This document shows positions 1-64,000 of a stretch of 64,000 nt of DNA, one piece after another; positions within the stretch are counted from its first letter, which is position 1; each line of letters starts with the position of its first letter. The notes beneath the pieces were generated by a model. The model made no database searches, was not told the DNA's origin, and worked only from the letters and a program-made list of their open reading frames with translations. The stretch lies in assembly GCF_016629565.1 (NCBI RefSeq), contig NZ_AP023057.1, positions 868,001-932,000 of the forward strand. Direction: 5' to 3'. Both the position numbers and the translations under genes were made by a program. The stretch is from Nitratiruptor sp. YY08-10 (GTDB taxonomy: Bacteria > Campylobacterota > Campylobacteria > Campylobacterales > Nitratiruptoraceae).

Positions 1-746
1 AATTTCTCAATCATCACTATGCAGTAGTTGGTAAAGTCGGCCCCCAACATATTGAATACTTTAAAACATTGGAAAACATCATCGCGACGAAGCTGGAGAT
101 CTTGCACTCTAATCGGTTAAAAAAATCTTTTTTGTGGGACGGATTGCCTGTTAAAGATGATCCAAAATTTGTCAAATTTGGCTCAAATATCAAAAACGTC
201 AAAGCCGATTTGGATGGGGTATGCTGGGATCTTGAGTTGCAAGGAGAGGTTTTTCATTTCCAAGCGCCAATTTTAGGAGCGTTCAATGCCTTCAATATCA
301 CAGCTGCCATTTTGGTGGCAAAAGAGTTTGGTATCGATATGCAGACGCTGCAAAAAAGTGTATCACAGCTCAAAGGAGTTGAGCATAGACTCCAAAGAAT
401 TGAAGCCGGAGGCAAAAAGATCATCGACGATAGCTTCAATGGCAATTTGGAAGGGATGATTGCATCCTATGAACTTGTCAAAAGCTATCCTGGCAGAAAA
501 GTGGTGGTAACGCCCGGTATCGTTGAGAGTGACGAAAAAAGCAATATCGAACTGGCAAAAAAAATCAACGATGTTTTTGATCTTGCCATCTTAACGGGTA
601 AAATAAACAAAGAGATACTAAAAAAATATATCACTATTGATACGATTATCGTGGAAGATAAAAATGAGCTGCAAGATGTTCTTGCAAAAAAGACAAAAAG
701 TGGCGATTTGATCTTATTTAGTAACGATACTCCCTCGTTTATGTAA
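1..746 (+). CDS. murF: UDP-N-acetylmuramoyl-tripeptide--D-alanyl-D-alanine ligase (3' part)
   Basis: This is the C-terminal part (about 247 residues) of a Mur ligase; the start lies outside the window and the first complete codon begins at base 3. The family joins D-Ala-D-Ala to the UDP-MurNAc-tripeptide in the cytoplasm, using ATP. The Mur-ligase middle-domain motif around GAFNAFNITAA, the GVEHRLQ segment and the DDSFNGN segment are visible; the last two are typical of MurF rather than MurC/D/E. The Walker A motif must lie upstream. A small membrane peptide follows 8 bp downstream, then the TRAP permease. Confidence 0.9.
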   Translation, partial: FLNHHYAVVGKVGPQHIEYFKTLENIIATKLEILHSNRLKKSFLWDGLPVKDDPKFVKFGSNIKNVKADLDGVCWDLELQGEVFHFQAPILGAFNAFNITAAILVAKEFGIDMQTLQKSVSQLKGVEHRLQRIEAGGKKIIDDSFNGNLEGMIASYELVKSYPGRKVVVTPGIVESDEKSNIELAKKINDVFDLAILTGKINKEILKKYITIDTIIVEDKNELQDVLAKKTKSGDLILFSNDTPSFM

Positions 747-754
747 GGGATAAT

Positions 755-871
755 ATGGAAGATATAAAAGATTTTGCCATAGAGTTTTTGGCGATTATTG
801 CTTTAGTATTGATCGTTGTTGCTTTGCAGAAGGTTTTCGAATACATTTTCAAAAGGAAAATGGGTGAATAA
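755..871 (+). CDS. 38-residue single-pass membrane peptide
   Basis: An ATG ORF of 38 residues with a strongly hydrophobic middle (roughly residues 10-25) and a positively charged C-terminus ending in KRKMGE. It begins 8 bp after murF and its stop overlaps the GTG start of the TRAP permease by 8 bp, so the two are probably translationally coupled. An AAGGA inside its 3' end serves as the ribosome binding site of the next gene. It could be a small accessory subunit of the transporter, or only a leader that couples murF to the permease. I do not recognise the family. Confidence 0.55.
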   Translation: MEDIKDFAIEFLAIIALVLIVVALQKVFEYIFKRKMGE

Positions 872-2714
872 ACTCTCTTTATGGATTGATAAGCTCAATA
901 GATTTTTTGCCTATTTCAGTGCTTTGATTGCATTAATTCTTGCCTTTTTGGTTTTTTATGATGCTTTCATGCGCTACCTCTTTCATGAAGGCTCTATCGC
1001 TCTGCAAGAGCTCGAGTGGTACTTTTTTGATCTCACTTTCTTGCTTAGCAGCGGATTTGCTCTCAAGCATGATAAACATGTACGGGTCGATATCTTTTAT
1101 GAGCGTTTTTCTCCAAAGACAAAAGCATTGATCAATTTTTACGATGCATTGCTGCTTATCATTCCTTTTTCAGTGATTATTCTTTACTATTCAGGGATTT
1201 TCACATGGCAAAGTTTCTTACAGCATGAGGCATCGAGTGACCCTGGCGGTCTTCCATATAGGTGGCTTATCAAATCAGCGATTGTCCTTTTTGCATTGTT
1301 GCTCTTTCTGCAAGCTATCAGTGAAATCATCAAAATTTCGCAAAAAATAGAGTGGAAAAAGGCTTTTTTCATTGCAGTTTTGATCGTGGTTACGGTCGTA
1401 GCCTTTCGATTTGTTGATTTGTACTACTTTTTGCACCCGGCTCTTTTGATGTTTGGACTCTCTTTGGTTCTTTTGATGCTTGGATTTCGGGTGGCCTTTG
1501 TCTTTGCCGCTTCTGCAATCGTTTTTGCATTGATCGATGCGGATTTGAGCTTTGCCATTTTTAAGATGCTTCCGATGCGCATTTATGGCATCATGCAAAA
1601 CTTCACGCTGATGGCTGTCCCTCTTTTCATCTTGATGGGGCTCATTTTGGAAAAGAGCCAAATCGCCAAATCTTTATTGGAAAATCTTGGACTGATGTTT
1701 GGCAATATCCGAGGTGGACTGGCTGTGGGTGTCGTGATTGTTGGAGCGATATTGGCCGCGGCAACGGGAATAGTCGGGGCAAGTGTGGTGATGATGAGTG
1801 TGATAACGCTGCCTGTGATGATCCGCTATGGATATGACAAGACACTTGCTAGTGGAACGATTGCTGCAAGCGGAACACTTGGACAGATCATCCCTCCTTC
1901 CATCGTTCTCATTGTACTTGGAGATGTTTTGAGTGTAAGTGTTGGCGATCTGTTTAAATCGGCAGTTATACCAGGACTTTTACTGGTCTTTTTTTATATT
2001 GTTTATATTCTTACATTTGCTTTTTTAAAACCAAATGTTGCACCGGCTATCAAACTGGAGAAAAAACCGACTGTTTTGGAACTGACAAAAGCCATCATTC
2101 CATCTTTTGCCCTGATTTTGGCAGTGCTTGGATCTATTTTTGCTGGAATTGCCACTCCAACTGAGTCTGCAGCCATGGGTGTCGTGGGCGCCTTGATTTT
2201 AACGCTGCTTACAAAAACGCTCAATCAAGAGATGATTGTTTATGTAACGATTGAGACAGTAAAGCTGAGCGCTATGATTTTTACTATTTTGATCGGTGCC
2301 ACTGCATTTAGTCTTGTTTTTAATGAGATTGGCGGTGAAGAGCTTGTAAAACAGTTTTTTGCCTATCAAATAGGTAATAAAGAGACTTTCTTGCTTGTTT
2401 CCATGGCGATTATCTTTCTCCTTGGATTTTTTATCGATTTCGTTGAGATCTCTTTTGTTGTGATCCCTCTTTTTGTTCCGCTTCTTGCACATTTCAATAT
2501 CGATCCTTTGTGGTTTGGCATCTTAGTGGCACTCAATTTGCAAGCTTCTTTCTTGACACCCCCATTTGGATTTAGTCTTTTTTATCTCAAAGGTGCGGCC
2601 GGTGATCTCGTAAAAACAAAAGATATCTATAAAGGTGTCATTCCATATATCCTTTTACAGATCGTTGTGCTTGTAATCATCTATCTCTTTCCATCTTTGA
2701 TAAAGGTGTTTTGA
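864..2714 (+). CDS. TRAP transporter, fused small (DctQ) and large (DctM) permease
   Basis: A 616-residue polytopic membrane protein. Residues about 1-165 resemble the four-helix DctQ small subunit (note the ELEWYFFD region) and the remainder is the DctM large subunit, with typical GIVGASVVMMSV and FGFSLFYLKG segments near helix hairpins. TRAP systems import organic acids using an ion gradient and a periplasmic binding protein. I choose GTG 864, with AAGGA at 853-857; an upstream TTG at 816 in the same frame lies inside the preceding peptide gene and has no better site. No periplasmic binding-protein gene lies next to it in this window. The stop overlaps the HIT gene start by 1 bp. Confidence 0.9.
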   Translation: MNKLSLWIDKLNRFFAYFSALIALILAFLVFYDAFMRYLFHEGSIALQELEWYFFDLTFLLSSGFALKHDKHVRVDIFYERFSPKTKALINFYDALLLIIPFSVIILYYSGIFTWQSFLQHEASSDPGGLPYRWLIKSAIVLFALLLFLQAISEIIKISQKIEWKKAFFIAVLIVVTVVAFRFVDLYYFLHPALLMFGLSLVLLMLGFRVAFVFAASAIVFALIDADLSFAIFKMLPMRIYGIMQNFTLMAVPLFILMGLILEKSQIAKSLLENLGLMFGNIRGGLAVGVVIVGAILAAATGIVGASVVMMSVITLPVMIRYGYDKTLASGTIAASGTLGQIIPPSIVLIVLGDVLSVSVGDLFKSAVIPGLLLVFFYIVYILTFAFLKPNVAPAIKLEKKPTVLELTKAIIPSFALILAVLGSIFAGIATPTESAAMGVVGALILTLLTKTLNQEMIVYVTIETVKLSAMIFTILIGATAFSLVFNEIGGEELVKQFFAYQIGNKETFLLVSMAIIFLLGFFIDFVEISFVVIPLFVPLLAHFNIDPLWFGILVALNLQASFLTPPFGFSLFYLKGAAGDLVKTKDIYKGVIPYILLQIVVLVIIYLFPSLIKVF

Positions 2715-3211
2715 TGTATGATATTGTATATGCCCCATGGCGAAGTGAGTATGTGACGAGGAAAAAAATCAAAGGGTGTGTATTTTGCTATATTGTCAAG
2801 CATCCTGAAGAGGATGAAGAACTTGGAGTGCTTTATAGAGCCAAATACTCTTTTGTTGTTATGAACAAATACCCCTATACGCCGGGTCATTTTATGGTTA
2901 TTCCAAATCAGCATATCGATAATTTGGAAAATTTGCCACAAGAGCATTGGGAAGAGATTTCACGATTGACGAAACAAGGGGTAGCTTTACTGAAAAATGT
3001 ACTCAATGCCGAGGGCGTCAACATTGGTATGAATTTAGGAGCAGCAGCAGGAGCAGGGATAGCAGAACATATCCACATGCATCTGGTACCAAGGTGGCAA
3101 AGGGATACGAACTTTATCACAACAATTGGCCATACAAGAGTCTATAGCACTGATTTTTTCAAAATATATAAGAAACTGAAAAGCCATGCAAAGGAGTATT
3201 TTGAAGGGTAG
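2714..3211 (+). CDS. HIT family nucleotide hydrolase/transferase
   Basis: A 165-residue histidine-triad protein. The signature HIHMHLVPRW (His-x-His-x-His) is in the C-terminal half and an N-terminal CVFCYI segment resembles a metal-binding motif seen in some HIT proteins. Such enzymes cleave dinucleoside polyphosphates or nucleotide phosphoramidates; the exact substrate cannot be read from sequence. The ATG at 2714 overlaps the TRAP stop by one base (TGATG). The upstream TTG at 2711 is less likely. Confidence 0.88.
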   Translation: MYDIVYAPWRSEYVTRKKIKGCVFCYIVKHPEEDEELGVLYRAKYSFVVMNKYPYTPGHFMVIPNQHIDNLENLPQEHWEEISRLTKQGVALLKNVLNAEGVNIGMNLGAAAGAGIAEHIHMHLVPRWQRDTNFITTIGHTRVYSTDFFKIYKKLKSHAKEYFEG

Positions 3212-3542
3212 TCTGTATGAACTGCAGCATCTTTTGGATGAGTTTATCAAAGAGCGGGATTGGCAAAAGTATCACAGACCCAAAAATCTTGCCATGAGTA
3301 TTGCGATAGAAGCGGCAGAACTTATGGAACATTTTCAGTGGTGTGATAAAGATGCCAAAGAGTTTAGCCAATCAGAAAAGGCAGAAATTGGTGAAGAGAT
3401 GGCAGATGTGTTACACTATCTATTGCGACTCGCCTCGGTCCTTGATATAGATCTGTATGAGGCATCAAAGAAAAAGATTGCAAAAAATCAAAAGCGATTT
3501 CCGGTTGAAATGGCAAAAAGTATGAAAAAAAGCGGATGCTAA
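3201..3542 (+). CDS. MazG-like nucleotide pyrophosphohydrolase
   Basis: About 113 residues, all-alpha MazG/RS21-C6 type. The family's acidic metal-binding pattern is present: EAAELMEHFQW followed by EIGEEMADVLHYL, the ExxE...ExxD arrangement that binds Mg2+. These enzymes hydrolyse non-canonical or excess NTP/dNTPs to monophosphates. AAGGAG at 3191-3196 lies just before TTG 3201, which is my preferred start; ATG 3186 in the same frame would lengthen it by five residues. It overlaps the end of the HIT gene, so the two are cotranscribed, forming a likely nucleotide housecleaning pair. Confidence 0.8.
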   Translation: MKGSLYELQHLLDEFIKERDWQKYHRPKNLAMSIAIEAAELMEHFQWCDKDAKEFSQSEKAEIGEEMADVLHYLLRLASVLDIDLYEASKKKIAKNQKRFPVEMAKSMKKSGC

Positions 3543-3551
3543 GGAGAGTGA

Positions 3552-4316
3552 ATGCAAAAAAACAATATAACGGCGATTAAAGCTGCCTGGAATTTTTTTA
3601 AGGGAAATTATGCACTCAATTTTGGAGTCTTGGCAATTTTGATAGTTATTAGTCTTTTGGGTGCTATTCCAATTGTTGGAATGCTTTTTGTTTTGGCATA
3701 CTCCATTTTAAGCCTCAGCGTACAGATCTATTTTGGCAAAGCGCTTTTACAAGTGAAGAGCGAAGAAGAGATGGCCCAGGTAGCACAAGATTCTAAAATA
3801 GGGGATTTGCTGATTCAACATCTGCACGTTGCAGCCGGGGCATTTTTGGCTCTTTTCTTGCTTTCGCTTCTTTTTATGGCTCTTATGATGATGGTTATGG
3901 GAATGAATATGCATATGGATATGCAAACGATGCAAAACGGTATTGCCGTAGAGCAGGAAATGGCAGCCGGTTTCATGGCAAATGGGATACTTGGATTGGT
4001 GATATTGGTGATCGGAGCTTTTCTTTTTTACTTTTTTCCTAGTGTTATGGGAGAGGTGATTCGTTCAGAGACGTTCAATGATGGCTTTAAAAAAGTTTTT
4101 TTGCTTTTCAATCCAGGATATTGGAAACGATGCTTCAATAAAGAGTATTTTATCCTCATTCTCATTTGGTCTTTGATTCTTTTAGGCGTTTTTATGCTTT
4201 TGATACCGATGTCGATGAGTATCATTCTGTTGCCTCTTGTCCTTGTCATTGCCTATCTTTTGAGTCTTTATAATGCCGGTGTGTACGTTTTTGCTTCAGA
4301 ATATGCCAAAGAGTAG
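3552..4316 (+). CDS. Polytopic membrane protein with a methionine-rich segment
   Basis: A 254-residue protein with about five to six hydrophobic segments, start ATG preceded by AAGGAGAG. I do not recognise a named family; the overall look (repeated helical membrane segments, long hydrophobic C-terminal pair) resembles DUF4013-like or glycerophosphoryl-diesterase-associated membrane domains, but this is weak. Residues 109-127 contain ten methionines in 19 positions, with an alternating MxMxMxM pattern and one histidine, at the end of a membrane helix. Alternating Met is a known soft-metal (Cu/Ag) ligand pattern, so metal sensing or transport is possible but unproven. It sits in a run of + strand genes between a MazG-like gene and a thiamine-binding-type gene. 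Confidence 0.7.
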   Translation: MQKNNITAIKAAWNFFKGNYALNFGVLAILIVISLLGAIPIVGMLFVLAYSILSLSVQIYFGKALLQVKSEEEMAQVAQDSKIGDLLIQHLHVAAGAFLALFLLSLLFMALMMMVMGMNMHMDMQTMQNGIAVEQEMAAGFMANGILGLVILVIGAFLFYFFPSVMGEVIRSETFNDGFKKVFLLFNPGYWKRCFNKEYFILILIWSLILLGVFMLLIPMSMSIILLPLVLVIAYLLSLYNAGVYVFASEYAKE

Positions 4317-4332
4317 AGACGAAGGAGAGTAG

Positions 4333-4638
4333 ATGTCGGTTCTAATGGAGATAGCGATGTTTCCAACGGATGTTGGTGAGAGTAAAAGCAAGTATGTAGC
4401 TGAGGTTTTAAAGGTTATTGAAGCAAGTGGACTGCCATATCAACTCACTCCCATGGCGACTATCGTCGAGGGAGAGAGTGTGGAAGAGGTGAGCGCGTTG
4501 ATTCCAAAAATGTACCATGCTCTGGAAAAGATGGGATGCAAACGGGTGTACAGTGTAGTAAAGTTTGATATCAGGCCAGGGAAAAAAGATAGATTAAAAC
4601 AAAAGGTTGAATCAGTGCAGAAGCATCTCTCTTCATAA
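4333..4638 (+). CDS. MTH1187 (YkoF-like) family thiamine-binding protein
   Basis: A 101-residue ferredoxin-like fold protein of the MTH1187/YqgV (DUF77) family. The recognisable parts are the N-terminal MEIAMFPTDVGES, the central YQLTPMATIVEGE and the DIRPGKKDR-like C-terminal segment. Members bind thiamine or its hydroxymethylpyrimidine moiety, usually in the cytoplasm. AAGGAGAG precedes the ATG. Its 3' end overlaps the convergent pdxA by 6 bp. Confidence 0.8.
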   Translation: MSVLMEIAMFPTDVGESKSKYVAEVLKVIEASGLPYQLTPMATIVEGESVEEVSALIPKMYHALEKMGCKRVYSVVKFDIRPGKKDRLKQKVESVQKHLSS

Positions 4639-5547
4639 GTGGGAGATGGCATATTGCACAGCATTGAGATAACTTTGTGTATTGGCTTGGTTTTTATAGG
4701 CAATATCAAAAGCGGTGCCATGATCCACTGAAGTTCGTAAAATGGGGAGATTGAGTGAGACATTGATTGACTCATCAAAATAGAGTGCTTTTAAAGGCGC
4801 CAAGCCCTGATCATGGTACATTGCGACAATGTGAGTAAGATTTTTTCTAAAATTTGGCGTAAACGCTACATCAGGTACAACTGGACCGAAAAAGATTTCT
4901 TTTTTGACTGCTTTGTTTGCTTTGTCGATCGCTTTTTTTATTACTTTTTCTTCATCGCCCAGTGCTCCCCCGTCACCGGCGTGCGGATTGAGACCCAAAA
5001 CGGCAACAGGTTTATTAGGCGCAGCTTCACGGTAAAAATCGATTAAAAATTGAGCGAGTCTCTTTTTTTCGATGCAACTCGGTACTTTTTTCAAAGGGAT
5101 ATGTTCCGTAAAAAGAGCTACAAAAAGTTTTGGGCAGCCAAGCATCATGATGGCCTCTTTTTTGAATCTCTTTCGCATATAATCTGTATGGCCCTTGTAG
5201 GGGATATTCGCTTTCATCCAAGCTTCTTTATGGATTGGTAGAGTAACTAGCGCTTCGCAAATGCCGGAATTGGTAAATTCAACCGCCTTTTGGAAAGCAC
5301 GGAACGAAAAAACACCGCTTTTTTTACTCACTTTTCCAGGTTTTATCGGAAAATCGCCTTTGACATACTCTATTTCAAAATCATTTGGAATATGCATATT
5401 TAAAAGTCTGGCTGCTTTTTGAATCATTTCATAATTGGTAAAGTAAAGGGGAGTGCAAGACTGTTTGATAATATCATGGCATTTTAGAGCAATTTCTGGG
5501 CCGATACCGTTAAAATCGCCAAGGCTAATGGCAATGACTGGCTTCAT
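4633..5547 (-). CDS. pdxA: 4-hydroxythreonine-4-phosphate dehydrogenase
   Basis: A 304-residue PdxA. It oxidises 4-phosphohydroxy-L-threonine to an amino-ketone used by PdxJ in pyridoxal 5'-phosphate synthesis. Family motifs visible in order: [13 protein letters not shown] near the N-terminus, PIHKEAW, KGHTDYM, GLNPHAGDGG and MYHDQGLAPLK near the C-terminus, containing the His residues that bind the divalent metal. It is downstream of pdxJ and overlaps it by 23 bp, so the two are translated from one message. Confidence 0.96.
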   Translation of the reverse strand: MKPVIAISLGDFNGIGPEIALKCHDIIKQSCTPLYFTNYEMIQKAARLLNMHIPNDFEIEYVKGDFPIKPGKVSKKSGVFSFRAFQKAVEFTNSGICEALVTLPIHKEAWMKANIPYKGHTDYMRKRFKKEAIMMLGCPKLFVALFTEHIPLKKVPSCIEKKRLAQFLIDFYREAAPNKPVAVLGLNPHAGDGGALGDEEKVIKKAIDKANKAVKKEIFFGPVVPDVAFTPNFRKNLTHIVAMYHDQGLAPLKALYFDESINVSLNLPILRTSVDHGTAFDIAYKNQANTQSYLNAVQYAISHL

Positions 5548-6322
5548 CGATTAATTCTTTCATCTTCTTTACCGCCTCGAAGAGGCCGTCCCAAATACTT
5601 CTAGCGATGATGCTTTGGCCGATATTAAGTTCAATAATATTTGGCATTGCAGCAATTGTTCCGACATTTTGGTAGTTAAGACCATGTCCAGCGGCTACGA
5701 GCAGTCCCGATTTTGCAGCGTAAATCGCAGCGTTTTCCAAGTCCCCGATAGCGAGGGAGAGCCTATCTTGCAGTTCTTTTCGAGAAAGTTCCAAAGATTT
5801 GATGGAGTGGGGCGTTTTGGATAGATTGGAATAGAGCATTGCATAGATATTTGCATACTCTCCTGTATGCAGTTCCACCATATCGGCTCCCGTATCGGCA
5901 CAGGCCGCTAGGATTTCGATATCCGGATCGATAAACAAGGAGACATCTATCTCTTTCGCTTTCAGTTTTTCTATGGCATCACTGATGCGCTCATACTGTC
6001 CAATGACGTCAAGACCACCTTCTGTAGTCACCTCTTCTCGCTTTTCAGGGACAAGTGTTGCTCTGTGAGGCTTGAGCTGTGCAACGATGTCAATGATATC
6101 CGGATCAATGCTGCACTCCATATTCACCGGAAGAGAGGAGAGCTCAATAATTTTTTTTGCATCATAATCGTTGATATGTCGTCTGTCTTCACGAAGATGG
6201 ATGGTTATCTGATCTGCTCCTGCTCTTTTCACGATGGAAAGAGCTTCTATGGGATCGGGATCATTGATTTTTCTCGCTTCTCTCAGTACTGCAATATGAT
6301 CGATGTTGACACCGAGTTTCAT
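5525..6322 (-). CDS. pdxJ: Pyridoxine 5'-phosphate synthase
   Basis: A 265-residue PdxJ, a TIM barrel that condenses the PdxA product with 1-deoxyxylulose 5-phosphate to give pyridoxine 5'-phosphate. The N-terminal [15 protein letters not shown], the HLREDRRHI segment, the ELHTGEYA segment and AAGHGLNY near the end are diagnostic. It overlaps tgt upstream by 4 bp (ATGA) and pdxA downstream by 23 bp, forming a tgt-pdxJ-pdxA operon. Confidence 0.96.
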
Positions 6323-7440
6323 GATTGTCTCCTTGCGTAAAATGCTTTTTTAAACGCTTTATATTCACCCTTTTGGATTGCTTCTCTTGCTTCTTTCATG
6401 AGCGTTAGATAGTAGTGCAGATTGTGAATGGAAGCGAGCCGGTAATATGTCAGCTCTTTTGCTCTGTAAAGATGGTTGAGATAGGCTCTTGTATAGTTTT
6501 GACATGTATAGCAGTTACAATTTTCGTCGATAGGGTTTTGATCAAGCTTATATTTTGCAGCTTTGATGTTGAGTCTGCCAAAAGAGGTAAATATCGTCCC
6601 GTTTCGTGCATTTCTTGTTGGCATCACACAATCGAACATATCTACGCCTCGGTCGATACATTCAACCAAATCTTCTGGTGTGCCTACGCCCATGAGATAT
6701 CTTGGTTTGTTTTTGGGCATAAAAGGAGTTGTGAACTCTACTGTATCATACATGACGTTATTTTCCTCTCCTACGCTGAGCCCTCCTATAGCAAATCCGT
6801 CGAAATCGAGAGCCGTCAGTTCCATAGCGCTTTTTTTACGAAATACGTAATCGGTTCCGCCTTGGATAATGGCAAAGATATTTTGGCTGGTTCCTATGCC
6901 TTGTGCTTGCATTTTTTTGTGGTATTCGATCGACTCTTGTGCCCATCGGGTGGTTCGATCGACAGAGAGTGCAAGACGCTCTTTAGTTGCCGGAAGCGCG
7001 ACCAGATCATCTAAAATCATCATAATGTCACTACCAAGATTGTATTGGATGTCTAAAACTTTTTGCGGAGTAAAAAAGTGTTTGGTACCATCTATGTGGC
7101 TTTGGAATTGAATGCCTTTTTCATTGGCTTTGCTGATATCGCTAAGACTGAAAGCTTGAAAGCCACCACTATCTGTCAGGAAGCTTCGATTGTAACCGGT
7201 AAATCCGTGTAGTCCTCCAAGTTTTTTGACCACATCGTCTCCCGGTCTTAGATATAAATGGTATGTGTTTGCCAAAATAATTTGTGTTTGAAGGATGTCT
7301 CTCAAGTCGATAGTATCGAGAGATTTTACACTGGCAGCCGTTCCGACAGGCATAAACACTGGCGTTTTTATGGTAGAATGTGATGTTTTTATAGTACAGG
7401 CTCTGGCGTTATTGTCGGTAGCGTCAATAAAAAAATCCAA
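6319..7440 (-). CDS. tgt: Queuine/preQ1 tRNA-ribosyltransferase
   Basis: A 373-residue bacterial TGT that exchanges guanine 34 for preQ1 in tRNAs with GUN anticodons. Visible: [10 protein letters not shown] with the catalytic Asp region, GGLSVGEE, the YLMGVG and [14 protein letters not shown] segments, and the zinc site CNCYTC with a downstream His in SIHNLHYY. The start is TTG at 7440, supported by AAAGGAAAT six bases upstream. It is the first gene of the operon with pdxJ and pdxA and is divergent from the COG3400 gene across about 25 bp. Confidence 0.96.
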
Positions 7441-7465
7441 TAAATTTCCTTTATAAAGGGGCTTG

Positions 7466-8875
7466 GTGCAAACCCATGTTTTAGTACTTGCTGATGGAAT
7501 TGTAGCAAAACATCTATTACAAAGAATTGTAAAAAATCAAGTAACGAACAATCTCTATCATATCGTCTATAACGATCCTGCTATCAAACCCTCACAGAGT
7601 GCAGAAAACATTCTTTATTATCATTTTGATCCCACTTCGTTTGTGAAGCTTTCACGCCTCTTTAATAAAAAATATAACGAAGTGATAATCGTTTTAGGCA
7701 ATAAAATCGATACCGTTGCATCTTTTGAAAACGTTCGAAGACTCGATAACAATGTCAATATTGTCGTGTTGGATAAATGGGATTTAAAGTTTCAAGGAAA
7801 AAATTTCCGATTACTCAATGCAAATGAAATTCTTGCTAGCAGGGTAATGGACTATTTCCCAAATGTTCCTGTTATCGCACAAAATGTGGGACTTGGTTTG
7901 GGTGAAATTATGGAAGTTCTTGTCCCTTTTGGAAGCAGTTATGTCTATCGGCATATCGGATCCATTGAACAAAAAAACTGGAAAATAGCTGCTATATATA
8001 GAAATAATAAACTCTTGCTCCCCACTCCAAGCAGAATGATATGGCCAAATGATATTCTTTTACTTATCGGCGATCCGGATGTTTTGAAAAACGTCTATCG
8101 CTCTATCAAAAGAGAAGTGGGACAGTTTCCTATGCCATTTGGTACCAACTCCTATCTGCTTGTGGATATGGAGGAGTTGAGTCCTAAATCGATCCGGCAT
8201 ATGGTGTTGAGTGGAGTATATGCGCATAGCCGTTTCAAAGATAAAAAGCTTTTTATCCGCGTTGTCAACCCAAACGACATCGGACTGTTGCAGTTTATCA
8301 AGAATTATGACGGTGATACGATTGAGGTGATGGTGGATTACCGTTACAGATCGTTGCAACAAAATGTTCAAGAAGATCTTGAACATCGGCGTATCGGCCT
8401 TTTTATGCTTCATCACAAAACATTCATGAAAAGACATTGTCGCTCGCTTTTATATGAGATGAACATTCCAGTTTTTTCGCTCGCCGACTCATCCTTGTCC
8501 AAAATAAAAGAGTTGGAATTGATTTTGACAAAAAATCAAAAACTAGAAACCATATCTTCCATCGTTTTTGATATCGCGATTCAATTAAAAATTTCGTTGA
8601 AACTTGTAGAGTATCTTGAACAAAGTTCTGCCCAGACACAAGAGATAATCGAGCATTTTGAAAATCTTGCAAATATTTTTTCCAAACCGATAGTGATAGA
8701 AAAAACAAGATCAAATCCCATTCGTATGCTCAGATCGAAAGAAGATTTGCTTTTGGTCTATCCTTTTAGCCAAAAAGTGGCACAATCCACATTTTTTAAT
8801 CCTTTTTGTACCGATCCGGAAGCTCTTTTTTACAAACTTGGTATGCACCACCAGATGTTTATTCCTGTAACCTAA
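7466..8875 (+). CDS. COG3400-type TrkA-like (RCK domain) protein
   Basis: About 469 residues without membrane segments. The N-terminal [18 protein letters not shown] and the following alternating beta-alpha pattern look like a Rossmann/RCK-N nucleotide-binding fold as in TrkA and KefC, and a TrkA-C-like stretch lies around residues 130-210. A conserved family of this layout sits beside tgt or aroB in Campylobacterota. By analogy it could regulate potassium transport; no channel gene is adjacent. AAAGGGG at 7456-7461 favours GTG 7466 over TTG 7463. Confidence 0.75.
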
Positions 8876-8893
8876 AAGAAAGAGAACTTTTTT

Positions 8894-8899
8894 TATAAT
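8894..8899 (+). promoter_or_regulatory. Candidate -10 box for the aroB operon
   Basis: TATAAT lies 26 bases before the aroB start in the 49-bp gap after the COG3400 gene, within a T-rich tract. No convincing -35 hexamer is seen, which is common for sigma-70 promoters in this group. It would drive aroB-mscS-mtaB and the genes behind them. Confidence 0.5.
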
Positions 8900-8924
8900 T
8901 GTATAAAACTAAAAAAGGTGATTT

Positions 8925-9974
8925 ATGGAAGTGTTTATAGATCTCAAAAAACACGAGGATCGAAATTATCCGATTCATATCGGTCCGATTGAAACAATAC
9001 AGCTTACATCCAAAGCGGCAATAGTGACAAATCCCAAAGTTGCCGGACTGCATCTGAAATATCTTTTAAATAAAATCGAAGCTCCAGAACTTTATATCAT
9101 TACGCTTCCTGACGGTGAGGATTATAAAAATCAAGAAACGATCGATTTTTTACTCGATAGACTTTTTGATCATAAACTTGATAGAAAATCTATGCTTATC
9201 GCTTTTGGCGGTGGTGTGATTGGAGATATGACCGGATTTGCTGCTTCCATTTTTCAAAGGGGGATCGATTTTATACAGATTCCTACGACACTGCTTTCTC
9301 AGGTGGATGCCAGTGTAGGAGGAAAAACGGGTATCAACAATCGATTTGGCAAAAATCTCATAGGTGCTTTTCACCAGCCAAAAGCGGTCTATATCGACAC
9401 TCATTTTTTAAAGACACTGCCTCAAAGAGAGTTTTCTGCAGGTGTGGCCGAGATTGTTAAAATGGCAGTTGTTTTCGATAAAGACTTTTTTGAATGGCTT
9501 ATGAAAAACGATCTTCAAGAAGAAGATAATCTCAAATACGCTATAAAACGATCCGTTGAACTCAAAGCAGCTATCGTGGCCAAGGATGAACGTGAAGGTG
9601 GTATCAGGGCGAGTCTCAACTACGGTCACACTTTTGCCCATGTGATTGAAAACGAAACGGGATATAAGCGATTTTTGCATGGGGAAGCGGTGGCTATAGG
9701 GATGGTGATGGCAAATGAACTTGCCGTGAAAACCGGGCTGCTGAGCCGAGAGGATGCGGAAAAAATAAAAAATCTGCTGCAACGATACAATTTGCCTGTC
9801 TGTTACGAAGTAAAAGATCCAGAGGATTTTTATGAACACTTTTTCTTAGATAAAAAAACGCAAAACGATACGATCAAATTCGTTTTGCCAAAAGGTATCG
9901 GAGATTTTGTGATCACAGATACAATCAAAAAAGATCAGATCATCGATGTTTTAAGAGAGTTTGAGAAATGCTGA
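8925..9974 (+). CDS. aroB: 3-dehydroquinate synthase
   Basis: A 349-residue AroB, NAD- and zinc-dependent, which converts DAHP to 3-dehydroquinate in the shikimate pathway. Key motifs: AFGGGVIGDMTGFAAS (nucleotide site), QIPTTLLSQVDASVGGKTGIN, and NYGHTFAHVIE and FLHGEAVAIGM with the metal-binding histidines. Full length for the family. AAAAAGGTG precedes the ATG. The last codons overlap mscS by 7 bp. Confidence 0.97.
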   Translation: MEVFIDLKKHEDRNYPIHIGPIETIQLTSKAAIVTNPKVAGLHLKYLLNKIEAPELYIITLPDGEDYKNQETIDFLLDRLFDHKLDRKSMLIAFGGGVIGDMTGFAASIFQRGIDFIQIPTTLLSQVDASVGGKTGINNRFGKNLIGAFHQPKAVYIDTHFLKTLPQREFSAGVAEIVKMAVVFDKDFFEWLMKNDLQEEDNLKYAIKRSVELKAAIVAKDEREGGIRASLNYGHTFAHVIENETGYKRFLHGEAVAIGMVMANELAVKTGLLSREDAEKIKNLLQRYNLPVCYEVKDPEDFYEHFFLDKKTQNDTIKFVLPKGIGDFVITDTIKKDQIIDVLREFEKC

Positions 9975-11578
9975 AACTTTTATTGGTTGTCTTTTGGTCT
10001 GTTTTGTCGTTATATGCCGAACAAAATGCTTCAATCCAAGAGCAACAAGAGCAGCAAGAGATCCAAAAGCGGTTCCATCTTCAAGAGTTGCGATCAGATC
10101 TCAATCACCTCAAGGAAAAAATTGAGCAAAATATATGGCTCAAAAAGTATGAGAACTATAAGACCTACTATAAAATAAGCAAAGAGCTAAAAGATCTTGA
10201 TAAACAGATCTGGAGAGCGAAAAGAAGACGGCAAAAAAAGCGATTACAAGATCTTTTGGCAAAAAAAGAGACACTGAAAAATCAACTTGAACTTCTGAAG
10301 GAGTATCAGGAATCTCCTTTTATGGAAATCGTCAAACCGCCTACACTTCCCAAACCACCAACTATTCAAAATCCTTTCGACATTATCACGGCACTTTCCT
10401 ATATCAAACAGCTCAACAGTTCAAAAGAGTACTACTTGCAAAAATTACAAGATATGCAAACGGCGTTGGATCTATTGAATAAAAAGTACCATATTTTGAG
10501 CGAAATAGCTAAAATGGATCCTACGGTTATCAAGAAAGATGAACTGGAAGCATTACAAAAGGAGATTAAAGATTTTCAGGAGTCTTTGAGAGTTGCAAAG
10601 GAGACTCTGAGAGTTTATAAACGAAAAATTGAAGAAAACGTTTTAAAAACAACAGACGAGATCAAAATCCAAGGAGAAAAGGCATTCCGTATCGGTGCCA
10701 TTATTTTGGGCATTTTGATGTTTAGTCTCTTTTTGAAATGGATTATCCATAAATATATACAGGATAATCAGCGGGCCTATATGGCAAACAAATTTATAAA
10801 TTTTCTACTTGCGTTACTTATCATTATGATTCTCCTTTTTTCCTATATAGAGAATGTAGGTTATCTCATTACGATACTGGGTTTTGCATCGGCTGGTATT
10901 GCCATTGCGATGAAAGATATGTTTATGAGCCTCCTTGGATGGATGGTGATTGTTTTTGGCGGATCGATCCATGTGGGAGATCGAATCAAGGTCAAACGCA
11001 ACGGTTTGGAGTATGTGGGTGATGTGGTGGATATCTCTTTGCTACGAATTACGATACTTGAAGATGTCACTTTGACCAGTTACCTCCACAATATCCGATC
11101 CGGCCGTATCATCTTTGTTCCCAATAACTACATATTTACCGATTTGATAGCTAACTATACCCATTCCGGTCTCAAAACGGTCTGGGACAATATCAACTTC
11201 AATATCACATTTGATTCCAATTATAAAAAGGCTTCTCATATCGCCAAAGAGACGGCAAGGAAATATGCCAAAGGATATACCGATATTGCAAGAAAACAGC
11301 TCAACAAACTCAGATCGACCTACCATCTCAAAAATACAAATGTGGATGTGAGGGTCTACACATTTGCAGAGGACTATGGGATTCGTATAAGTTTATGGTA
11401 TCAGACAAACTCTTATGCTACGTTGACTCTACGAAGTACCATTAGTGCCGAAGTCATCGAGAAATTTTTGCAAGAAGAGGATATCAAAATCACATATCCA
11501 GCCCAAAAAATATTCTTGACAAAAGAGGATTTTAATGATAAAAGGTTGCCAAAAGAGATGAAAGAGGCTGAAGCGTGA
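9968..11578 (+). CDS. MscS-family mechanosensitive ion channel with periplasmic coiled coil
   Basis: A 536-residue channel. An N-terminal signal peptide (about 17 residues) leads to a long, highly charged helical region to about residue 230, probably coiled coil in the periplasm. Three or so membrane helices follow, then the MscS pore helix (GFASAGIAIAMKDM) and the beta domain (GDRIKVKR..GDVVDIS). Such channels release solutes on hypo-osmotic shock. It overlaps aroB by 7 bp and mtaB by 4 bp. Confidence 0.88.
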   Translation: MLKLLLVVFWSVLSLYAEQNASIQEQQEQQEIQKRFHLQELRSDLNHLKEKIEQNIWLKKYENYKTYYKISKELKDLDKQIWRAKRRRQKKRLQDLLAKKETLKNQLELLKEYQESPFMEIVKPPTLPKPPTIQNPFDIITALSYIKQLNSSKEYYLQKLQDMQTALDLLNKKYHILSEIAKMDPTVIKKDELEALQKEIKDFQESLRVAKETLRVYKRKIEENVLKTTDEIKIQGEKAFRIGAIILGILMFSLFLKWIIHKYIQDNQRAYMANKFINFLLALLIIMILLFSYIENVGYLITILGFASAGIAIAMKDMFMSLLGWMVIVFGGSIHVGDRIKVKRNGLEYVGDVVDISLLRITILEDVTLTSYLHNIRSGRIIFVPNNYIFTDLIANYTHSGLKTVWDNINFNITFDSNYKKASHIAKETARKYAKGYTDIARKQLNKLRSTYHLKNTNVDVRVYTFAEDYGIRISLWYQTNSYATLTLRSTISAEVIEKFLQEEDIKITYPAQKIFLTKEDFNDKRLPKEMKEAEA

Positions 11579-12807
11579 AAGTTTTTTTTAAAACATTCGG
11601 ATGTCGGACAAATCTATTCGATACGCAGGTGATGATGAGCAGGCTCAAAGACTTTACCATCACCCAAAAGGAAGAGGATGCCGATATTGTCGTTGTGAAT
11701 TCCTGCACCGTAACCAACGGAGCAGACAGCAGTGTGCGAAATTATATCAACCGAATGCAAAAAGGGAATAAAAAGATCTATTTGACTGGATGCGGTGCAT
11801 TTACCAAAGGGGAAGAGCTTTTTGAAAAGAAAAAAGTCCTTGGCGTTTTTGGGCATTCCGAAAAAGAGCGAATCAATGAACTGCTCAAAAAAGAGCATTT
11901 TTTTCAGCTTGGCGATCTTGAGTCTGTCGATCAGACTATAGTAAGCGAATTTATCGGCAAAAGCAGAGCTTTTATCAAGATCCAGGAAGGGTGCGATTTC
12001 AGGTGCAGCTACTGTATTATCCCCTATGTCAGGGGCAATGCCCGAAGTCTGGATGAATCACTCATTTTGGAACAGATCCAAAAATTGGCGGCAAACGGCT
12101 TTGGAGAGTTTATCTTTACTGGAACCAATGTGGGAAGCTATGGGAAAGATAACGGCACTTCTTTGGCGAAACTCCTCAAAAAAACAGCTATGATACGTGG
12201 TGTTCGCCGTATTCGTCTAGGTTCTATAGAACCGGTTCAGATCACAGATGAATTGAAAGAGATTCTGGATGAGCCTTGGATGGCAAAGCATCTGCATATC
12301 GCGTTACAGCATACCTCAGATAGGATGCTGAAAATCATGAATCGCCGAAACAGAGTTCATGAGGATTTGAAACTGTTTGAAGAGATCGCTTCACATGGAT
12401 ATGCCATTGGAACAGACTTTATTGTGGGACATCCGGGTGAGAGTGAAGCGATTTTCGAAGAGGCGTATGAAAATTTAAAACTTTTCCCTTTGACCCATAT
12501 ACACCTTTTTACCTATTCTAAAAGAGACGGTACACCTTCAGCCACTATGAAGTCCCAGGTACCAGGTAATGTGGCAAAAGGGCGATACAAAAAGATTCAA
12601 GAGCTTATCAAACAAAAAAATATCGATTTCAGGGAAAAACAAAGAGACTTGCATGTTCTTGTCGAGGGAGAAAAGAGGGGAAGTTTTTTTGGATATGATC
12701 AGTTCTATAACCCTATTTTTATTGAGAGCACATTGGATTTAAAAGGAAATTGGGTTAATATTAGTCAATATGAAGTACGAGAAGAGGGCAATTTTGCAAA
12801 GTTCTAA
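11575..12807 (+). CDS. mtaB: tRNA (t6A37) methylthiotransferase, MtaB-type radical SAM enzyme
   Basis: A 410-residue methylthiotransferase with the UPF0004 domain (conserved Cys in FGCRTN, NSCTVTNGAD and TGCGA), the radical SAM motif CDFRCSYCIIP and a C-terminal TRAM-like region. The FKTFGCRTN start and NSCTVTN are characteristic of MtaB rather than MiaB or RimO. It adds a methylthio group to t6A37 in tRNA. GTG start overlapping mscS (GTGA). The 3' end overlaps the FtsH-like gene. Confidence 0.85.
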   Translation: MKVFFKTFGCRTNLFDTQVMMSRLKDFTITQKEEDADIVVVNSCTVTNGADSSVRNYINRMQKGNKKIYLTGCGAFTKGEELFEKKKVLGVFGHSEKERINELLKKEHFFQLGDLESVDQTIVSEFIGKSRAFIKIQEGCDFRCSYCIIPYVRGNARSLDESLILEQIQKLAANGFGEFIFTGTNVGSYGKDNGTSLAKLLKKTAMIRGVRRIRLGSIEPVQITDELKEILDEPWMAKHLHIALQHTSDRMLKIMNRRNRVHEDLKLFEEIASHGYAIGTDFIVGHPGESEAIFEEAYENLKLFPLTHIHLFTYSKRDGTPSATMKSQVPGNVAKGRYKKIQELIKQKNIDFREKQRDLHVLVEGEKRGSFFGYDQFYNPIFIESTLDLKGNWVNISQYEVREEGNFAKF

Positions 12808-14452
12808 ATCAAAAAAGATCATAATCATCGCATTGTCATCTATACTGTTCATAACGCTTACCGCACTTTTTTTTGTGAAGTATTTTCCGCAAAAAAGTAT
12901 TGATTATACGACCTATCAGACGCTTCTTGAAAACGGCATGATCGATTCAGCGAAGATAGGAAACGAATATGTCTATATAAAAAGTGGCGGTATCGAGTAT
13001 AAAATCCCAAAAGAGTTTATCGATACGAAAGAGTTGTATAAAAAAGTCCCAATCAAGATGCAGGAAAATTATCAAAATCTCTATGATCTTCTAACAATTA
13101 TTATTTTGGCTTTTTTTGTGGGGTATCTTGTATACTATCTCAAGCGCCAAAGAAAAGAGCCTATCCCTATCAAGCATCAGATACAGATCGCTCCGGCTGA
13201 AACGCCTGAGATGAAGATGGATATCAAGCCGCAAGTGAGTGCTTATACCTTTGATGATGTGGCGGGCATCGATGAAGTGAAAGAGGAGCTTGAAGAGATA
13301 ATAGACTTTTTGAAAGATCCGAAAAAATATACAAGCTTCGGGGTTCGCATGCCAAAAGGCGTGCTGCTTGTGGGTCCACCAGGAGTCGGAAAGACATTGA
13401 TCGCAAAAGCGGTAGCGGGTGAAGCCGGGGTACCGTTTTTTTATCAAAGTGGAAGTGCGTTCGTACAGATATATGTAGGTATGGGAGCGAAAAGGGTTCG
13501 CGAGCTTTTCAAAAAAGCAAAAGAGATGGCCCCAAGCATCGTTTTTATCGATGAGATCGATGCAGTGGGAAAAGCCAGAGGCGGTATGAGAAATGATGAG
13601 CGCGAAGCGACGCTCAACCAGCTTCTTACCGAGATGGATGGTTTTGAGGCTTCCAGTGGGGTCATCGTCATAGGGGCGACGAACAAGATCGAGGTTTTGG
13701 ATGAAGCGCTTCTTCGACCTGGACGTTTTGATCGAAGAATCTATGTGGCTTTGCCGAACAAAGAAGATAGAATGAAGATACTCAAAATCTATCTTCGAAA
13801 GATCCCACACAACGTAGATCTGGAGAAACTTGCAGATATGAGCGTGGGATTTAGCGGTGCCGCTCTAGCCAGTCTTGTCAATGAGGCAGCCTTACATGCT
13901 TTGAAGTTGGGAAAAAAAATCGTGGAGTTGAGTGATTTTGAATCAGTCAAAGATAAAGTACTCTATGGCAAGAAAAAACTCCTTGTTTTTGACGAAAAGG
14001 AAAAAGAGATTCAAAGTATTTATCAGGCTGCGAAGGCTCTGTGCGCTTACTGGTATGGGGTCGATTTTGATAAGCTTACGCTCGTTGGCGGATACCTCAA
14101 AGATATTGATAGAGAGATCGTTTCCAAACAGGATTTCATGTCGAAAATAAAAGCGCTTCTTGCTGGATACGTGGCTTTGCAACTCAAATACAATGAAACC
14201 TTCTCCAATGCTGCAGAAGATTTGAAACGGGTAAAAGTGCTTGCTGAAGAGATGGTGGTGCGATACGGTATGGGAGAGAGACTTTTTGCCGATATTAACG
14301 ATGCGATCAAGCTTGTGGAGGAAGCGAAAGCTGAACTCAAAGAGTATCTAAGCAGCCATTTTGCACTGGTGGAAAAGATAGCAACCTATCTTCAAGAGCA
14401 TGAGTCTGTGACGAAAGAGGATGTGAAGAGGATCGTGGATGCAGTTTTTTAG
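12794..14452 (+). CDS. FtsH-like membrane AAA+ ATPase with a degenerate protease site
   Basis: About 552 residues built like FtsH: two N-terminal membrane helices flanking a short periplasmic domain (first helix about residues 8-28, second about 100-116), then a complete AAA+ module. The ATPase has Walker A GPPGVGKT (194-201), a pore motif YVG, Walker B IVFIDEID (249-256) and RPGRFDRR with arginine fingers. In the M41 part the zinc motif HEAGH is replaced by YQAAK (410-414), and the GGRAAE helix is changed to AGYVALQ, so peptidase activity should be lost. TTG 12794 has GAAGAGGG upstream; ATG 12770 is the alternative and would overlap mtaB more. It may act as an unfoldase or as a partner of an active FtsH elsewhere. 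Confidence 0.85.
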
Positions 14453-14969
14453 CGGTTTTGGCTTTCACAATGAAAAAATCCTTTTTCTCGATATTTTGAA
14501 TCGAAGTGATTTTACGATAGCAGGATTTAGTTATGGAGCGCAAAAAGCGTTTCAAGAAGCACTAAAACTGGTACAAGAGAACAAAAGAGTCGATACGTTA
14601 CAACTCATATCGCCTGCATATTTCGATGAAGAGCCAAAAGAGTTCAAGCATAAACAGGTCTTGTCTTTTGTGAAAAACCAAGATGCCTATTTGCAGTTTT
14701 TTTATAAAAAAGCTATCTATCCATCCAAAAAAGATTATTCAAAATTTTTTACGCAACCATCTTTAGGTGATCTTAAAGCACTTTTATTTTTCATCTGGGA
14801 TGACAAAGCACTGGAGTTTCTGGTTCAAAGTGGAGTTCATATCGAAGTCTATATAGGTGCATTGGATAAAATTGTCAATCCGCAAAAAAGCAAAGATTTT
14901 TTTCAAAAATATGGACAGGTCTACTACATCAAAGATGTTGGACATCTATTAAGGGGGAGTAATGGATAA
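14439..14969 (+). CDS. bioV: Pimelyl-ACP methyl ester esterase, BioV type
   Basis: A 176-residue alpha/beta hydrolase, shorter than BioH. The nucleophile elbow is GFSYG; a late Asp (ALDKIVNPQ) and His (DVGHLLRG) complete a plausible Ser-Asp-His triad. In Helicobacter and relatives BioV frees pimelyl-ACP from its methyl ester, ending the BioC/BioV branch of pimelate synthesis for biotin. The size and the GFSYG-AQKAFQEA context fit BioV. It overlaps the FtsH-like gene by 14 bp and mog by 8 bp. bioA is also in this window at 62497. Confidence 0.75.
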   Translation: MQFFSGFGFHNEKILFLDILNRSDFTIAGFSYGAQKAFQEALKLVQENKRVDTLQLISPAYFDEEPKEFKHKQVLSFVKNQDAYLQFFYKKAIYPSKKDYSKFFTQPSLGDLKALLFFIWDDKALEFLVQSGVHIEVYIGALDKIVNPQKSKDFFQKYGQVYYIKDVGHLLRGSNG

Positions 14970-15495
14970 AATCAAAATAGGCGTTGTAACAGCCAGTGAC
15001 AGGGCAAGTGCGGGAATTTATGAAGATATCAGCGGCAAAGCGATCATGGATACGATGAAAGAGTATCTTTTGAACGATTTCGAGATAGTATATCGCTGTA
15101 TTCCCGATGAACAAAAAGAGATTGAAAAGGCTTTAATAGAGCTTTGTGACGAGGAGGGATGCGCACTGGTCGTGACGACTGGCGGGACAGGCCCGGCACC
15201 AAGAGATGTGACCCCAGAGGCTACAGAAGCAGTTTGCCAGAAGATGATGCCAGGTTTTGGAGAGTTGATGCGCTCTGTAAGTCTCAAATATGTTCCAACG
15301 GCAATTCTCTCGCGCCAAACTGCCGGGATACGGGGGAAAAGCCTCATTATCAATCTGCCTGGAAAGCCAAAAAGCATCCGAGAATGTCTTGATGCGGTTT
15401 TTCCGGCAGTTCCGTATTGTATCGACCTCATAGGAGGACCATATATCAAGACAAATGAAGATGTGATTCGAGCCTTCAGGCCAAAGGCGAAATAA
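14962..15495 (+). CDS. mog: Molybdopterin adenylyltransferase
   Basis: A 177-residue MogA. It adenylates molybdopterin before molybdate insertion. Motifs: GVVTASDRASAGIYED at the N-terminus, TTGGTGPAPRDVTPEAT (the substrate loop) and LPGKPKSIRECLDAVFPAVPY. The ATG follows AAGGGGGAG. This links the operon to the molybdopterin enzyme at 29005. The stop overlaps the next start by 1 bp (TAATG). Confidence 0.95.
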   Translation: MDKIKIGVVTASDRASAGIYEDISGKAIMDTMKEYLLNDFEIVYRCIPDEQKEIEKALIELCDEEGCALVVTTGGTGPAPRDVTPEATEAVCQKMMPGFGELMRSVSLKYVPTAILSRQTAGIRGKSLIINLPGKPKSIRECLDAVFPAVPYCIDLIGGPYIKTNEDVIRAFRPKAK

Positions 15496-15701
15496 TGAGC
15501 GATATTACGCAAAAATACAAAAAGTGCATGGATGAACTGTTGAAAGATCTGGAAGCGGAGTTTATGCAAATCATAGCGAACCCGAAACTGGACAAAAAGC
15601 AAAAGAACCTGAAAACAAAGCCACTTGTGACGAAAAAGCAGATTTTGATCAATACTCTCGAAGCGTTGGAATTAGTGGATAGGAGCAGCCATGAAGAGTA
15701 A
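15495..15701 (+). CDS. Small charged hypothetical protein
   Basis: A 68-residue, lysine- and glutamate-rich, probably helical cytoplasmic protein of unknown function. Its reality is supported by the TAATG overlap with mog, an uninterrupted charged sequence and a following coupled gene overlapping by 11 bp. No motif is recognisable. Confidence 0.6.
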   Translation: MSDITQKYKKCMDELLKDLEAEFMQIIANPKLDKKQKNLKTKPLVTKKQILINTLEALELVDRSSHEE

Positions 15702-15852
15702 ACATATACGACTTATACCCATGTATCTACTCGCTCTTTTTTTAGTGGCATCCATTCTATTTATTTTCGTTGCTCCAGTCTACATGGTAAACAAGGTACA
15801 AAGTGACGCAAAGAAGCCAAAAGAGCAAAGAGAGCTGATCTACAGAAAATAG
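15691..15852 (+). CDS. 53-residue single-pass membrane protein
   Basis: An ATG ORF of 53 residues with AGGAG at 15680-15684, one hydrophobic helix (about residues 8-31) and a charged C-terminal tail. It overlaps the preceding small gene by 11 bp and ends one base before the convergent fur stop codon. Unknown family; the coupling and position at the end of the aroB-mog operon suggest a genuine small membrane protein. Confidence 0.6.
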   Translation: MKSKHIRLIPMYLLALFLVASILFIFVAPVYMVNKVQSDAKKPKEQRELIYRK

Positions 15853-15853
15853 T

Positions 15854-16306
15854 CTATTTCTTTTGGCACTCTTTGCAGATGCCATATAGGTTCATCTGAT
15901 GTGTTAGGAGCTTGAAGTTGTGTTCCTCTGCTATTTTTTCTTGGAGCTTTTCGAGATTCTCATCGTAAAATTCCAAGATTTTGCCACATTCTAGACAGAT
16001 CATATGGTCATGATGCTCGCCGCGGTTCAGCTCATACTTTTTCCCCTCATGGCCAAAGGAGACGCTACTGACCATATCCTCTTTTTCTAACAATGAGAGG
16101 GTTCTGTAGACGGTTGCCAAACCGATATTTGGGTTTTCTTTTTTTACTTTGTTGTATATCTCTTCCGGGGTGAGATGCTCTTTGGCATGAAAAAGAACTT
16201 TTAGAACCTGCTCTCTTTGCGAAGAGTGTTTCAATCCTCTTTTTTTGACGATCTCTTTGAGCTCTTGGAGATATTTTTCTAGATTTTTTTTCATCTTAGC
16301 ACTCAT
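15854..16306 (-). CDS. fur: Fur-family transcriptional regulator
   Basis: About 150 residues. A winged-helix DNA-binding half (HSSQREQVLKVLF, LATVYRTLSLLEKE) is followed by a dimerisation half with metal ligands: GEHHDHMICLECGKILEF and a final CKEC. The CxxC pairs form a structural zinc site. The HHDHMIC pattern fits iron-type Fur better than Zur, but PerR or Zur cannot be excluded. Start uncertain: ATG 16306 (overlapping dksA by 11 bp) or ATG 16294. It is cotranscribed behind dksA. Confidence 0.9.
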   Translation of the reverse strand: MSAKMKKNLEKYLQELKEIVKKRGLKHSSQREQVLKVLFHAKEHLTPEEIYNKVKKENPNIGLATVYRTLSLLEKEDMVSSVSFGHEGKKYELNRGEHHDHMICLECGKILEFYDENLEKLQEKIAEEHNFKLLTHQMNLYGICKECQKK

Positions 16307-16610
16307 ATAAAGGATCTGCTTCCAATTTTTCCAAAGGTATCGTTGAGCCGTCGCTGCATTGACCATAGGTTCCATTTTCGATTTTTCGCAAGGCGCTTAG
16401 AATCTGTTTTTTTTCTTCATTGAGTTTTTGCAGGAGCGCTTTATCGGTATCATTGATCGTTTCAAGCTGAGCGAGATCTTCTATATCATCAATATTTTCA
16501 AATGTTCCTACCTCTTCAAGTTCATTCAATAAAGCATCGATCTCTTTTTGGACACGATCTAATCGTTCCTGTAATATTTTTTTGAAATGCTCCAACTGCT
16601 CTTGTGTCAT
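16296..16610 (-). CDS. dksA: DksA/TraR-family protein with an incomplete zinc finger
   Basis: A 104-residue DksA-like protein: a long charged coiled coil carrying DIEDLAQLE near its tip (DksA uses a tip DxxDxA to reach the RNA polymerase active site), then a short C-terminal domain. The normal C4 zinc finger is CxxC-x17-CxxC; here only the first Cys (GQCSDGS) and a Cys as the very last residue remain, and the C-terminal helix is missing. Non-zinc DksA variants exist, so it may still work on RNA polymerase. First gene of a dksA-fur operon. Confidence 0.8.
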   Translation of the reverse strand: MTQEQLEHFKKILQERLDRVQKEIDALLNELEEVGTFENIDDIEDLAQLETINDTDKALLQKLNEEKKQILSALRKIENGTYGQCSDGSTIPLEKLEADPLYEC

Positions 16611-16635
16611 GTAAACTCCTTAGATTGTTAAAATA

Positions 16636-16665
16636 ATTATACATAATTTTAAGGTTATACAACAA
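16636..16665 (-). promoter_or_regulatory. Candidate sigma-70 promoter for dksA-fur
   Basis: Read on the minus strand, TTGTTG (16665-16660) is followed after 18 bases by TATAAT (16641-16636), about 26 bases upstream of the dksA start. Good spacing and a perfect -10 box make this one of the best promoters in the window. Confidence 0.6.
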
Positions 16666-16756
16666 ATCAGACAATAAAATGAAGTAATATTGGAAGGATA
16701 TTACTTATGGTTATTGCCAAGACTGCCAATGATGTCTATAATCCAGAAGTTTTATA

Positions 16757-16771
16757 TATAATTTGTATAAT
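16757..16771 (+). promoter_or_regulatory. Two tandem TATAAT boxes before the chemotaxis-type kinase
   Basis: TATAAT occurs at 16757-16762 and again at 16766-16771, followed about 40 bases later by AAAGGGTGGAG and the ATG at 16813. No clear -35 element. They are candidate start sites for the kinase/GGDEF-EAL/metK run. Confidence 0.45.
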
Positions 16772-16812
16772 AAAATTTATTTATTGAATGTAAACATAAA
16801 AAAGGGTGGAGT

Positions 16813-19800
16813 ATGAAAATAGTGGCTTTAGGAGCAAGTGCTGGAGGATATGAGGCACTGCAAGAGTTTATCAAAAATTTAGATGAAGCATACAGCAAAG
16901 ATATTGCTTTTGTTATAACACAACATCTTGATCCAACCCATCCGACCCTTTTAAAAGATTTGTTATCAAGGTATACTACTTTACCCATCAAAATGATTTA
17001 TGATCACCAAAAAATTGAACCCGGAGTCATTTATATCTGTCCGCCAAATAACAATTTAACAGTCAATGAACAACAAGAGTTTATTTTGACACCTCCTGGA
17101 GAAAAGGGGTTTCCAAAACCCTCTATCAATCTTTTTTTAAAATCGCTTGCAAAGCATTTTGACGGGGATATCGTTGCAATTGTTCTATCAGGTACGGGGA
17201 GTGACGGTGCAGAAGGTATAATGGCTGTTAAAAATGCGGGTGGCATTACTATTGCGCAAGATCCAAAAGAGGCAAAATACTCTTCCATGCCACAAGCTGC
17301 TATTCAGACTGGATGTGTCGATTTGGTGCTTCCGGTTAAAGATATTGCCAAGAATCTCTTAAAAATTCTAAATATTCCTCATACCATCGAAAAGGAAACA
17401 GAAAAGAGTAGTCTAGAGACCATTTTTGATATGTTGCAAGAGAAATTTAATGTTGATTTTACTGACTATAAGATTGGAACGATTCATCGAAGAATCGAAA
17501 GGAGAATGGCTGTAAATAATGTCAATTCACTCCAAGAATATATTGAGATTTTACGAAATAATCCCCAAGAACTAAAGCTTTTGTTTAAGGATTTGATTAT
17601 TATTGTAACCTCTTTTTTTCGGGATAAAGAGTTTTGGAATATACTTGAAAAGCACATTATAAACCAGATGAGTGAAAGTCAAGATAATGATTATAGAGTA
17701 TGGGTGCCAGGATGTGCTACAGGAGAGGAGGCTTACTCTATTGCAATGCTATTAGATAAGATTACTCATCAGATGAAGCTACATAAAAAAATAACCATAT
17801 TTGCAACCGATATTAGTGAAGAAGCCATTAGAAAAGCAAGAATTGGAATATTTTCCAAAGATGAAGTGGAAAATATTGATGATTTTTATCTTTCTAACTA
17901 TTTTAGAAAAATAGATAACAATAAGTATGAGATTATCAAAGAGATTCGGGAAAAGATTATATTTTCTGTTCATGATCTCATAAAAGATCCACCATTTTTA
18001 AATCTTGATCTTATAAGTTGTAGAAATTTGCTTATCTATTTTAACTCCACACTACAAAATAGAATTATCAATATTTTTCACCATTCACTTAAAGAAAATG
18101 GAATTTTATTTTTGGGCAAAAGTGAAGCTATTTCAAGCTTGCATGAGAGGTTTATTGTTTTGGATGCAAAAGCAAGGATCTTTAAAAAAGATCCAACCTA
18201 CAAACAAACCGATTTAAGTGCTTTAACCTACTATCCAAAGCGGTATAGAAACAAAATTGTATTAACTTCCCATCAAAATGGACAGAAACAAGAAAGTACC
18301 ATTACGAAAGAGGATGTGCTTCTAAAAAGTGTTGTACAGGCACTTTTGAAAAGCATTTTTAAAAATATTGTTATTATCAACAGAAATAACAATATTATCT
18401 ATATTGGTGGGAATGCAAATAAGTATCTTCAATTTCCAAAAGGGAACTTTAGTAATGATATTTTAACGCTGATCAATAATGAGCTAAAGTTTGATATACG
18501 CTATTTAATCTCAAAAGTAAGAAGCGAATCAATTTCAATTAATAAAAGAATTCGTTATAAAGAGAGTGAAAATAAAGTAAAAGTCCAGTATATCAACATA
18601 ATGGCAATTCCAATTAGTAACCAGTATTGCCGAGACTGTATTGCACTTATTTTTATAGAAAGTTCTGATGAAGTTGCTATTGATAAAGATATTAAAATAG
18701 ATAATAAGGATTTGCAGCAGTATATAAACGATCTTGAAACAGAGTTGATGCTAACGAAAGAGCAGTTACAAACTACGATTGAAGAGCTTGAAACCTCAAA
18801 TGAGGAACTTCAATCAGCCAATGAGGAGTTGCAATCAGCCAATGAAGAACTCCAATCTACCAATGAAGAGTTGGAGACTTCCAACGAAGAGCTTCAATCA
18901 ACCAATGAAGAATTGCGGACAGTCAATGAAGAGTTGGAGATTAAAACCCAGCAATTACGAGAAAAAACTAATGATTTGGAAAATATATTTAGAATATTGG
19001 ATTTTGGGGCGGTAATTGTTGACAAAGATTTAAAAATTAAAAATTTTACGCACAAAGCCAACTATATTTTCAATCTTTCTTATGCAAATCTTCATGAGTT
19101 AATTACAACTGTAGGAACAAAGGTGGACATAGGCAATATTCGTCCAATTTTGGAGCAGGTTATCGAGACAAAAAAAGAGTACGGTTTTGAAGTCAAAGAC
19201 AAAAATAAAATTTTTCATATTAAAATCGTTCCCTATATTGATAAAAATTCTATCCATAAAGAGTGCAAAGGTGCTATTATTGCAATTTATGATGTAACAG
19301 AGTATCGAAAAAAAGAGGAGATGCTTCAAAATTATCAAAAGAAATTGTTGATAGAACAAGAAAAACTTAAAACTATTATTGATGAGTCGCAAAATATTAT
19401 TTTACTTGCTAATAGATCTCGTATATTTTTGGCAAACAAGAAATTTTTTACCTTTTTAGGTATTGAGAGTTTAGAACAGCTCAAAGAGAAAAAAGTTTAT
19501 GAACTTTTTGAAGAGGATTCTCCTCTTTTTCAAAAAGTTGAAAAAAAGGGATGGATGGATTATCTCAAACAGCATCCAGAAGAGGCGCATGAAGTCTATT
19601 TGAAAGATAAAGATGGAAATAAAAGGATATTTCTGGCAAAAGTGAGTCAAACCTCAATCGATAAAAAGCGTATCGTAACACTTACAGATGTAACAGAGAT
19701 GAAACGAAAGGATCTATTACTTATCCAACAATCCAAATTAGCGGCTATGGGGGAGATGGTAGCCAATATTGCCCATCAATGGAGACAGCCCCTCAATCTT

Positions 19801-20412
19801 TTAAGTCTACTTATTACCGATTTACATATAGAGTTTAATAATAATCATTTAACACAAGACAAATTTGAAGAGTTTTATGAAAAAAGTAATGAAATTATTC
19901 AAAATATGTCTAAAACGATTGATGATTTTAGAAATTTCTTTTCTACTAACAAAATAAAGTTAAGATTCAAACTAAAGGAGCTTATTGAAGATACAAAAAA
20001 GATTGTTTTGCCATCTTTGGAGCAAAACCATATTGCTTTAAAAGAGAATATCAAAGATATAGAGCTTATTGGTTATAAGAGTGAATTGATGCAGGTTTTG
20101 ATCAATATTATTAATAATGCTAAAGATGCTATTAAAGAGCGAAAAATTCAAAATGGAAAAATTATTATTTATAACAAAAATGAAAAAGAGTACATCTTTT
20201 TATATGTGCAAGATAATGGAGGCGGTATAAAGCCAGAGATTTTGGACAAAGTATTCGAACCATACTTTACAACAAAATTTAAATCGAATGGAACAGGGTT
20301 GGGACTATATATGTCCAAAATGATTATGGAGGCAATGAAAGGGGATATCAGTTTAGAAAATGAGGGTGATGGTGTCAAAGTAACTCTTAAAATTCCAAAG
20401 GAAGTGCAATGA
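16813..20412 (+). CDS. CheB-CheR-PAS-histidine kinase fusion protein
   Basis: A 1199-residue soluble hybrid. Residues 1-185 are a CheB methylesterase domain without its receiver (GASAGG nucleophile Ser9, TQHLDP His, LSGTGSDG Asp). Residues about 205-465 are a CheR methyltransferase (GCATGEEAYSIAM SAM site). Residues 658-713 form eight heptads of NEELQ type, then two PAS-like domains (about 720-830 and 855-965), a HisKA domain with His988 in AHQWRQPLN, and an ATPase with DNGGGI and GTGLGLYMSK. CheB and CheR act on receptor glutamates in chemotaxis; in such fusions the roles may be sensory. No membrane segment. Its stop overlaps the REC-GGDEF-EAL start (ATGA), so that protein is the likely phosphoacceptor. 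Confidence 0.9.
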   Translation: MKIVALGASAGGYEALQEFIKNLDEAYSKDIAFVITQHLDPTHPTLLKDLLSRYTTLPIKMIYDHQKIEPGVIYICPPNNNLTVNEQQEFILTPPGEKGFPKPSINLFLKSLAKHFDGDIVAIVLSGTGSDGAEGIMAVKNAGGITIAQDPKEAKYSSMPQAAIQTGCVDLVLPVKDIAKNLLKILNIPHTIEKETEKSSLETIFDMLQEKFNVDFTDYKIGTIHRRIERRMAVNNVNSLQEYIEILRNNPQELKLLFKDLIIIVTSFFRDKEFWNILEKHIINQMSESQDNDYRVWVPGCATGEEAYSIAMLLDKITHQMKLHKKITIFATDISEEAIRKARIGIFSKDEVENIDDFYLSNYFRKIDNNKYEIIKEIREKIIFSVHDLIKDPPFLNLDLISCRNLLIYFNSTLQNRIINIFHHSLKENGILFLGKSEAISSLHERFIVLDAKARIFKKDPTYKQTDLSALTYYPKRYRNKIVLTSHQNGQKQESTITKEDVLLKSVVQALLKSIFKNIVIINRNNNIIYIGGNANKYLQFPKGNFSNDILTLINNELKFDIRYLISKVRSESISINKRIRYKESENKVKVQYINIMAIPISNQYCRDCIALIFIESSDEVAIDKDIKIDNKDLQQYINDLETELMLTKEQLQTTIEELETSNEELQSANEELQSANEELQSTNEELETSNEELQSTNEELRTVNEELEIKTQQLREKTNDLENIFRILDFGAVIVDKDLKIKNFTHKANYIFNLSYANLHELITTVGTKVDIGNIRPILEQVIETKKEYGFEVKDKNKIFHIKIVPYIDKNSIHKECKGAIIAIYDVTEYRKKEEMLQNYQKKLLIEQEKLKTIIDESQNIILLANRSRIFLANKKFFTFLGIESLEQLKEKKVYELFEEDSPLFQKVEKKGWMDYLKQHPEEAHEVYLKDKDGNKRIFLAKVSQTSIDKKRIVTLTDVTEMKRKDLLLIQQSKLAAMGEMVANIAHQWRQPLNLLSLLITDLHIEFNNNHLTQDKFEEFYEKSNEIIQNMSKTIDDFRNFFSTNKIKLRFKLKELIEDTKKIVLPSLEQNHIALKENIKDIELIGYKSELMQVLINIINNAKDAIKERKIQNGKIIIYNKNEKEYIFLYVQDNGGGIKPEILDKVFEPYFTTKFKSNGTGLGLYMSKMIMEAMKGDISLENEGDGVKVTLKIPKEVQ
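18784..18951 (+). repeat. Eight tandem 21-bp heptad-coding repeats
   Basis: Eight degenerate 21-bp units encode ELxxxNE-type heptads (for example ELETSNE, ELQSANE, ELQSTNE) in the linker before the PAS domains. The protein repeat is the signalling coiled coil found in this CheB-CheR-PAS family; several units are nearly identical at DNA level, so copy number might vary. Confidence 0.85.
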
Positions 20413-22172
20413 AATTTGATCAAAATGAGATAACCAAATTAAAAGAATTGAATGTTTTGTATGTGGAAGATGAAAAAGAGACAAGCAGATTTGTAAAAAA
20501 TATATTTTCAAACTATTTTAACAAGGTTTTGGTTGCTCAAGATGGAGAGGACGGATATAACAAATATAAACGTTTTAAACCAGATATTATCATAAGTGAT
20601 ATTGTGATGCCAAAAATGGATGGTTTGCAGATGAGCACAAAAATACGAGAAAAAGATTTGGAGCAGATCATTGTCTTTTTCACCGCCTATAGTGATACAG
20701 AGTATCTGCTTGAGTCGATTAAATTAGGAATTAATGGATATATTCTTAAACCTTTTGTCCTAGAACAGTTTTTGACAACAATTTTAAATGTTACTAGAGT
20801 TTTGTTTTATAAAAGAGAAAAGGAGTATTATCAAAAAAGATTGGAATTTATGGCAAAATATGATCCTTTGACCAATCTCTATCAACGAAACTTCTTTATC
20901 GAATTTTTGGAAAAATTTTTAAAGCGAAGTAACAGAACAAAAGAGCTAATGGCAATACTTTTTTTGGATGTAGATGATTTTAAAGATATAAACGATACAT
21001 TTGGTCATGATATTGGTGATTGTGTTTTAAAAGCAATAGCGAATAGACTATCAAATGTAAGTAGACAAGAAGATATCGTTTCTCGAATCTCTGGAGATGA
21101 GTTTGCGATAATTTTTTGGGGTCTTAAGAGCAGGGAGGTAATATATTCACTTTTGGATAGATTGCAAAAAGAGATGCGAAAGCCAATAAACTGCAATGGT
21201 AAAATGATTAACGTTAGTATTAGTATAGGAGTGACATTCTATCCGCAACATAGAGCAATTGGAGCAAATGAGCTTTTAAAGCAAGCTGATATTGCAATGT
21301 ATTATATTAAAAAGAAGAAAAAGGGTGAGTTTTTTATTTTTGATCCAGATAATAGTAATTTTGCAAAATCAATAAAAGAGTGTGATCAAATAGTTGTTGA
21401 AATTGAAAGAGCTTTTATAAATCGTGAATTTGTTTTATATTATCAGCCAAAAGTATGTTTAAAAGAGAGGCAACTCAAAGGATATGAAGTATTAATTCGA
21501 TGGAATCATCCAAACAAAGGGATTTTAAAACCATCATATTTTTTACCTTATATAGAAAATAATGAATCACTGATGAAACAGTTAAGCCATTATGTTCTTG
21601 AACAGGTTGCGAAAGATATTGTAGATTTTATGCCATATGATGCACAGAGCGATTTTAGTGTTAATATGACAGTTTATGATATTGAGAGTGAAGTTTTTTT
21701 AGATTTTTTTCAAGATATTTTAAAAAAGTATAATATATCTGCTTCGAAATTTGTCTTTGAAATTGTAGAAACTTCAGCACTCAAAGATCTTCTTCGGGCA
21801 AAAAAGTTGTTTGAAGAACTAAAAGAGTTAGGAAGTAAAATTGCAATCGATGATTTTGGAACAGGATATGCTTCTTTGACTTATATGCAAAATTTTGATG
21901 TTGATTTTATAAAAATCGATATCAGTTTTGTCTTGCATATGTTGGAAGATAGGAAAAGTTATGAGATTATAAAAGCTGCTATCGCACTAGCCAAGATTTT
22001 TGGTTATAAAATTGTTGCAGAGGGTGTAGAAAATGAAGTAGTGTTACAAGAGCTTGAAAAACTTGGATGTGATTGTATGCAAGGATTTTATATTGCGCCA
22101 CCAATGCCCAAAGAGAAGATTTTAGAAAAACTTGCAAAAAATCAACTGCTGTTTTCTAACAAGAAGGAGTAA
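20409..22172 (+). CDS. Response regulator with GGDEF and EAL domains
   Basis: 587 residues. REC domain at about 13-125 (VEDE, phosphoacceptor Asp in IISDIVMPKMDG, Lys in LKPF), GGDEF domain at about 155-310 with SGDEF at 228-232, and EAL domain at about 330-575. The EAL part keeps the expected catalytic residues: EVLIRW, FEIVET, IDDFGTG, FIKID, AEGVE and MQGFY. The SGDEF variant is compatible with diguanylate cyclase activity. It should make and/or degrade c-di-GMP under control of the upstream kinase. GC-poor, like its partner. Overlaps the kinase by 4 bp. Confidence 0.93.
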   Translation: MKFDQNEITKLKELNVLYVEDEKETSRFVKNIFSNYFNKVLVAQDGEDGYNKYKRFKPDIIISDIVMPKMDGLQMSTKIREKDLEQIIVFFTAYSDTEYLLESIKLGINGYILKPFVLEQFLTTILNVTRVLFYKREKEYYQKRLEFMAKYDPLTNLYQRNFFIEFLEKFLKRSNRTKELMAILFLDVDDFKDINDTFGHDIGDCVLKAIANRLSNVSRQEDIVSRISGDEFAIIFWGLKSREVIYSLLDRLQKEMRKPINCNGKMINVSISIGVTFYPQHRAIGANELLKQADIAMYYIKKKKKGEFFIFDPDNSNFAKSIKECDQIVVEIERAFINREFVLYYQPKVCLKERQLKGYEVLIRWNHPNKGILKPSYFLPYIENNESLMKQLSHYVLEQVAKDIVDFMPYDAQSDFSVNMTVYDIESEVFLDFFQDILKKYNISASKFVFEIVETSALKDLLRAKKLFEELKELGSKIAIDDFGTGYASLTYMQNFDVDFIKIDISFVLHMLEDRKSYEIIKAAIALAKIFGYKIVAEGVENEVVLQELEKLGCDCMQGFYIAPPMPKEKILEKLAKNQLLFSNKKE

Positions 22173-22174
22173 TC

Positions 22175-23350
22175 ATGTATCTTTTTACATGCGAATCGGT
22201 AAGTCCCGGTCATCCGGACAAATGTGCCGATATTATAGCTGATACCATTGTCGATGCGCTGCTGGAAATCGATCCCAATGCAAGGTTGGCTACTGAGGTT
22301 TTTATTGCTGGTACGCATGTTGTCATTGGTGGGGAGTATAAAATTCATCAGGAGTTATCGAAAGAGTTTTTTATCCAAAAAGCGATGGAGGCTTTGGAAT
22401 ATATCGGCTATCCAGAAGCCGGATTTACCAAGGAAGAGACTCTCTATCCAAAAGACTTGAATTACCATATTTTTGTCAATCGCCAATCTCCTGATATCAG
22501 CCAGGGTGTTGACAAGCCCGAAGAGCTTGGTGCCGGGGATCAAGGGATCATGATAGGATATGCCACCAGTGAAAGAGGGGATTTCATGCCTTATGCCACT
22601 ATGATGGCAAGGGAATTGAGAGATATTTTATACCATAATGCAAAACTCAATCCTGACAAATATGGCATTGATATCAAAACGGAAGTAGTTTTAGATTATG
22701 GTAACAAGGCCAATTTCGAAGCGAACAGACCCCAAAGAGTGGATAAGATTATCGTCGCCCAGTCGCATGTAAGAGATTTTGATCAAAAGAGTTTGCAAAA
22801 CCAGATTCGAGAACTTATTGAGCAAAAATGCAGTTTCAACGATTTTATCGATGAGAAGACGGAGTTTATTATCAATGGAACAGGGAAATTTGTCATCCAT
22901 GGTCCCATTGCGGATTCAGGTCTTACTGGAAGAAAGATTGTAGTTGACAATTATGGCCCTTATGTGCCGATCGGTGGAGGGGCCCAAAGCAGTAAAGACT
23001 ACACCAAAGTGGACAGAAGTGCTCACTATGCCGCCAGGTGGATCGCAAAACATATTGTAGCCTCTGGATTGGCAAAAAAAGCGCAGGTTGCCCTTTCATA
23101 TGTGATCGGTAGAGCCAAACCGCTTCAGGTGACAGTGGATACATTCGGCACTGGAAAACTCGATGACGAAAAGCTTTCAGCTCTTATAGCGGATCGCTAT
23201 GAGCTGAGTCCGTACTGGATTATGCAGAAGTTTTCGCTCCATAAACCGCAAGGATTTTCCTACAAAGAGACTGCCGCCAAAGGGCAGGTAGGATATGAAA
23301 ACTATCCCTGGGAACAGCTAGATGAGATAGAGTGGTTCCGATCACTCTAG
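22175..23350 (+). CDS. metK: S-adenosylmethionine synthase
   Basis: 391 residues, full length. It makes SAM from methionine and ATP. Motifs: SVSPGHPDKCAD, GAGDQGIMIGYA, GPIADSGLTGRKIVVDNYG and a glycine-rich GGGAQSSKDYTKVDRS loop. AGAAGGAG precedes the ATG. Only 2 bp separate it from the GGDEF-EAL gene, leaving no room for a SAM riboswitch directly upstream. Converges on pncA with a 9-bp overlap. Confidence 0.97.
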   Translation: MYLFTCESVSPGHPDKCADIIADTIVDALLEIDPNARLATEVFIAGTHVVIGGEYKIHQELSKEFFIQKAMEALEYIGYPEAGFTKEETLYPKDLNYHIFVNRQSPDISQGVDKPEELGAGDQGIMIGYATSERGDFMPYATMMARELRDILYHNAKLNPDKYGIDIKTEVVLDYGNKANFEANRPQRVDKIIVAQSHVRDFDQKSLQNQIRELIEQKCSFNDFIDEKTEFIINGTGKFVIHGPIADSGLTGRKIVVDNYGPYVPIGGGAQSSKDYTKVDRSAHYAARWIAKHIVASGLAKKAQVALSYVIGRAKPLQVTVDTFGTGKLDDEKLSALIADRYELSPYWIMQKFSLHKPQGFSYKETAAKGQVGYENYPWEQLDEIEWFRSL

Positions 23351-23914
23351 ATCCTCTTTTTTGCAAAGTATGGCACCTTTGTCTTGCAGCATCTGCAAGG
23401 TCTGGGTGCTTTCAAATACCTCTTTGATTCCATCTTCCAAAATAATGGTAAAAAACCCAAGATGCAATGCTCCCAAAGCGCTGTTTTTGACGCAAAAATC
23501 CGTTGCAACACCACAGATGAATGTTCGCTTAACACCTCTTTCTTGTAATAGATCGTGTAAGATCGTTCCTTGAAAGCCGGAATAGGCGTCAAACTCTTTT
23601 GATGTGCCTTTTGAGATGATAAAGTAGTTCTCTTGAGGCAGCTGTAAACCTTCTGCGAACTCTGCTCCTTCACTCTCTTGAACACAGTGGGGTGGCCAGA
23701 TACCACCATACTCTTTAAATGAGAGATGATCTTTTGGATGCCAATCTCGTGTAAAAAAGATGGGTCTTTGCGCTTTTTGGAAAAACTCTATATAGGTATT
23801 GATAACAGGTATGATAGTATCTGCATTTTGTACAGGAAGCGCACCTCCTGGCATAAAATCTTTTTGCATATCCACTACGATCAAGGCGTCATTTTGGGTG
23901 ATTTTCAAACGCAT
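23342..23914 (-). CDS. pncA: Nicotinamidase
   Basis: A 190-residue isochorismatase-fold hydrolase. The catalytic Asp (VVDMQKDF), Lys (SKGTS) and Cys (GVATDFCVK) are visible, and RDWHPKDHLSF carries the Asp/His/His metal site typical of nicotinamidases. It deamidates nicotinamide to nicotinate. It is divergent from pncB, whose product uses that nicotinate, so the two form an NAD salvage unit around a 48-bp shared upstream region. Confidence 0.92.
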   Translation of the reverse strand: MRLKITQNDALIVVDMQKDFMPGGALPVQNADTIIPVINTYIEFFQKAQRPIFFTRDWHPKDHLSFKEYGGIWPPHCVQESEGAEFAEGLQLPQENYFIISKGTSKEFDAYSGFQGTILHDLLQERGVKRTFICGVATDFCVKNSALGALHLGFFTIILEDGIKEVFESTQTLQMLQDKGAILCKKEDLE

Positions 23915-23962
23915 TACAGCTCCTTGAGTTATAATTGAATATATTGTAACACAGGAGTGGTT

Positions 23963-25318
23963 ATGCAGTTTGGTTTTGTGGATGCAAAAAACTTTCCCAT
24001 GCTAACGGATCTGTATGAATTGACAATGGCACAGGTCTATTTTGAAAAAGGTATGAATAAAGAGGCAATATTTGAATTTTTTATCAGACCCACAAAAAAA
24101 CGTCCCTATTTTGTAATGGCTGGTCTTGAGCAGCTTCTCTATTTTTTGCAATATTGCAGATTTAGCGACTCTTCTATCGAATATCTCAGAGGAAGTAAGA
24201 AATTTAGCGAAAGTTTTTTAGAGTATCTTAAACATTTTCGATTTTCTGGCGATGTATGGGCTGTGAGTGAAGGAGAGATCGTTTTTGCCAATGAACCGCT
24301 GGTAACAATAAAAGCCAATTTGATCGAAGCGCAGATTATCGAAACCTTTTTAATCAATACCTTACAATACTCCATACTCATTGCCACAAAAGCGGCTCGA
24401 TGCAAAAGCGTTGCACAAAATACGAAACTGGTCGATTTCGGTCTTCGAAGGGCACATGGTATGGATGCCGGTTTAAAAGCGGCAAGAAGTTCTTATATTG
24501 CGGGATTTCTTGGCACATCCAATGTTTTGGCTGGAAAAATCTATGATATACCTATTTTTGGAACGATGGCCCACTCCTTTATACTGGCTCATGAGAGTGA
24601 ACTGCAAGCATTTAAAGACTTTATCCAAAGCTATCCAGACAATGCGATACTGCTTATAGATACATACGATTCCATACGAGGGATAAAATATGCCATCGAA
24701 GCTGTTCAGGAGATGGGGCTGAAGCATTTCAAAGGTATCCGGCTTGATAGCGGGGATCTTGAAATACTTTCGAAAAAGGCACGAAAGCTACTGGATGAGG
24801 CAGGTTTTAAAGATGCGATCATCTTAGCAAGTGGAGGAATCAATGAGTATACAATCGACGCTCTTTTGCAACGCCAATCTCCTATCGATGCATGGGGAGT
24901 AGGAACGGAACTGGTTGTATCCGCAGATGTTCCCTATCTTGATTGTGCCTATAAAATGGTAGAGTATGCAGGGAAACCGAAAATGAAACTGAGTTCCCAT
25001 AAAAAGACGCTACCGGGACAGAAACAGATCTTTAGAAGGTACGATGGCAATCTTTTTAAAGAGGATATCGTGGATACGTTTGATAGTGCGTATCAAGAGA
25101 GCGAGTCTTTAGTACAGAAATGGATGGAAAAGGGAAAACTTTGCCGTGCCTATCCAAAACTTCCTCAAATTAGAGAGTATTTTGAAAAAAGCTTTCAAAT
25201 GATTCCAACAAATCTCAAAGATATTTATAATGAGAATCCATATATCCCAAAAATAGGTATAAAACTGGAAAAAAAAGCGCAAACGTTGCAGCAATATTTA
25301 AAAAAAGGGAACGTTTGA
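23963..25318 (+). CDS. pncB: Nicotinate phosphoribosyltransferase
   Basis: 451 residues. It converts nicotinate and PRPP to nicotinate mononucleotide. Seen: YELTMAQVYF near the N-terminus, LVDFGLRRAHGMDAG, GIRLDSGDLEILSKKAR, LASGGINEYTID and WGVGTELVVS. AGGAG at 23953-23957 supports ATG 23963 rather than GTG 23957. Works with the divergent pncA. Confidence 0.95.
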   Translation: MQFGFVDAKNFPMLTDLYELTMAQVYFEKGMNKEAIFEFFIRPTKKRPYFVMAGLEQLLYFLQYCRFSDSSIEYLRGSKKFSESFLEYLKHFRFSGDVWAVSEGEIVFANEPLVTIKANLIEAQIIETFLINTLQYSILIATKAARCKSVAQNTKLVDFGLRRAHGMDAGLKAARSSYIAGFLGTSNVLAGKIYDIPIFGTMAHSFILAHESELQAFKDFIQSYPDNAILLIDTYDSIRGIKYAIEAVQEMGLKHFKGIRLDSGDLEILSKKARKLLDEAGFKDAIILASGGINEYTIDALLQRQSPIDAWGVGTELVVSADVPYLDCAYKMVEYAGKPKMKLSSHKKTLPGQKQIFRRYDGNLFKEDIVDTFDSAYQESESLVQKWMEKGKLCRAYPKLPQIREYFEKSFQMIPTNLKDIYNENPYIPKIGIKLEKKAQTLQQYLKKGNV

Positions 25319-25351
25319 GAAATTTTGCTATTATGAAAAAAAGGAGGGAAA

Positions 25352-25795
25352 ATGAAAAGAAGTATAGCCTTGATTGTAAGCTTGGTGATCATGTTTGTAT
25401 TGAGTGGATGCGTGCAAAGACCATATGCTCAGGAGGTATCTCCAACGGCTACACACTATGTGATGAAAGTGCAAAGAGGTACTATCGAATCGATTCGTCC
25501 TGTTGTCATTAAAGACAATGGAACGGGTGCATTTTTAGGTGCTATAACAGGGGCGGTTCTTGGATCAATGATTGGAAAAGGAAAAGGAAAGACTCTTGCT
25601 ACTCTTGGAGGCGGGCTCGCAGGAGCCTATGTCGGAAGCGAACTTGCGAAAGCAAATGCCCAAGAACTTACAATTTTACTCGATAACGGTGAAGAAGTGG
25701 TCGTTGTAGTCAAAGGACTTCGTTTCTATCCGGGTGAGCGAGTCCGAATAGTGACAAAAGAGTCTCGTGTAATTTCCGTGGAGCCCTTACGATAG
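25352..25795 (+). CDS. Outer-membrane lipoprotein with glycine-zipper (SlyB-like)
   Basis: 147 residues. A signal peptide ends in the lipobox LSGC. Then comes a glycine-zipper segment of alternating Gly/Ala (AFLGAITGAVLGSMIG, GGGLAGAYVG) and a C-terminal beta-rich domain. The layout matches SlyB/Pcp-type lipoproteins that stabilise the outer membrane. AAGGAGGG precedes the ATG. Its TAG stop directly abuts the stop of the convergent M41 gene. Confidence 0.85.
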   Translation: MKRSIALIVSLVIMFVLSGCVQRPYAQEVSPTATHYVMKVQRGTIESIRPVVIKDNGTGAFLGAITGAVLGSMIGKGKGKTLATLGGGLAGAYVGSELAKANAQELTILLDNGEEVVVVVKGLRFYPGERVRIVTKESRVISVEPLR

Positions 25796-28156
25796 TTAGG
25801 ACTCCATAATTTTTTTCAATTCCGCCCCATCTATCATCTCTTTTTCGATAAGTGTTGAGGCAACTTTTTCTATCTTTTCCCAATGTGTCTCAATGAGCTC
25901 TATCGTGTCGTTGGTGGCTTTTTCTATCCAGTATGCCACCCGCTCTTCTATTATGTCATTGAAAAGCTCTTTGCTGACATTTTGCATCAGGGTATCGATA
26001 TGAATATACCCGAGTGACTCATCCATACCAAAGGTTGCTACAAGATTGTAGGCTTCCCATGTCGCTTGTTCCAGATCTTGCGCAGCTCCTGTATCTTCAC
26101 CTTCTTGCGGGAATTTTTTGAGTTTGCTGAGTCTTCCTGCCAAAGCGACGCAGATATCGTTGTACAGCTCCTCTTTGGAGATATTTGTAATGAACTCATC
26201 TGTATAAGAGACAAATCCCAGTGCTTCTGCTCTTGGTGTGATGGTAACTTGCTCGATTTTGATATCAGGAAGCAAAAGATAGCTGACGACTGCATGTCCC
26301 GCTTCGTGATAGGCTGTTTTGTGCAGATCTTTTTCGAGATTTCTAATGCGTTTCTTATCGATCTTTTGTCCATATTTAATGTTGTTGATCTGCTCTATTA
26401 AAATCTCTTCAGTAATGACTTTGAGATTTTTGCGAATGACATAAAGTGCCGCTTCTTTCCCTACACGCTGCATCTCATATCCGCTCAGCCCACTCATATA
26501 TCGTGCCACTTTATCGATATCGATCTTGCCGTCGTTTGGCTTTTGTAAAATCTTTTTGATAAAAAATTTCCTTGCCTCCATATCGAGATCTGGAACCTCG
26601 ATCAAAAAATCAAACCGTTCGCTTGCCAAGAGATTTTTGTCGATAGCATCGATATTGAGTGCCGTGGCGATTGTAAAAACATACTCTTCATCGCTGATGG
26701 CATCGATCTCTTCACTGATGGCATCATAAGGTATGATCATTCCATCTTTTCCATCCAGTTCATCCAAAAAGACAACAGCCGGAGCAATCTCTTTTGCTTT
26801 TTGATATGCGGCATGAATGAGGTTGGTATCTAGAAGATCTGAGCCGGTGAGCATCACATAAGGCAACTCTGTCTCTTTGATAAAGGCGTATGCCAAAAGG
26901 GTTTTCCCTACACCTTTTGGTCCATGGAGCAACATTCCTTTTGGCATGGGGATATGAAACCGTTCTACCATCGAAGGATGCTTGAGTATACGTACAATCT
27001 CTTTGAGATGTGATTTTACATGTTTTTGTCCGGCGATGTCGTTGAATGAGATTGTTGAATAGTTCATATACGGTTTTTGAGTCGGTTCGATATAGAGCGG
27101 CAGCTTGAAAAGGGTTGCTTTTTGTATGTTTATTGTAACGATGTTTTTTTGAGTTGTAATGGACCAGGAAAGATGGACAGATCTGTTTTGTTTGATGAGG
27201 TTTTCTAAAAATTTCTTGTCAACTTTCTCTAAAAATTGCTTTGCCTCATCCGATACTTCAAAAACGATTTTTTTGATAGGGAGCTGTGCTTTTATGATGG
27301 CTTGATATATAAGATCGATAATGAAATCCGGCAGCTTTTTATGGACTCTTCTGGCATTGATATAGGGGGAGAACGAGAGCACAAGCAGCTCTATAAAATC
27401 ATTTTTAGGCAGTGCAATCTTTTCGATGCCTTCAATCTTACTCTTTTGTATCGTCTCTTTGAAACTTGCTTTGGCGATTTTGACAATCGAGTCAAATTCC
27501 AACGGTTTAAAAAGAATGATATAGTTTTGCACTATTACAGAAAGGAGTTCGGGTACGATAGCGCTTTCGACAATATCATAGATGATTTTCTTCTCTTTTG
27601 CGATAAATTCGATAAATTTAGCCTGGGCTTTGAGCGGATCTTTTTTGTAAAATCGCTGAAAATCCTCTTTTTTGATCAAAGAACTTCCAAGAGTTGAAGT
27701 GAAAATGAATAAAACATTCGAACAATCAACTCCTCTTTCCTCTTTTGAAGCAAAGATATAGTTCATGAGTGCCAGTTGGATGACATTGTCACACTTTTCA
27801 ATATCTTTAAAAACGATAATCGATTGTGGATGGGCATGTACGAAAGTAGGTAAAGTACCATTTTCTCCTATGAGTTTCTTTTGATCAGCTGGATCGGTGA
27901 ATTCAGCCATGTTGACCACTTTTATTCCTTGAAACTCTTCACTTTCTTGCTCCAAAAGCGTAGCTAGGTAGACTTTTCCGCTATTGTGTGGTCCAAAGAA
28001 GGTGAAGAGTCCTTTAAACGGCTGATCGATAGGGGAGTGGTGGATGTGAAAAAGGGCTTTAATCAGTTCATCAATTGCATCATCTTGTCCAAAAAGTTTG
28101 CTTTTGAGCCTTTTTCTCAGTTCTTCATATCTTTGTAACAAATCTTTATGTTTCAT
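25796..28156 (-). CDS. Soluble double AAA+ protein with FtsH-type M41 peptidase
   Basis: 786 residues with no membrane segment. The N-terminal module looks Clp-like (FGQDDAIDELIKAL, then a modified Walker A GPHNSGKV at 55-62 that lacks the Ser/Thr). A second AAA+ module is FtsH-like: Walker A GPKGVGKT (412-419) and Walker B VVFLDE (461-466). The FtsH pore loop is shortened and lacks its FVG aromatic, and the arginine-finger region is reduced to ERFDF. The M41 peptidase is intact, with HEAGH (617-621) and a downstream Asp in TGAAQDLEQAT. ATG 28156 has GAGGA five bases upstream; ATG 28168 is possible. A cytoplasmic FtsH-class protease with a Clp-like front end is unusual. Confidence 0.85.
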   Translation of the reverse strand: MKHKDLLQRYEELRKRLKSKLFGQDDAIDELIKALFHIHHSPIDQPFKGLFTFFGPHNSGKVYLATLLEQESEEFQGIKVVNMAEFTDPADQKKLIGENGTLPTFVHAHPQSIIVFKDIEKCDNVIQLALMNYIFASKEERGVDCSNVLFIFTSTLGSSLIKKEDFQRFYKKDPLKAQAKFIEFIAKEKKIIYDIVESAIVPELLSVIVQNYIILFKPLEFDSIVKIAKASFKETIQKSKIEGIEKIALPKNDFIELLVLSFSPYINARRVHKKLPDFIIDLIYQAIIKAQLPIKKIVFEVSDEAKQFLEKVDKKFLENLIKQNRSVHLSWSITTQKNIVTINIQKATLFKLPLYIEPTQKPYMNYSTISFNDIAGQKHVKSHLKEIVRILKHPSMVERFHIPMPKGMLLHGPKGVGKTLLAYAFIKETELPYVMLTGSDLLDTNLIHAAYQKAKEIAPAVVFLDELDGKDGMIIPYDAISEEIDAISDEEYVFTIATALNIDAIDKNLLASERFDFLIEVPDLDMEARKFFIKKILQKPNDGKIDIDKVARYMSGLSGYEMQRVGKEAALYVIRKNLKVITEEILIEQINNIKYGQKIDKKRIRNLEKDLHKTAYHEAGHAVVSYLLLPDIKIEQVTITPRAEALGFVSYTDEFITNISKEELYNDICVALAGRLSKLKKFPQEGEDTGAAQDLEQATWEAYNLVATFGMDESLGYIHIDTLMQNVSKELFNDIIEERVAYWIEKATNDTIELIETHWEKIEKVASTLIEKEMIDGAELKKIMES

Positions 28157-28182
28157 GGCCTTCCTCATTCTTTCATGCGATA

Positions 28183-28188
28183 ATTATA
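28183..28188 (-). promoter_or_regulatory. Candidate -10 box for the M41 gene
   Basis: TATAAT on the minus strand, 27 bases upstream of ATG 28156, in the 66-bp gap shared with the divergent efflux adaptor. A TAAAAT at 28190-28195 on the plus strand could serve the adaptor. Confidence 0.45.
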
Positions 28189-28222
28189 GTAAAATACTTT
28201 TCAAACGAACAAAGAGGCGTTG

Positions 28223-29008
28223 ATGAGAGTGATTCTTTTTTTGGTATCTGCTTCCATTCTTTGGGCAAAAGTACACACTGCGCAGATTGTGCCATATGAA
28301 ATCTATACAATCAAAGCTGCGGTTTCTGGAAAAGTGGTGCGTAGTGCCATTGAAGAGGAAGGGAAACTGAACGAAGGCAAAACCATCATACAAATAGACG
28401 ATTTTGTCGATCAAAAGAAGCTTCAGTCTCTTCGTCAAAAAAGAGAGTATCTTTTCAATATGATAAAGATCACGCAACAAAGCATCGAAAATGCCAGACG
28501 AACAATGCAGATCAAGAAAAAGAGTTTTGATCGGATCAAAAATCTTCGTACGAAATCGCAATATGAAAAAGATTTGCGGGAGTCCGAATTTTTAGTGGCA
28601 CAGCAAAATTATCTTGCGTCTACCGAAAAGCTTCAATCTCTTAAAACAGAGTTGTCTGATGTAGAGTTTGCCATGGCACAAACACAGGATCTCCTTGCAA
28701 AAAAGAGAATCGCTCCTAAAGGATATATCTATGCGATACATGTCAAAAAGGGCGACTTTGTCTCGCCAGGAATGCCTTTATTGCAACTTGCCGATATTAG
28801 CAAAGCAAAAGTTGTAGTCTATCTTACCCCTGAAGAGATGGAGGGAATAGAGCATAAATTGATCTATATCGATGGAAAAAAAAGCAAGGCGAAATTTTTG
28901 AAGATTATCCGAGTACCGGATAGTGAATATATTACACAGTATAAAGCAGAAATCGAAGTTCCCAAGCCAAAAATTTTTGGAAAACTCATTAAAGTGGAGA
29001 TACGATGA
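28223..29008 (+). CDS. Periplasmic efflux adaptor (HlyD/membrane fusion protein family)
   Basis: 261 residues. A signal peptide is followed by a split biotinyl-lipoyl-like domain (AAVSGKVVRS early, RIAPKGYIYAIHVKKGDFVSPG late) flanking a long alpha-helical hairpin. This is the layout of the adaptor that links an inner-membrane pump to a TolC channel. AAAGAGG favours ATG 28223. No pump gene lies next to it, but a TolC-like gene is at 32677 on the same strand. Overlaps the molybdoenzyme gene by 4 bp. Confidence 0.8.
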   Translation: MRVILFLVSASILWAKVHTAQIVPYEIYTIKAAVSGKVVRSAIEEEGKLNEGKTIIQIDDFVDQKKLQSLRQKREYLFNMIKITQQSIENARRTMQIKKKSFDRIKNLRTKSQYEKDLRESEFLVAQQNYLASTEKLQSLKTELSDVEFAMAQTQDLLAKKRIAPKGYIYAIHVKKGDFVSPGMPLLQLADISKAKVVVYLTPEEMEGIEHKLIYIDGKKSKAKFLKIIRVPDSEYITQYKAEIEVPKPKIFGKLIKVEIR

Positions 29009-30723
29009 AAACAGCTTGTCCATTGGATTGTTACGATGCATGTAGTGTCATTTTTGAAGATGACAAACTTGTAGGTGATAAAGAGCATCCCTTTACGAAG
29101 GGGCATTTGTGCTACAAACTCAATCACTATTTTGATTATCCTCAGTTGCAAAGTGCCTACTATGAAGGTGAACCGATCAGTTTGGAAAAAGCTCTTGATA
29201 TATTGGAAGAGAAGATCAAAAGTAGCCAAGAGATTTTGCATTTTCGAGGCAGCGGCAATGTGGGGAAAATGCAAGCTGTTACCGATCTTTTCTTTTCAGC
29301 CATCGGTGCCACACTGACAGAAGGCAGTCTATGCGATGCCGCAGGTCAATTTGGTATCGAAAAGGGAAGAGGGAAAAATCTGATTTTGCCATTGGAACAG
29401 ATTGAAAAAAGCGAGCTTGTTATTGTGTGGGGAAGAAATGTTGGATATACCAACCACCATCTTATTCCGTATCTTCAGGGGAAAACCCTTGTAGTAATAG
29501 ATCCAGTAAAGACGAATCTTGCAAAAAATGCAGCAATGCATCTGCAAATTACGCCACGAACCGATCTTGAACTTGCCTGTATGTTGGCTCGATTTGTTTA
29601 TATGCAAAACAGAGAAGATGAAGAGTTTATAGAACAGCATACAGAGGATTACAATTTTTATGCCGATTTTATCCGAAGCTACCGGATGGTGCCAACAACT
29701 GAAAAGATAGGTGTCGATCTTGTGGATATAGCCACTTTGGCTGAACTCATGATGGATATGAAAACGGTTATTTTGGTTGGAAACGGTGTGCAAAAATATG
29801 CGCATGGTACTGAAGTGGTACGAGCCATTGACAGTCTTGCGGCAATGCTTGGCCTCTTTGGCAAAGAGGGGTGCGGCGTGAGCTTTTTAGGAGATACCTC
29901 ACTAGGGCTTGATGATCCATTCAGAGTCACAGCAAAACGTGTACCAAAAGCCACGGTCGATTTTGGTGCGTATGATCTTTGCTTTATCCAAGGATCCAAT
30001 CCCGCTGTTACCATGCCTTCAAGTAAACGAGTCCAGGAGGGTCTGAAAAAAAGTTTTACTGTAGTTTTTGGGCTCTATAACGATGAAACGGCACAGCTTG
30101 CCGATTTGGTTATTCCAGCGAAGAACTTTTTGCAAAAGAGCGATATTCGATTCAGCTATGGACATGAATTTGTGGAACTGATGCCAAAACTCCAAGAGAA
30201 TGACAACGCTTTGAGTGAATATGAGTTTACGAAAGAGATGATGCGAAGATTCGGATTGGGTGATTTGAAAGCTGAAGAGGAGTATATCGAAATCTTTACA
30301 AAGCAGCTTAAAAAAAGAGGAGAATATTACCTGCTTCCAAGTTATGAAGAGGTTCCATACAAGCAAGGATTCGAAGAGCCGTTTTGCTTTATCGATGAGG
30401 TTGAAGATGAGTTTGATATTTTGCAAGAAGGATACTATCTCATTACGCCAAAAGCGAAAAATGCGATCAATTCGCAATTTAAACGAGACCCCTATCTGTA
30501 TGTTCCCCTTCGAAGCGGATTGCATGATGGTGACATAGTCATCGTAAGGAGCCAATGGGGAGAAACGGAGATGGAAGTAAAACTTCTAGCTGAGTTGAGG
30601 GATGACTGTGTTCTTGCCTATTCAGGCAGTTTAATAAACTTTGTTACACCTCCGATAACGGATGAGCATGGAAACAATGCTATTTTTCAGGAAGTAAAAG
30701 TTTCGATTAAAAAAGTTTCTTGA
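29005..30723 (+). CDS. Small molybdopterin-dependent oxidoreductase with a 4Fe-4S motif
   Basis: 572 residues, shorter than most DMSO-reductase-family enzymes. The N-terminal CPLDCYDAC pattern (C-x3-C-x3-C) with a further Cys in GHLC fits a 4Fe-4S cluster. The family segments SGNVGKMQ, VWGRNVGYTNHH, FIQGSNPAVTMPSS and a C-terminal molydopterin-dinucleotide domain follow. No twin-arginine signal, so probably cytoplasmic. No partner electron-transfer subunit is adjacent; the substrate is unknown. mog in this window would serve its cofactor. Confidence 0.85.
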   Translation: MKTACPLDCYDACSVIFEDDKLVGDKEHPFTKGHLCYKLNHYFDYPQLQSAYYEGEPISLEKALDILEEKIKSSQEILHFRGSGNVGKMQAVTDLFFSAIGATLTEGSLCDAAGQFGIEKGRGKNLILPLEQIEKSELVIVWGRNVGYTNHHLIPYLQGKTLVVIDPVKTNLAKNAAMHLQITPRTDLELACMLARFVYMQNREDEEFIEQHTEDYNFYADFIRSYRMVPTTEKIGVDLVDIATLAELMMDMKTVILVGNGVQKYAHGTEVVRAIDSLAAMLGLFGKEGCGVSFLGDTSLGLDDPFRVTAKRVPKATVDFGAYDLCFIQGSNPAVTMPSSKRVQEGLKKSFTVVFGLYNDETAQLADLVIPAKNFLQKSDIRFSYGHEFVELMPKLQENDNALSEYEFTKEMMRRFGLGDLKAEEEYIEIFTKQLKKRGEYYLLPSYEEVPYKQGFEEPFCFIDEVEDEFDILQEGYYLITPKAKNAINSQFKRDPYLYVPLRSGLHDGDIVIVRSQWGETEMEVKLLAELRDDCVLAYSGSLINFVTPPITDEHGNNAIFQEVKVSIKKVS

Positions 30724-30731
30724 TAGATCTA

Positions 30732-30743
30732 CTTTTATAAAAG
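30732..30743. promoter_or_regulatory. 12-bp perfect palindrome before the HEPN gene
   Basis: CTTTTATAAAAG lies in the 32-bp gap between the molybdoenzyme and the HEPN gene, just upstream of a GGAG ribosome site. It could be an operator for the toxin-antitoxin pair or only an AT-rich -10-like sequence. Confidence 0.3.
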
Positions 30744-30755
30744 CTGGAGTGTATA

Positions 30756-31211
30756 ATGAAGAATACTCTTTTTGAAATGATTCGATTGTACAAAGATATC
30801 GAGAAGAGTGCTTGCATAGATTTTGAAGATCTACGAAAGAAGAATTTAGACGAAAAATTTTTTGAAGATTACAATAACGTCAGAGTTGTCAATAGTTTTT
30901 TATTTAACTTTTCAAAGTTGCAGGATAAGATTGGTTCTAAGCTTTTTAAAAAATTTTTATATGAATTGCAAGAAATTGATACTTATGAAGTTTCTATGAT
31001 AGAGATTTTAAATATCCTAGAAAAATTAAATATACTCCAAATAGATGAGTGGCAGCGGCTTAGAGAAATACGTAACATTTTGGCCCACGAGTATCCATAT
31101 GATTTGAATGAGCGGATAGAAAATATACAAATTGCTATGGAGGGTTTTACCCTTCTTCAAAAGATTTTAAATAGAATAGAGAAAAAAGCCAATGAGACTC
31201 TCAAAAGATGA
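30756..31211 (+). CDS. HEPN-domain protein, candidate toxin (HepT-like)
   Basis: 151 residues, all-helical. Near the C-terminus RNILAHEY matches the R-x4-H-x-Y motif of HEPN ribonucleases such as HepT, where Arg and His are catalytic and the Tyr is AMPylated by the partner. It precedes and overlaps by 20 bp a minimal nucleotidyltransferase gene, the usual HEPN-MNT arrangement. More AT-rich than flanking metabolic genes, suggesting transfer. Sequence is divergent, so toxicity is inferred from motif and context. Confidence 0.72.
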   Translation: MKNTLFEMIRLYKDIEKSACIDFEDLRKKNLDEKFFEDYNNVRVVNSFLFNFSKLQDKIGSKLFKKFLYELQEIDTYEVSMIEILNILEKLNILQIDEWQRLREIRNILAHEYPYDLNERIENIQIAMEGFTLLQKILNRIEKKANETLKR

Positions 31212-31491
31212 GATAGAAATAATAAAAAGAAGTTTCGAAAAAGTTTTCAGTCAGGGTAAGATTATACTTTTTGGAAGCAGAGTTTATGATTATAGAAAGG
31301 GCGGAGACATAGATCTATATTTAATTGTGCCTAAACATGAGAGAAAAGTATCAAAAAAATTGGATTTCCTTGTGGAGCTGAGGAAAAAAATAGTTTATAA
31401 AAAGATTGATATTGTTTTTCATAGAGATACTCATAGAACGATAGAGCAAGAAGCAAAAAAAGGAATAGTAATTTATCAAAAAAAAGGATGA
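31192..31491 (+). CDS. Minimal nucleotidyltransferase, candidate antitoxin (MNT)
   Basis: 99 residues. The nucleotidyltransferase motif FGSRVYDYRKGGDIDL gives GS-x9-D-x-D, with a further acidic residue in KIDIVFH as the third metal ligand. In MntA-HepT systems this enzyme AMPylates the HEPN toxin. It overlaps the HEPN gene by 20 bp and the argD start region. The spacing between GS and DxD is one shorter than in MntA but common in this GGDIDL subgroup. Confidence 0.78.
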   Translation: MRLSKDEIEIIKRSFEKVFSQGKIILFGSRVYDYRKGGDIDLYLIVPKHERKVSKKLDFLVELRKKIVYKKIDIVFHRDTHRTIEQEAKKGIVIYQKKG

Positions 31492-31493
31492 TG

Positions 31494-32684
31494 ATGAATT
31501 TACAAGCAATTGATCAAACCTATGTGTTGCACACCTATGCAAGAAACTATGTCAATTTCATAAAAGGCGAGAATGCAAAACTTTATGATGATACAGGGAA
31601 AGAGTATATCGACTTTACCAGCGGCATCGGGGTAGTGAGCGTGGGACACGGTAACAAAAGACTTGCCCAAGCTATTTGCGATCAGGCGCAAAAAATCATT
31701 CATATATCAAATCTTTATCTCATAGAACCTCAGGCTCTACTAGCCCAGAAAATTGTAGATCTGAGCGAATACGATATGCGCCTTTTCTTTGCCAACAGTG
31801 GTGCAGAAGCAAATGAGGGGGCGATAAAGATAGCCAGAAAATATGGAGAAGTGGACGGAGAAATCAAACGATATAAGATTATTACACTCAAACACTCTTT
31901 TCATGGTAGAACCATTACTGCTTTAAAAGCTACAGGACAGGAGGCGATGCATACCTATTTTGGTCCGTTTCCAGACGGCTTTGTGTATGCAGACTCGATC
32001 GATCAAATTCCTGAGCTTATAGACGATCATACGGTTGCAGTGATGATTGAGCTGATTCAAGGTGAAGGGGGTGTAGAGCCACAAGATAAGAGGGCAGTGC
32101 AAAATCTTTCCAAAATACTCAAAGAAAAAGATGTACTGCTAATCGTGGACGAGGTCCAAACAGGAATTTACAGAACCGGCGAATTTTTGGCCAGTAATCT
32201 TTATGAGATTGAACCAGACATCATCACTCTTGCAAAGGGACTTGGGGGAGGTGTGCCGATTGGAGCTGTGATGACACGCCTTAAAGATATTTTCAAACCA
32301 GGAGATCATGGCAGTACCTTTGGTGGTAACTATTTGAGTACCCGAGCAGCCCTTGAAGTGATAGCAATCTTGCAAGAATTCAAAGAGAGCGGGGAGTTGG
32401 ATGAGCGGTTTATCTATTTTGAAACAAAACTTAAGGAACTCGCAAAAAGATATGAACAGCTTTTTGAAAAAGAGGTTGGACTGGGACTGATGCGAGGTCT
32501 TCGTGCAAAAAACGGTGATATCCAAGGGAAAATTATACAAGAGAGCTTTCAAGAAAGGGTGCTGGTATTGAAAGCGGGACGGAACACTGTTCGCTTTTTG
32601 CCGCCTCTTACCATTACCAAAGAGGAGATCGATGAAGGTTTTCAAAGATTTGAGAATGCACTCAAAAGGGTAGAAGTTGCTTAA
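31494..32684 (+). CDS. argD: Acetylornithine aminotransferase
   Basis: 396 residues, class III PLP aminotransferase. FTSGIGVVSVGHGN at the N-terminus, NSGAEANEGAIK, HSFHGRT and LAKGLGGGVPIGA with the PLP lysine are typical of ArgD. It transaminates N-acetylglutamate semialdehyde in arginine synthesis; argB is also in the window. Three consecutive ATGs (31488, 31491, 31494); AAAAAGG at 31481-31487 favours the third. Confidence 0.92.
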   Translation: MNLQAIDQTYVLHTYARNYVNFIKGENAKLYDDTGKEYIDFTSGIGVVSVGHGNKRLAQAICDQAQKIIHISNLYLIEPQALLAQKIVDLSEYDMRLFFANSGAEANEGAIKIARKYGEVDGEIKRYKIITLKHSFHGRTITALKATGQEAMHTYFGPFPDGFVYADSIDQIPELIDDHTVAVMIELIQGEGGVEPQDKRAVQNLSKILKEKDVLLIVDEVQTGIYRTGEFLASNLYEIEPDIITLAKGLGGGVPIGAVMTRLKDIFKPGDHGSTFGGNYLSTRAALEVIAILQEFKESGELDERFIYFETKLKELAKRYEQLFEKEVGLGLMRGLRAKNGDIQGKIIQESFQERVLVLKAGRNTVRFLPPLTITKEEIDEGFQRFENALKRVEVA

Positions 32685-33864
32685 AAAAGCCGGTATTGCT
32701 TTTTTGCCACTGATACTTTTTGCGCAAAGCAGTCTCATCTCTGAACTGAAAAAGCAAGAGATAAAGCTCGATGCCCAAAAAAGTGTTGTAGAGGCGAAAA
32801 TTTTGCACGATAGCTGGATTAATCCAGTTAATATGCAGTATACCTACCAAAAAGGGGATCAATATCCCAATCAGCTTTTTGAATCTTTTTCCATACAAGT
32901 TGATCAGCCCATTTTCAAAAGTGGGGGGATATATAAAGCAATGCTGTATGCAGATGCCAAAAAAAGAAGTGCACTGCTTGGTGTGGAAAGCAAGAAAAAA
33001 GCCTACGTTTTTCAATATATTCAGCTTGCATTGCAGTACAAGCAGTTGGGGCTATCGATACAAAAACAGAAACTTTTGATAGAAAATGCCAAACTTGACA
33101 TTTTGATCAAAAAGGATCAATACCTTCACGGAGAGATTGACAGCACTTTTTTGGATAACGCTATCGTCAACAAAAACTCTCTTGCTCTTGCGCTTATTGA
33201 TCTGGAAGATCAGAGGCAACAGATTTTACATCAGATAAAAAACATCAGCGATCTTGATCCAAAGAGTGCGAAACTTCCAAGATTTTCATTGGTTGCAAAA
33301 CAAAATTATATCGATGATAATCTGTTGTTGAAGCAAAGCAGAGCCGATATTGAAGCGAACAGGCACTATAAATATATGAGTATCGCTCGATATTTGCCGA
33401 CACTCTCGCTATTTGCCAATGTAAATTATCAAAAGATGCAAGGAAGTCTCTATTTTCCAGGTTATCAATATACCGATCACTACAAAACCTACGGTTTTCG
33501 TATCACCATGCCTCTTTTTGATATCAATGCCCTACGGAATATCGAATCGGCCAAAATAGACTATCTCAAATCAAAAAACAGATTTGCTCAATTGAAACGA
33601 GAGAAGCTGAATCTGTATCGATCAACGCTTCGCTCCATTCATCTGCTTGATAAAAAAATCGCTCTTACCAAAGAGGATCTTATACTTTATCAGGGACTTT
33701 TAAAAGATACGAAAGATCGTTATAAGGCGGGAGAAAAAACGAAGTACGATGTGATGATAATGCAAAATTCTTTGCAGACAAAAAAGATCGATCTGCAGAT
33801 ATATGATATTCAAAAACAAATACTTCTGAGCAAATTGTATCAAGAGATGGCTCATGCGATTTAG
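32677..33864 (+). CDS. TolC-family outer-membrane efflux protein
   Basis: 395 residues. A signal peptide is followed by two helical repeats typical of TolC-like outer-membrane factors, with internal beta segments (INPVNMQYTYQ early, SLFANVNYQKMQ in the middle). The TTG start at 32677 is preceded by AAAAGGG. It overlaps argD by 8 bp and the methyltransferase by 11 bp. Likely to work with the adaptor at 28223, although no pump gene is present here. Confidence 0.82.
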   Translation: MLKKAGIAFLPLILFAQSSLISELKKQEIKLDAQKSVVEAKILHDSWINPVNMQYTYQKGDQYPNQLFESFSIQVDQPIFKSGGIYKAMLYADAKKRSALLGVESKKKAYVFQYIQLALQYKQLGLSIQKQKLLIENAKLDILIKKDQYLHGEIDSTFLDNAIVNKNSLALALIDLEDQRQQILHQIKNISDLDPKSAKLPRFSLVAKQNYIDDNLLLKQSRADIEANRHYKYMSIARYLPTLSLFANVNYQKMQGSLYFPGYQYTDHYKTYGFRITMPLFDINALRNIESAKIDYLKSKNRFAQLKREKLNLYRSTLRSIHLLDKKIALTKEDLILYQGLLKDTKDRYKAGEKTKYDVMIMQNSLQTKKIDLQIYDIQKQILLSKLYQEMAHAI

Positions 33865-34846
33865 TACTTTTATGAACGAGTGGCTCTATGCTTCTGACGG
33901 ATATTACGCAAATCAGCTCCAAATAGGAAAAAGCGGTGATTTTTTTACGGCAGTCAGTGTCACGCCTCTTTTTGGCGGAGCCATTGCCAAACATATCTAT
34001 ACACAGATCCAAAAGGGCAGACTCTCACCCCATGCAACAATTATGGAAATAGGAGCTCATCAGGGATATCTCTTGGCAGATATCATCCAGTTTCTCTATA
34101 CTTTCGATCCTGCATTGTTAAAAACATTGCAATTTGGCATTGTGGAGCCTATTGCAAAACTACGTTCATTGCAAAATGAGTATTTGAAAGAAAGTTTTGG
34201 CGATGCAATCCAGTTTCATCATTACAGTTCGTTCGATGAGGTTCGGTGCAAAGAGGCATTTGTAGTTGCGAATGAAATATTTGATGCATTTGGATGTGAA
34301 CTTGTCTATAAAGGGAAACAGGCATATGTTTCAAAGGATTTTATGATTGAATGGAAGGAAGCAGATTCAAAAATTCTTGAACTTGCCAAAAGTTTTGGAC
34401 AGATAAAGGGAGAAGTTGCCGTAGGATATGAAGAATTCGCCAAAAAACTATATAGTGCATTTGAAAAAGTGGAGTTCGTAACATTTGATTATGGTGATTT
34501 GGAAGTGAGAAACGATTTTAGTATTCGGGTCTATACGAACCACCAAGTTTTTCCATTTTTTGATGAAAAACTAGATATCAAGCAAGTATATAAAAGAAGC
34601 GATATCACCTATGATGTCAACTTTTCCCATCTCAGAAAGGCTTTCGAGGAGTCTGGATTTGTGGTGGATGCCTATCAGACGCAGTTGGCTGCTTTAGTGG
34701 AGTTTGGTATTATGGAGCTTCTTGAAGAGATTTTGCAGAAAAAAGGGTATGATCTGTATAGGCAAGAGCTTGAGAAAGTCAAAATTCTTATCCACCCTTC
34801 TCATATGGGAGAACGCTTTAAGATGATACAGTTTAGTAAAGGATAA
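33854..34846 (+). CDS. COG1565 (MidA/NDUFAF7-type) SAM-dependent methyltransferase
   Basis: 330 residues. The N-terminus has RFSTFMNEWLY and GDFFTAVSVTPLFGGAIA, followed by EIGAHQGYLLADI (SAM-binding) and VVANEIFDAFG. These are hallmarks of the family whose eukaryotic member methylates an arginine of a complex I subunit. Bacterial substrates are not established. It overlaps the TolC-like gene. Confidence 0.82.
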   Translation: MRFSTFMNEWLYASDGYYANQLQIGKSGDFFTAVSVTPLFGGAIAKHIYTQIQKGRLSPHATIMEIGAHQGYLLADIIQFLYTFDPALLKTLQFGIVEPIAKLRSLQNEYLKESFGDAIQFHHYSSFDEVRCKEAFVVANEIFDAFGCELVYKGKQAYVSKDFMIEWKEADSKILELAKSFGQIKGEVAVGYEEFAKKLYSAFEKVEFVTFDYGDLEVRNDFSIRVYTNHQVFPFFDEKLDIKQVYKRSDITYDVNFSHLRKAFEESGFVVDAYQTQLAALVEFGIMELLEEILQKKGYDLYRQELEKVKILIHPSHMGERFKMIQFSKG

Positions 34847-34862
34847 AATTTATTACTTATGA

Positions 34863-34868
34863 TATAAT
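34863..34868 (+). promoter_or_regulatory. Candidate -10 box for the ankyrin-repeat gene
   Basis: TATAAT in the 41-bp gap before the ankyrin gene, giving a short leader of about a dozen bases before the AAAAGGAGGGG ribosome site. Confidence 0.5.
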
Positions 34869-34887
34869 AGTTGCAAAAGGAGGGGAA

Positions 34888-35445
34888 ATGAGAAAAATTG
34901 TTGCAACTATTCTTTTTGCATTAGTTCTATATGCCGACAGTATCAATGGATGGACACGGCTGCATGAGGCTATCTATAAAGAGGACATGAAACAGATTGA
35001 GCGATTGATCAAAAACGGAGCAGATATAGAAGCTTCTAGCAAAGCGGGGATTACCCCACTACTGATGGCTGTCAAGATGCGAAATCTGGATATTGTAAAA
35101 TATTTGATCGAACATGGTGCCGATGTGGATGATGAGGACAACAACGGAATGACGGCTTTGCACTATGCTGTGGGCGAACGAAGAGTAGGTATCGTAAAGT
35201 ATCTTCTCAAACACGATGCCGATATTAATGCAAAAAACAGATATGGAATCACTCCTTTGCATCAAGCCGCTTATATGGGGGATGTAAAAATGATCGATCT
35301 TCTTTTGAAACTGGGAGCGGATCCAAATATTAAAAATGCTTTAGGAATGAATCCTTGTCAGCTCGCTTACGCCAAGCACAGATTTTTAGTGGCAAAATAT
35401 ATGCAAAGTTTCACAAAAGGGGAGTGTGTTGTTGGTGACAATTAA
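34888..35445 (+). CDS. Secreted ankyrin-repeat protein
   Basis: 185 residues. A signal peptide (about 16 residues) is followed by four to five ankyrin repeats (G-x-TPLH-x-A and NGADI-type turns) covering nearly the whole protein. It should be periplasmic and mediate protein binding; no enzymatic domain. Bacterial periplasmic ankyrin proteins are sometimes linked to catalase or stress systems, but none is next to it. Overlaps thiS at the 3' end. Confidence 0.85.
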   Translation: MRKIVATILFALVLYADSINGWTRLHEAIYKEDMKQIERLIKNGADIEASSKAGITPLLMAVKMRNLDIVKYLIEHGADVDDEDNNGMTALHYAVGERRVGIVKYLLKHDADINAKNRYGITPLHQAAYMGDVKMIDLLLKLGADPNIKNALGMNPCQLAYAKHRFLVAKYMQSFTKGECVVGDN

Positions 35446-35629
35446 CGGTGAACAAAGAGAGATTAAAGAAAACATGACCATTGAGGATATCTTAAAAGAG
35501 TTGGGTGTTATGGATAAAGTGATGGCAGTTGCAGTAAATATGCAAATTGTCAAAAAAGAGGAGTGGAGCAGCTTCAAACCCAAAGAGGGAGACAAGATAG
35601 AATTTTTGGGGTTTACAGGCGGAGGATAA
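35429..35629 (+). CDS. thiS: Sulfur carrier protein ThiS
   Basis: 66 residues with beta-grasp features and the obligatory C-terminal Gly-Gly (FTGGG). The carrier delivers sulfur as thiocarboxylate for the thiazole part of thiamine. INGEQREI at the start is typical. AAAAGGGGAG supports TTG 35429, though GTG 35426 or TTG 35432 are possible. Its stop abuts the acpS stop on the other strand. No thiG or thiF neighbour here. Confidence 0.8.
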   Translation: MLVTINGEQREIKENMTIEDILKELGVMDKVMAVAVNMQIVKKEEWSSFKPKEGDKIEFLGFTGGG

Positions 35630-35980
35630 TCAGTATTGGATGATGACTGCCACGGCGACTGCCACGCCCGCATCATGGGAGATAGAGAGGGCGGTTTGCT
35701 GAATATGAAACATCTTCTCTTTTCCATTGAGAAGTTTAAAAGCTGGAGCTCCATTTTTCTCTTTATATATTTGGATATCGTGAAATCCTAGCTCTTTTCC
35801 TATTCCTGTTTTGAGTGCTTTGGATACAGCTTCTTTTGCCGCCCAAAAACCCGCAATTGTTTGAGGTTTTTTCGCAAGCTCAATCTCTTGAGGCAGTAAA
35901 AATCGCTCAAGTCCTTTTTGACCATATTTTTCTATCATTTTTTCTATTCGTTCTATCTGGACGATATCTATACCTATCAT
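35630..35980 (-). CDS. acpS: Holo-[acyl-carrier-protein] synthase
   Basis: 116 residues. It transfers 4'-phosphopantetheine from CoA to the acyl carrier protein. MIGIDIVQIERIE with the Mg-binding Asp and FWAAKEAVSKALKTG with the Glu/Lys motif are diagnostic, and SISHDAGVAVA ends the domain. Monocistronic as far as seen. Confidence 0.95.
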   Translation of the reverse strand: MIGIDIVQIERIEKMIEKYGQKGLERFLLPQEIELAKKPQTIAGFWAAKEAVSKALKTGIGKELGFHDIQIYKEKNGAPAFKLLNGKEKMFHIQQTALSISHDAGVAVAVAVIIQY

Positions 35981-36029
35981 GAAAGCCTTTTTTTGATAAA
36001 ATTATAACAACTATCCTTGAAGGATCCTA

Positions 36030-36821
36030 ATGGAGCAGGTTTTTTTCTATCTTGGTTATCCGTTCGTTCAGTTTTTTAGAATGCTTGAGAAATTTGGCAC
36101 TTTTATACTTTTTCAGATAAAGATATTGCCGCTCTTTTTCAAGCCGCCCTATAGAGTCAAAGAGACATTGCAGCAGATGGACATTATTGGTGTAGGTTCC
36201 CTTTTTGTCATTGCTTTGACAGCGATTTTTACTGGACTTGTTGAAGCGATTCAACTCTATCATGGATTTCATAAATTTAGTGCTGAGGAGTTTATGGGAT
36301 ATACCATATTTGTCTCTATTTCCAAAGAACTTGGGCCGGTGTTTGGGGCTTTGATGCTGGTGTCACGCGCGGTGAGTGCCATGACGGCCGAACTAGGAAC
36401 GATGCGGGTAACAGAGCAGATCGATGCTATCGATACGTTGGCGGTGGATAGTAAAAAATATCTTATTGTTCCCAGGGTGATAGCCACGACATTGTCTACA
36501 CCTATTTTGGTAATCGTTTTTGTTTTCTTGGGAAATATTGCAGCTTATCTGATCTCTGTATACGCTCTTGGCGTCAATCCTACATCGTATAAAAACACTA
36601 TCACTACGTATCTGGAATTTAGCGATATTGGTACAGGAATCATCAAAGCTTTTGTTTTTGGATACCTTATCAGTATCATTGGAACGTATATCGGATATTT
36701 TACGAGAGGTGGCGCAAGAGGAGTAGGCCTTTCGACAACAAAATCCGTTGTCTATGCGGCGATGACCGTTTTTGTAGCCAACTATTTTCTCTCTACGCTC
36801 TTTTTATACCTGGACTGGTAA
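36030..36821 (+). CDS. mlaE: MlaE-family ABC transporter permease
   Basis: 263 residues, five to six membrane helices, DUF140/MlaE family. Visible are FTGLVEAIQLYHGF, SRAVSAMTAELGTMRVTEQIDA and YFTRGGARGVGLSTTKSVV. The family moves phospholipids to or from the outer membrane. The matching ATPase (mlaF type) lies 21 kb away at 57680, so the complex is encoded at separate loci. Confidence 0.9.
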   Translation: MEQVFFYLGYPFVQFFRMLEKFGTFILFQIKILPLFFKPPYRVKETLQQMDIIGVGSLFVIALTAIFTGLVEAIQLYHGFHKFSAEEFMGYTIFVSISKELGPVFGALMLVSRAVSAMTAELGTMRVTEQIDAIDTLAVDSKKYLIVPRVIATTLSTPILVIVFVFLGNIAAYLISVYALGVNPTSYKNTITTYLEFSDIGTGIIKAFVFGYLISIIGTYIGYFTRGGARGVGLSTTKSVVYAAMTVFVANYFLSTLFLYLDW

Positions 36822-37088
36822 TCAGTCGCAGGTAATATCAAGCTCTTTTATAAGATCTTCAAAAAATGGTCCGGCTTTTTTGTCGTAATCGTCATGAAAT
36901 TCGATCACATATTCTCCATTCTCTATATCTTTTGGTTCTACGGTAATTTGCGGAGAAATTCTGTATTTCGCTATGAGGTCATTAACAAGATTGCATATTT
37001 TCTTTTTCTCTTCCAAAGAATCATAATCAATCTCCAATCTCGCATACCGCTCTTCCATAGCCATATGTGCTTTTGAGTTTTTTTTCAT
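36822..37088 (-). CDS. Small acidic hypothetical protein
   Basis: 88 residues, charged and mixed alpha/beta, no recognised family. Its TGA stop directly touches the mlaE stop on the other strand. It lies downstream of radA on the same strand, 9 bp after it, so it is probably the last gene of the ftsY-radA run. Confidence 0.6.
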   Translation of the reverse strand: MKKNSKAHMAMEERYARLEIDYDSLEEKKKICNLVNDLIAKYRISPQITVEPKDIENGEYVIEFHDDYDKKAGPFFEDLIKELDITCD

Positions 37089-37097
37089 TGTCGCTCC

Positions 37098-38435
37098 TTA
37101 CATCCAGTCTATAATCTGTTCAACGCTACGTACCGCATATGTCTTGATCGCTATGCTTTGCAATGGTTTTGAAGGGACTACCGCCTTTGTAAAACCTTGA
37201 CTTGCGGCTTCCTTGAGACGATTATCCAGCATCATTATATCTTTTATTTCTCCAGTCAGTCCAACTTCTCCCAAAAAAATGGTCTCCTCACTGAGTGGTC
37301 TATTGCGAAAACTACTTAAAATGGCAGCGACAATTGCCAAATCTGCAGCGGTTTCTGCAATTTTGATGCCTCCTGCGATATTGACAAAAACATCGTATTG
37401 ATTGAATGGTAAATCGAGTTTTTTTTCAAGCAGTGCCAAAAGCATCGTGAGTCTGCTTGCGTCGTATCCTGTTGTGCTTCTTTTTGGAGTTGGATAACCC
37501 GTTTCTGCCACAAGAGCCTGAACTTCCAAAATAATGGGTCTGCTTCCTTCCATTACCACAGTGGCTGCCGATCCGATCTGAGAGGATCCTCTTTGAAAAA
37601 AACGTTTGGAGATATTTTTTGCACTCATGAGTCCTTTTTGCGTCATTTCGAAAATACCGACTTCGCTGATGCTGCCAAATCTGTTTTTAAAGCCTCTGAG
37701 CATTCGTATCTCTTTTGAACTGTCCCCTTCAAAATAGAGTACCGTATCTACCATATGTTCAAGGACCCTGGGACCAGCGATAGATCCCTCTTTGGTGATA
37801 TGTCCGATGATAAAAACAGGGAGTTTCATCGATTTCGCAATCCTCATCAGCTCAAATGTCACTGCTTTGACCTGGCTGACTGTTCCAGGAGCTGTCGTAA
37901 TCTCTTCAGAATAGATCGTTTGAATTGAGTCGATAACAAGAAGATCATAGCTATCTGTGTGAAGATGCGACACTATATTTTCCAAAATGAGTTCATTCAA
38001 TAAAAAGAGATTGGGATGGTTCGCTTCAATCCTATCGGCTCGCATTTTTATCTGACTTGCGGACTCTTCAGCACTGACGTACAAAACTTTTTTCCCGCTT
38101 TTTGCAAGATTGGCACAGGTTTTAAGCAAAAGTGTCGATTTGCCTACTCCGGGACTTCCACCTACCAAAACAAGGGAACCTTCGACCAAGCCTCCGCCTA
38201 ATACAAGGTCAAGTTCTTCGCTACCGGTTGATATCCGATGAATTTTCTCTTTTTCTATTTCTGTAATAGGTTTTGGTTGCGATAAAGAGCTTTTTTGCGC
38301 TTTTTTTTGGATTTTTTGATCTTTATGGCTGATTTCTATGAAGGATTCCCATGCGCCGCAATTGACGCATTTTCCCATCCATTTGGCACTCTGATATCCA
38401 CAATGTTGGCATTCATAAATACTCTTTTTTGCCAT
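37098..38435 (-). CDS. radA: DNA repair protein RadA
   Basis: 445 residues. The C4 zinc finger (CQHCG..CVNCGAW) is at the N-terminus, then a RecA-like ATPase with Walker A GGSPGVGKSTLL, the KNRFG motif (RGFKNRFGS) typical of RadA, and a Lon-like C-terminal domain (FNQYDVFVNIAGG). It branch-migrates recombination intermediates. GGGAG supports ATG 38435; TTG 38447 is the longer option. Overlaps the preceding small gene by 1 bp. Confidence 0.95.
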   Translation of the reverse strand: MAKKSIYECQHCGYQSAKWMGKCVNCGAWESFIEISHKDQKIQKKAQKSSLSQPKPITEIEKEKIHRISTGSEELDLVLGGGLVEGSLVLVGGSPGVGKSTLLLKTCANLAKSGKKVLYVSAEESASQIKMRADRIEANHPNLFLLNELILENIVSHLHTDSYDLLVIDSIQTIYSEEITTAPGTVSQVKAVTFELMRIAKSMKLPVFIIGHITKEGSIAGPRVLEHMVDTVLYFEGDSSKEIRMLRGFKNRFGSISEVGIFEMTQKGLMSAKNISKRFFQRGSSQIGSAATVVMEGSRPIILEVQALVAETGYPTPKRSTTGYDASRLTMLLALLEKKLDLPFNQYDVFVNIAGGIKIAETAADLAIVAAILSSFRNRPLSEETIFLGEVGLTGEIKDIMMLDNRLKEAASQGFTKAVVPSKPLQSIAIKTYAVRSVEQIIDWM

Positions 38436-38677
38436 TACAGCTCCCAACGATTTTTAAGAAGCAAAAGCAATTTTTCACTAAAAAACGTATCGAACATATA
38501 ACGCCAAACCCAAATTGCGAGTATCATAAGCAAAATATAGGTAAAAATGATCCATTTATGTTCACGAAAGTCGATTTTTTCATCTTTGAATCTGCCAATT
38601 AACACAGAAACAAAAAGGAATATAATAATTCCTGCTCCTGCATAGAAGACTATTTCTAGATTAGACAAATATTGCAT
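38435..38677 (-). CDS. Small two-helix membrane protein
   Basis: About 80 residues, with two hydrophobic helices joined by a charged loop (FKDEKIDFREHKW). The start is uncertain: ATG 38677 lies 17 bp inside ftsY, and ATGs at 38695, 38701 and 38710 would extend it. Ends in TAATG with radA. Located between ftsY and radA, probably cotranscribed. No family recognised. Confidence 0.55.
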   Translation of the reverse strand: MQYLSNLEIVFYAGAGIIIFLFVSVLIGRFKDEKIDFREHKWIIFTYILLMILAIWVWRYMFDTFFSEKLLLLLKNRWEL

Positions 38678-39521
38678 CGAGTATCGTATCCACATATTCA
38701 TTTGGATCAAATGGAGTCAAATCTTCCATTTTTTCGCCCGTGCCTACATATAGAATCGGTAAAGCCATCTCATGAGATATGCTCAACAGCGCTCCTCCTT
38801 TGGCCGTACCGTCAAGTTTAGTGACGATAATGCCGTCTACCCCTACCATTTCGTGAAACGCTTTTGCCTGGTTGATAGCAGAATTGCCCTGAGTCCCGTC
38901 AAGAATCAATAATTTTCTATGGGGAGCACCTTCCATTGCTTTCGAGCAAACACGTACAATTTTTTTCAACTCTTCGGCCAGATTTGATTGTGTGTGCAAT
39001 CTTCCAGCAGTATCTATAAGTACGTGATCGATTCCTTTCGATTTTGCTTTTTGAATCGTATCGAATGCAACTGCTGAGGGGTCATGACCCTGCTTTGTAG
39101 CGACAATGGGGACATCAAGTTTATGAGCCCATTTTGTCAATTGTTCAATGGCTGCTGCCCTGAACGTATCGGCTGCCCCCAAAATGACGCTTTTTCCTTC
39201 TTGTTTGTATCGGTATGCGAGCTTCGCGATGGTCGTTGTTTTTCCGGCACCATTGACACCCAAAATCAGTTCAACAAAAGGTTTGACGTTTGCTTCTTTT
39301 ACAGGAGCTGGTTTGAATAGAAAAAGAAGTTCATTTTTGAGTGCAACTCTATTGACTTTGTTCGGCAAAGAGTTGACAATCTTTTCAACAAGATCATACT
39401 CCACATCCGCTTCGATCAAGATCTCTTCAATCTCTTCAGGAGTGGCATATTTTTTCTTGGGCGTGTGCTCTTCTATATTTTCAACTGTTTTTTTCAGCGC
39501 TTTTTTGATAAAACCAAACAT
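38661..39521 (-). CDS. ftsY: Signal recognition particle receptor FtsY
   Basis: 286 residues, N and G domains without the long acidic A domain. GTPase motifs: GVNGAGKTTT (G1), DTFRAAA, LIDTAGRL (G3) and TKLDGTAKGG (G4). It receives SRP-ribosome complexes at the membrane. Lies directly downstream of the TlpA-like lipoprotein gene with 2 bp between. Confidence 0.96.
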   Translation of the reverse strand: MFGFIKKALKKTVENIEEHTPKKKYATPEEIEEILIEADVEYDLVEKIVNSLPNKVNRVALKNELLFLFKPAPVKEANVKPFVELILGVNGAGKTTTIAKLAYRYKQEGKSVILGAADTFRAAAIEQLTKWAHKLDVPIVATKQGHDPSAVAFDTIQKAKSKGIDHVLIDTAGRLHTQSNLAEELKKIVRVCSKAMEGAPHRKLLILDGTQGNSAINQAKAFHEMVGVDGIIVTKLDGTAKGGALLSISHEMALPILYVGTGEKMEDLTPFDPNEYVDTILDAIFV

Positions 39522-39523
39522 CT

Positions 39524-40087
39524 TTATTCTCCTAAAGCCTTTTTGATATCACTATGAAAGATCTCATACGGAACAGCTCCGATATAGTGCATATAATATT
39601 TGCCATCTTGTAAAATTAATGTCAAGGGTATTGGCATATTGGCTCCTGCTTGAAGCATTGCATACACTTTTTGGGCGAATTGCAGATTGTGATCAACAGA
39701 GCGTGAGACAAAATAGTCCATGTGATTTTCTTGTATAAACTCTTCCAGATTTTTCTTATCTAAAGGTAGAGCTATGATATCGATTCTATTTTGAAAAGTT
39801 TTATACAGTTCATTGAGTTCAGGAATTTCAGCTTTGCATGAAGGGCACCATGTGGCAAAAAAGACAAATATCTCAATATTTTTTCCATTGGGAATGATAA
39901 ATTTGTCATCAACAATTTTGACAACTCTTTTATGATTGCTTGTATCATAAAATGTATAAACAGGTGGTGTCTCTTTTATAACCGGTTTTTCAACTTCTTT
40001 TGAAACCTTTTTTTGTTTCTCTTCTTTCTTTGTACATCCTGTTAAAAAGAGCAGTATTATCAAAAGAGGGAGAAAAAATTTTTGCAT
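39524..40087 (-). CDS. Thioredoxin-fold lipoprotein, TlpA/ResA-like
   Basis: About 187 residues. Lipobox LTGC after a short signal peptide, a Lys-rich spacer, then a thioredoxin-like domain with active-site WCPSC and a cis-Pro region (MPIPLTLI). It should act in the periplasm as a thiol reductase, for example in cytochrome c maturation. AAAGGA supports ATG 40087 rather than 40093. Confidence 0.85.
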   Translation of the reverse strand: MQKFFLPLLIILLFLTGCTKKEEKQKKVSKEVEKPVIKETPPVYTFYDTSNHKRVVKIVDDKFIIPNGKNIEIFVFFATWCPSCKAEIPELNELYKTFQNRIDIIALPLDKKNLEEFIQENHMDYFVSRSVDHNLQFAQKVYAMLQAGANMPIPLTLILQDGKYYMHYIGAVPYEIFHSDIKKALGE

Positions 40088-40140
40088 CCTCATCCTTTTT
40101 TTGTAAAATCGGATTACATTATATTCAATGAAGGCTTAAA

Positions 40141-40767
40141 ATGAGTTCACCTAAAGAGCGTTTTCGAAACAGATGCAAAGAGAAACTTTTACAAAAACCG
40201 GTTTCAAGAAAGCTACACAAGATGCTTCAAGCAAACCTTCAATTTATTCTTGATGCACTCAATCCAAACAATATGCTCGTTTTTATGCCAATGGCTCATG
40301 AGCCTGATCTTTTAGGATTTTTCGCTCATCTTAGAAGGAAAAAAAATATATTTGTTCCCTTTATGCAAGGGCAAAGTTTCAAGATGGTAAAATTCAGACT
40401 ACCTATAAAAAGAGGAAAATTTGGCATAAAAGAGCCGTCCAACTCTTTTTTTGAAACAAAAATTGATATAGTTTTGATTCCCGTCATCGGGGTAGACGGG
40501 GATTTTCGTCGAATCGGATTTGGTAAAGGGATGTACGATAGGTTCATGGCTGCTTTGCCATATCAGCCGATTGTGATCTTTGTACAAACAAAAGAGTGTC
40601 TGATAAAAGAGAGAATCTGTGATACGTATGATGTACGTGGAGATTTTTTAATTACCCCGAAAAAAATTTATATACGAGGGGATAGTGATGTGGGTAGAGA
40701 TTTTAGTAGGAAGTTCTGCAGCAATCATAAGCGGCGCTGCAGGATATTTACTGTCGAAAAAAATTGA
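40141..40767 (+). CDS. 5-formyltetrahydrofolate cyclo-ligase family protein
   Basis: 208 residues. The motif DGDFRRIGFGKGMYDRF and LIPVIGVDG match 5-FCL enzymes, which convert 5-formyl-THF to 5,10-methenyl-THF using ATP. The domain would normally end near TPKKIYIRG; the last 28 or so residues, rich in Arg and Cys, are read from the same DNA as the start of rny in another frame (80-bp overlap). Confidence 0.82.
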   Translation: MSSPKERFRNRCKEKLLQKPVSRKLHKMLQANLQFILDALNPNNMLVFMPMAHEPDLLGFFAHLRRKKNIFVPFMQGQSFKMVKFRLPIKRGKFGIKEPSNSFFETKIDIVLIPVIGVDGDFRRIGFGKGMYDRFMAALPYQPIVIFVQTKECLIKERICDTYDVRGDFLITPKKIYIRGDSDVGRDFSRKFCSNHKRRCRIFTVEKN

Positions 40768-42256
40768 AAAAGATAAATTAAAAATATATGAAGAACAAGC
40801 CAGAGCCAAGGCCAAAGCGATTGAGCATGAAGCTGAAAAGATTTTGCAAAATGCCCAGGTCCAAGTCAAAGAGGCCGAGCTTGAATTAAAAAAAGATTTT
40901 GAAAAGAAACTTGAAGAGCTGAAACGTGATTATGATGAGCGATTCAGTGAACTGATGGAAAAAGAGATGTCCTTGAAACAGATGTTCAAGGACGAACTCA
41001 AACACATTACCCTTGAAAAGCAGGAGATTAAAGCTGAAAGGGAAGAGGTTAATAGACTTAAAAACGAGTATGAAGAGCTGAAAAAACGGTATGAAGAGAA
41101 ATATCAAGAAGTTCTAGAGGCGTTGCAACAGCAAGCGGGTCTGACGCTTGAAGAGGCAAAAAATCTCATCTTGCAAAAAGCAGAAGAAGAGAGTCGTCTT
41201 GAAATTGCCAATATTGTGAGAAAATATGAAGAAGAGGCAAAAAGAGAAGCAAAACGAAGAGCAAACTACATTATTGCCCAGGCGACGACGAGGTTTGCAG
41301 GAGAGTTTGCAGCGGAGCGTCTTATCAATACTGTCAGTATTCCAAGTGAAGATATCAAGGGCCGCATCATCGGAAAAGAGGGACGCAATATCAAGACTTT
41401 GGAGATGCTGCTTGGTGTGGACATCATCATAGATGATACGCCTAATGCGATTATTTTGAGCTCTTTCAATCTCTATAGACGGGCTATTGCGACGAAGGTA
41501 ATCGAACTTTTGGTTGAAGATGGAAGAATTCAGCCTTCAAGAATCGAAGAGATTTATGAAAAGGTGAAAGAGGAGTTTGACCAGCAGCTTCTGGAAGAGG
41601 GCGAAAATATCGTGATTGACCTAGGAATTGGACCGATACATCCAGAGATCGTAAAACTGATCGGTCGCCTCAAATTTCGGGCAAGTTATGGGCAAAACGC
41701 TTTGGGTCACTCCTTGGAGGTGGCCCATTTAGCCGGTATCATGGCTGCAGAGATGGGTGGTGATGAAGTGATGGCAAAACGTGCAGGGCTTTTGCATGAT
41801 ATCGGCAAGGCCTTAACGCATGAATATAGCGGAAGCCATGTGGATTTGGGTGCCGAAATCTGTAAACGCTACAAAGAACCGGATGTTGTTATCAACGCTA
41901 TTTATGCTCACCATGGCCACGAAGAGCCAAGAAGCATTGAGGCTGCAGCAGTATGTGCAGCAGATACTCTCAGTGCAGCAAGACCGGGTGCTCGACGGGA
42001 AGTACTTGAAGCCTTTTTAAAACGAGTCCAGGCCATTGAAGAGATAGCATTGAGCAAACCAGGAGTCAAAAAAGCGTACGCCATCAATGCAGGACGAGAA
42101 GTGAGAGTCATTGTCAATGCAGAGCTTGTCAATGATAACGAGGCGGTTCTTCTTGCCAAGGAGATTGCAAAAGATATCGAATCTGGGGTTCAATATCCCG
42201 GAGAGATCAAAGTCAATGTCATCAGAGAAAATAGGGCGATAGAGTACGCCCGATAA
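40688..42256 (+). CDS. rny: Ribonuclease Y
   Basis: 522 residues. One N-terminal membrane helix, a long coiled coil (to about residue 200), a KH domain (GRIIGKEGRNIKTLE) and an HD domain (LLHDIGKAL, plus a downstream H in YAHHGHEE). It starts mRNA decay at the inner membrane. GAGGGG supports ATG 40688; GTG 40685 is one codon upstream. Overlaps the 5-FCL gene by 80 bp. Confidence 0.95.
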   Translation: MWVEILVGSSAAIISGAAGYLLSKKIEKDKLKIYEEQARAKAKAIEHEAEKILQNAQVQVKEAELELKKDFEKKLEELKRDYDERFSELMEKEMSLKQMFKDELKHITLEKQEIKAEREEVNRLKNEYEELKKRYEEKYQEVLEALQQQAGLTLEEAKNLILQKAEEESRLEIANIVRKYEEEAKREAKRRANYIIAQATTRFAGEFAAERLINTVSIPSEDIKGRIIGKEGRNIKTLEMLLGVDIIIDDTPNAIILSSFNLYRRAIATKVIELLVEDGRIQPSRIEEIYEKVKEEFDQQLLEEGENIVIDLGIGPIHPEIVKLIGRLKFRASYGQNALGHSLEVAHLAGIMAAEMGGDEVMAKRAGLLHDIGKALTHEYSGSHVDLGAEICKRYKEPDVVINAIYAHHGHEEPRSIEAAAVCAADTLSAARPGARREVLEAFLKRVQAIEEIALSKPGVKKAYAINAGREVRVIVNAELVNDNEAVLLAKEIAKDIESGVQYPGEIKVNVIRENRAIEYAR

Positions 42257-43135
42257 TCAATCGTTGTGAGGAGAGTCGTCGTAAGGGTCGAGATGGATTG
42301 TGATATTCCACTCTGAATCGGGATCGAGCTTCTTAATCTCCTCTTCGATTTTGTCTGAAACCCTATGTGCATCTAAAAGGGAGATGTCAGGCGTAAAAAC
42401 TACGTGTACATCGACAAAGTTCGTATCTCCACTTCTTCTTGTCCGCAAATAGTGATAGTCGGTTACTTCCGGTTGCTCTGTGATTATCTGTTTGATCTTT
42501 TCCACATATTTTTCATCCAACGCTACATCCAAAAGAATAAGCGTCCCCTCTTTAATGAGTTCAAAAGCCTCTTTAATGATATATACGGCTATTGCTATAC
42601 CAAAAATGCCATCGATCCAGTGCCATCCGGTAAAGTAGATGATGGCCAGTGAGAGTAAAACAGCAGAGTTTGAAAAAAGGTCTGTTTTGTAGTGCAGGGC
42701 ATCCGATTTGACGACCATGTTTTTTGTTTTTTTATAGACATAATTGAGAAAAAAGACGAGTCCCCCTGTAAGAATAATGGAAATCACCATGACGATTATA
42801 GAATCGTCAAGATAGGCTATCTGTTTTCGATGCCAGATATTGTCGACTCCTTTGTAAAAAATAAAGAGCCCCGATATGGTGATGATAGTTCCCTCGATGA
42901 CAGCGGCAAGTGCCTCTATCTTGCCTAGTCCATAGTTGAATTTTTCCGTTGGTGCTTTTTCCGCTTTTGAAATGGCAAAATAGTTAAACATCGATACTGC
43001 GATATCGAGAATCGAATCGATTGCACTTGCTAAAACAGCTGCAGAGCCGCTCAAAATACCTATAATGAGCTTGATACATACCAAAATCGTAGCGACAACA
43101 CTTGCTACAACAGTTGCTTTTTTCTGCAAAGTCAT
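42257..43135 (-). CDS. Cation diffusion facilitator transporter
   Basis: 292 residues, six membrane helices and a C-terminal cytoplasmic domain. Metal-site residues appear as SAIDSILDIAV in helix 2 and HYKTDLFSN in helix 5 (the FieF/ZitB-like D/H/D positions). It exports Zn2+, Fe2+ or related metals by proton antiport. Directly downstream of the nucleosidase gene, with a hairpin at its ribosome site. Confidence 0.92.
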   Translation of the reverse strand: MTLQKKATVVASVVATILVCIKLIIGILSGSAAVLASAIDSILDIAVSMFNYFAISKAEKAPTEKFNYGLGKIEALAAVIEGTIITISGLFIFYKGVDNIWHRKQIAYLDDSIIVMVISIILTGGLVFFLNYVYKKTKNMVVKSDALHYKTDLFSNSAVLLSLAIIYFTGWHWIDGIFGIAIAVYIIKEAFELIKEGTLILLDVALDEKYVEKIKQIITEQPEVTDYHYLRTRRSGDTNFVDVHVVFTPDISLLDAHRVSDKIEEEIKKLDPDSEWNITIHLDPYDDSPHND

Positions 43136-43166
43136 TGTAATCCTTTACAAAATTTTTAGGATTGTA
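43136..43166. promoter_or_regulatory. Imperfect inverted repeat covering the CDF ribosome site
   Basis: TGTAATCCT at 43136-43144 and AGGATTGTA at 43158-43166 pair at seven of nine positions. Read on the minus strand, the AAAGGATTACA arm holds the ribosome site of the CDF transporter gene. It could mask translation start or act as an operator; the right arm lies over the end of the nucleosidase gene. Confidence 0.35.
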
Positions 43167-43683
43167 ACGAAAGAAGGCTTAAGAGTCGGTCTATCTGGTT
43201 TGTAGTAAAAAGAGATTTTTCTTGTACCGTTTCTGGCTCAAAATTGTCAGAGACAAGTTTGATTATATATACAGGTGTTTTGAACAGTTTTGCCGTCTCG
43301 ACAATGGCACTTGCTTCCATATCTGCCAATGTTTTTTGCTTGATATGTACAGGTTTGGAAAATGTCGTGCAGCTGGTTTTCGGTAAAATGGGAGGAGTAT
43401 CGATATGAAACACTTTATCGCTATCGATATCGATCACTTTTTTAATCGCAAAAAGTGAGCCGATACTCTCTCCTGCTGCGTATCCTATGTTACAAACTTC
43501 TTCTCTTTTCTGGACAAGAGCATAGGAGAGTGCGGCTGCAGCTTTTATTTTTCCTATACCGCTTATGACTATACGATGCTTTTGGTTTGCATAGATGGAA
43601 AAAGGTTTTTTTTCTATTTGCTTCATATCCAATTTTTCTATAATAGGAGCAATTTCTGTATATGTCGCTGCGATAATAAGCAT
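43156..43683 (-). CDS. Compact MTA/SAH nucleosidase-like protein
   Basis: 175 residues, about 50 shorter than a normal MTAN. The catalytic pieces remain: ATYTEIAPI (base Glu), DMEASAIVE (ribose-binding Glu) and a late SDN Asp. The middle of the fold seems shortened. MTAN-type enzymes hydrolyse methylthioadenosine, S-adenosylhomocysteine or, in this phylum, aminofutalosine for menaquinone. Which of these it does cannot be told. Divergent from cmoB. Confidence 0.7.
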
Positions 43684-43737
43684 AGCGCCTCTTTCGAAAA
43701 ATATTTGTTATCATACAAAAAAATGGAGGAAGGTTCT

Positions 43738-44637
43738 ATGGGGATAGAGGAAATCAAGAGTGAACGTGAAAGATGGCTACAATGGAAAAACATAGCACCA
43801 CTTAGAGAAAAGCTTTGCCAACTTCCTAAAGTAGAGTGCGATGTGGAGCTTGGAGATATCATAAAGATTACTGGAGATATACCACAAAGTATACAAGAAC
43901 AGATTTTTGAGACGGCATGGGCTATGAGACCATGGAGGAAAGGGCCATTTGAGATTTTTGGCACATATATCGACAGTGAATGGAAAAGCTATATCAAATA
44001 CAATCTTTTAGAGCCCCATTTTGATCTTGAAGGAAAGGACGTAGCGGATATTGGTTGCAACAATGGCTACTATATGTTTCGTATGCTCACACATCATCCA
44101 AAATCTTTAACGGGATTTGATCCCTCTCCACTGTTTCGAACGCAGTTTGATTTCATCAATCATTTTGTCCAAAGCAGTATCGTTTATGAGCTTTTGGGTG
44201 TAGAACATCTTCCTTTGTATAGGAAAAAGTTTGATGTCATCTTTTGTCTTGGAGTGCTCTATCATAGAAGCGATCCCATAGCGATGCTCAAATGGCTCAA
44301 GCAAGGTTTGAAAGAGTGTGGCGAGATTTTTTTGGATACCTTTTACATCGAAGGAGAGGATCCAGTTGCGCTGTGTCCGGCTAAAACCTACTCAAAAATT
44401 CCAAATGTCCATTTCGTTCCAACCATCAAAGCACTGCAAAACTGGTGCGAAAAGGCTGGATTTGAATATTTTGAAATATTGGCAACAAAACCGACTACAT
44501 TTGAAGAACAAAGAAAAACGGATTGGATTTTGGGTGAGAGTCTGGAAGATTTTTTGGATCCAGCTGATCCTCAACGAACAGTAGAGGGATATCCCGCACC
44601 CAAACGGGTTTATATAAAGTTACGGAGAAAAAGATGA
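43738..44637 (+). CDS. cmoB: tRNA U34 carboxymethyltransferase
   Basis: 299 residues. It uses carboxy-SAM to make 5-carboxymethoxyuridine at tRNA position 34. [19 protein letters not shown], then [14 protein letters not shown] (SAM fold) and [11 protein letters not shown] are characteristic of CmoB. AGGAAGG favours ATG 43738 over ATG 43723. The cmoA partner is not in view. Overlaps the HAD gene by 4 bp. Confidence 0.92.
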
Positions 44638-45380
44638 AAAAAGGAATACTTCTTGATATTGGAGGTGTACTGTATGAAGGAGAGAGTCCGATAAAGGGAG
44701 CTAAAGAGGCTCTTTGTTCACTTCGCAAACACTATACTATACGGTTTGTATCAAACACGAGTCGAGTATCGCCAAAAAATCTATTAAAAAAACTACGTAA
44801 TATGGGATTTGAGATTTACGAAGAGGAACTTTTTACCGCTTTGAGCGCAGCAAAGCTTTTTCTGAAAAGCCAGAATGCTAAAGCGTATGTGATAGCGACC
44901 GATGAAGCGAAAAACTATTTTGATGATTTAGATGGTACGATGCAATATGTTCTCGTATGCGATGCCTATAAAAACTTTACATATGACGCACTGAATGAGG
45001 GATTTCGCTATCTTGAATCTGGAGCCGGATTCATAGCAACTAATATGAACAGGTATTTTAAAGATGAAGATGGTTTGAGTCTTGATGCCGGTGGTTTTGT
45101 ACAATGTTTGGAATATGCGAGCGACAAAAAGGCAAAAATTTTGGGAAAACCAAATTGTGAATTTTTTGCCTTGGCACTTGAAAGTATGGGATTGAAAAAA
45201 GATGAGGTAATAATGGTTGGAGACGATATAGAAAGTGACATTTTAGGTGCGAAAGCTTGTTGGATTACTACGGTCATGGTCCAAACAGGAAAATATAAAG
45301 AAAAAGACCTGTTGAAAGGACGCCCTGATTTTTTGATAGAATCTATTGCAGATTTACCAAAACTCATGGAGGAGATTTGA
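44634..45380 (+). CDS. HAD-superfamily phosphatase (LHPP/NagD-like)
   Basis: 248 residues, HAD class IIA. The first motif is [10 protein letters not shown], in which the second acidic residue is Gly, as in LHPP-type enzymes. Motif II is FVSNTSR, motif III is around KPNCEFF, and motif IV is [12 protein letters not shown]. Substrate unknown. Overlaps cmoB by 4 bp and is followed with 1-bp overlap by the Spx/ArsC-like gene. Confidence 0.82.
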
Positions 45381-45727
45381 TGAAGGTATATGGCATAAAA
45401 ACGTGCGGAAGTGTCAAAAAAGCACTCAAGTTTTTCAATGACAACGGTATCGAATATGAGTTTGTCGATTTTAAAAAGAGTCCGGTAGGATGCGAGAAGA
45501 TAGATGAATGGATCAAGAAAGTAGGAATTAATACACTGTTCAATACCAGAGGGACCAAATATCGACAATTAAAATTAAAAGAACTAAATTTGGATGATGC
45601 AGGAAAGAGAGAGTGGCTTTGTAAAGAGAATCTTTTGATCAAACGACCTGTTATTGAGTTGAATAATGGTGATGTGATTGTTGGATTTGATGAGGAGCTG
45701 TATAACAAGGTGTTCCATGGAGCTTAG
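45380..45727 (+). CDS. Spx/ArsC-family thioredoxin-fold protein
   Basis: 115 residues of the ArsC/Spx/YffB family: YGIKTCGSVKKAL with one catalytic-type Cys, LFNTRGTKYR and LIKRPVIEL with the cis-Pro. Such proteins include arsenate reductases and YffB-like glutathione-dependent reductases; the short form fits YffB/Spx more than ArsC. Start ATG 45380 overlaps the HAD stop. Confidence 0.82.
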   Translation: MKVYGIKTCGSVKKALKFFNDNGIEYEFVDFKKSPVGCEKIDEWIKKVGINTLFNTRGTKYRQLKLKELNLDDAGKREWLCKENLLIKRPVIELNNGDVIVGFDEELYNKVFHGA

Positions 45728-46103
45728 GACGCATAAAAACATTGATCCGACATTGAGTGGACGTGTGATAGAGCTAAGGCCGGATTACGCAAAGGTTGCG
45801 CTTCAAACGTCACAAATAATGGCTGCCGATGAACGAGGGTTAGTACATGGTGGATTTACTTTTAGTGCCGCAGATTTTGCGGCAATGGCGGCAGTCAATG
45901 AACCGTATGTGGTACTGAGCAGTGCCGAAGTTCGATTTACTGCGCCTGTGCAGGTAGGTGATAATGTTGTTTTTGAGGCCCAAGTAGTGCAAAAAGAGGG
46001 GAAAAAAGCATTCATTGATGTGGTTGGTAGAGTGGAAGACCAAAAGGTCTTCGCAGGAAGTTTCGTTACATTTATTCCGCAGACTCATATTTTAGACAGA
46101 TAA
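45717..46103 (+). CDS. PaaI-like hotdog thioesterase
   Basis: 128 residues, single hotdog fold. The hydrophobic helix segment GLVHGGFTFSAADFAAMAA and the following VRFTAPVQVGD are typical of PaaI-type acyl-CoA thioesterases; the helix carries the usual acidic residue. AAGG precedes ATG 45717, which overlaps the Spx-like gene by 11 bp. Its TAA touches the TAA of the convergent MBL hydrolase. Confidence 0.8.
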   Translation: MELRTHKNIDPTLSGRVIELRPDYAKVALQTSQIMAADERGLVHGGFTFSAADFAAMAAVNEPYVVLSSAEVRFTAPVQVGDNVVFEAQVVQKEGKKAFIDVVGRVEDQKVFAGSFVTFIPQTHILDR

Positions 46104-46697
46104 TTATATAGCTCGAAGCCAGTAATCGACAAACCGCTGTTCCGAGCGAACAGATGTGGGATCTCCGTGTCCTGGATAGACCGGTTTATCGTATGGGAGG
46201 GTCTTGAATTTTTTAAGACTCTCTTTCATAGCCTCTGGATCAGAGTAGGGGAAATCGACCCTGCCGATACTACCTTTAAAAATAAAGTCCCCACTACACC
46301 AAAAATCACCAAAATCGATAACGCTGCATCCTGGCGTATGACCTGGAAAGTGTAAGAATGTAATCTTTTCTCCTGCAATATCAACTGTTTGATCACCTTG
46401 TACAAGGATATCTGGTTCGCTTTTTGGCATCTGCATCCCAAACTGATCTTTTTGTAGGAAAAAAGCATCCTTTTCATGGATAATGATAGGGATATTGAGC
46501 TTCTCTTTGAGTTCTGCATTGCTCCAAATATGATCGAAATGACCGTGTGTATTGAGTATGGCAACAGGATTTGTAACATTTTCCAAAACCCAAGGTGTGG
46601 CTCCTACGCCAGGATCCACGATGAAATCTTTGTCGTTAATTGTTACAATATAGCAATTTGTTTGATATTGACCCATTGGTTGATATTTGATTTGCAA
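46104..46697 (-). CDS. Metallo-beta-lactamase-fold hydrolase (glyoxalase II-like)
   Basis: 197 residues. Metal ligands: THGHFDH, FPGHTPGCS, an Asp in SGDFIF and PGHGDPT. Short GloB/YcbL type, probably a thioester hydrolase acting on S-lactoylglutathione analogues. TTG start with AAGGAG upstream. Divergent from the DUF455 gene across 22 bp. Confidence 0.87.
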   Translation of the reverse strand: MQIKYQPMGQYQTNCYIVTINDKDFIVDPGVGATPWVLENVTNPVAILNTHGHFDHIWSNAELKEKLNIPIIIHEKDAFFLQKDQFGMQMPKSEPDILVQGDQTVDIAGEKITFLHFPGHTPGCSVIDFGDFWCSGDFIFKGSIGRVDFPYSDPEAMKESLKKFKTLPYDKPVYPGHGDPTSVRSEQRFVDYWLRAI

Positions 46698-46719
46698 ATT
46701 TACTCCTTAAGAGGTGATG

Positions 46720-47544
46720 ATGGAATTTTTTCAAACGTTAGAAGCAATTATACAGATATCTGATCCGTACGAGAAGATGGAACAGTTTAAAAGGTTTTAT
46801 ACATTGTTTCAAAATGGCTCAATTCCAATGAATCACGAACAAAAAAGTATTATGTTTCATGAGCCCTCTTTTCGAGGTTTTTGCGAGATTGTTGATCCCC
46901 AAAAGGTACCAAGAAGAAGCAGATTCGGAACCGCTGAGGGGCGTGCAATACTTCTGCATGCCATAGCGCATATTGAGTATAGTGCCATTGATCTTGCATT
47001 GGATGCAGCCTATAGATTTAAAAATTTGCCAAAGCAGTTTTATAAAGACTGGTTGCAGGTAGCAGATGATGAATGTAGACACTTTTTAATGATAGATTCG
47101 CTTTTAAAAGAGCTTGGATACAGGTATGGTGATTTTCCTGTACATCAAGGCTTGTTTGATGCGGGCAAGGCGAGTCAAACCTTAATTGATCGGATGGCTG
47201 TTGTCCCAAGATATTTGGAAGCAAATGGACTTGATGCCAATCCCAGAATCATTCAAAAATTAAAAAAATTTCATGACCCTTTTGCTATAAAAATGACACA
47301 AGCACTCGATATTATACTTACTGAAGAGATAGCCCATGTGAAAAAGGGAGATTTTTGGTTTCGTTGGGCTTGTGAACAAGCGGGATGTGAAGATATTGAA
47401 AAAGAGTATTTTCAAAGAATCGAGAAAATCTACCCCGGAACGCTTCATAGCAAAACGGAGGTGAATATCGAAGCAAGAAAAAAAGCGGGTTTTAGTTGCC
47501 GTGAGATAGAGCTATTATCAAAAGAGAGAATAGATTGTGGATAA
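46720..47544 (+). CDS. DUF455 ferritin-like protein
   Basis: 274 residues, helical. Two iron-ligand-type pairs are seen: AIAHIEYSAIDLALD and DDECRHFLMI, plus TEEIAHVKKG, the E...ExxH pattern of ferritin-like proteins. Members of DUF455 are related to tRNA-modifying or diiron enzymes but their activity is unsettled. AAGAGG favours ATG 46720 over 46717 and GTG 46714. Confidence 0.82.
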   Translation: MEFFQTLEAIIQISDPYEKMEQFKRFYTLFQNGSIPMNHEQKSIMFHEPSFRGFCEIVDPQKVPRRSRFGTAEGRAILLHAIAHIEYSAIDLALDAAYRFKNLPKQFYKDWLQVADDECRHFLMIDSLLKELGYRYGDFPVHQGLFDAGKASQTLIDRMAVVPRYLEANGLDANPRIIQKLKKFHDPFAIKMTQALDIILTEEIAHVKKGDFWFRWACEQAGCEDIEKEYFQRIEKIYPGTLHSKTEVNIEARKKAGFSCREIELLSKERIDCG

Positions 47545-47570
47545 AAATTATCATTTGTTAAAAATTATCA
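47543..47570. repeat. Two 11-bp direct repeats upstream of the DegT gene
   Basis: AAAAATTATCA occurs at 47543-47553 and 47560-47570, 17 bp apart start to start, about 50-80 bp upstream of a TATAAT box. The spacing is about one and a half helical turns, so they could be regulator sites, but the region is very AT-rich. Confidence 0.4.
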
Positions 47571-47621
47571 ATATTAATCAAGAGCATTAAATATAAAAGA
47601 ATAGATTAAGTAGTAATTTAG

Positions 47622-47627
47622 TATAAT
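47622..47627 (+). promoter_or_regulatory. Candidate -10 box for the DegT-lpxK-argB operon
   Basis: TATAAT, 32 bases before the DegT start and in the 114-bp gap after the DUF455 gene. AAGGTAGGAG follows as ribosome site. Confidence 0.5.
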
Positions 47628-47658
47628 TTACTCAATATCCTTAAGGTAGGAGCAAGAA

Positions 47659-48786
47659 ATGAAAAAAATTCCTCTTTTTTCACTGCAAATAGACAGCAAA
47701 GAGATAGAGTCGATCAAAGAAGCTCTTGAACAAAAAAATAAGCGAGACGAACTTGAAAAAAGTTTTGCGCAATATATAGGATGCCCACACTCTTTGGCTA
47801 CATCCAATGAAACGGCCTCGTTGCATCTGGCAATGACGACGATAGATTTAAAACGGGGCGATAAGATTTTGTGTAGTGTCAATTCCTACCCAAATGTTCC
47901 CGAAGTAGTTCGCCATTTCGATGCAGAACCGATCTTTGTCGATATCTGTCCAGATGATTTCAATATCGATTTGGATGAGTTGGAAAAGATCCTTAGTAAG
48001 AACAAAAGCAAAAAGCTCAAAGGTGCTATCATTTCACATATTGCAGGCCAGCCTACAGATCTTGACAGACTGTATGAAATTGCACGTGAATATAATATCC
48101 TCATTATTGAAGATGCTTCCAATGCACTGGGTGCGACATACAACGGAAACAAAATAGGCTCTTTGGAAGCAGATATCACCACATTTAGTTTCAATCCACA
48201 TAAACGTTTTACGACGAACAATGGCGGAATGATGTGTTTGAAAAATGAAGAGTTGGAAGAAAGAGCAAGACTCTTGCAAAGAAACGCAATGGTTCGCAGT
48301 GAATGGGATGAAGAGGGACATCTTGGATATATCTATGATGTCGTTGATATCGGTTTGGAATATGATATGAGTGATTTAGAAGCCGCGTTTAATCTTTCTC
48401 AACTGCAAAAAAACGATGCAGCGATAGAGCGAAGACGTCAAATTGCGGCAATCTACCATAAAGAGTTGGCAAATACACCGCATATTGAACTTCCAAAAGA
48501 GGTAAGAGACCATATCTATTCGCTTTTTATTATCAAGATAGATAAAAACAGAGACTCTTTTGCAAGAGAACTCTATAAAAGAGGAATAGAAGTAGGCCTT
48601 CACTATATTCCCCTTCATCTATTGAGTTACTATAAGCAAAAATATAGTTTGCGCATTAACGATTTTCCAAAAGCGTTGAGAAACTATCAACAAATTCTCT
48701 CAATTCCAATACATTCGGGAATGAGTGATGAAGATGTATATTATGTTATAGAACAGATCAAAGAGGTGGCTCAATCAAGGGTATAG
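47659..48786 (+). CDS. DegT/DnrJ/EryC1/StrS-family aminotransferase
   Basis: 375 residues. PLP motifs: LATSNETASLHLA, IEDASNALGATYNG and the PLP lysine in SFNPHKRFTTNNGGM. These enzymes transaminate nucleotide-linked keto-sugars for surface polysaccharides, or belong to the PseC/ArnB type; the product is not readable. Positioned directly before lpxK, consistent with a cell-envelope role. Confidence 0.88.
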   Translation: MKKIPLFSLQIDSKEIESIKEALEQKNKRDELEKSFAQYIGCPHSLATSNETASLHLAMTTIDLKRGDKILCSVNSYPNVPEVVRHFDAEPIFVDICPDDFNIDLDELEKILSKNKSKKLKGAIISHIAGQPTDLDRLYEIAREYNILIIEDASNALGATYNGNKIGSLEADITTFSFNPHKRFTTNNGGMMCLKNEELEERARLLQRNAMVRSEWDEEGHLGYIYDVVDIGLEYDMSDLEAAFNLSQLQKNDAAIERRRQIAAIYHKELANTPHIELPKEVRDHIYSLFIIKIDKNRDSFARELYKRGIEVGLHYIPLHLLSYYKQKYSLRINDFPKALRNYQQILSIPIHSGMSDEDVYYVIEQIKEVAQSRV

Positions 48787-49715
48787 TCCATTTTTTCGAG
48801 GAGGGATTTTATCGTCCCTCTGCTTGGCACAGAATTATCTCTTTCGCACTTTTTCCATTCAGTATACTCTATTGCAGCGTTGCGATTTTAAAAAAGATTC
48901 TTCCAAAAGAGCAAGATTTCGATATACCTATAATAAGTGTTGGAAATCTCACAGTTGGCGGAAGTGGGAAAACGCCAATCGTTGCCGCACTGGCAAGAAG
49001 ATATGACAAATGCGCAATAGTGCTTCGAGGGTTTCATAGACACAGCAAGGGACTACGTCTTGTCAGTAATGGCAAAAGTTTGCTATGTAATGCAAAAGAG
49101 TGCGGGGATGAAGCGGTAATGCTTGCGCAAATGGTCCCGAATGCAGTTGTTATCGTCTGCGAAAGAAGAGAAGAGGGGATCGAAAAAGCAAAAGGATTAG
49201 GCTGTAACGTTCTATTTTTAGATGATGCATTTCATAAACCCTACAAAAAGTTTGATATCCTTATCGATATTAAGACACCCAATAGGCTCTGTCTTCCAAG
49301 TGGTCCTTATAGGCTTCCAAGAGCGTTTTTGAAAAAGGCCGATTTGGTCGTTCAAGAAGAAAGAGATTTTTTGCGAAACGTTTGGATCAGCAATCCAAAG
49401 AAAAAGATGGTTTTATTAACGGCCATTGCCTATCCAAAAAGAGTGCTTCGCTATGTACCGAAAGGAACAAAAGCCTATTTTTTTGAAGACCATCACCACT
49501 TTACAAAAGAAGAACTTGAGCAAATATGGCACAAAGAAAAGCCGGATGCATTTCTGGTTACAAGGAAAGATGCGGTAAAATTGGAGCAGTTTTCCTATCC
49601 TCTTTCTATTTTGGAGCTTGAGCTCACTATTTCTAAAGAGGTGTATGAAAAGGTTGATAGATACATAAAGGAGTATGATGCAAAAAAAGATTCAAATCGT
49701 TCAGACACTGCTTGA
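48774..49715 (+). CDS. lpxK: Tetraacyldisaccharide 4'-kinase with a non-canonical start
   Basis: 313 residues from ATC 48774. LpxK phosphorylates lipid A disaccharide at the 4' position on the inner membrane. Residues 51-67 hold IPIISVGNLTVGG and SGKT (Walker A), followed by GFHRHSKG and DDAFHKP. The frame is open from 48732 to 49715 but contains no ATG, GTG or TTG before GTG 49020, which would remove the Walker A site. ATC 48774 (GAGGTGG four bases upstream) and ATA 48783 are the candidates; ATC gives an N-terminus with FY at residues 12-13, matching my memory of Helicobacter LpxK. It overlaps the DegT gene by 13 bp and argB by 38 bp. Without a rare start, only a frameshift would explain it. 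Confidence 0.75.
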   Translation: MKGIVHFFEEGFYRPSAWHRIISFALFPFSILYCSVAILKKILPKEQDFDIPIISVGNLTVGGSGKTPIVAALARRYDKCAIVLRGFHRHSKGLRLVSNGKSLLCNAKECGDEAVMLAQMVPNAVVIVCERREEGIEKAKGLGCNVLFLDDAFHKPYKKFDILIDIKTPNRLCLPSGPYRLPRAFLKKADLVVQEERDFLRNVWISNPKKKMVLLTAIAYPKRVLRYVPKGTKAYFFEDHHHFTKEELEQIWHKEKPDAFLVTRKDAVKLEQFSYPLSILELELTISKEVYEKVDRYIKEYDAKKDSNRSDTA

Positions 49716-50532
49716 TGCTCTTCCATTCATCAAAAAATTTCGTGATGAGATTTTTGTCATCAAATATGGAGGAAGTGCCCAAACAGATCAGAAACTCAAA
49801 GAGAAATTTGCACAAGATATCTTGCTGCTTTATACCGTTGGTATCAAGCCGGTAATCGTGCACGGAGGAGGAAAGAGAATCACAGAGATTCTCAGCAGAC
49901 TCAAAATCGATACGACTTTTATCGATGGTCAGCGGGTAACGACAGCTGAAGTGATGGAGATCGTTGAGATGGTTTTAAGCGGAGATATCAATAAGGAGAT
50001 CGTGAGTCTGTTAAACAACCATGGAGCCAAAGCGATAGGGGTAAGTGGGAAAGATGCCCATTTTATCACAGCGCGTCCGAAAGATTTTGAGAAGTTTGGC
50101 TATACAGGTGTTATTGACCATATCGATCCAAGCGTCGTACAAAATCTGTTGCAAGAGCAGTTTGTACCAGTAATCGCCCCTATTGCTGCAAGCAATCAAT
50201 TGGGACACCCCGGATACAACATCAATGCAGATCTGTGTGCCAGCAAAGTAGCAGGTGCGCTGAAGGCCAAAAAGATCATCTTTTTGACCGATACTCCAGG
50301 GGTATTGGATAAAGATGGAAAACTCATTTCGACACTTACGGAAGAGAAAATTGAGCTGTTGAAAAAAGATGGAACGATTAGTGGGGGCATGATACCGAAA
50401 GTGGATGCCTGCCTTGAAGCGATTGATGGAGGTGTGGAAAAGGCTCATATCATCGATGGAAGAGTGGAACACTCGCTTCTTTTGGAGATCTTTACAAGCG
50501 AGGGTATCGGAACACAAGTGTTAGGAGGATAA
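49678..50532 (+). CDS. argB: Acetylglutamate kinase
   Basis: 284 residues, amino acid kinase fold. FVIKYGGSAQTD at the N-terminus, VHGGGKRITE, INADLCASKVA, FLTDTPGVLD and GTISGGMIPKVDA are typical. Second step of arginine synthesis. AAAGGAG at 49667-49673 favours ATG 49678; ATG 49675 is one codon upstream. Overlaps lpxK. Confidence 0.95.
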   Translation: MQKKIQIVQTLLDALPFIKKFRDEIFVIKYGGSAQTDQKLKEKFAQDILLLYTVGIKPVIVHGGGKRITEILSRLKIDTTFIDGQRVTTAEVMEIVEMVLSGDINKEIVSLLNNHGAKAIGVSGKDAHFITARPKDFEKFGYTGVIDHIDPSVVQNLLQEQFVPVIAPIAASNQLGHPGYNINADLCASKVAGALKAKKIIFLTDTPGVLDKDGKLISTLTEEKIELLKKDGTISGGMIPKVDACLEAIDGGVEKAHIIDGRVEHSLLLEIFTSEGIGTQVLGG

Positions 50533-50838
50533 ATGAAAGTTGTTTTCTCCACAGTTGCTGATATGCAAACAGCAAGAGATATCGCGAAATCTTTGGTTGA
50601 AAAGAGAGTAGCTGCTTGTGTCAATATCGTGCCAGGAGTTCTGTCTGTGTATGAATGGCAGGGGAAAATAGAAGAAGATAAGGAGCTGCTGCTCATAATC
50701 AAAACGAACAATTTTCAAAATGTGCAAAATGTAATCACACAGATGCATCCATACGATGTACCTGAGATTATCGCCATGGATATAGCGGATATCGATGAAA
50801 AATATCTATCATGGATGCAGTCAGTTTTGGTAGAATAA
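50533..50838 (+). CDS. cutA: Divalent cation tolerance protein CutA
   Basis: 101 residues, ferredoxin-like trimeric fold. TVADMQTARDIAKSL, VAACVNIVPGVLSVYEWQGKIEED and HPYDVPEI are classic. Bound divalent copper in E. coli, though its function is debated. The ATG follows the argB TAA directly. Confidence 0.93.
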   Translation: MKVVFSTVADMQTARDIAKSLVEKRVAACVNIVPGVLSVYEWQGKIEEDKELLLIIKTNNFQNVQNVITQMHPYDVPEIIAMDIADIDEKYLSWMQSVLVE

Positions 50839-50860
50839 GCAAAAAATTTAAAGGGCGTGT

Positions 50861-52333
50861 ATGCTGTTTATAGAGACACGGGGAAATGATGGCAAAAAAC
50901 CACAAAAGGTACCTTTCAGTGAGGCAATTTTAAGCCCAAGTGCAAGTTTTGGCGGGTTGTATGTCCCAGAATCACTTCCAAATCTGGATGAAACATTTTT
51001 TCAAAACCATCTAAAAAGCAGTTATAAAGCATTGGCATATGATCTTTTAAAACGTTTCGAAATCGATATCGAAGATGATTTGATACAAGAGGCTTTAGAT
51101 CTGTATGACAAATTTGATGATCCAAACAATCCCGTACCGGTGGTAGAGGTAGAAGAGAAGTTTTATGTAAGCGAACTCTATCACGGACCCACAAGAGCCT
51201 TTAAAGATATGGCGTTGCAGCCATTTGGCTATATTCTTTCTTCTCTTGCAAAACAAAGAGGAGAAAACTATCTTATTTTGGCAGCAACCAGTGGTGATAC
51301 AGGTCCAGCGACACTGGAAACATTTAAAAACAAACCAAATATCAAAGTGGCATGTCTCTATCCGGCTGGTGGGACAAGTGATGTGCAACGATTGCAAATG
51401 GTTACAGAAGATGGAAAAAATCTCAAAGTGATAGGGATAGAGGGCAATTTTGATGACGCACAAACGGCATTGAAAAACCTTTTGGCATCCTCCGAATTTA
51501 AATCGTTTTTGCAAAGCAAAGGTATCAAGCTTAGTGCTGCGAACTCTGTCAATTTTGGAAGGATTATCTTTCAAATCATCTATCATATCCATAGTTATCT
51601 TGAACTTATGCGAAAAAGAAAAATCGATTTTGGCCATGCGATCAATCTAATCGTGCCAAGCGGAAACTTTGGGAACGCTTTGGGTGCATACTATGCGAAA
51701 AAGATGGGATTGCCGGTTGCAAAAATTTTGATTGCTTCCAATGCAAATAACGTACTGACGCAACTTATTAGAGAAGGACGTTACGATTTGAGAGATAAAT
51801 GTCTGATTCAGACAAGTTCTCCAGCAATGGATATTTTGAAATCATCCAATGTTGAGCGTGTCCTCTTTGATAAATTTGGCCCTGAGCGGACGAAAGAGCT
51901 TATGGAAAGTCTTAATGAAAAGAACTACTATGAGCTTACAAAAGAGGAGCTACAAGCGCTGCAAGAGGATTTTGATGCTGATTTTACCACTGATGATGAA
52001 GTCATGGAAGTTATCAAAAAGTATGTAACACAAAAGAGTTATTTGATGGATCCTCATACTGCAACGACTGTCAAACTCTACAAAACGCACAAGGAAAAAG
52101 AGAATATCGCCTATTCAACAGCAGAATGGACAAAGTTCGCTCCTACAGTGTATAAGGCGCTGACGGGAAAAGATGAAAAGGTTCGTGACCAGGAAGCTTT
52201 GGAAGCAGTCTCCCAAATGACTGGAGCGAAAATCCCCGAAAGGATCAAATCTCTTTTTGAAAAACCGATTATTCATGATACGGTAATTCCAAAAGAAAAG
52301 ATTCAAGAAACGATTATAAAGTTTTTGGAGTGA
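50861..52333 (+). CDS. thrC: Threonine synthase
   Basis: 490 residues, long type. HGPTRAFKDMALQ carries the PLP lysine, with AATSGDTGPATLE and VPSGNFGNALGAYYA for cofactor phosphate binding. Last step of threonine synthesis. AAAGGG precedes the ATG. TGA abuts the convergent CorA stop. Confidence 0.95.
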   Translation: MLFIETRGNDGKKPQKVPFSEAILSPSASFGGLYVPESLPNLDETFFQNHLKSSYKALAYDLLKRFEIDIEDDLIQEALDLYDKFDDPNNPVPVVEVEEKFYVSELYHGPTRAFKDMALQPFGYILSSLAKQRGENYLILAATSGDTGPATLETFKNKPNIKVACLYPAGGTSDVQRLQMVTEDGKNLKVIGIEGNFDDAQTALKNLLASSEFKSFLQSKGIKLSAANSVNFGRIIFQIIYHIHSYLELMRKRKIDFGHAINLIVPSGNFGNALGAYYAKKMGLPVAKILIASNANNVLTQLIREGRYDLRDKCLIQTSSPAMDILKSSNVERVLFDKFGPERTKELMESLNEKNYYELTKEELQALQEDFDADFTTDDEVMEVIKKYVTQKSYLMDPHTATTVKLYKTHKEKENIAYSTAEWTKFAPTVYKALTGKDEKVRDQEALEAVSQMTGAKIPERIKSLFEKPIIHDTVIPKEKIQETIIKFLE

Positions 52334-53104
52334 TCAATATTTTTTGATCATTCTCCAAATCCAAATTACAAAAGGAATCTCAAAAAGAGTAGCCAAGATT
52401 GTAGCTTTCAACGTTCCATGATGGGTTTGTGTCAAAGGAAGATCGCTTGTATTCATTCCAAAAAAGCCTGTTATGAGAGTGAGAGGCAAGAATATGGCGG
52501 AGATAATGGTAAGAATAAACATGATTTTATTCATCTTTTCATCCATTTTTGCCTGATAAAAATTGTAGAGGTTATCCAGTTTTTCCAGTGCTGCTTTACT
52601 AAAACGGAAAGCTCTGTCTAAATGCTCTTCAAGATCTCTGTAAGCATGTTCGTCAAGATCGGACTTGTAGTGTTTTGAAAATCTTCCAAAAGCTATCATG
52701 GCATGGGACATAAGTCGTTCGATCAAGGAGAGCTCTTTTTTGAGCATCAGCCACTCATTGGGGAAGTTTGAATCGATGTCATTTTCATAGAGTCTGTCTT
52801 CCAGTTTTTCTATGACCGTTTGTAATCGTGATATTTTTGCTAAAATCTTGTCGATTCGTACATCGAGATAGGTATACAAACTGGAAAAATCCCCTAATAA
52901 TGCAAACTCTTTAGAACTTCTGTCGAATACATATACCTCTTTGTTATGGATCAAAAAAGCGTAACTGACAACAAAAACGTGATTTTCTTTGATATAGGGA
53001 AGTCTAAGAATTAAAACGCCATATCCGTTGCTCAATTCGAAATCGCTTGGATGTTCATTATTGAAAATATCATCTTGAATATATTTATTGAGTTTAAACT
53101 TCAT
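52334..53104 (-). CDS. CorA-family divalent cation transporter
   Basis: 256 residues. A mostly helical cytoplasmic part is followed by two C-terminal membrane helices with the GMN motif (GFFGMNT) between them, as in CorA Mg2+ channels. Shorter N-terminal domain than E. coli CorA. Its start overlaps the ABC-F stop by 4 bp. Confidence 0.85.
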   Translation of the reverse strand: MKFKLNKYIQDDIFNNEHPSDFELSNGYGVLILRLPYIKENHVFVVSYAFLIHNKEVYVFDRSSKEFALLGDFSSLYTYLDVRIDKILAKISRLQTVIEKLEDRLYENDIDSNFPNEWLMLKKELSLIERLMSHAMIAFGRFSKHYKSDLDEHAYRDLEEHLDRAFRFSKAALEKLDNLYNFYQAKMDEKMNKIMFILTIISAIFLPLTLITGFFGMNTSDLPLTQTHHGTLKATILATLFEIPFVIWIWRMIKKY

Positions 53105-55044
53105 TGCATTCCTTCTATTCTTTCTCTTTTTTCTTCAAGTTCCAAATACTCCTCGAGTAGTTTTTCATGTTCATTTTCTAGCTCTGCCAGTTTTTGAGAA
53201 ATTGCTACGATCCCCTCCTTTTCATAGCATTCGGGGTTGCTGAGGCATTCGCTGATTTGTGCTATCTCTTCCTCAAGATATTCGATGAGAGAGGGGAGTT
53301 CTTCAAGTCTTTTTTGCTCTTTATAGGAGAGTTTTTCCTTGCGTTGTCGAACTCGTATCGGCTTTTCCTGTGTTGCGTGTATTGCTTTTTCTAGTGTTTC
53401 AAGCTCATGGATCTCTTTTTCAATTTCCAGATATTCACTGTAGCTTTGATACGATTCTTCAACGATACCGTTCCCTTTAAAAATAAAGAGCTTTTTAGCG
53501 ATTTTGTCGACAAAATAGCGATCATGGCTGACGAAAATCACAGCTCCTGGGAATTTTTGCAGATTCTCTTCTAAAATGTTGATTGTTGGAATATCCAAAT
53601 CATTTGTTGGCTCATCCAAAATCAAACAATCTACTTTTTTTGTAAAAAGCAGCGCTAAAGCAACTCTGTTTTTCTCTCCGCCACTGAGGCTTCCAATCTT
53701 TTTGTCCAAAAACTCTTTTGGAAACAGAAAGTTTTTAAGGTATCCATATACATGCATGCTTTTTCCCCAGACTTCGACCCTGTCTCCTCCGTTAGGACAA
53801 AAAGTTTCGATAAGGTTTTTCTCATCATCAAGCATCGTTCTGTGCTGATCAAAATAGCCTATTGTAAATTCACCCCGTTTGATAACCCCGCTATCCGGCT
53901 TTGTCTGGCCTAAAAGCAGCTGCAAAAATGTGGATTTTCCCGTTCCATTTTTTCCGACGATGGCAATGGTGTCTCGCTGCAATATGCGTGTGGAAAAATC
54001 TTTGATAAGCAGCTTTTCTCCGGCATATTTTGTGACATGTTCCAGCTCAAATAGAACCTTTTTCTTGCTGATTCCATCTTCTCTATTAAAATGTTTCTTT
54101 TCCCGCTCCAACTGCATTTGGACTTTTTTAATGAGGGCAGGATTTTTTTTGGCTTTTTCCCGGAGCTCAAGAACGCGTTTCTTTCGTCCTTCGTTGCGTT
54201 TCACTCTCGCTTTTACTCCCCGTCTTAGCCACTCCTCTTCTTGTTTTAGAAGTCGCAAAAGATTCTCATGCTGCTTTTGCAAATTTTTGAGCAGCTCCTC
54301 TTTTTGTTCCAAATAGCTGCTATATCCTCCTTTAAAGCTACGGAGTTTGCAATCTTCCACCTCTACAACTCGCGTTGCGATATTATCGATAAAGTACCTG
54401 TCGTGACTCACAAAAAGCATGGTATAGTGCTCTTTTGCAATCATCTCTTCCAAAAAGGAGACCATATAGACATCCAGATGGTTTGTAGGTTCATCCAGCA
54501 GTAATATATCCGGTTTTTGAAGCAAAAGTCCTGCCAGTGCCACGCGTCGCTGTTCACCACCACTCAGTGACGTAACAAGTCTGTCTTCATACATTTTGAG
54601 ATTGAACTCTTGCAATACGCGTTCTATTTTTTCTTCCATATTCCAGGCATTGTGATAGTCCAAAAAATTGCTGAGGGCATTCAGCTCTTCCAAAAGAGCG
54701 GTGTTTTCCGGATTTTCGGCTATTTGGATACTGACTTGTTCATATCTTTTTTTGGCCTCATTGATCTCTTTGAGTTGATCTAAAATTGCCTCTTTTACTG
54801 TCAATGTTGGATCAAATTTTGGAACTTGTGGCAGCATTCTGATTTGCAAATTTTGACGAACTTTCCTTTCACCTTCATCAAAATCTTCCAATCCTGCCAC
54901 TATTTTCATCAAGGTCGATTTGCCGCTGCCATTTTTCCCGACAATCGCTACCCGTTCTCCTTCATCGATAGTAAAGTCTACGCCACATAGGATCTTTTGT
55001 GCTTCGTAGTTTTTCTTAATTTGTGCAAGATCTATCAATGCCAT
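53101..55044 (-). CDS. ABC-F ATPase (Uup-like)
   Basis: 647 residues, two ABC domains, no membrane helices. Walker A GKNGSGKS and GKNGTGKS, signatures LSGGEQRR and LSGGEKNR, Walker B followed by DEPTNHLD and DEPTNDLD. A charged linker joins the domains and the C-terminal 80 or so residues form a coiled coil, as in Uup. ABC-F proteins act on ribosomes; Uup also binds DNA. Cotranscribed with the CorA-like gene. Confidence 0.9.
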   Translation of the reverse strand: MALIDLAQIKKNYEAQKILCGVDFTIDEGERVAIVGKNGSGKSTLMKIVAGLEDFDEGERKVRQNLQIRMLPQVPKFDPTLTVKEAILDQLKEINEAKKRYEQVSIQIAENPENTALLEELNALSNFLDYHNAWNMEEKIERVLQEFNLKMYEDRLVTSLSGGEQRRVALAGLLLQKPDILLLDEPTNHLDVYMVSFLEEMIAKEHYTMLFVSHDRYFIDNIATRVVEVEDCKLRSFKGGYSSYLEQKEELLKNLQKQHENLLRLLKQEEEWLRRGVKARVKRNEGRKKRVLELREKAKKNPALIKKVQMQLEREKKHFNREDGISKKKVLFELEHVTKYAGEKLLIKDFSTRILQRDTIAIVGKNGTGKSTFLQLLLGQTKPDSGVIKRGEFTIGYFDQHRTMLDDEKNLIETFCPNGGDRVEVWGKSMHVYGYLKNFLFPKEFLDKKIGSLSGGEKNRVALALLFTKKVDCLILDEPTNDLDIPTINILEENLQKFPGAVIFVSHDRYFVDKIAKKLFIFKGNGIVEESYQSYSEYLEIEKEIHELETLEKAIHATQEKPIRVRQRKEKLSYKEQKRLEELPSLIEYLEEEIAQISECLSNPECYEKEGIVAISQKLAELENEHEKLLEEYLELEEKRERIEGMQ

Positions 55045-55065
55045 TGATATTGTCCTTTAAAAATG

Positions 55066-55071
55066 TTTATA
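55066..55071 (-). promoter_or_regulatory. Candidate -10 box for the ABC-F gene
   Basis: TATAAA on the minus strand, 21 bases upstream of the ABC-F start in the divergent 105-bp gap. Weak by itself. Confidence 0.3.
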
Positions 55072-55117
55072 ATTCATCTTAAAATTTTTCAGCAACGTAA
55101 TAGTAATGCTTTTTGAG

Positions 55118-55123
55118 TATAAT
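55118..55123 (+). promoter_or_regulatory. Candidate -10 box for the M48 protease operon
   Basis: TATAAT, 26 bases before ATG 55150. The 55045-55149 gap contains nothing else I can support. Confidence 0.5.
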
Positions 55124-55149
55124 AGTCAAAATTTTCAAAAAGGAAAAGG

Positions 55150-56409
55150 ATGTTAGGTGTAAGTATCCTGTATGGAATCTATATTTTGGTCAAAATCTAT
55201 GTTTCTGTAATGCAAGCCGGATTTGTTGCAAAGGCGAAACATACAAAAGCGGTTTTGATGCTACCTTCTAAATTTATCAAAGCGGGACGGTACAGTTTCA
55301 AAAAAGAGCGTCTTGCAATTATGGAAACATTTGTAGAATATATTTTGTTTCTGTTTTGGATGGGATTTGGTTTGAGATGGCTTGATACCATCATTCAGAT
55401 CGATGACATTTTGATCAAAAGTGTGGTCTATATCGATCTTTTTTTTGCTATAAATTATCTTGTGACACTTCCTTTTGATATCTATGAAAAATTTGTTCTG
55501 GATGAGGAGTTTGGGTTCAACAAATCTACAGTTTCTCTTTTCATAAAAGACCAGATCAAAATGGCGCTACTCTTTTTGGTTTTTGCTTCTATTCTTGTCT
55601 ATATCATCGGCTGGATTATGCTTCATGTCTCCAACTGGTGGATATGGGGATTTGTATTTATATTTGCAGTTATCATTTTGATCAATGCAATTTATCCGAC
55701 ACTCATAGCGCCAATATTCAATAAATTCACCCCATTGGAAGACGAAGAGCTCAAAAAAGATATCGAAGAACTCATGAATAGAAGCGGATTTAAGGCCAAT
55801 GGTGTCTACGTAGTGGATTCGAGTAAACGAGATACAAGGCTCAATGCCTACTTTGGTGGAATTGGGAAAAACAAAAGGGTTGTGCTTTTCGATACCTTGC
55901 TCGATAAACTTTCAAAAAAGGAGTTGCTGGCTGTTTTGGGACATGAGTTGGGTCATTTTAAACATAAAGATATTGTAAAAAATATTGTCATGATGGGTGT
56001 TATGTTCTTTGCACTTTTTTATATCTTTGCCAATCTGCCAGCTTCTTTGTATGAACAAGCCGGCATACCGGCAAATGCACCCTATAGTGTGATTGCCATG
56101 TTTTTGCTTTTGAGTCCGGTCTTTTTCTTTTTCTTCATGCCGCTCATTAATTTTGTAAGTCGAAAAAATGAGTTTGCAGCAGATAGATATGGCAGTGAGC
56201 TTGGCGGAAGAGCAAATCTACGAAATGCACTTTTAAAACTCGTTGAAGAAAATAGCCATTTTCCACTTTCGCATCCTCTGTATATCTTCTTTTACTACTC
56301 TCATCCGCCAATTTTGGAACGACTCAAAGCACTGGGTTTTGAGGAGAGGAGTGAGGCGGATGAAGCACTCAAAGGAAAGTGCGTTACAATCGATGATGAC
56401 GATAGCTGA
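55150..56409 (+). CDS. M48-family membrane metalloprotease (Ste24/CAAX-type)
   Basis: 419 residues, about seven membrane helices. Zinc motif HELGHFKHKD and the third ligand Glu in RKNEFAADRYG. YVVDSSKRDTRLNAYFGG is the Ste24-like strand before the active site. Probably degrades or clears membrane proteins. The 3' end overlaps prmC. Confidence 0.9.
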   Translation: MLGVSILYGIYILVKIYVSVMQAGFVAKAKHTKAVLMLPSKFIKAGRYSFKKERLAIMETFVEYILFLFWMGFGLRWLDTIIQIDDILIKSVVYIDLFFAINYLVTLPFDIYEKFVLDEEFGFNKSTVSLFIKDQIKMALLFLVFASILVYIIGWIMLHVSNWWIWGFVFIFAVIILINAIYPTLIAPIFNKFTPLEDEELKKDIEELMNRSGFKANGVYVVDSSKRDTRLNAYFGGIGKNKRVVLFDTLLDKLSKKELLAVLGHELGHFKHKDIVKNIVMMGVMFFALFYIFANLPASLYEQAGIPANAPYSVIAMFLLLSPVFFFFFMPLINFVSRKNEFAADRYGSELGGRANLRNALLKLVEENSHFPLSHPLYIFFYYSHPPILERLKALGFEERSEADEALKGKCVTIDDDDS

Positions 56410-57220
56410 AGCGCTTCAAAAAGCAAGGCAAAAACTCTCCAAAGTTGTCCAAAGGCCTCTTTTGGAGGCCGAAATACTTCTTTGCTATGCCATCAAAAAG
56501 GATCGCATATATCTGCATACGCATCCAGAAGAAGAGTTTGAGAGTCGATATTTTTTTGAACTTGTCCAAAGACGTCTGGCACATGAACCGATTGAGTACA
56601 TTACAGGAAGTGTCTCTTTTTATGGCAAGGAGTTTTATATTCAAAAAGGTGTCCTTATCCCAAGACCAGAGACAGAAATATTGATTGATGAAGTGAGTAA
56701 AGAGTTGAAGGGAAACGAAGCTGTGGCTGAAATAGGAGTTGGCAGTGGTGTCATAAGTGCTATTTTGAAGATGAAGTTCCCAGCATTGAAAATTACAGCA
56801 ACGGATATCAGCGAACATGCGATTTTTTGTGCAAAAAAGAATTTTAGACGCTATAATTTAGATATTGAGCTTATCAAAACCAGTCTTTTAGATGGAGTGG
56901 ACAAAAGATTTGATGTTATTGTTTCAAATCCTCCCTATATTGCAAAAGGGTTTGAACTTGAACCAAATGTCGTCAATTATGAGCCTCATGAAGCACTTTT
57001 TGGTGGTGAAAAAGGGGATGAGCTCTTAAAACAAATCATTGATCTTTTTTTGGCAAGTGATGCGAAAATTCTTGCTTGCGAGATGGGATTTGATCAAAAA
57101 GATACCATAAAAAATTATGTACAGAATAAAAAAGAGATTACGATACGGTTTTTTAATGATTTAGCTGGATTGGATCGGGGATTCATTATGCAAAGGAGAA
57201 ACGATGCTACGTTGGATTGA
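56393..57220 (+). CDS. prmC: Peptide chain release factor N5-glutamine methyltransferase
   Basis: About 275 residues. The helical N-terminal domain is followed by the SAM fold AEIGVGSGVISA and the glutamine-methylating motif VSNPPYIA, with YEPHEALFGGEKGDELL. It methylates the GGQ glutamine of RF1/RF2. Start not certain: ATG 56393 or 56396 lie inside the M48 3' end without a good ribosome site; ATG 56360 adds 11 residues. Overlaps DUF4149 by 17 bp. Confidence 0.92.
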   Translation: MMTIAEALQKARQKLSKVVQRPLLEAEILLCYAIKKDRIYLHTHPEEEFESRYFFELVQRRLAHEPIEYITGSVSFYGKEFYIQKGVLIPRPETEILIDEVSKELKGNEAVAEIGVGSGVISAILKMKFPALKITATDISEHAIFCAKKNFRRYNLDIELIKTSLLDGVDKRFDVIVSNPPYIAKGFELEPNVVNYEPHEALFGGEKGDELLKQIIDLFLASDAKILACEMGFDQKDTIKNYVQNKKEITIRFFNDLAGLDRGFIMQRRNDATLD

Positions 57221-57677
57221 TATAGGGTATATGATACTTTTAGGTATTACACTTGGTGTTGTGGTTGCTTTGGGAGCATTCGTGGCACCAGTTGTTTTTC
57301 ATGCAAATGATTATATCGGGGAAAATTTGCTGAGCCATTTTCAGATGGGGCTTATCATGACAGCCATCTTTGTAAAAGCAAACTATCTGCTTAATTGTAC
57401 AGCGGTTGCCATCGTTATACGAGAATCGTATGACTATAAGCGGTTTATTCGTGATAGATTGGTATTGCCATCAGCTGCTACTGCTGTTTTGATGATATTT
57501 TTATTTACCTTATACTATACTAAGCAAATAGTTGCGTTTCAGGCAAAAGGAAGCAGTATAATAAACGATCCATTGTTTCAATCGCTTCATAAAGCGAGTG
57601 AAATCGATTTTGGTTTACTTGGGTTTTCGCTTCTTTTATTGCTTGGACGAAGACTCTATCTTCAGTACAAAGGATAA
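57204..57677 (+). CDS. DUF4149 membrane protein
   Basis: 157 residues, four membrane helices. The N-terminal GITLGVVVALGAFVAPVVFHA matches the DUF4149 family (copper-resistance-D-like layout). Function unknown. Between prmC and mlaF, with 2 bp to mlaF. Confidence 0.75.
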   Translation: MLRWIDIGYMILLGITLGVVVALGAFVAPVVFHANDYIGENLLSHFQMGLIMTAIFVKANYLLNCTAVAIVIRESYDYKRFIRDRLVLPSAATAVLMIFLFTLYYTKQIVAFQAKGSSIINDPLFQSLHKASEIDFGLLGFSLLLLLGRRLYLQYKG

Positions 57678-57679
57678 GG

Positions 57680-58444
57680 GTGGAATATATCATCCGTATC
57701 AAGGATTTATGGAAACGTTTTGGCGATAATCAGGTTCTTAAAGGCGTCAATCTTGATATTGTGAAAGGAAAGACCACTGTTATATTGGGACTTTCCGGTG
57801 GCGGAAAATCGACAATCATCAAACATATTGTACGACTTTTGAAGCCGGACCGAGGTGAAGTCTGGGTAGATGATGTTAATATGGCTACTGCCGATGAAAA
57901 GACAGTTTTTGCCATGCGTAAAAAAATTGGCTATCTCTTTCAAAGTGGTGCACTGTTTGATAGTATGAATGTGTATGAAAACGTCTCATTTCCTTTAAGA
58001 GAACATACAAATCTCAGTGAAGATGAAATTCGACAAAGAGTGGAAGAGCGGCTTGTTATGGTCGGACTTGAACCCAAAACGGTTTTGAAACTCTATCCCG
58101 ATGAACTCAGTGGTGGGATGCGAAAAAGGGTGGGACTTGCCAGGAGCATTGTTCTCGATCCCGGGATCATTTTATATGATGAGCCTACGAGTGGACTCGA
58201 TCCAATTACAAGCGATCTCATTTCCCAGCTTATCAAAAAGACGCAAGAAAATTTAGGGGTAACTTCTGTTCTGATCAGTCACGATATCAAAGAGAGCTTT
58301 AAATGTGGAGACTATTTTGCCATGCTGTATGATGGAAAGATCATTGAGTATGGTGACAAAGAGCATTTCCAAAACTCAACAAATCCGTATGTACGACAAT
58401 TCTTGGAAGGAAAGGGCGAAGGCCCCATCAAAATAGTGGAGTAA
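57680..58444 (+). CDS. mlaF: MlaF-type ABC transporter ATPase
   Basis: 254 residues. Walker A GLSGGGKST, Q-loop LFQSGALFDSMNVYENV, signature LSGGMRKRVGLARS and Walker B ILYDEPTSGLDP. The SGGGKS and FDSMNVYENV wording is that of phospholipid (Mla) ATPases, which pair with the permease at 36030. GTG start. No mlaD/mlaE neighbour. Confidence 0.88.
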   Translation: MEYIIRIKDLWKRFGDNQVLKGVNLDIVKGKTTVILGLSGGGKSTIIKHIVRLLKPDRGEVWVDDVNMATADEKTVFAMRKKIGYLFQSGALFDSMNVYENVSFPLREHTNLSEDEIRQRVEERLVMVGLEPKTVLKLYPDELSGGMRKRVGLARSIVLDPGIILYDEPTSGLDPITSDLISQLIKKTQENLGVTSVLISHDIKESFKCGDYFAMLYDGKIIEYGDKEHFQNSTNPYVRQFLEGKGEGPIKIVE

Positions 58445-58464
58445 ATAGAAAAAAGTAGAGGATA

Positions 58465-59580
58465 TTAGTCCATCTGCTTTCTTAAAAAAGTCGGGATGTC
58501 AAGGACATCTTCGTTTTCTTCATATCCTCCGCTCACTTTTTTTCGTATTTTCATCGTATCTTGAATAGGTTTGACAATCTGGACAGGTTCGGATTTCTCT
58601 TCTTGATGCTCAAAACCTGTGGCAATAAGAGTTATTTTGACTTGATCCGGGGCCATATTTTCATTTGTTGTGGTACCAAAAATAACATGTGCATCTTCAT
58701 CCGCGCTTTCATAGACAACATCCATCGCTTCGCTGATATCCACAAGCGGATAGTCCGGATGGATTGTAAAATGAACAAGGACACCCATGGCACCGTTGAT
58801 GGACATATTGTCAAGCAGAGGTGATTCAACTGCGCTCTTGATCGCTTCATATGCAGAATTTTCACCTTGTGCCTCACCTACACCCATAAGTGCCAGACCT
58901 CTATGGCTCATGACTGTCTGAACATCGGCAAAGTCAAGATTGATATCGTTTTGACCATAAGAAAGAATTACCCCACTTATACCACCGACTGCTCTGGCAA
59001 GGACATCGTCAACGATACGGAAACTATCTTTGATGCCGAGTTTTTTATCGACAATGGAGAGAAGTTTGTCGTTTGGAATAACAACAATGGAATCGCTCTC
59101 TTTTTTTAGTTCACTGATTCCCTCTTCAGCAAGTCTGCTTCTTCTTCTCCCTTCGAATTTGAAAGGTTTCGTAACAACTGAAATAGTCAGTGCTCCCACT
59201 TCCTTTGCAGCCTGAGCTATGATAGGGGCTGCTCCTGTACCGGTGCCTCCACCCATACCAGCAGAGATAAAAACAATATCAGCGCCTTCAAGTTTCTCTT
59301 TGATTTCATCATAGCTTTCCAAAGCCGCTTCGCGACCGATTTCCGGTTTCATACCGGCACCCAGTCCTCTTGTGGTTTTTTCGCCAAGTTGAATTTTTAC
59401 ATGAGCTTGTGATGTGGATAGTGCTTGTGAATCTGTATTTGCAACGATCAATTCTATACCATCGATGCCTTCGGCAATCATGTGGCCGATCATGTTTCCA
59501 CCGCCACCACCGACACCGACAGTCTTTATATTTGCTCCGGTTACTTTATGTTTTTCTTCTATATTGAAACCGTTTTCCAT
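58465..59580 (-). CDS. ftsZ: Cell division protein FtsZ
   Basis: 371 residues. Tubulin signature GGGTGTGAAP, N-terminal GVGGGGGNMIGHM, and the conserved C-terminal tail DIPTFLRKQ that binds FtsA. It forms the division ring. AAGGA favours ATG 59580 over GTG 59583. Downstream of ftsA, 20 bp apart. Confidence 0.97.
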   Translation of the reverse strand: MENGFNIEEKHKVTGANIKTVGVGGGGGNMIGHMIAEGIDGIELIVANTDSQALSTSQAHVKIQLGEKTTRGLGAGMKPEIGREAALESYDEIKEKLEGADIVFISAGMGGGTGTGAAPIIAQAAKEVGALTISVVTKPFKFEGRRRSRLAEEGISELKKESDSIVVIPNDKLLSIVDKKLGIKDSFRIVDDVLARAVGGISGVILSYGQNDINLDFADVQTVMSHRGLALMGVGEAQGENSAYEAIKSAVESPLLDNMSINGAMGVLVHFTIHPDYPLVDISEAMDVVYESADEDAHVIFGTTTNENMAPDQVKITLIATGFEHQEEKSEPVQIVKPIQDTMKIRKKVSGGYEENEDVLDIPTFLRKQMD

Positions 59581-59600
59581 CACCCATCCTTCCTAGAGAT

Positions 59601-60953
59601 TTAAAATAGTTGCGTAAGCCATTTAAAAAAACCGCTGATACTTTTTTTCTTCTTTTTCTCTTCAAATGATTCCATCTCTTCAAGATTTAAAAGATCCTCT
59701 TTTGCAGTAGGAGCAGAAATATCGTGTTGCTCCTCATTACTGAAATGAGGCATCTCGTTGATGGATATAAGTTCTTTACTGTATCGCAAACGGCGGTTGG
59801 AATCGATCTCATACGGAGTAAACTCTCCATTGCCGTAAAGTGCCAGACCTACCACAGAAGCAAAAGCCGGATCGTTCCACTCTTTGGGCATTCCTTGCAG
59901 AGCTCTTGGTTTTGCGATACGCGTAGGCATATGATCAAAAATAGCGTTTGCCAGTTCTCGAATGCCGCCAAGTTTTGTCATTCCACCCGTAAGTACAATA
60001 CCGCCGCCTATCTGATCTTTCAGTCCACTTTTTTCTATCGATTGGGCCAAGATCATGAGTGTCTCTTCCACTCGTGCATAGATAACATTGTAAACGATTT
60101 CTAAAGAGACTTGATGCGTGTTTCCTTCCTCACCAATGGAGGGGATTTCGATTGCTTCAGCCTGAGCATTTTTGATATTTCCGTAAAGCAGCTTTATCTC
60201 TTCTGCCACAGAAAGGGGTGTATGCAAAGCCATCGAAAGATCGTTTGTGATATGCATCGAACCTACGGCCAAAAAGTCGTTGTAAACGATCGAATTTCCT
60301 GCATGGATTACGAGATTGCATGTACTTCCACCCATGTCGATGACACAGGCACCAAGCTCCTTCTCATCTTCGTTGAGCGTCGCAATTGCAGAAGCGTATC
60401 CGCTCAAGACAATCGATTCAATCTGTAATCCTGCTTGCTGTACAGCTTTTTTGAGATTGGAAATACTCGATTTTGGTGCAGCGATGATATGGACATCCAC
60501 TTCGAGCCTGCTTGCATTCATACCAAGGGGGTCTTCTATAAAATCCTGCCCGTCAACTTTGAATTTATAGGGAAGAACATGGACTACTTCATATTCATGT
60601 GGGATGTTTGCATTGTAAAGAGCGGTTTGCATCACTCTGTTGATCTCATCGATGGAGATCTCTTTGTTTGGAATATTGACAATTCCTGTACTGTTTGTAC
60701 CTTTGACATAAGCTCCGGAAATCGAGACTATTGCCTTTTTAGGAGATGTACCGGAGATTCTGTTTGCGTCCTCATACGCTTCTTTGATGGATTTTGTGGC
60801 CAGATCTATATTGGTAATAACTCCTTTTTTAAGGCCTTGGGTTTTTGTGACACCGCTGCCTGTAACAACAAGTGCCTCTTCGTCATCTCTTTGTGCAATC
60901 AGAGCGGCAACTTTTGTTGAGCCTATATCGATCGCTAAAATAGTGTTTGACAA
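59601..60953 (-). CDS. ftsA: Cell division protein FtsA
   Basis: 450 residues, actin-like. AIDIGSTKVAALIA phosphate loop, DMGGSTCNLVIH and VLTGGMTKLGGI, and a C-terminal amphipathic helix ending in GFFKWLTQLF for membrane attachment. TTG start with AAAGGA, directly after the PpiD stop. Anchors FtsZ. Confidence 0.96.
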   Translation of the reverse strand: MSNTILAIDIGSTKVAALIAQRDDEEALVVTGSGVTKTQGLKKGVITNIDLATKSIKEAYEDANRISGTSPKKAIVSISGAYVKGTNSTGIVNIPNKEISIDEINRVMQTALYNANIPHEYEVVHVLPYKFKVDGQDFIEDPLGMNASRLEVDVHIIAAPKSSISNLKKAVQQAGLQIESIVLSGYASAIATLNEDEKELGACVIDMGGSTCNLVIHAGNSIVYNDFLAVGSMHITNDLSMALHTPLSVAEEIKLLYGNIKNAQAEAIEIPSIGEEGNTHQVSLEIVYNVIYARVEETLMILAQSIEKSGLKDQIGGGIVLTGGMTKLGGIRELANAIFDHMPTRIAKPRALQGMPKEWNDPAFASVVGLALYGNGEFTPYEIDSNRRLRYSKELISINEMPHFSNEEQHDISAPTAKEDLLNLEEMESFEEKKKKKSISGFFKWLTQLF

Positions 60954-62426
60954 CTAAATTCCTTTGTACACTTTTATTTCATACATAGATTGTAATTTTT
61001 TTATTAAATTGTCATTTTGGATTGTATTTTTTAACTTTACACTATTATTGCTTATCAGTGCTTTATTTTTCCTTATTTTAGGTATCAGTTGCAGTTTTTG
61101 ATCAAGAATTTGATACAGAACCACTTTTTTGTTTCCTAACGCCACAAAACCCCTGACACTTTGGGAAAGGAAAAGCTTTTGCAAAAACTGTTGGGCTTCT
61201 TGTGGGGAAAGTTTGTTGAGCTTGTCAAAATCTTCTTTGGTAATATAACCATCTGTTATTGTTCCTTGAAAATTCTTGACCATCTTTTTTGCTTTTTCCA
61301 GTAGAAGTTGATATCTTTTTTGTTGTAAGAGATCTTTTTTTACCTCAAAAACGGCTTTTTCAAAAGACATTGGCAAAGATGGGATTTTTTTGTTGATTTT
61401 TACGATAACGAAGCGATCTTTTATAAAGACCGGTTTGAGTACACTGTTTTGGGATGCTCGTGCAATTTTTTGCATAAGTAAGCTAGGAAATGTGGTGTCG
61501 TTTAGAGCTACAATACGATGTTTTTGTGCTTGTAATTTTCCCTTTTTAAATTGTATATATTTTTTTAGAGCCTCTTTTTTGCTTTTTTTGATATCAAGAT
61601 CACGCATCACTTGTTCTTTGGCTTTATCAAAAGATAATATCTTTCCCTTGTCGTCTTTGTATTTGAGTTTGTGCTGTTTGTAATAGTCTTTGAGTTCATT
61701 TTCACTTACATGAAAATGCTTAATGGGTATTTCGATGAGGGAGAGATCATATTTTGGAACGGTTTTGTACCTATTCTTATGTTCTTCATAATACTTTTTC
61801 AGCTCTTTTTGGCTGACAGTGGCATTGATCTCATCGTCGGTCATAATGGCATATTTTATTTTATCACCCATAAAAAGAGCAGAAGCCATCATGTCAAACT
61901 CAAGTTGTAATGGTTTAGAATAGGAGAGTGAATGATTGAGTTTTTGTAAAAGGATCTCTTTTCGAATACTCTGTTCAAAATCTTTTGGTTTTATGTGGTT
62001 TTGCTGCAATAGTTTGTTGTATAGATTTTTGTCAAAACTTCCGTTTTGCCAAAAAACTTTCATTGAAGCGATCTTTTGAGCAACTTCTTCATCCGTTACC
62101 AGGAGGCCAAGGTCATGGGCATAGTTTTCCAAAAGAGCTTCTTGTATCAGTTCATTGAGTACCATTTTGTCCAGGCCCATCTTTTTTGCCTGTTCTTGAT
62201 CAAGTTTACCTTGCAGCATCTTGTTGTAATAGTTGTAAACGTTTGCATAACGCTGTTGAAACTCTTTTAGTGTTATTTTTTCATTGCCCACTTCGGCTAC
62301 CGCATTCGATGCTGAACCGTATTTGTATGCACCCCATCCGACAAATCCGGCACCGACAAAAGCGATCGTACTGATCCATATGGTAATGACAAGATATTTT
62401 TTATGTTTTTGCATCCAGCTAATCAT
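60954..62426 (-). CDS. PpiD/SurA-like periplasmic folding chaperone
   Basis: 490 residues. One N-terminal membrane helix (residues about 12-32), then a SurA-N-like chaperone domain (AEVGNEKITLKEFQQRY) and a divergent, Lys-rich rest in which a parvulin core is poorly conserved. It is anchored to the inner membrane and faces the periplasm. Placed before ftsA and ftsZ, with a zero-base junction to ftsA. Confidence 0.82.
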   Translation of the reverse strand: MISWMQKHKKYLVITIWISTIAFVGAGFVGWGAYKYGSASNAVAEVGNEKITLKEFQQRYANVYNYYNKMLQGKLDQEQAKKMGLDKMVLNELIQEALLENYAHDLGLLVTDEEVAQKIASMKVFWQNGSFDKNLYNKLLQQNHIKPKDFEQSIRKEILLQKLNHSLSYSKPLQLEFDMMASALFMGDKIKYAIMTDDEINATVSQKELKKYYEEHKNRYKTVPKYDLSLIEIPIKHFHVSENELKDYYKQHKLKYKDDKGKILSFDKAKEQVMRDLDIKKSKKEALKKYIQFKKGKLQAQKHRIVALNDTTFPSLLMQKIARASQNSVLKPVFIKDRFVIVKINKKIPSLPMSFEKAVFEVKKDLLQQKRYQLLLEKAKKMVKNFQGTITDGYITKEDFDKLNKLSPQEAQQFLQKLFLSQSVRGFVALGNKKVVLYQILDQKLQLIPKIRKNKALISNNSVKLKNTIQNDNLIKKLQSMYEIKVYKGI

Positions 62427-62439
62427 AAGCCAACCTTTG

Positions 62440-62461
62440 TATAATAATTGGGCTTATTGTA
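62440..62461. promoter_or_regulatory. Divergent promoter region between ppiD and bioA
   Basis: The 70-bp gap holds TATAAT at 62440-62445 on the plus strand (for bioA) and TACAAT at 62461-62456 on the minus strand (for the PpiD-like gene). Confidence 0.45.
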
Positions 62462-62496
62462 TTGAAAAAGATATTAATAGACAATAAAGGTAAATC

Positions 62497-63807
62497 ATGA
62501 CGAACGCCCAGATAATGGAACGTGATTTAGCGCATATCTGGCACCCCTGTACCCAGATGAAAGATCACGAATCGATCCCTCTCATTCCTATCAAAAAAGC
62601 AAAAGGTGTTTATCTTTATGATTTTGACGGTAATCGATATATCGACGGAATAAGCAGTTGGTGGGTCAATCTTTTTGGACACCAAAATCCCTATATCAAT
62701 GAAAAGATTCAAGAACAGCTTGCGGTATTGGAACATGTGATATTTGCCGGGTTTACACATGAGCAGATTGTTCGCTTGAGTGAACGGCTTGTTACGATAA
62801 CTCCAAATGGACTCAACAAGTGTTTTTATGCGGATAACGGCAGCAGTGCCATTGAGGTGGCTTTGAAGATGAGCTTTCACTATTTTAAGAATCGTGGAGA
62901 GACAAGACCCTATTTTGTCTCTTTGACAAACAGTTACCATGGTGAGACGTTGGGTGCCTTGGCAGTTGGGGATGTGGAACTGTACAAAGAGACTTATGAA
63001 GAGATAATGATTCGTACACTGCAAGCCAAAGTGCCAAAAGATAGAAGTGAGAAAGCAACAGATGAAGCGATCAAGGATCTACAGAGAATTTTTGAGACAC
63101 ATAAAGGAGAGATTTCTGCTTTCATTGTGGAACCACTTGTACAGTGTGCCGGATATATGCATATGTATGCACCCGAATATCTTACAAAAGCCAAAAGATT
63201 GTGCGAAGCATATGACATTCATTTTATTGCAGATGAGATAGCTGTAGGATTTGGCAGGACTGGAACAATGTTTGCCTGTGAACAAGCTGGTATATCTCCA
63301 GATTTTATGTGTCTGTCAAAAGGATTGACAGGAGGTTATCTGCCACTTTCGGTTGTTTTGACCACAGATGATGTTTACAATGCTTTTTATTGTGATTACA
63401 ATGAATTCAAAGCTTTTTTGCATTCGCACAGCTATACAGGCAATGCTCTGGCATGTGCGGCTGCAAATGCGACACTCGATATTTTCGAACGAGAAGATGT
63501 CATAGAAAAAAATCGAGTAAAAATTGAGTATATCAAACAAAAATTGCAGACTTTTTCTGAGCTTCCCTGTGTGAAAGAGGTGCGACAAACAGGAATGATT
63601 GCAGCAGTGGAACTGCAAGGTTTCGATCCCAAAGAGCGTATAGGATTGCATATCAATCAAACATGCTTGAAAAAAGGGATATTTATTAGACCGTTAGGGA
63701 GTGTGGTATACTTCATGCCTCCATATATTATTGATTTTGAAGAGATAGACACCATGATCGAGGGTGTGTATGAAACGATAAAGGAGCTTTGTGGACGCAC
63801 CTCATAA
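62497..63807 (+). CDS. bioA: Adenosylmethionine-8-amino-7-oxononanoate aminotransferase
   Basis: 436 residues, class III PLP aminotransferase. IWHPCTQMKDHE at the N-terminus, DGISSWWVNLFGH, YADNGSSAIEVALK, IADEIAVGFGRTG and LSKGLTGGYLPLS with the PLP lysine are specific to BioA. It makes 7,8-diaminononanoate in biotin synthesis. Overlaps the start of rsmH. Confidence 0.96.
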   Translation: MTNAQIMERDLAHIWHPCTQMKDHESIPLIPIKKAKGVYLYDFDGNRYIDGISSWWVNLFGHQNPYINEKIQEQLAVLEHVIFAGFTHEQIVRLSERLVTITPNGLNKCFYADNGSSAIEVALKMSFHYFKNRGETRPYFVSLTNSYHGETLGALAVGDVELYKETYEEIMIRTLQAKVPKDRSEKATDEAIKDLQRIFETHKGEISAFIVEPLVQCAGYMHMYAPEYLTKAKRLCEAYDIHFIADEIAVGFGRTGTMFACEQAGISPDFMCLSKGLTGGYLPLSVVLTTDDVYNAFYCDYNEFKAFLHSHSYTGNALACAAANATLDIFEREDVIEKNRVKIEYIKQKLQTFSELPCVKEVRQTGMIAAVELQGFDPKERIGLHINQTCLKKGIFIRPLGSVVYFMPPYIIDFEEIDTMIEGVYETIKELCGRTS

Positions 63808-64000
63808 ACCTGTTTTACTCAATGAGGTTTTGGACAGTTTTCAAAATACGACTGGAATCATTGTTGATGCTACTCTCGGATACGGTGGTCATAGTGAAGC
63901 ACTATTGAAGCATAATCCAGATATTAAAATAGTCGGAATCGATCAAGATAGTGAGGCGATCGCCTTTTCCAAACAAAGACTGGCACCCTATGGTGATAGA
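63791..64000 (+). CDS. rsmH: 16S rRNA (cytosine-1402-N4)-methyltransferase (5' part)
   Basis: The first 70 residues; truncated by the window edge. HKPVLLNEVLD and DATLGYGGHSEALL with IVGIDQDSEAI are the RsmH/MraW N-terminus and SAM fold. AAGGAG at 63781-63786 supports GTG 63791, which overlaps bioA by 17 bp. Confidence 0.92.
   Translation, partial: MDAPHKPVLLNEVLDSFQNTTGIIVDATLGYGGHSEALLKHNPDIKIVGIDQDSEAIAFSKQRLAPYGDR

What the first reader, a model, noticed from the sequence alone, without database searches (positions are those of the whole stretch)
25796..28156. Soluble protein joining a Clp-like AAA+ module, an FtsH-like AAA+ module and an intact M41 peptidase
FtsH proteases normally have a membrane anchor and one AAA+ domain. 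Here a 786-residue cytoplasmic protein has a Clp-like N-terminal AAA+ module with an altered Walker A (GPHNSGKV), then an FtsH-type AAA+ with good Walker A and B, but no FVG pore aromatic, a shortened pore loop and a reduced arginine-finger box. The M41 HEAGH and downstream Asp are kept. The peptidase may thus be fed by a different mechanism, or act on small, pre-unfolded substrates. The window also has an FtsH-like protein with the opposite loss (ATPase intact, peptidase dead).
Basis: partly seen in the sequence, partly recalled or inferred. Interest (0 to 1): 0.72.

Follow-up and report, generated by a model that had tools for sequence, protein, structure and literature searches.

The report
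Soluble M41 protease losing its motor
A bacterial protein fuses a decayed Clp-type ring, an FtsH-type ring without its gripping loop and an intact zinc protease, and it belongs to a conserved, apparently undescribed family in which the ATP-driven motor has decayed repeatedly while the protease was kept, the reverse of the known FtsH 'pseudo-proteases'.

Summary
ORF 25796-28168 (-; 790 aa, or 786 from the second ATG) is a soluble fusion of a ClpB/ClpC-type D2 AAA+ module, an FtsH-type AAA+ module and an M41 peptidase. It is a conserved family: 30/298 Campylobacterota, 5/345 Desulfobacterota and 3/399 Pseudomonadota genomes sampled. Across 40 members the P-loop Gly-Lys is kept in both modules (36/36, 40/40) and the peptidase residues are kept (HExxH 39/40, third-ligand Asp 40/40). 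Hydrolysis residues are not: module 1 arginine finger 7/36, module 2 Walker B Glu 18/40, with at least four changes on the tree. The FtsH FVG pore loop is missing in all 40; in the window's protein the Clp pore loop is gone too. All modules are under purifying selection, including those with dead sites. Early-branching members keep working motifs; three of them sit in TIR/TrkA/DUF4062-STAND operons. Best reading (inference): a hexameric, nucleotide-binding but weakly powered or unpowered cytosolic zinc peptidase for unfolded or short polypeptides, working like LonC. Pairing with the window's peptidase-dead FtsH is not supported, because that protein is near universal in the class. No biochemistry exists, and I found no published description in the open-access library.

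The parts
25796..28168 (-). Whole ORF, 790 aa (alternative start 28156, 786 aa): Clp-D2-like AAA+ / FtsH-like AAA+ / M41 peptidase
27230..28141 (-). Module 1 (about residues 10-313): HSP100 D2-type AAA+ with C-domain, predicted pseudo-ATPase
   Evidence: family profile vs ClpC E 1.6e-36; AF2 model
27971..27994 (-). Module 1 Walker A GPHNSGKV; Gly-Lys kept, Thr/Ser lost
27857..27868 (-). Module 1 pore-loop site cut to GENG (4 residues between helices; 12 in the early-branching relative L030)
27794..27820 (-). Module 1 Walker B IIVFKDIEK; catalytic pair Asp-Glu replaced by Lys-Asp
26369..27073 (-). Module 2 (about residues 366-600): FtsH-type AAA+ with lid and linker to the peptidase
26900..26923 (-). 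Module 2 Walker A GPKGVGKT, intact
26825..26845 (-). Module 2 pore-loop site GSDLLDT; FVG loop deleted, as in all 40 family members
26759..26776 (-). Module 2 Walker B VVFLDE, intact here
26609..26632 (-). Module 2 second region of homology LLASERFD; first Arg lost (A515), second kept (R518)
25799..26356 (-). M41 zinc peptidase domain (about residues 605-790)
   Evidence: E 7.1e-34
26294..26308 (-). HEAGH zinc/catalytic motif, residues 621-625
26075..26077 (-). Asp698, third zinc ligand position (TGAAQDLEQAT)

Best explanation
A cytosolic, self-compartmentalising zinc peptidase derived from a two-ring ATP-powered protease (Clp-type ring on an FtsH-type ring on M41). Shown from sequence: the FtsH-ring pore loop is absent in all 40 members found, the Clp-ring pore loop and hydrolysis residues are gone in the window's lineage, both P-loops keep Gly-Lys, the peptidase site is intact, and the whole protein is under purifying selection. 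Inferred: it forms hexamers held by the AAA+ and M41 rings; the AAA+ modules bind nucleotide as a scaffold or gate (module 2 of this protein may still hydrolyse ATP slowly); without pore loops it cannot pull folded substrates and instead digests unfolded or short polypeptides that enter the wide channel by themselves, as LonC does. Its role is a dispensable, accessory one in cytosolic protein clean-up.
For: Site counts over 40 members: P-loop Gly-Lys 36/36 and 40/40; module 1 Thr/Ser 9/36, Walker B Glu 10/36, arginine finger 7/36; module 2 Thr/Ser 28/40, Walker B Glu 18/40 (at least 4 changes on the tree), second Arg 36/40; HExxH 39/40; Asp 40/40. Pairwise dN/dS is 0.01-0.08 per module in the four close pairs from the degenerate two-module Campylobacterota lineages, including lineages with GKK and LLEDID motifs, so this is not a decaying gene. 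Early-branching members L029/L030/L038 and gamma-proteobacterial L066-L068 keep both ATPase sites and an aromatic in the Clp pore loop yet lack FVG, consistent with threading first moving to the Clp ring and later being lost. One lineage (about 450 aa) dropped the Clp module altogether and kept HExxH. The gene is cleanly absent in a sister species, with no remnant between the same neighbours. Precedent: MtaLonC is hexameric, binds nucleotide, has no ATPase activity and degrades unfolded substrates (PMC3391209).
Against: No biochemistry exists. Module 2 of this very protein keeps GKT, DE and one arginine finger, so it may still hydrolyse ATP and power something. Oligomeric state was not tested (AF2 monomer only, pTM 0.51). 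No substrate is known. Two Desulfobacterales copies sit beside a LonB/LonC-like protease gene, which fits proteostasis, but elsewhere the context is not conserved.
Confidence: 0.5

Rival explanations
1. It remains an ATP-driven machine: module 2 hydrolyses ATP and uses it to gate or remodel, with substrate gripped by something other than FVG-type loops. Only some relatives became unpowered.
For: In the window protein and its sister L012, L001, L013-L015, the Desulfobacterales members L002, L003, L005, L006 and L045, module 2 keeps GKT, DE and the second Arg; module 2 dN/dS is 0.03.
Against: Pore loops are absent in both rings here; the close relative L004 has lost the module 2 catalytic Glu (VDGLD) while keeping the peptidase, so ATP hydrolysis cannot be indispensable in this clade.
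Confidence: 0.27
2. It is an immune or regulatory protease: an executioner of a TIR/STAND-type conflict system, domesticated in the window's lineage and still acting in defence.
For: L029/L030/L038 are encoded with TIR, TrkA_N (weak RyR) and DUF4062-NACHT/STAND genes, with genes touching or overlapping; DUF4062 is a TIR-like NADase with antiphage activity (PMC13174449). Gamma-proteobacterial members share YbjN-like and membrane-protein neighbours. Patchy distribution.
Against: In the window's family the gene sits alone between nicotinate phosphoribosyltransferase or other housekeeping genes and an RND adaptor gene, in stable synteny across 7 genomes; no defence gene is next to it. The window protein has no specific PADLOC match.
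Confidence: 0.12
3. It joins mixed hexamers with the canonical FtsH or with the peptidase-dead FtsH-like protein, supplying peptidase sites to their motors.
For: Same AAA+/M41 topology; both other proteins are encoded in the genome; mixed FtsH hexamers are known in organelles and cyanobacteria (PMC9020784).
Against: The dead FtsH-like protein is in 60/61 genomes, the soluble M41 protein in about 10%. This protein has an extra ring where FtsH has a membrane anchor, and no anchor of its own.
Confidence: 0.08
4. It is a decaying pseudo-enzyme with no peptidase function.
For: Many ATPase residues are lost; one distant member (L035) has lost the first His, and one copy (L033) has a frameshift.
Against: HExxH 39/40 and Asp 40/40; low dN/dS in every module.
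Confidence: 0.03

Closest known systems
FtsH (TIGR01241; MEROPS M41)
   Same: AAA+ then M41 order, HExxH plus Asp, about 30% identity over residues 370-784; Foldseek best hits are FtsH structures
   Different: No membrane anchor, no FVG pore loop, one arginine finger lost, an extra Clp-type module in front; TIGR01241 scores 243 bits against a cut-off of 600
ClpB/ClpC/ClpA D2 module (HSP100)
   Same: Module 1 matches the D2 and C-domain over its whole length
   Different: No hydrolysis residues, no GYVG loop, no D1 ring, and covalently joined to FtsH-M41 instead of docking on ClpP
MtaLonC, ATP-independent Lon-like protease (PMC3391209)
   Same: Active peptidase kept, AAA+ module degenerate; nucleotide binding without hydrolysis is plausible here (P-loop Lys invariant)
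   Different: Serine-lysine Lon peptidase against zinc M41; unrelated peptidase fold; two AAA+ modules here
FtsHi pseudo-proteases of plastids (PMC8197885, PMC9020784)
   Same: FtsH-family proteins that lost one of their two functions
   Different: They lost the zinc site and kept the ATPase; this family shows the reverse
FtsH-containing MoxR-vWA ternary conflict systems (PMC7159879)
   Same: A two-AAA+ FtsH-related protein with an inactive first AAA+ domain, in conflict operons
   Different: Both AAA+ domains are FtsH-type there and no M41 is mentioned; here the first module is Clp-type and no MoxR/vWA genes were recognised among the neighbours of the early-branching members that were scanned

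Membership tests
FtsH (TIGR01241) | Whole-protein score above the curated cut-off | tested here: not met
   243.1 bits against 600
FtsH (TIGR01241) | N-terminal transmembrane anchor | tested here: not met
   No hydrophobic segment in the N-terminus; maximum 19-residue mean 1.77 at residue 195, inside module 1
FtsH (TIGR01241) | FVG aromatic pore loop | tested here: not met
   Loop deleted in all 40 members
FtsH (TIGR01241) | Two SRH arginines (RPGR) | tested here: not met
   A515 / R518 here; first Arg 10/40, second 36/40 in the family
FtsH (TIGR01241) | AAA+ followed by M41 with HExxH and third-ligand Asp | tested here: met
   Pfam; H621, E622, H625, D698
HSP100 / Clp ATPase | D2-type AAA+ with C-domain | tested here: met
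   Profile 10-319 aligns to ClpC 499-808, E 1.6e-36
HSP100 / Clp ATPase | Walker A T/S, Walker B DE, arginine finger | tested here: not met
   V66, K121-D122, V211
LonC-like ATP-independent protease (works like) | Degenerate AAA+ motifs with intact peptidase site | tested here: inconclusive
   Met for the family at large; in the window protein module 1 is degenerate but module 2 still has its Walker residues
LonC-like ATP-independent protease (works like) | No ATPase activity; degrades unfolded but not folded proteins | not testable with these tools
   Needs purified protein
LonC-like ATP-independent protease (works like) | Lon-type serine-lysine peptidase | tested here: not met
   M41 zinc peptidase instead
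FtsH-type MoxR-vWA ternary conflict system | MoxR and vWA partner genes | tested here: not met
   No MoxR or vWA family among the Pfam-scanned neighbours in L058/L059/L062; neighbours elsewhere were compared by clustering and by eye only

The most novel reading that the evidence does not exclude
An M41 protease lineage in which substrate threading moved from the FtsH ring to a fused Clp ring, serving as the proteolytic arm of TIR/TrkA/STAND immune operons, and which was then domesticated in Campylobacterota and Desulfobacterota, where both motors repeatedly lost hydrolysis and the protein became an ATP-independent, nucleotide-gated zinc peptidase.
Probability: 0.3. Interest if true: 0.78.

Novelty: new variant of a known kind. 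Interest (0 to 1): 0.62.

Why it matters
FtsH is the textbook case of a protease that cannot work without its ATP motor. A family in which evolution kept the M41 site and removed the motor several times, leaving P-loops intact, gives natural variants for asking what nucleotide binding alone does in an AAA+ protease, and whether a compartmentalised M41 peptidase can work unpowered. The early-branching members suggest that such fusions took part in bacterial immune-type systems before becoming stand-alone genes.

Tried and rejected
Pairing with the peptidase-dead FtsH-like gene at 12770-14452: rejected by co-occurrence. Spread on plasmids and phages: no family members found, only canonical FtsH. 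Viral contigs: matches were to one AAA+ module or to an FtsH-like C-terminal half; no full-length match was returned. Conserved operon as a clue to substrate in the window's lineage: synteny is conserved in the genus and family but the partners are unrelated housekeeping and transport genes. Curated defence models: only generic AAA+ matches such as IetA. PHROGs: generic AAA+/FtsH-like matches only. Promoter/terminator scan: nothing above chance. The literature searches found no description of the architecture.

Full report
WHAT IS THERE. The reading frame 25796-28168 (-) encodes 790 aa (786 from the ATG at 28156, which has GAGGAAGG just upstream). Pfam finds AAA_2 (71-186), AAA (412-526) and Peptidase_M41 (613-787), all above the curated cut-offs. 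A profile of the N-terminal modules matches ClpC and ClpB D2 with the C-domain (E 1.6e-36, profile 10-319 on ClpC 499-808). The C-terminal half aligns with FtsH structures over residues 369-784 at about 30% identity. An AlphaFold2 model has mean pLDDT 84. There is no membrane segment by a simple hydropathy scan. In both models module 2 shows only a one-residue break where FtsH has its FVG loop.

IT IS A FAMILY. A scan of named genomes gave full-length relatives at 46-67% identity in Nitratiruptor-type Campylobacterota and in Desulfobacterales. Sampling whole genomes found it in 30 of 298 Campylobacterota (12 of 58 genera), in 5 of 345 genomes of the Desulfobacterales phylum and in 3 of 399 genomes of the phylum of a Pelagibacteraceae genome, taken here as Pseudomonadota. 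A second search with the M41 part alone, in 150 genomes, found 14, all already seen. These are lower bounds for the latter two phyla, because only two candidates per genome were scored. In a sister species of the same genus the gene is cleanly missing: the two flanking genes stand 90 bp apart with no remnant. So it is dispensable.

THE MOTOR DECAYS, THE PEPTIDASE DOES NOT. Over 40 members the P-loop Gly-Lys is kept in every module 1 (36/36) and module 2 (40/40). The residues needed to hydrolyse ATP are not: module 1 Walker A T/S 9/36, Walker B Glu 10/36, arginine finger 7/36; module 2 Walker A T/S 28/40, Walker B Asp 23/40, Walker B Glu 18/40, first SRH Arg 10/40. The second SRH Arg, which would reach the neighbouring subunit's site, is kept in 36/40. 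The peptidase is kept: first His 39/40, Glu, second His and third-ligand Asp 40/40. On the maximum-likelihood tree the module 2 Walker B Glu changed at least four times, the module 2 Walker A Thr at least twice, the module 1 arginine finger once and the peptidase His once. One lineage of about 450 aa has shed the Clp module and keeps HExxH. Even a close relative of the window protein, L004, has lost the module 2 catalytic Glu (VDGLD). Pairwise dN/dS in close pairs is 0.01-0.08 for each module in the degenerate two-module Campylobacterota lineages, including those with GKK/LLEDID motifs. The dead modules are therefore conserved, not drifting.

ORDER OF EVENTS. Rooted on two canonical FtsHs, the earliest branches are L029/L030, L035, L038 and the gamma-proteobacterial L066-L068. 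Of these, all but L035 keep both ATPase sites, and all keep the module 1 arginine finger and an aromatic residue in the Clp pore loop, yet none has the FtsH FVG loop. The simplest history is that threading passed to the Clp ring when the fusion arose and was then lost in the 33-member clade that contains the window protein. The order of the earliest branches is not firmly resolved (supports 82-84, long branches for L035 and L038), and losses are inferred by parsimony.

CONTEXT. In the window's family the gene is monocistronic in appearance and in stable synteny between housekeeping genes and an RND adaptor gene. In L002/L006 it follows, by 55 bp, a LonB/LonC-like protease gene, with an S30AE/cold-shock protein further upstream. 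Three early-branching members are different: in L059 (and L058) the gene is encoded with TIR, TrkA_N and DUF4062-NACHT/STAND genes and starts on the last base of the TrkA_N gene; in L062 it overlaps the end of a DUF4062-STAND gene by a few bases, with TrkA_N nearby (weak RyR signal). DUF4062 has been reported as a TIR-like NADase with antiphage activity (PMC13174449). Gamma-proteobacterial members share two other neighbours, one weakly YbjN-like and one a predicted membrane protein.

HOW IT PROBABLY WORKS. Inference: the AAA+ and M41 parts assemble into stacked hexameric rings, as in FtsH; the P-loops bind nucleotide and stabilise or gate the assembly; without pore loops the rings cannot pull, so only unfolded or short chains diffuse in and are cut. 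The nearest working model is LonC, a hexamer that binds nucleotide, lacks ATPase activity and degrades unfolded but not folded substrates (PMC3391209). The main uncertainty is that module 2 of the window protein still has all Walker residues, so a slow ATP-driven gating step is the strongest rival.

WHAT IT IS NOT. It is not an FtsH by the curated definition (243 bits against 600, no anchor, no FVG), although it is descended from the same AAA-M41 stock. It is not linked to the peptidase-dead FtsH-like protein at 12770-14452, which has a specific match in 60 of 61 sampled genomes of the class. No description of this architecture was found in the held open-access library; subscription papers were not searchable. 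From memory, not tested: the contig length of G035 (1,877,931) is that of Nitratiruptor sp. SB155-2, and that of G263 (2,562,277), which holds the truncated form, is that of Sulfurovum sp. NBC37-1; the window is probably from a Nitratiruptor.

Noticed in passing
window 12770-14452: Membrane-anchored FtsH-like protein with intact ATPase and no HExxH; a specific match is present in 60 of 61 sampled Campylobacterota genomes, so it is a conserved class-wide pseudo-protease of unknown role.
   Followed up: partly
L058 63-14499; L059 350-15785; L062 7937-16896: Campylobacterota operons combining TIR, TrkA_N with a weak RyR signal, DUF4062-NACHT/STAND and an intact Clp-FtsH-M41 protease; looks like an undescribed immune-type system.
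   Followed up: partly
L142 11957-13845; L143 5724-8281; L144 11747-14211: Gamma-proteobacterial relatives of the M41 fusion share two neighbours: a weakly YbjN-like protein and a predicted membrane protein with little or no Pfam match.
   Followed up: partly
L002 1220-6188; L006 3471-8439: The M41 fusion gene follows a LonB/LonC-like protease gene by 55 bp, with an S30AE/cold-shock fusion upstream: two unusual cytosolic proteases side by side.
   Followed up: no
L035 1492-4113 / L063 9589-12584: An early-branching member with the first catalytic His changed to Tyr (YEAGH), downstream of a NikA-like mobilization protein gene.
   Followed up: no
L033 1456-3447: One Campylobacterota copy is split by a frameshift in the M41 domain; sequencing error or a real pseudogene.
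   Followed up: no

Follow-up and report, generated by a model that had tools for sequence, protein, structure and literature searches.

A conserved AUC codon within the upstream aminotransferase gene as the probable start of lpxK in a genus of Campylobacterota

Introduction

Native AUC starts are known from few bacterial genes. A related start is that of infC of E. coli, which begins with AUU and is subject to feedback by IF3. The lpxK gene considered here resembles infC in having a native near-cognate AUH start that is mismatched only at the third base, but it encodes a lipid A kinase rather than a translation factor, lacks the feedback logic, uses AUC and begins within an upstream gene. lpxK is also generally held to be essential. 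A second point of comparison is provided by overlapping bacterial genes that are translationally coupled through ATGA-type junctions. In these pairs, as in the present one, the start precedes the stop of the upstream gene and the Shine-Dalgarno (SD) sequence lies inside that gene, whereas the lpxK start is AUC and the overlap is 13 nt long. Closest in codon is rnhC of Listeria monocytogenes, whose ATC start is reported as experimentally confirmed in the available part of the source (PMC13068326); on the same partial account, which mentions no overlap with an upstream gene, it is like lpxK a conserved gene in which the AUC start is fixed, and it differs in being another gene in another phylum. 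A literature search below full-text level returned no report of an AUC start for lpxK of Nitratiruptor. Here we describe such a start in a 64,000-nucleotide stretch of the genome of Nitratiruptor sp. YY08-10 (the window) and compare it with the same locus in related genomes.

Results

The lpxK reading frame and its missing canonical start

The LpxK frame is open from 48732, immediately after an in-frame TGA (48729-48731), to a stop that ends at 49715. Its product is LpxK, scoring 412.5 bits with the NCBIfam equivalog NF001892 (cut-off 327) and 116.7 bits with TIGR00682 (cut-off 91.95). The original prediction held that this frame contains no ATG, GTG or TTG ahead of GTG 49020, itself located after the Walker A segment, and a scan of the whole frame from 48732 bore this out. 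Initiation at GTG 49020 is too late for a working kinase. Among the 60 large non-redundant open reading frames of the window, lpxK is the single one whose first canonical start lies more than 45 codons in. The features of the locus are collected in Table 1. At the other end of the gene, the argB open reading frame (ATG 49675) overlaps lpxK by up to 41 nt (49675-49715), and both ends of lpxK may be overlapped by neighbors, the aminotransferase gene on the 5' side and argB on the 3' side.

Table 1. Features of the lpxK start region, in window coordinates
Feature	Position	Strand	Observation	Basis
Upstream DegT-type (PseC-like) aminotransferase gene	47659..48786	+	TIGR03588 285.6 bits, below 423.5 cut-off	Open reading frame
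Shine-Dalgarno-like AAAGAGGTG	48760..48768	+	Aminotransferase GAG codon within it has an invariant third base, 16/16	
lpxK (tetraacyldisaccharide 4'-kinase)	48774..49715	+	313 codons from ATC plus stop	NCBIfam NF001892; genus alignment
ATC, inferred lpxK start	48774..48776	+	16/16 genus genomes; TAA before ATC in L002 and L011; constrained A	
ATA, alternative start proposed earlier	48783..48785	+	Unconserved in genus	
Walker A segment NLTVGGSGKTP	48945..48977	+	In LpxK frame, 5' of GTG 49020	
GTG, first canonical in-frame start of lpxK	49020..49022	+	Past Walker A	

Conservation of the ATC codon

lpxK was found in 59 of 60 relatives and in all 22 genomes at the family level, 16 of which (our own included) make up one genus, an assignment that for most of them rests on a kinship label. 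Three of the loci (L005, L008 and L012) missed the first motif pattern and were read otherwise, and all 16 were kept after orienting. The original prediction placed the start at ATC 48774. The aligned codon is ATC in every one of the 16 genomes and is preceded by a GAGGT(G) ribosome-binding site at a matching distance; in our genome this is GAGGTG 48763-48768, which falls within the closing codons of the aminotransferase gene, 5 nt ahead of the ATC. Throughout, 56-58 codons separate the ATC from the Walker A Asn, and a canonical start between the preceding in-frame stop and the ATC is absent from all 16 genomes. In L002, the closest relative (77% identity), and in L011, an in-frame TAA directly abuts the ATC, which precludes a start further upstream and leaves a frameshift almost no space. 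An upstream frameshift error that would restore a normal start, one of two refutations anticipated for the prediction, is therefore excluded in these two genomes. The other was a sequencing error exposed by relatives with ATG at the aligned position; the relatives lack such an ATG, and an error of this kind is rejected.

Downstream of the ATC, 13 of the 16 genomes have no canonical start within 16 codons. The first canonical codon is a TTG at codon 3 in L009, an ATG at codon 10 in L008 and L017, and falls at codons 20-38 in 11 further genomes of the genus; L001 and L020 have none between the ATC and the Walker A Asn. The TTG of L009, three codons past the ATC, could serve as a start in that genome. 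In the alignment of the 16 LpxK proteins, I1 is the first invariant column, residues 2-8 all vary, and E9 is the next invariant position. These comparisons rule out a sequencing error and make it very probable that lpxK has a real, inherited and conserved AUC start.

Synonymous constraint in the overlapping aminotransferase gene

The last 13 nt of the aminotransferase gene (48774-48786) overlap lpxK, and the overlap has this length in all 16 genomes. Read in the aminotransferase frame, the A of the ATC closes a Lys, Gln or Arg codon, and the T and C open a Ser codon. The A is free of constraint from the aminotransferase protein, which is served by AAA or AAG and by CAA or CAG alike. The codon over this A is AAA in seven genes, CAA in six, CGA in two and AGA in one; when mapped on a tree of these 16 genomes it changed at least eight times, and the A was always kept. 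Across the codon alignment of the 16 aminotransferase genes, 31 columns hold only Lys, Gln or Arg, and the one with A as third base in every gene is the column over the ATC. Invariant third bases occur in four of 349 columns, namely GAT 230, CAG/ACG 366, GAG/AAG 369 (within the SD sequence) and the column overlapping the ATC, and the ATC is itself one of four out-of-frame triplets, out of 370, that are identical in all 16 genes. Each gene's own codon usage would predict ATC in 4.6 of the 16 genomes, against 16 observed (log10 P = -9.5, a value that assumes independent genomes, which they are not). In L020 the codon over the ATC is CAA although none of the other seven Gln codons of its aminotransferase gene is CAA. 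For Ser, the aminotransferase genes use AGY about half of the time, yet never at the codon that overlaps the ATC.

Some points weigh in the opposite direction. Ser column 300 of the aminotransferase is likewise TCN in all 16 genes, and the invariant third bases of columns CAG 366 and GAT 230 have no obvious cause. Column 366 (CAG, window 48754-48756) sits just 5' of the SD sequence. The T and C of the ATC, and the SD sequence, which covers conserved Lys-Glu-Val codons, owe their conservation partly to the aminotransferase. The codon and the SD sequence are kept beyond the needs of the upstream protein.

Starts of lpxK outside the genus

In all 70 analysable loci from other Campylobacterota, the Walker A Asn is preceded by a canonical start 45 or more codons upstream. 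This set drew on 74 loci (L031-L104) of 80, of which one was truncated and set aside, leaving 73, three of these being the genus's own; the six lpxK loci from other phyla (L105-L110) stood outside the count. Most starts fall 53-61 codons before the Asn, in agreement with the position of the ATC. A sister-genus locus (L014) encodes the same AKSRV tail of the aminotransferase as GCA AAG AGT AGA GTA TAA, without ATC, and has a TTG three bases after the stop. Apart from the truncated L025, the remaining family outgroups carry GTG or TTG at about this position. The sole further lpxK frame without ATG, GTG or TTG seen outside the genus belongs to L024 (G057, an 82% complete MAG), and the lone sister compared with it has ATG.

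Among the lpxK frames of L034-L104, the earliest canonical codon to follow the stop is ATG in 24, TTG in 22 and GTG in 21, compared with 186, 57 and 32, respectively, for the other open reading frames of these loci (Fisher 3e-6, with species that are non-independent and a rule that does not identify true starts). By this rule GTG and TTG are commoner in lpxK than in the neighboring frames, which suggests that weak lpxK initiation may be an order-wide trait. For infC of the genus (L111-L126), the earliest canonical codon past the in-frame stop is TTG in all 16 genomes. This TTG sits four codons in, some way 3' of an AAGGAG-like stretch.

RNA elements and initiator tRNA

No RNA family was matched in 47500-50000 at E values up to 1, and no conserved RNA structure was found around the start, where the consensus folding energy of the 16 sequences is about -0.2 kcal/mol. 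An unusual initiator tRNA was considered as an explanation for the AUC start and rejected. The anticodon-arm pattern GGGNTNATAACCC was matched in 15 of the 16 genomes, and among the matches listed the anticodon is CAT or TAT and never GAT; as a pattern match, this is only a hint.

Alternative readings of the locus

The true start could instead be another near-cognate codon just downstream, which in this genome would be ATA 48783, offered in the original prediction as a second option. This ATA overlaps the TAG stop of the aminotransferase gene, and in L009 the corresponding codon is TTG. The option fared poorly in the genus, where six different codons (ATA, GTA, CTA, CTG, TTA or TTG) occupy the aligned place in the 16 genomes. 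The SD sequence is 14 nt from the ATA compared to 5 nt from the ATC, and a start at the ATA would give no reason for the A of ATC to be constrained. We regard initiation here as very improbable.

It is also conceivable that the ATC is kept for the aminotransferase only and that LpxK starts at a canonical codon within its N-terminal helix, yielding a shortened enzyme that resembles the solved LpxK chain 4ehw, which aligns only from query position 21. An ATG is indeed present at codons 22, 24 and 20 of L005, L006 and L007, respectively. This genome and L020, however, have no canonical codon 5' of the Walker A Asn, E9 and P15 of LpxK are invariant in the genus, and the third-base constraint at the Lys/Gln/Arg codon is not a protein constraint, which together make such a shortened kinase highly improbable.

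A C-terminal fusion of LpxK to the aminotransferase through a -1 frameshift would fit the frame relationship, as lpxK lies in the -1 frame relative to the aminotransferase gene with the same overlap in all 16 genomes. An X XXY YYZ heptamer is nevertheless absent, in 16 of 16 genomes, from the region running from 45 nt before the Lys/Gln/Arg codon to the aminotransferase stop, and the TAA abutting the ATC in L002 and L011 would confine any -1 shift to the 13-nt overlap. In the family outgroups the two genes are separate and lpxK starts after the stop. The probability of a frameshifted fusion is accordingly very slight. That a normal start was lost from the assembly through sequencing error, or that lpxK is a pseudogene, is refuted by the relatives and has next to no probability, as the ATC is common to all 16 genomes, several of them near-complete, and the lpxK frame is intact with its motifs.

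Discussion

Our findings are best explained, and with high probability, by a start of lpxK at AUC 48774 that is read by the ordinary initiator, positioned by GAGGTG and reached by ribosomes finishing the aminotransferase gene. Under this proposal, the initiator tRNA with its CAU anticodon would translate the AUC in spite of a mismatch at the third position. Because the aminotransferase gene contains both the SD sequence and the start near its 3' end, ribosomes would arrive there while translating that gene, and would reach its stop about 10 nt beyond the AUC. Most LpxK would then probably be made through re-initiation or local recruitment. The overlapping arrangement probably dates back to the common ancestor of the genus, or earlier, and has been retained since.

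Work in other systems bears on how efficient such a start might be. In E. coli, the accessible portion of one study describes IF2 as boosting re-initiation and elevated IF3 as reducing re-initiation when an SD sequence is lacking, and describes inhibition by excess IF3 of initiation at non-canonical starts (PMC2268962). In vitro, third-base pairs weaker than Watson-Crick are partly tolerated by IF3, the weakest giving very low yield, according to the part of the report available to us, in which the IF3 titration set omitted AUC with CAU (PMC10158994). For lpxK we infer fMet initiation at the AUC, coupling to the aminotransferase gene, low yield and sensitivity to IF3; low LpxK output is to be expected. 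As the original prediction proposed, a start of this kind might make expression dependent on IF3 and might limit lipid A synthesis.

Why AUC has been retained may relate to the gene that it overlaps. The base after the ATC is A in 10 of the 16 genomes, and an ATG in its place would there read ATGA, ending the aminotransferase three residues early. Avoidance of a shortened aminotransferase and a need for low LpxK are candidate reasons for the retention of AUC. A more ambitious proposal, which we put forward tentatively and consider possible rather than probable, is that AUC acts as a selected throttle, holding LpxK at a low dose tied to translation of the aminotransferase, to IF3 and to initiator-tRNA levels. 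AUC would then represent the extreme of order-wide weak lpxK starts, at a site where ATG would usually shorten the aminotransferase.

The consequences extend to how such genes are annotated, as gene callers restricted to ATG, GTG and TTG would remove the ATP-binding site from LpxK. In this genus, an AUC codon kept in 16 genomes, and recognizable from synonymous constraint on the aminotransferase gene, provides an evolutionary test of a non-canonical start that does not depend on proteomics.
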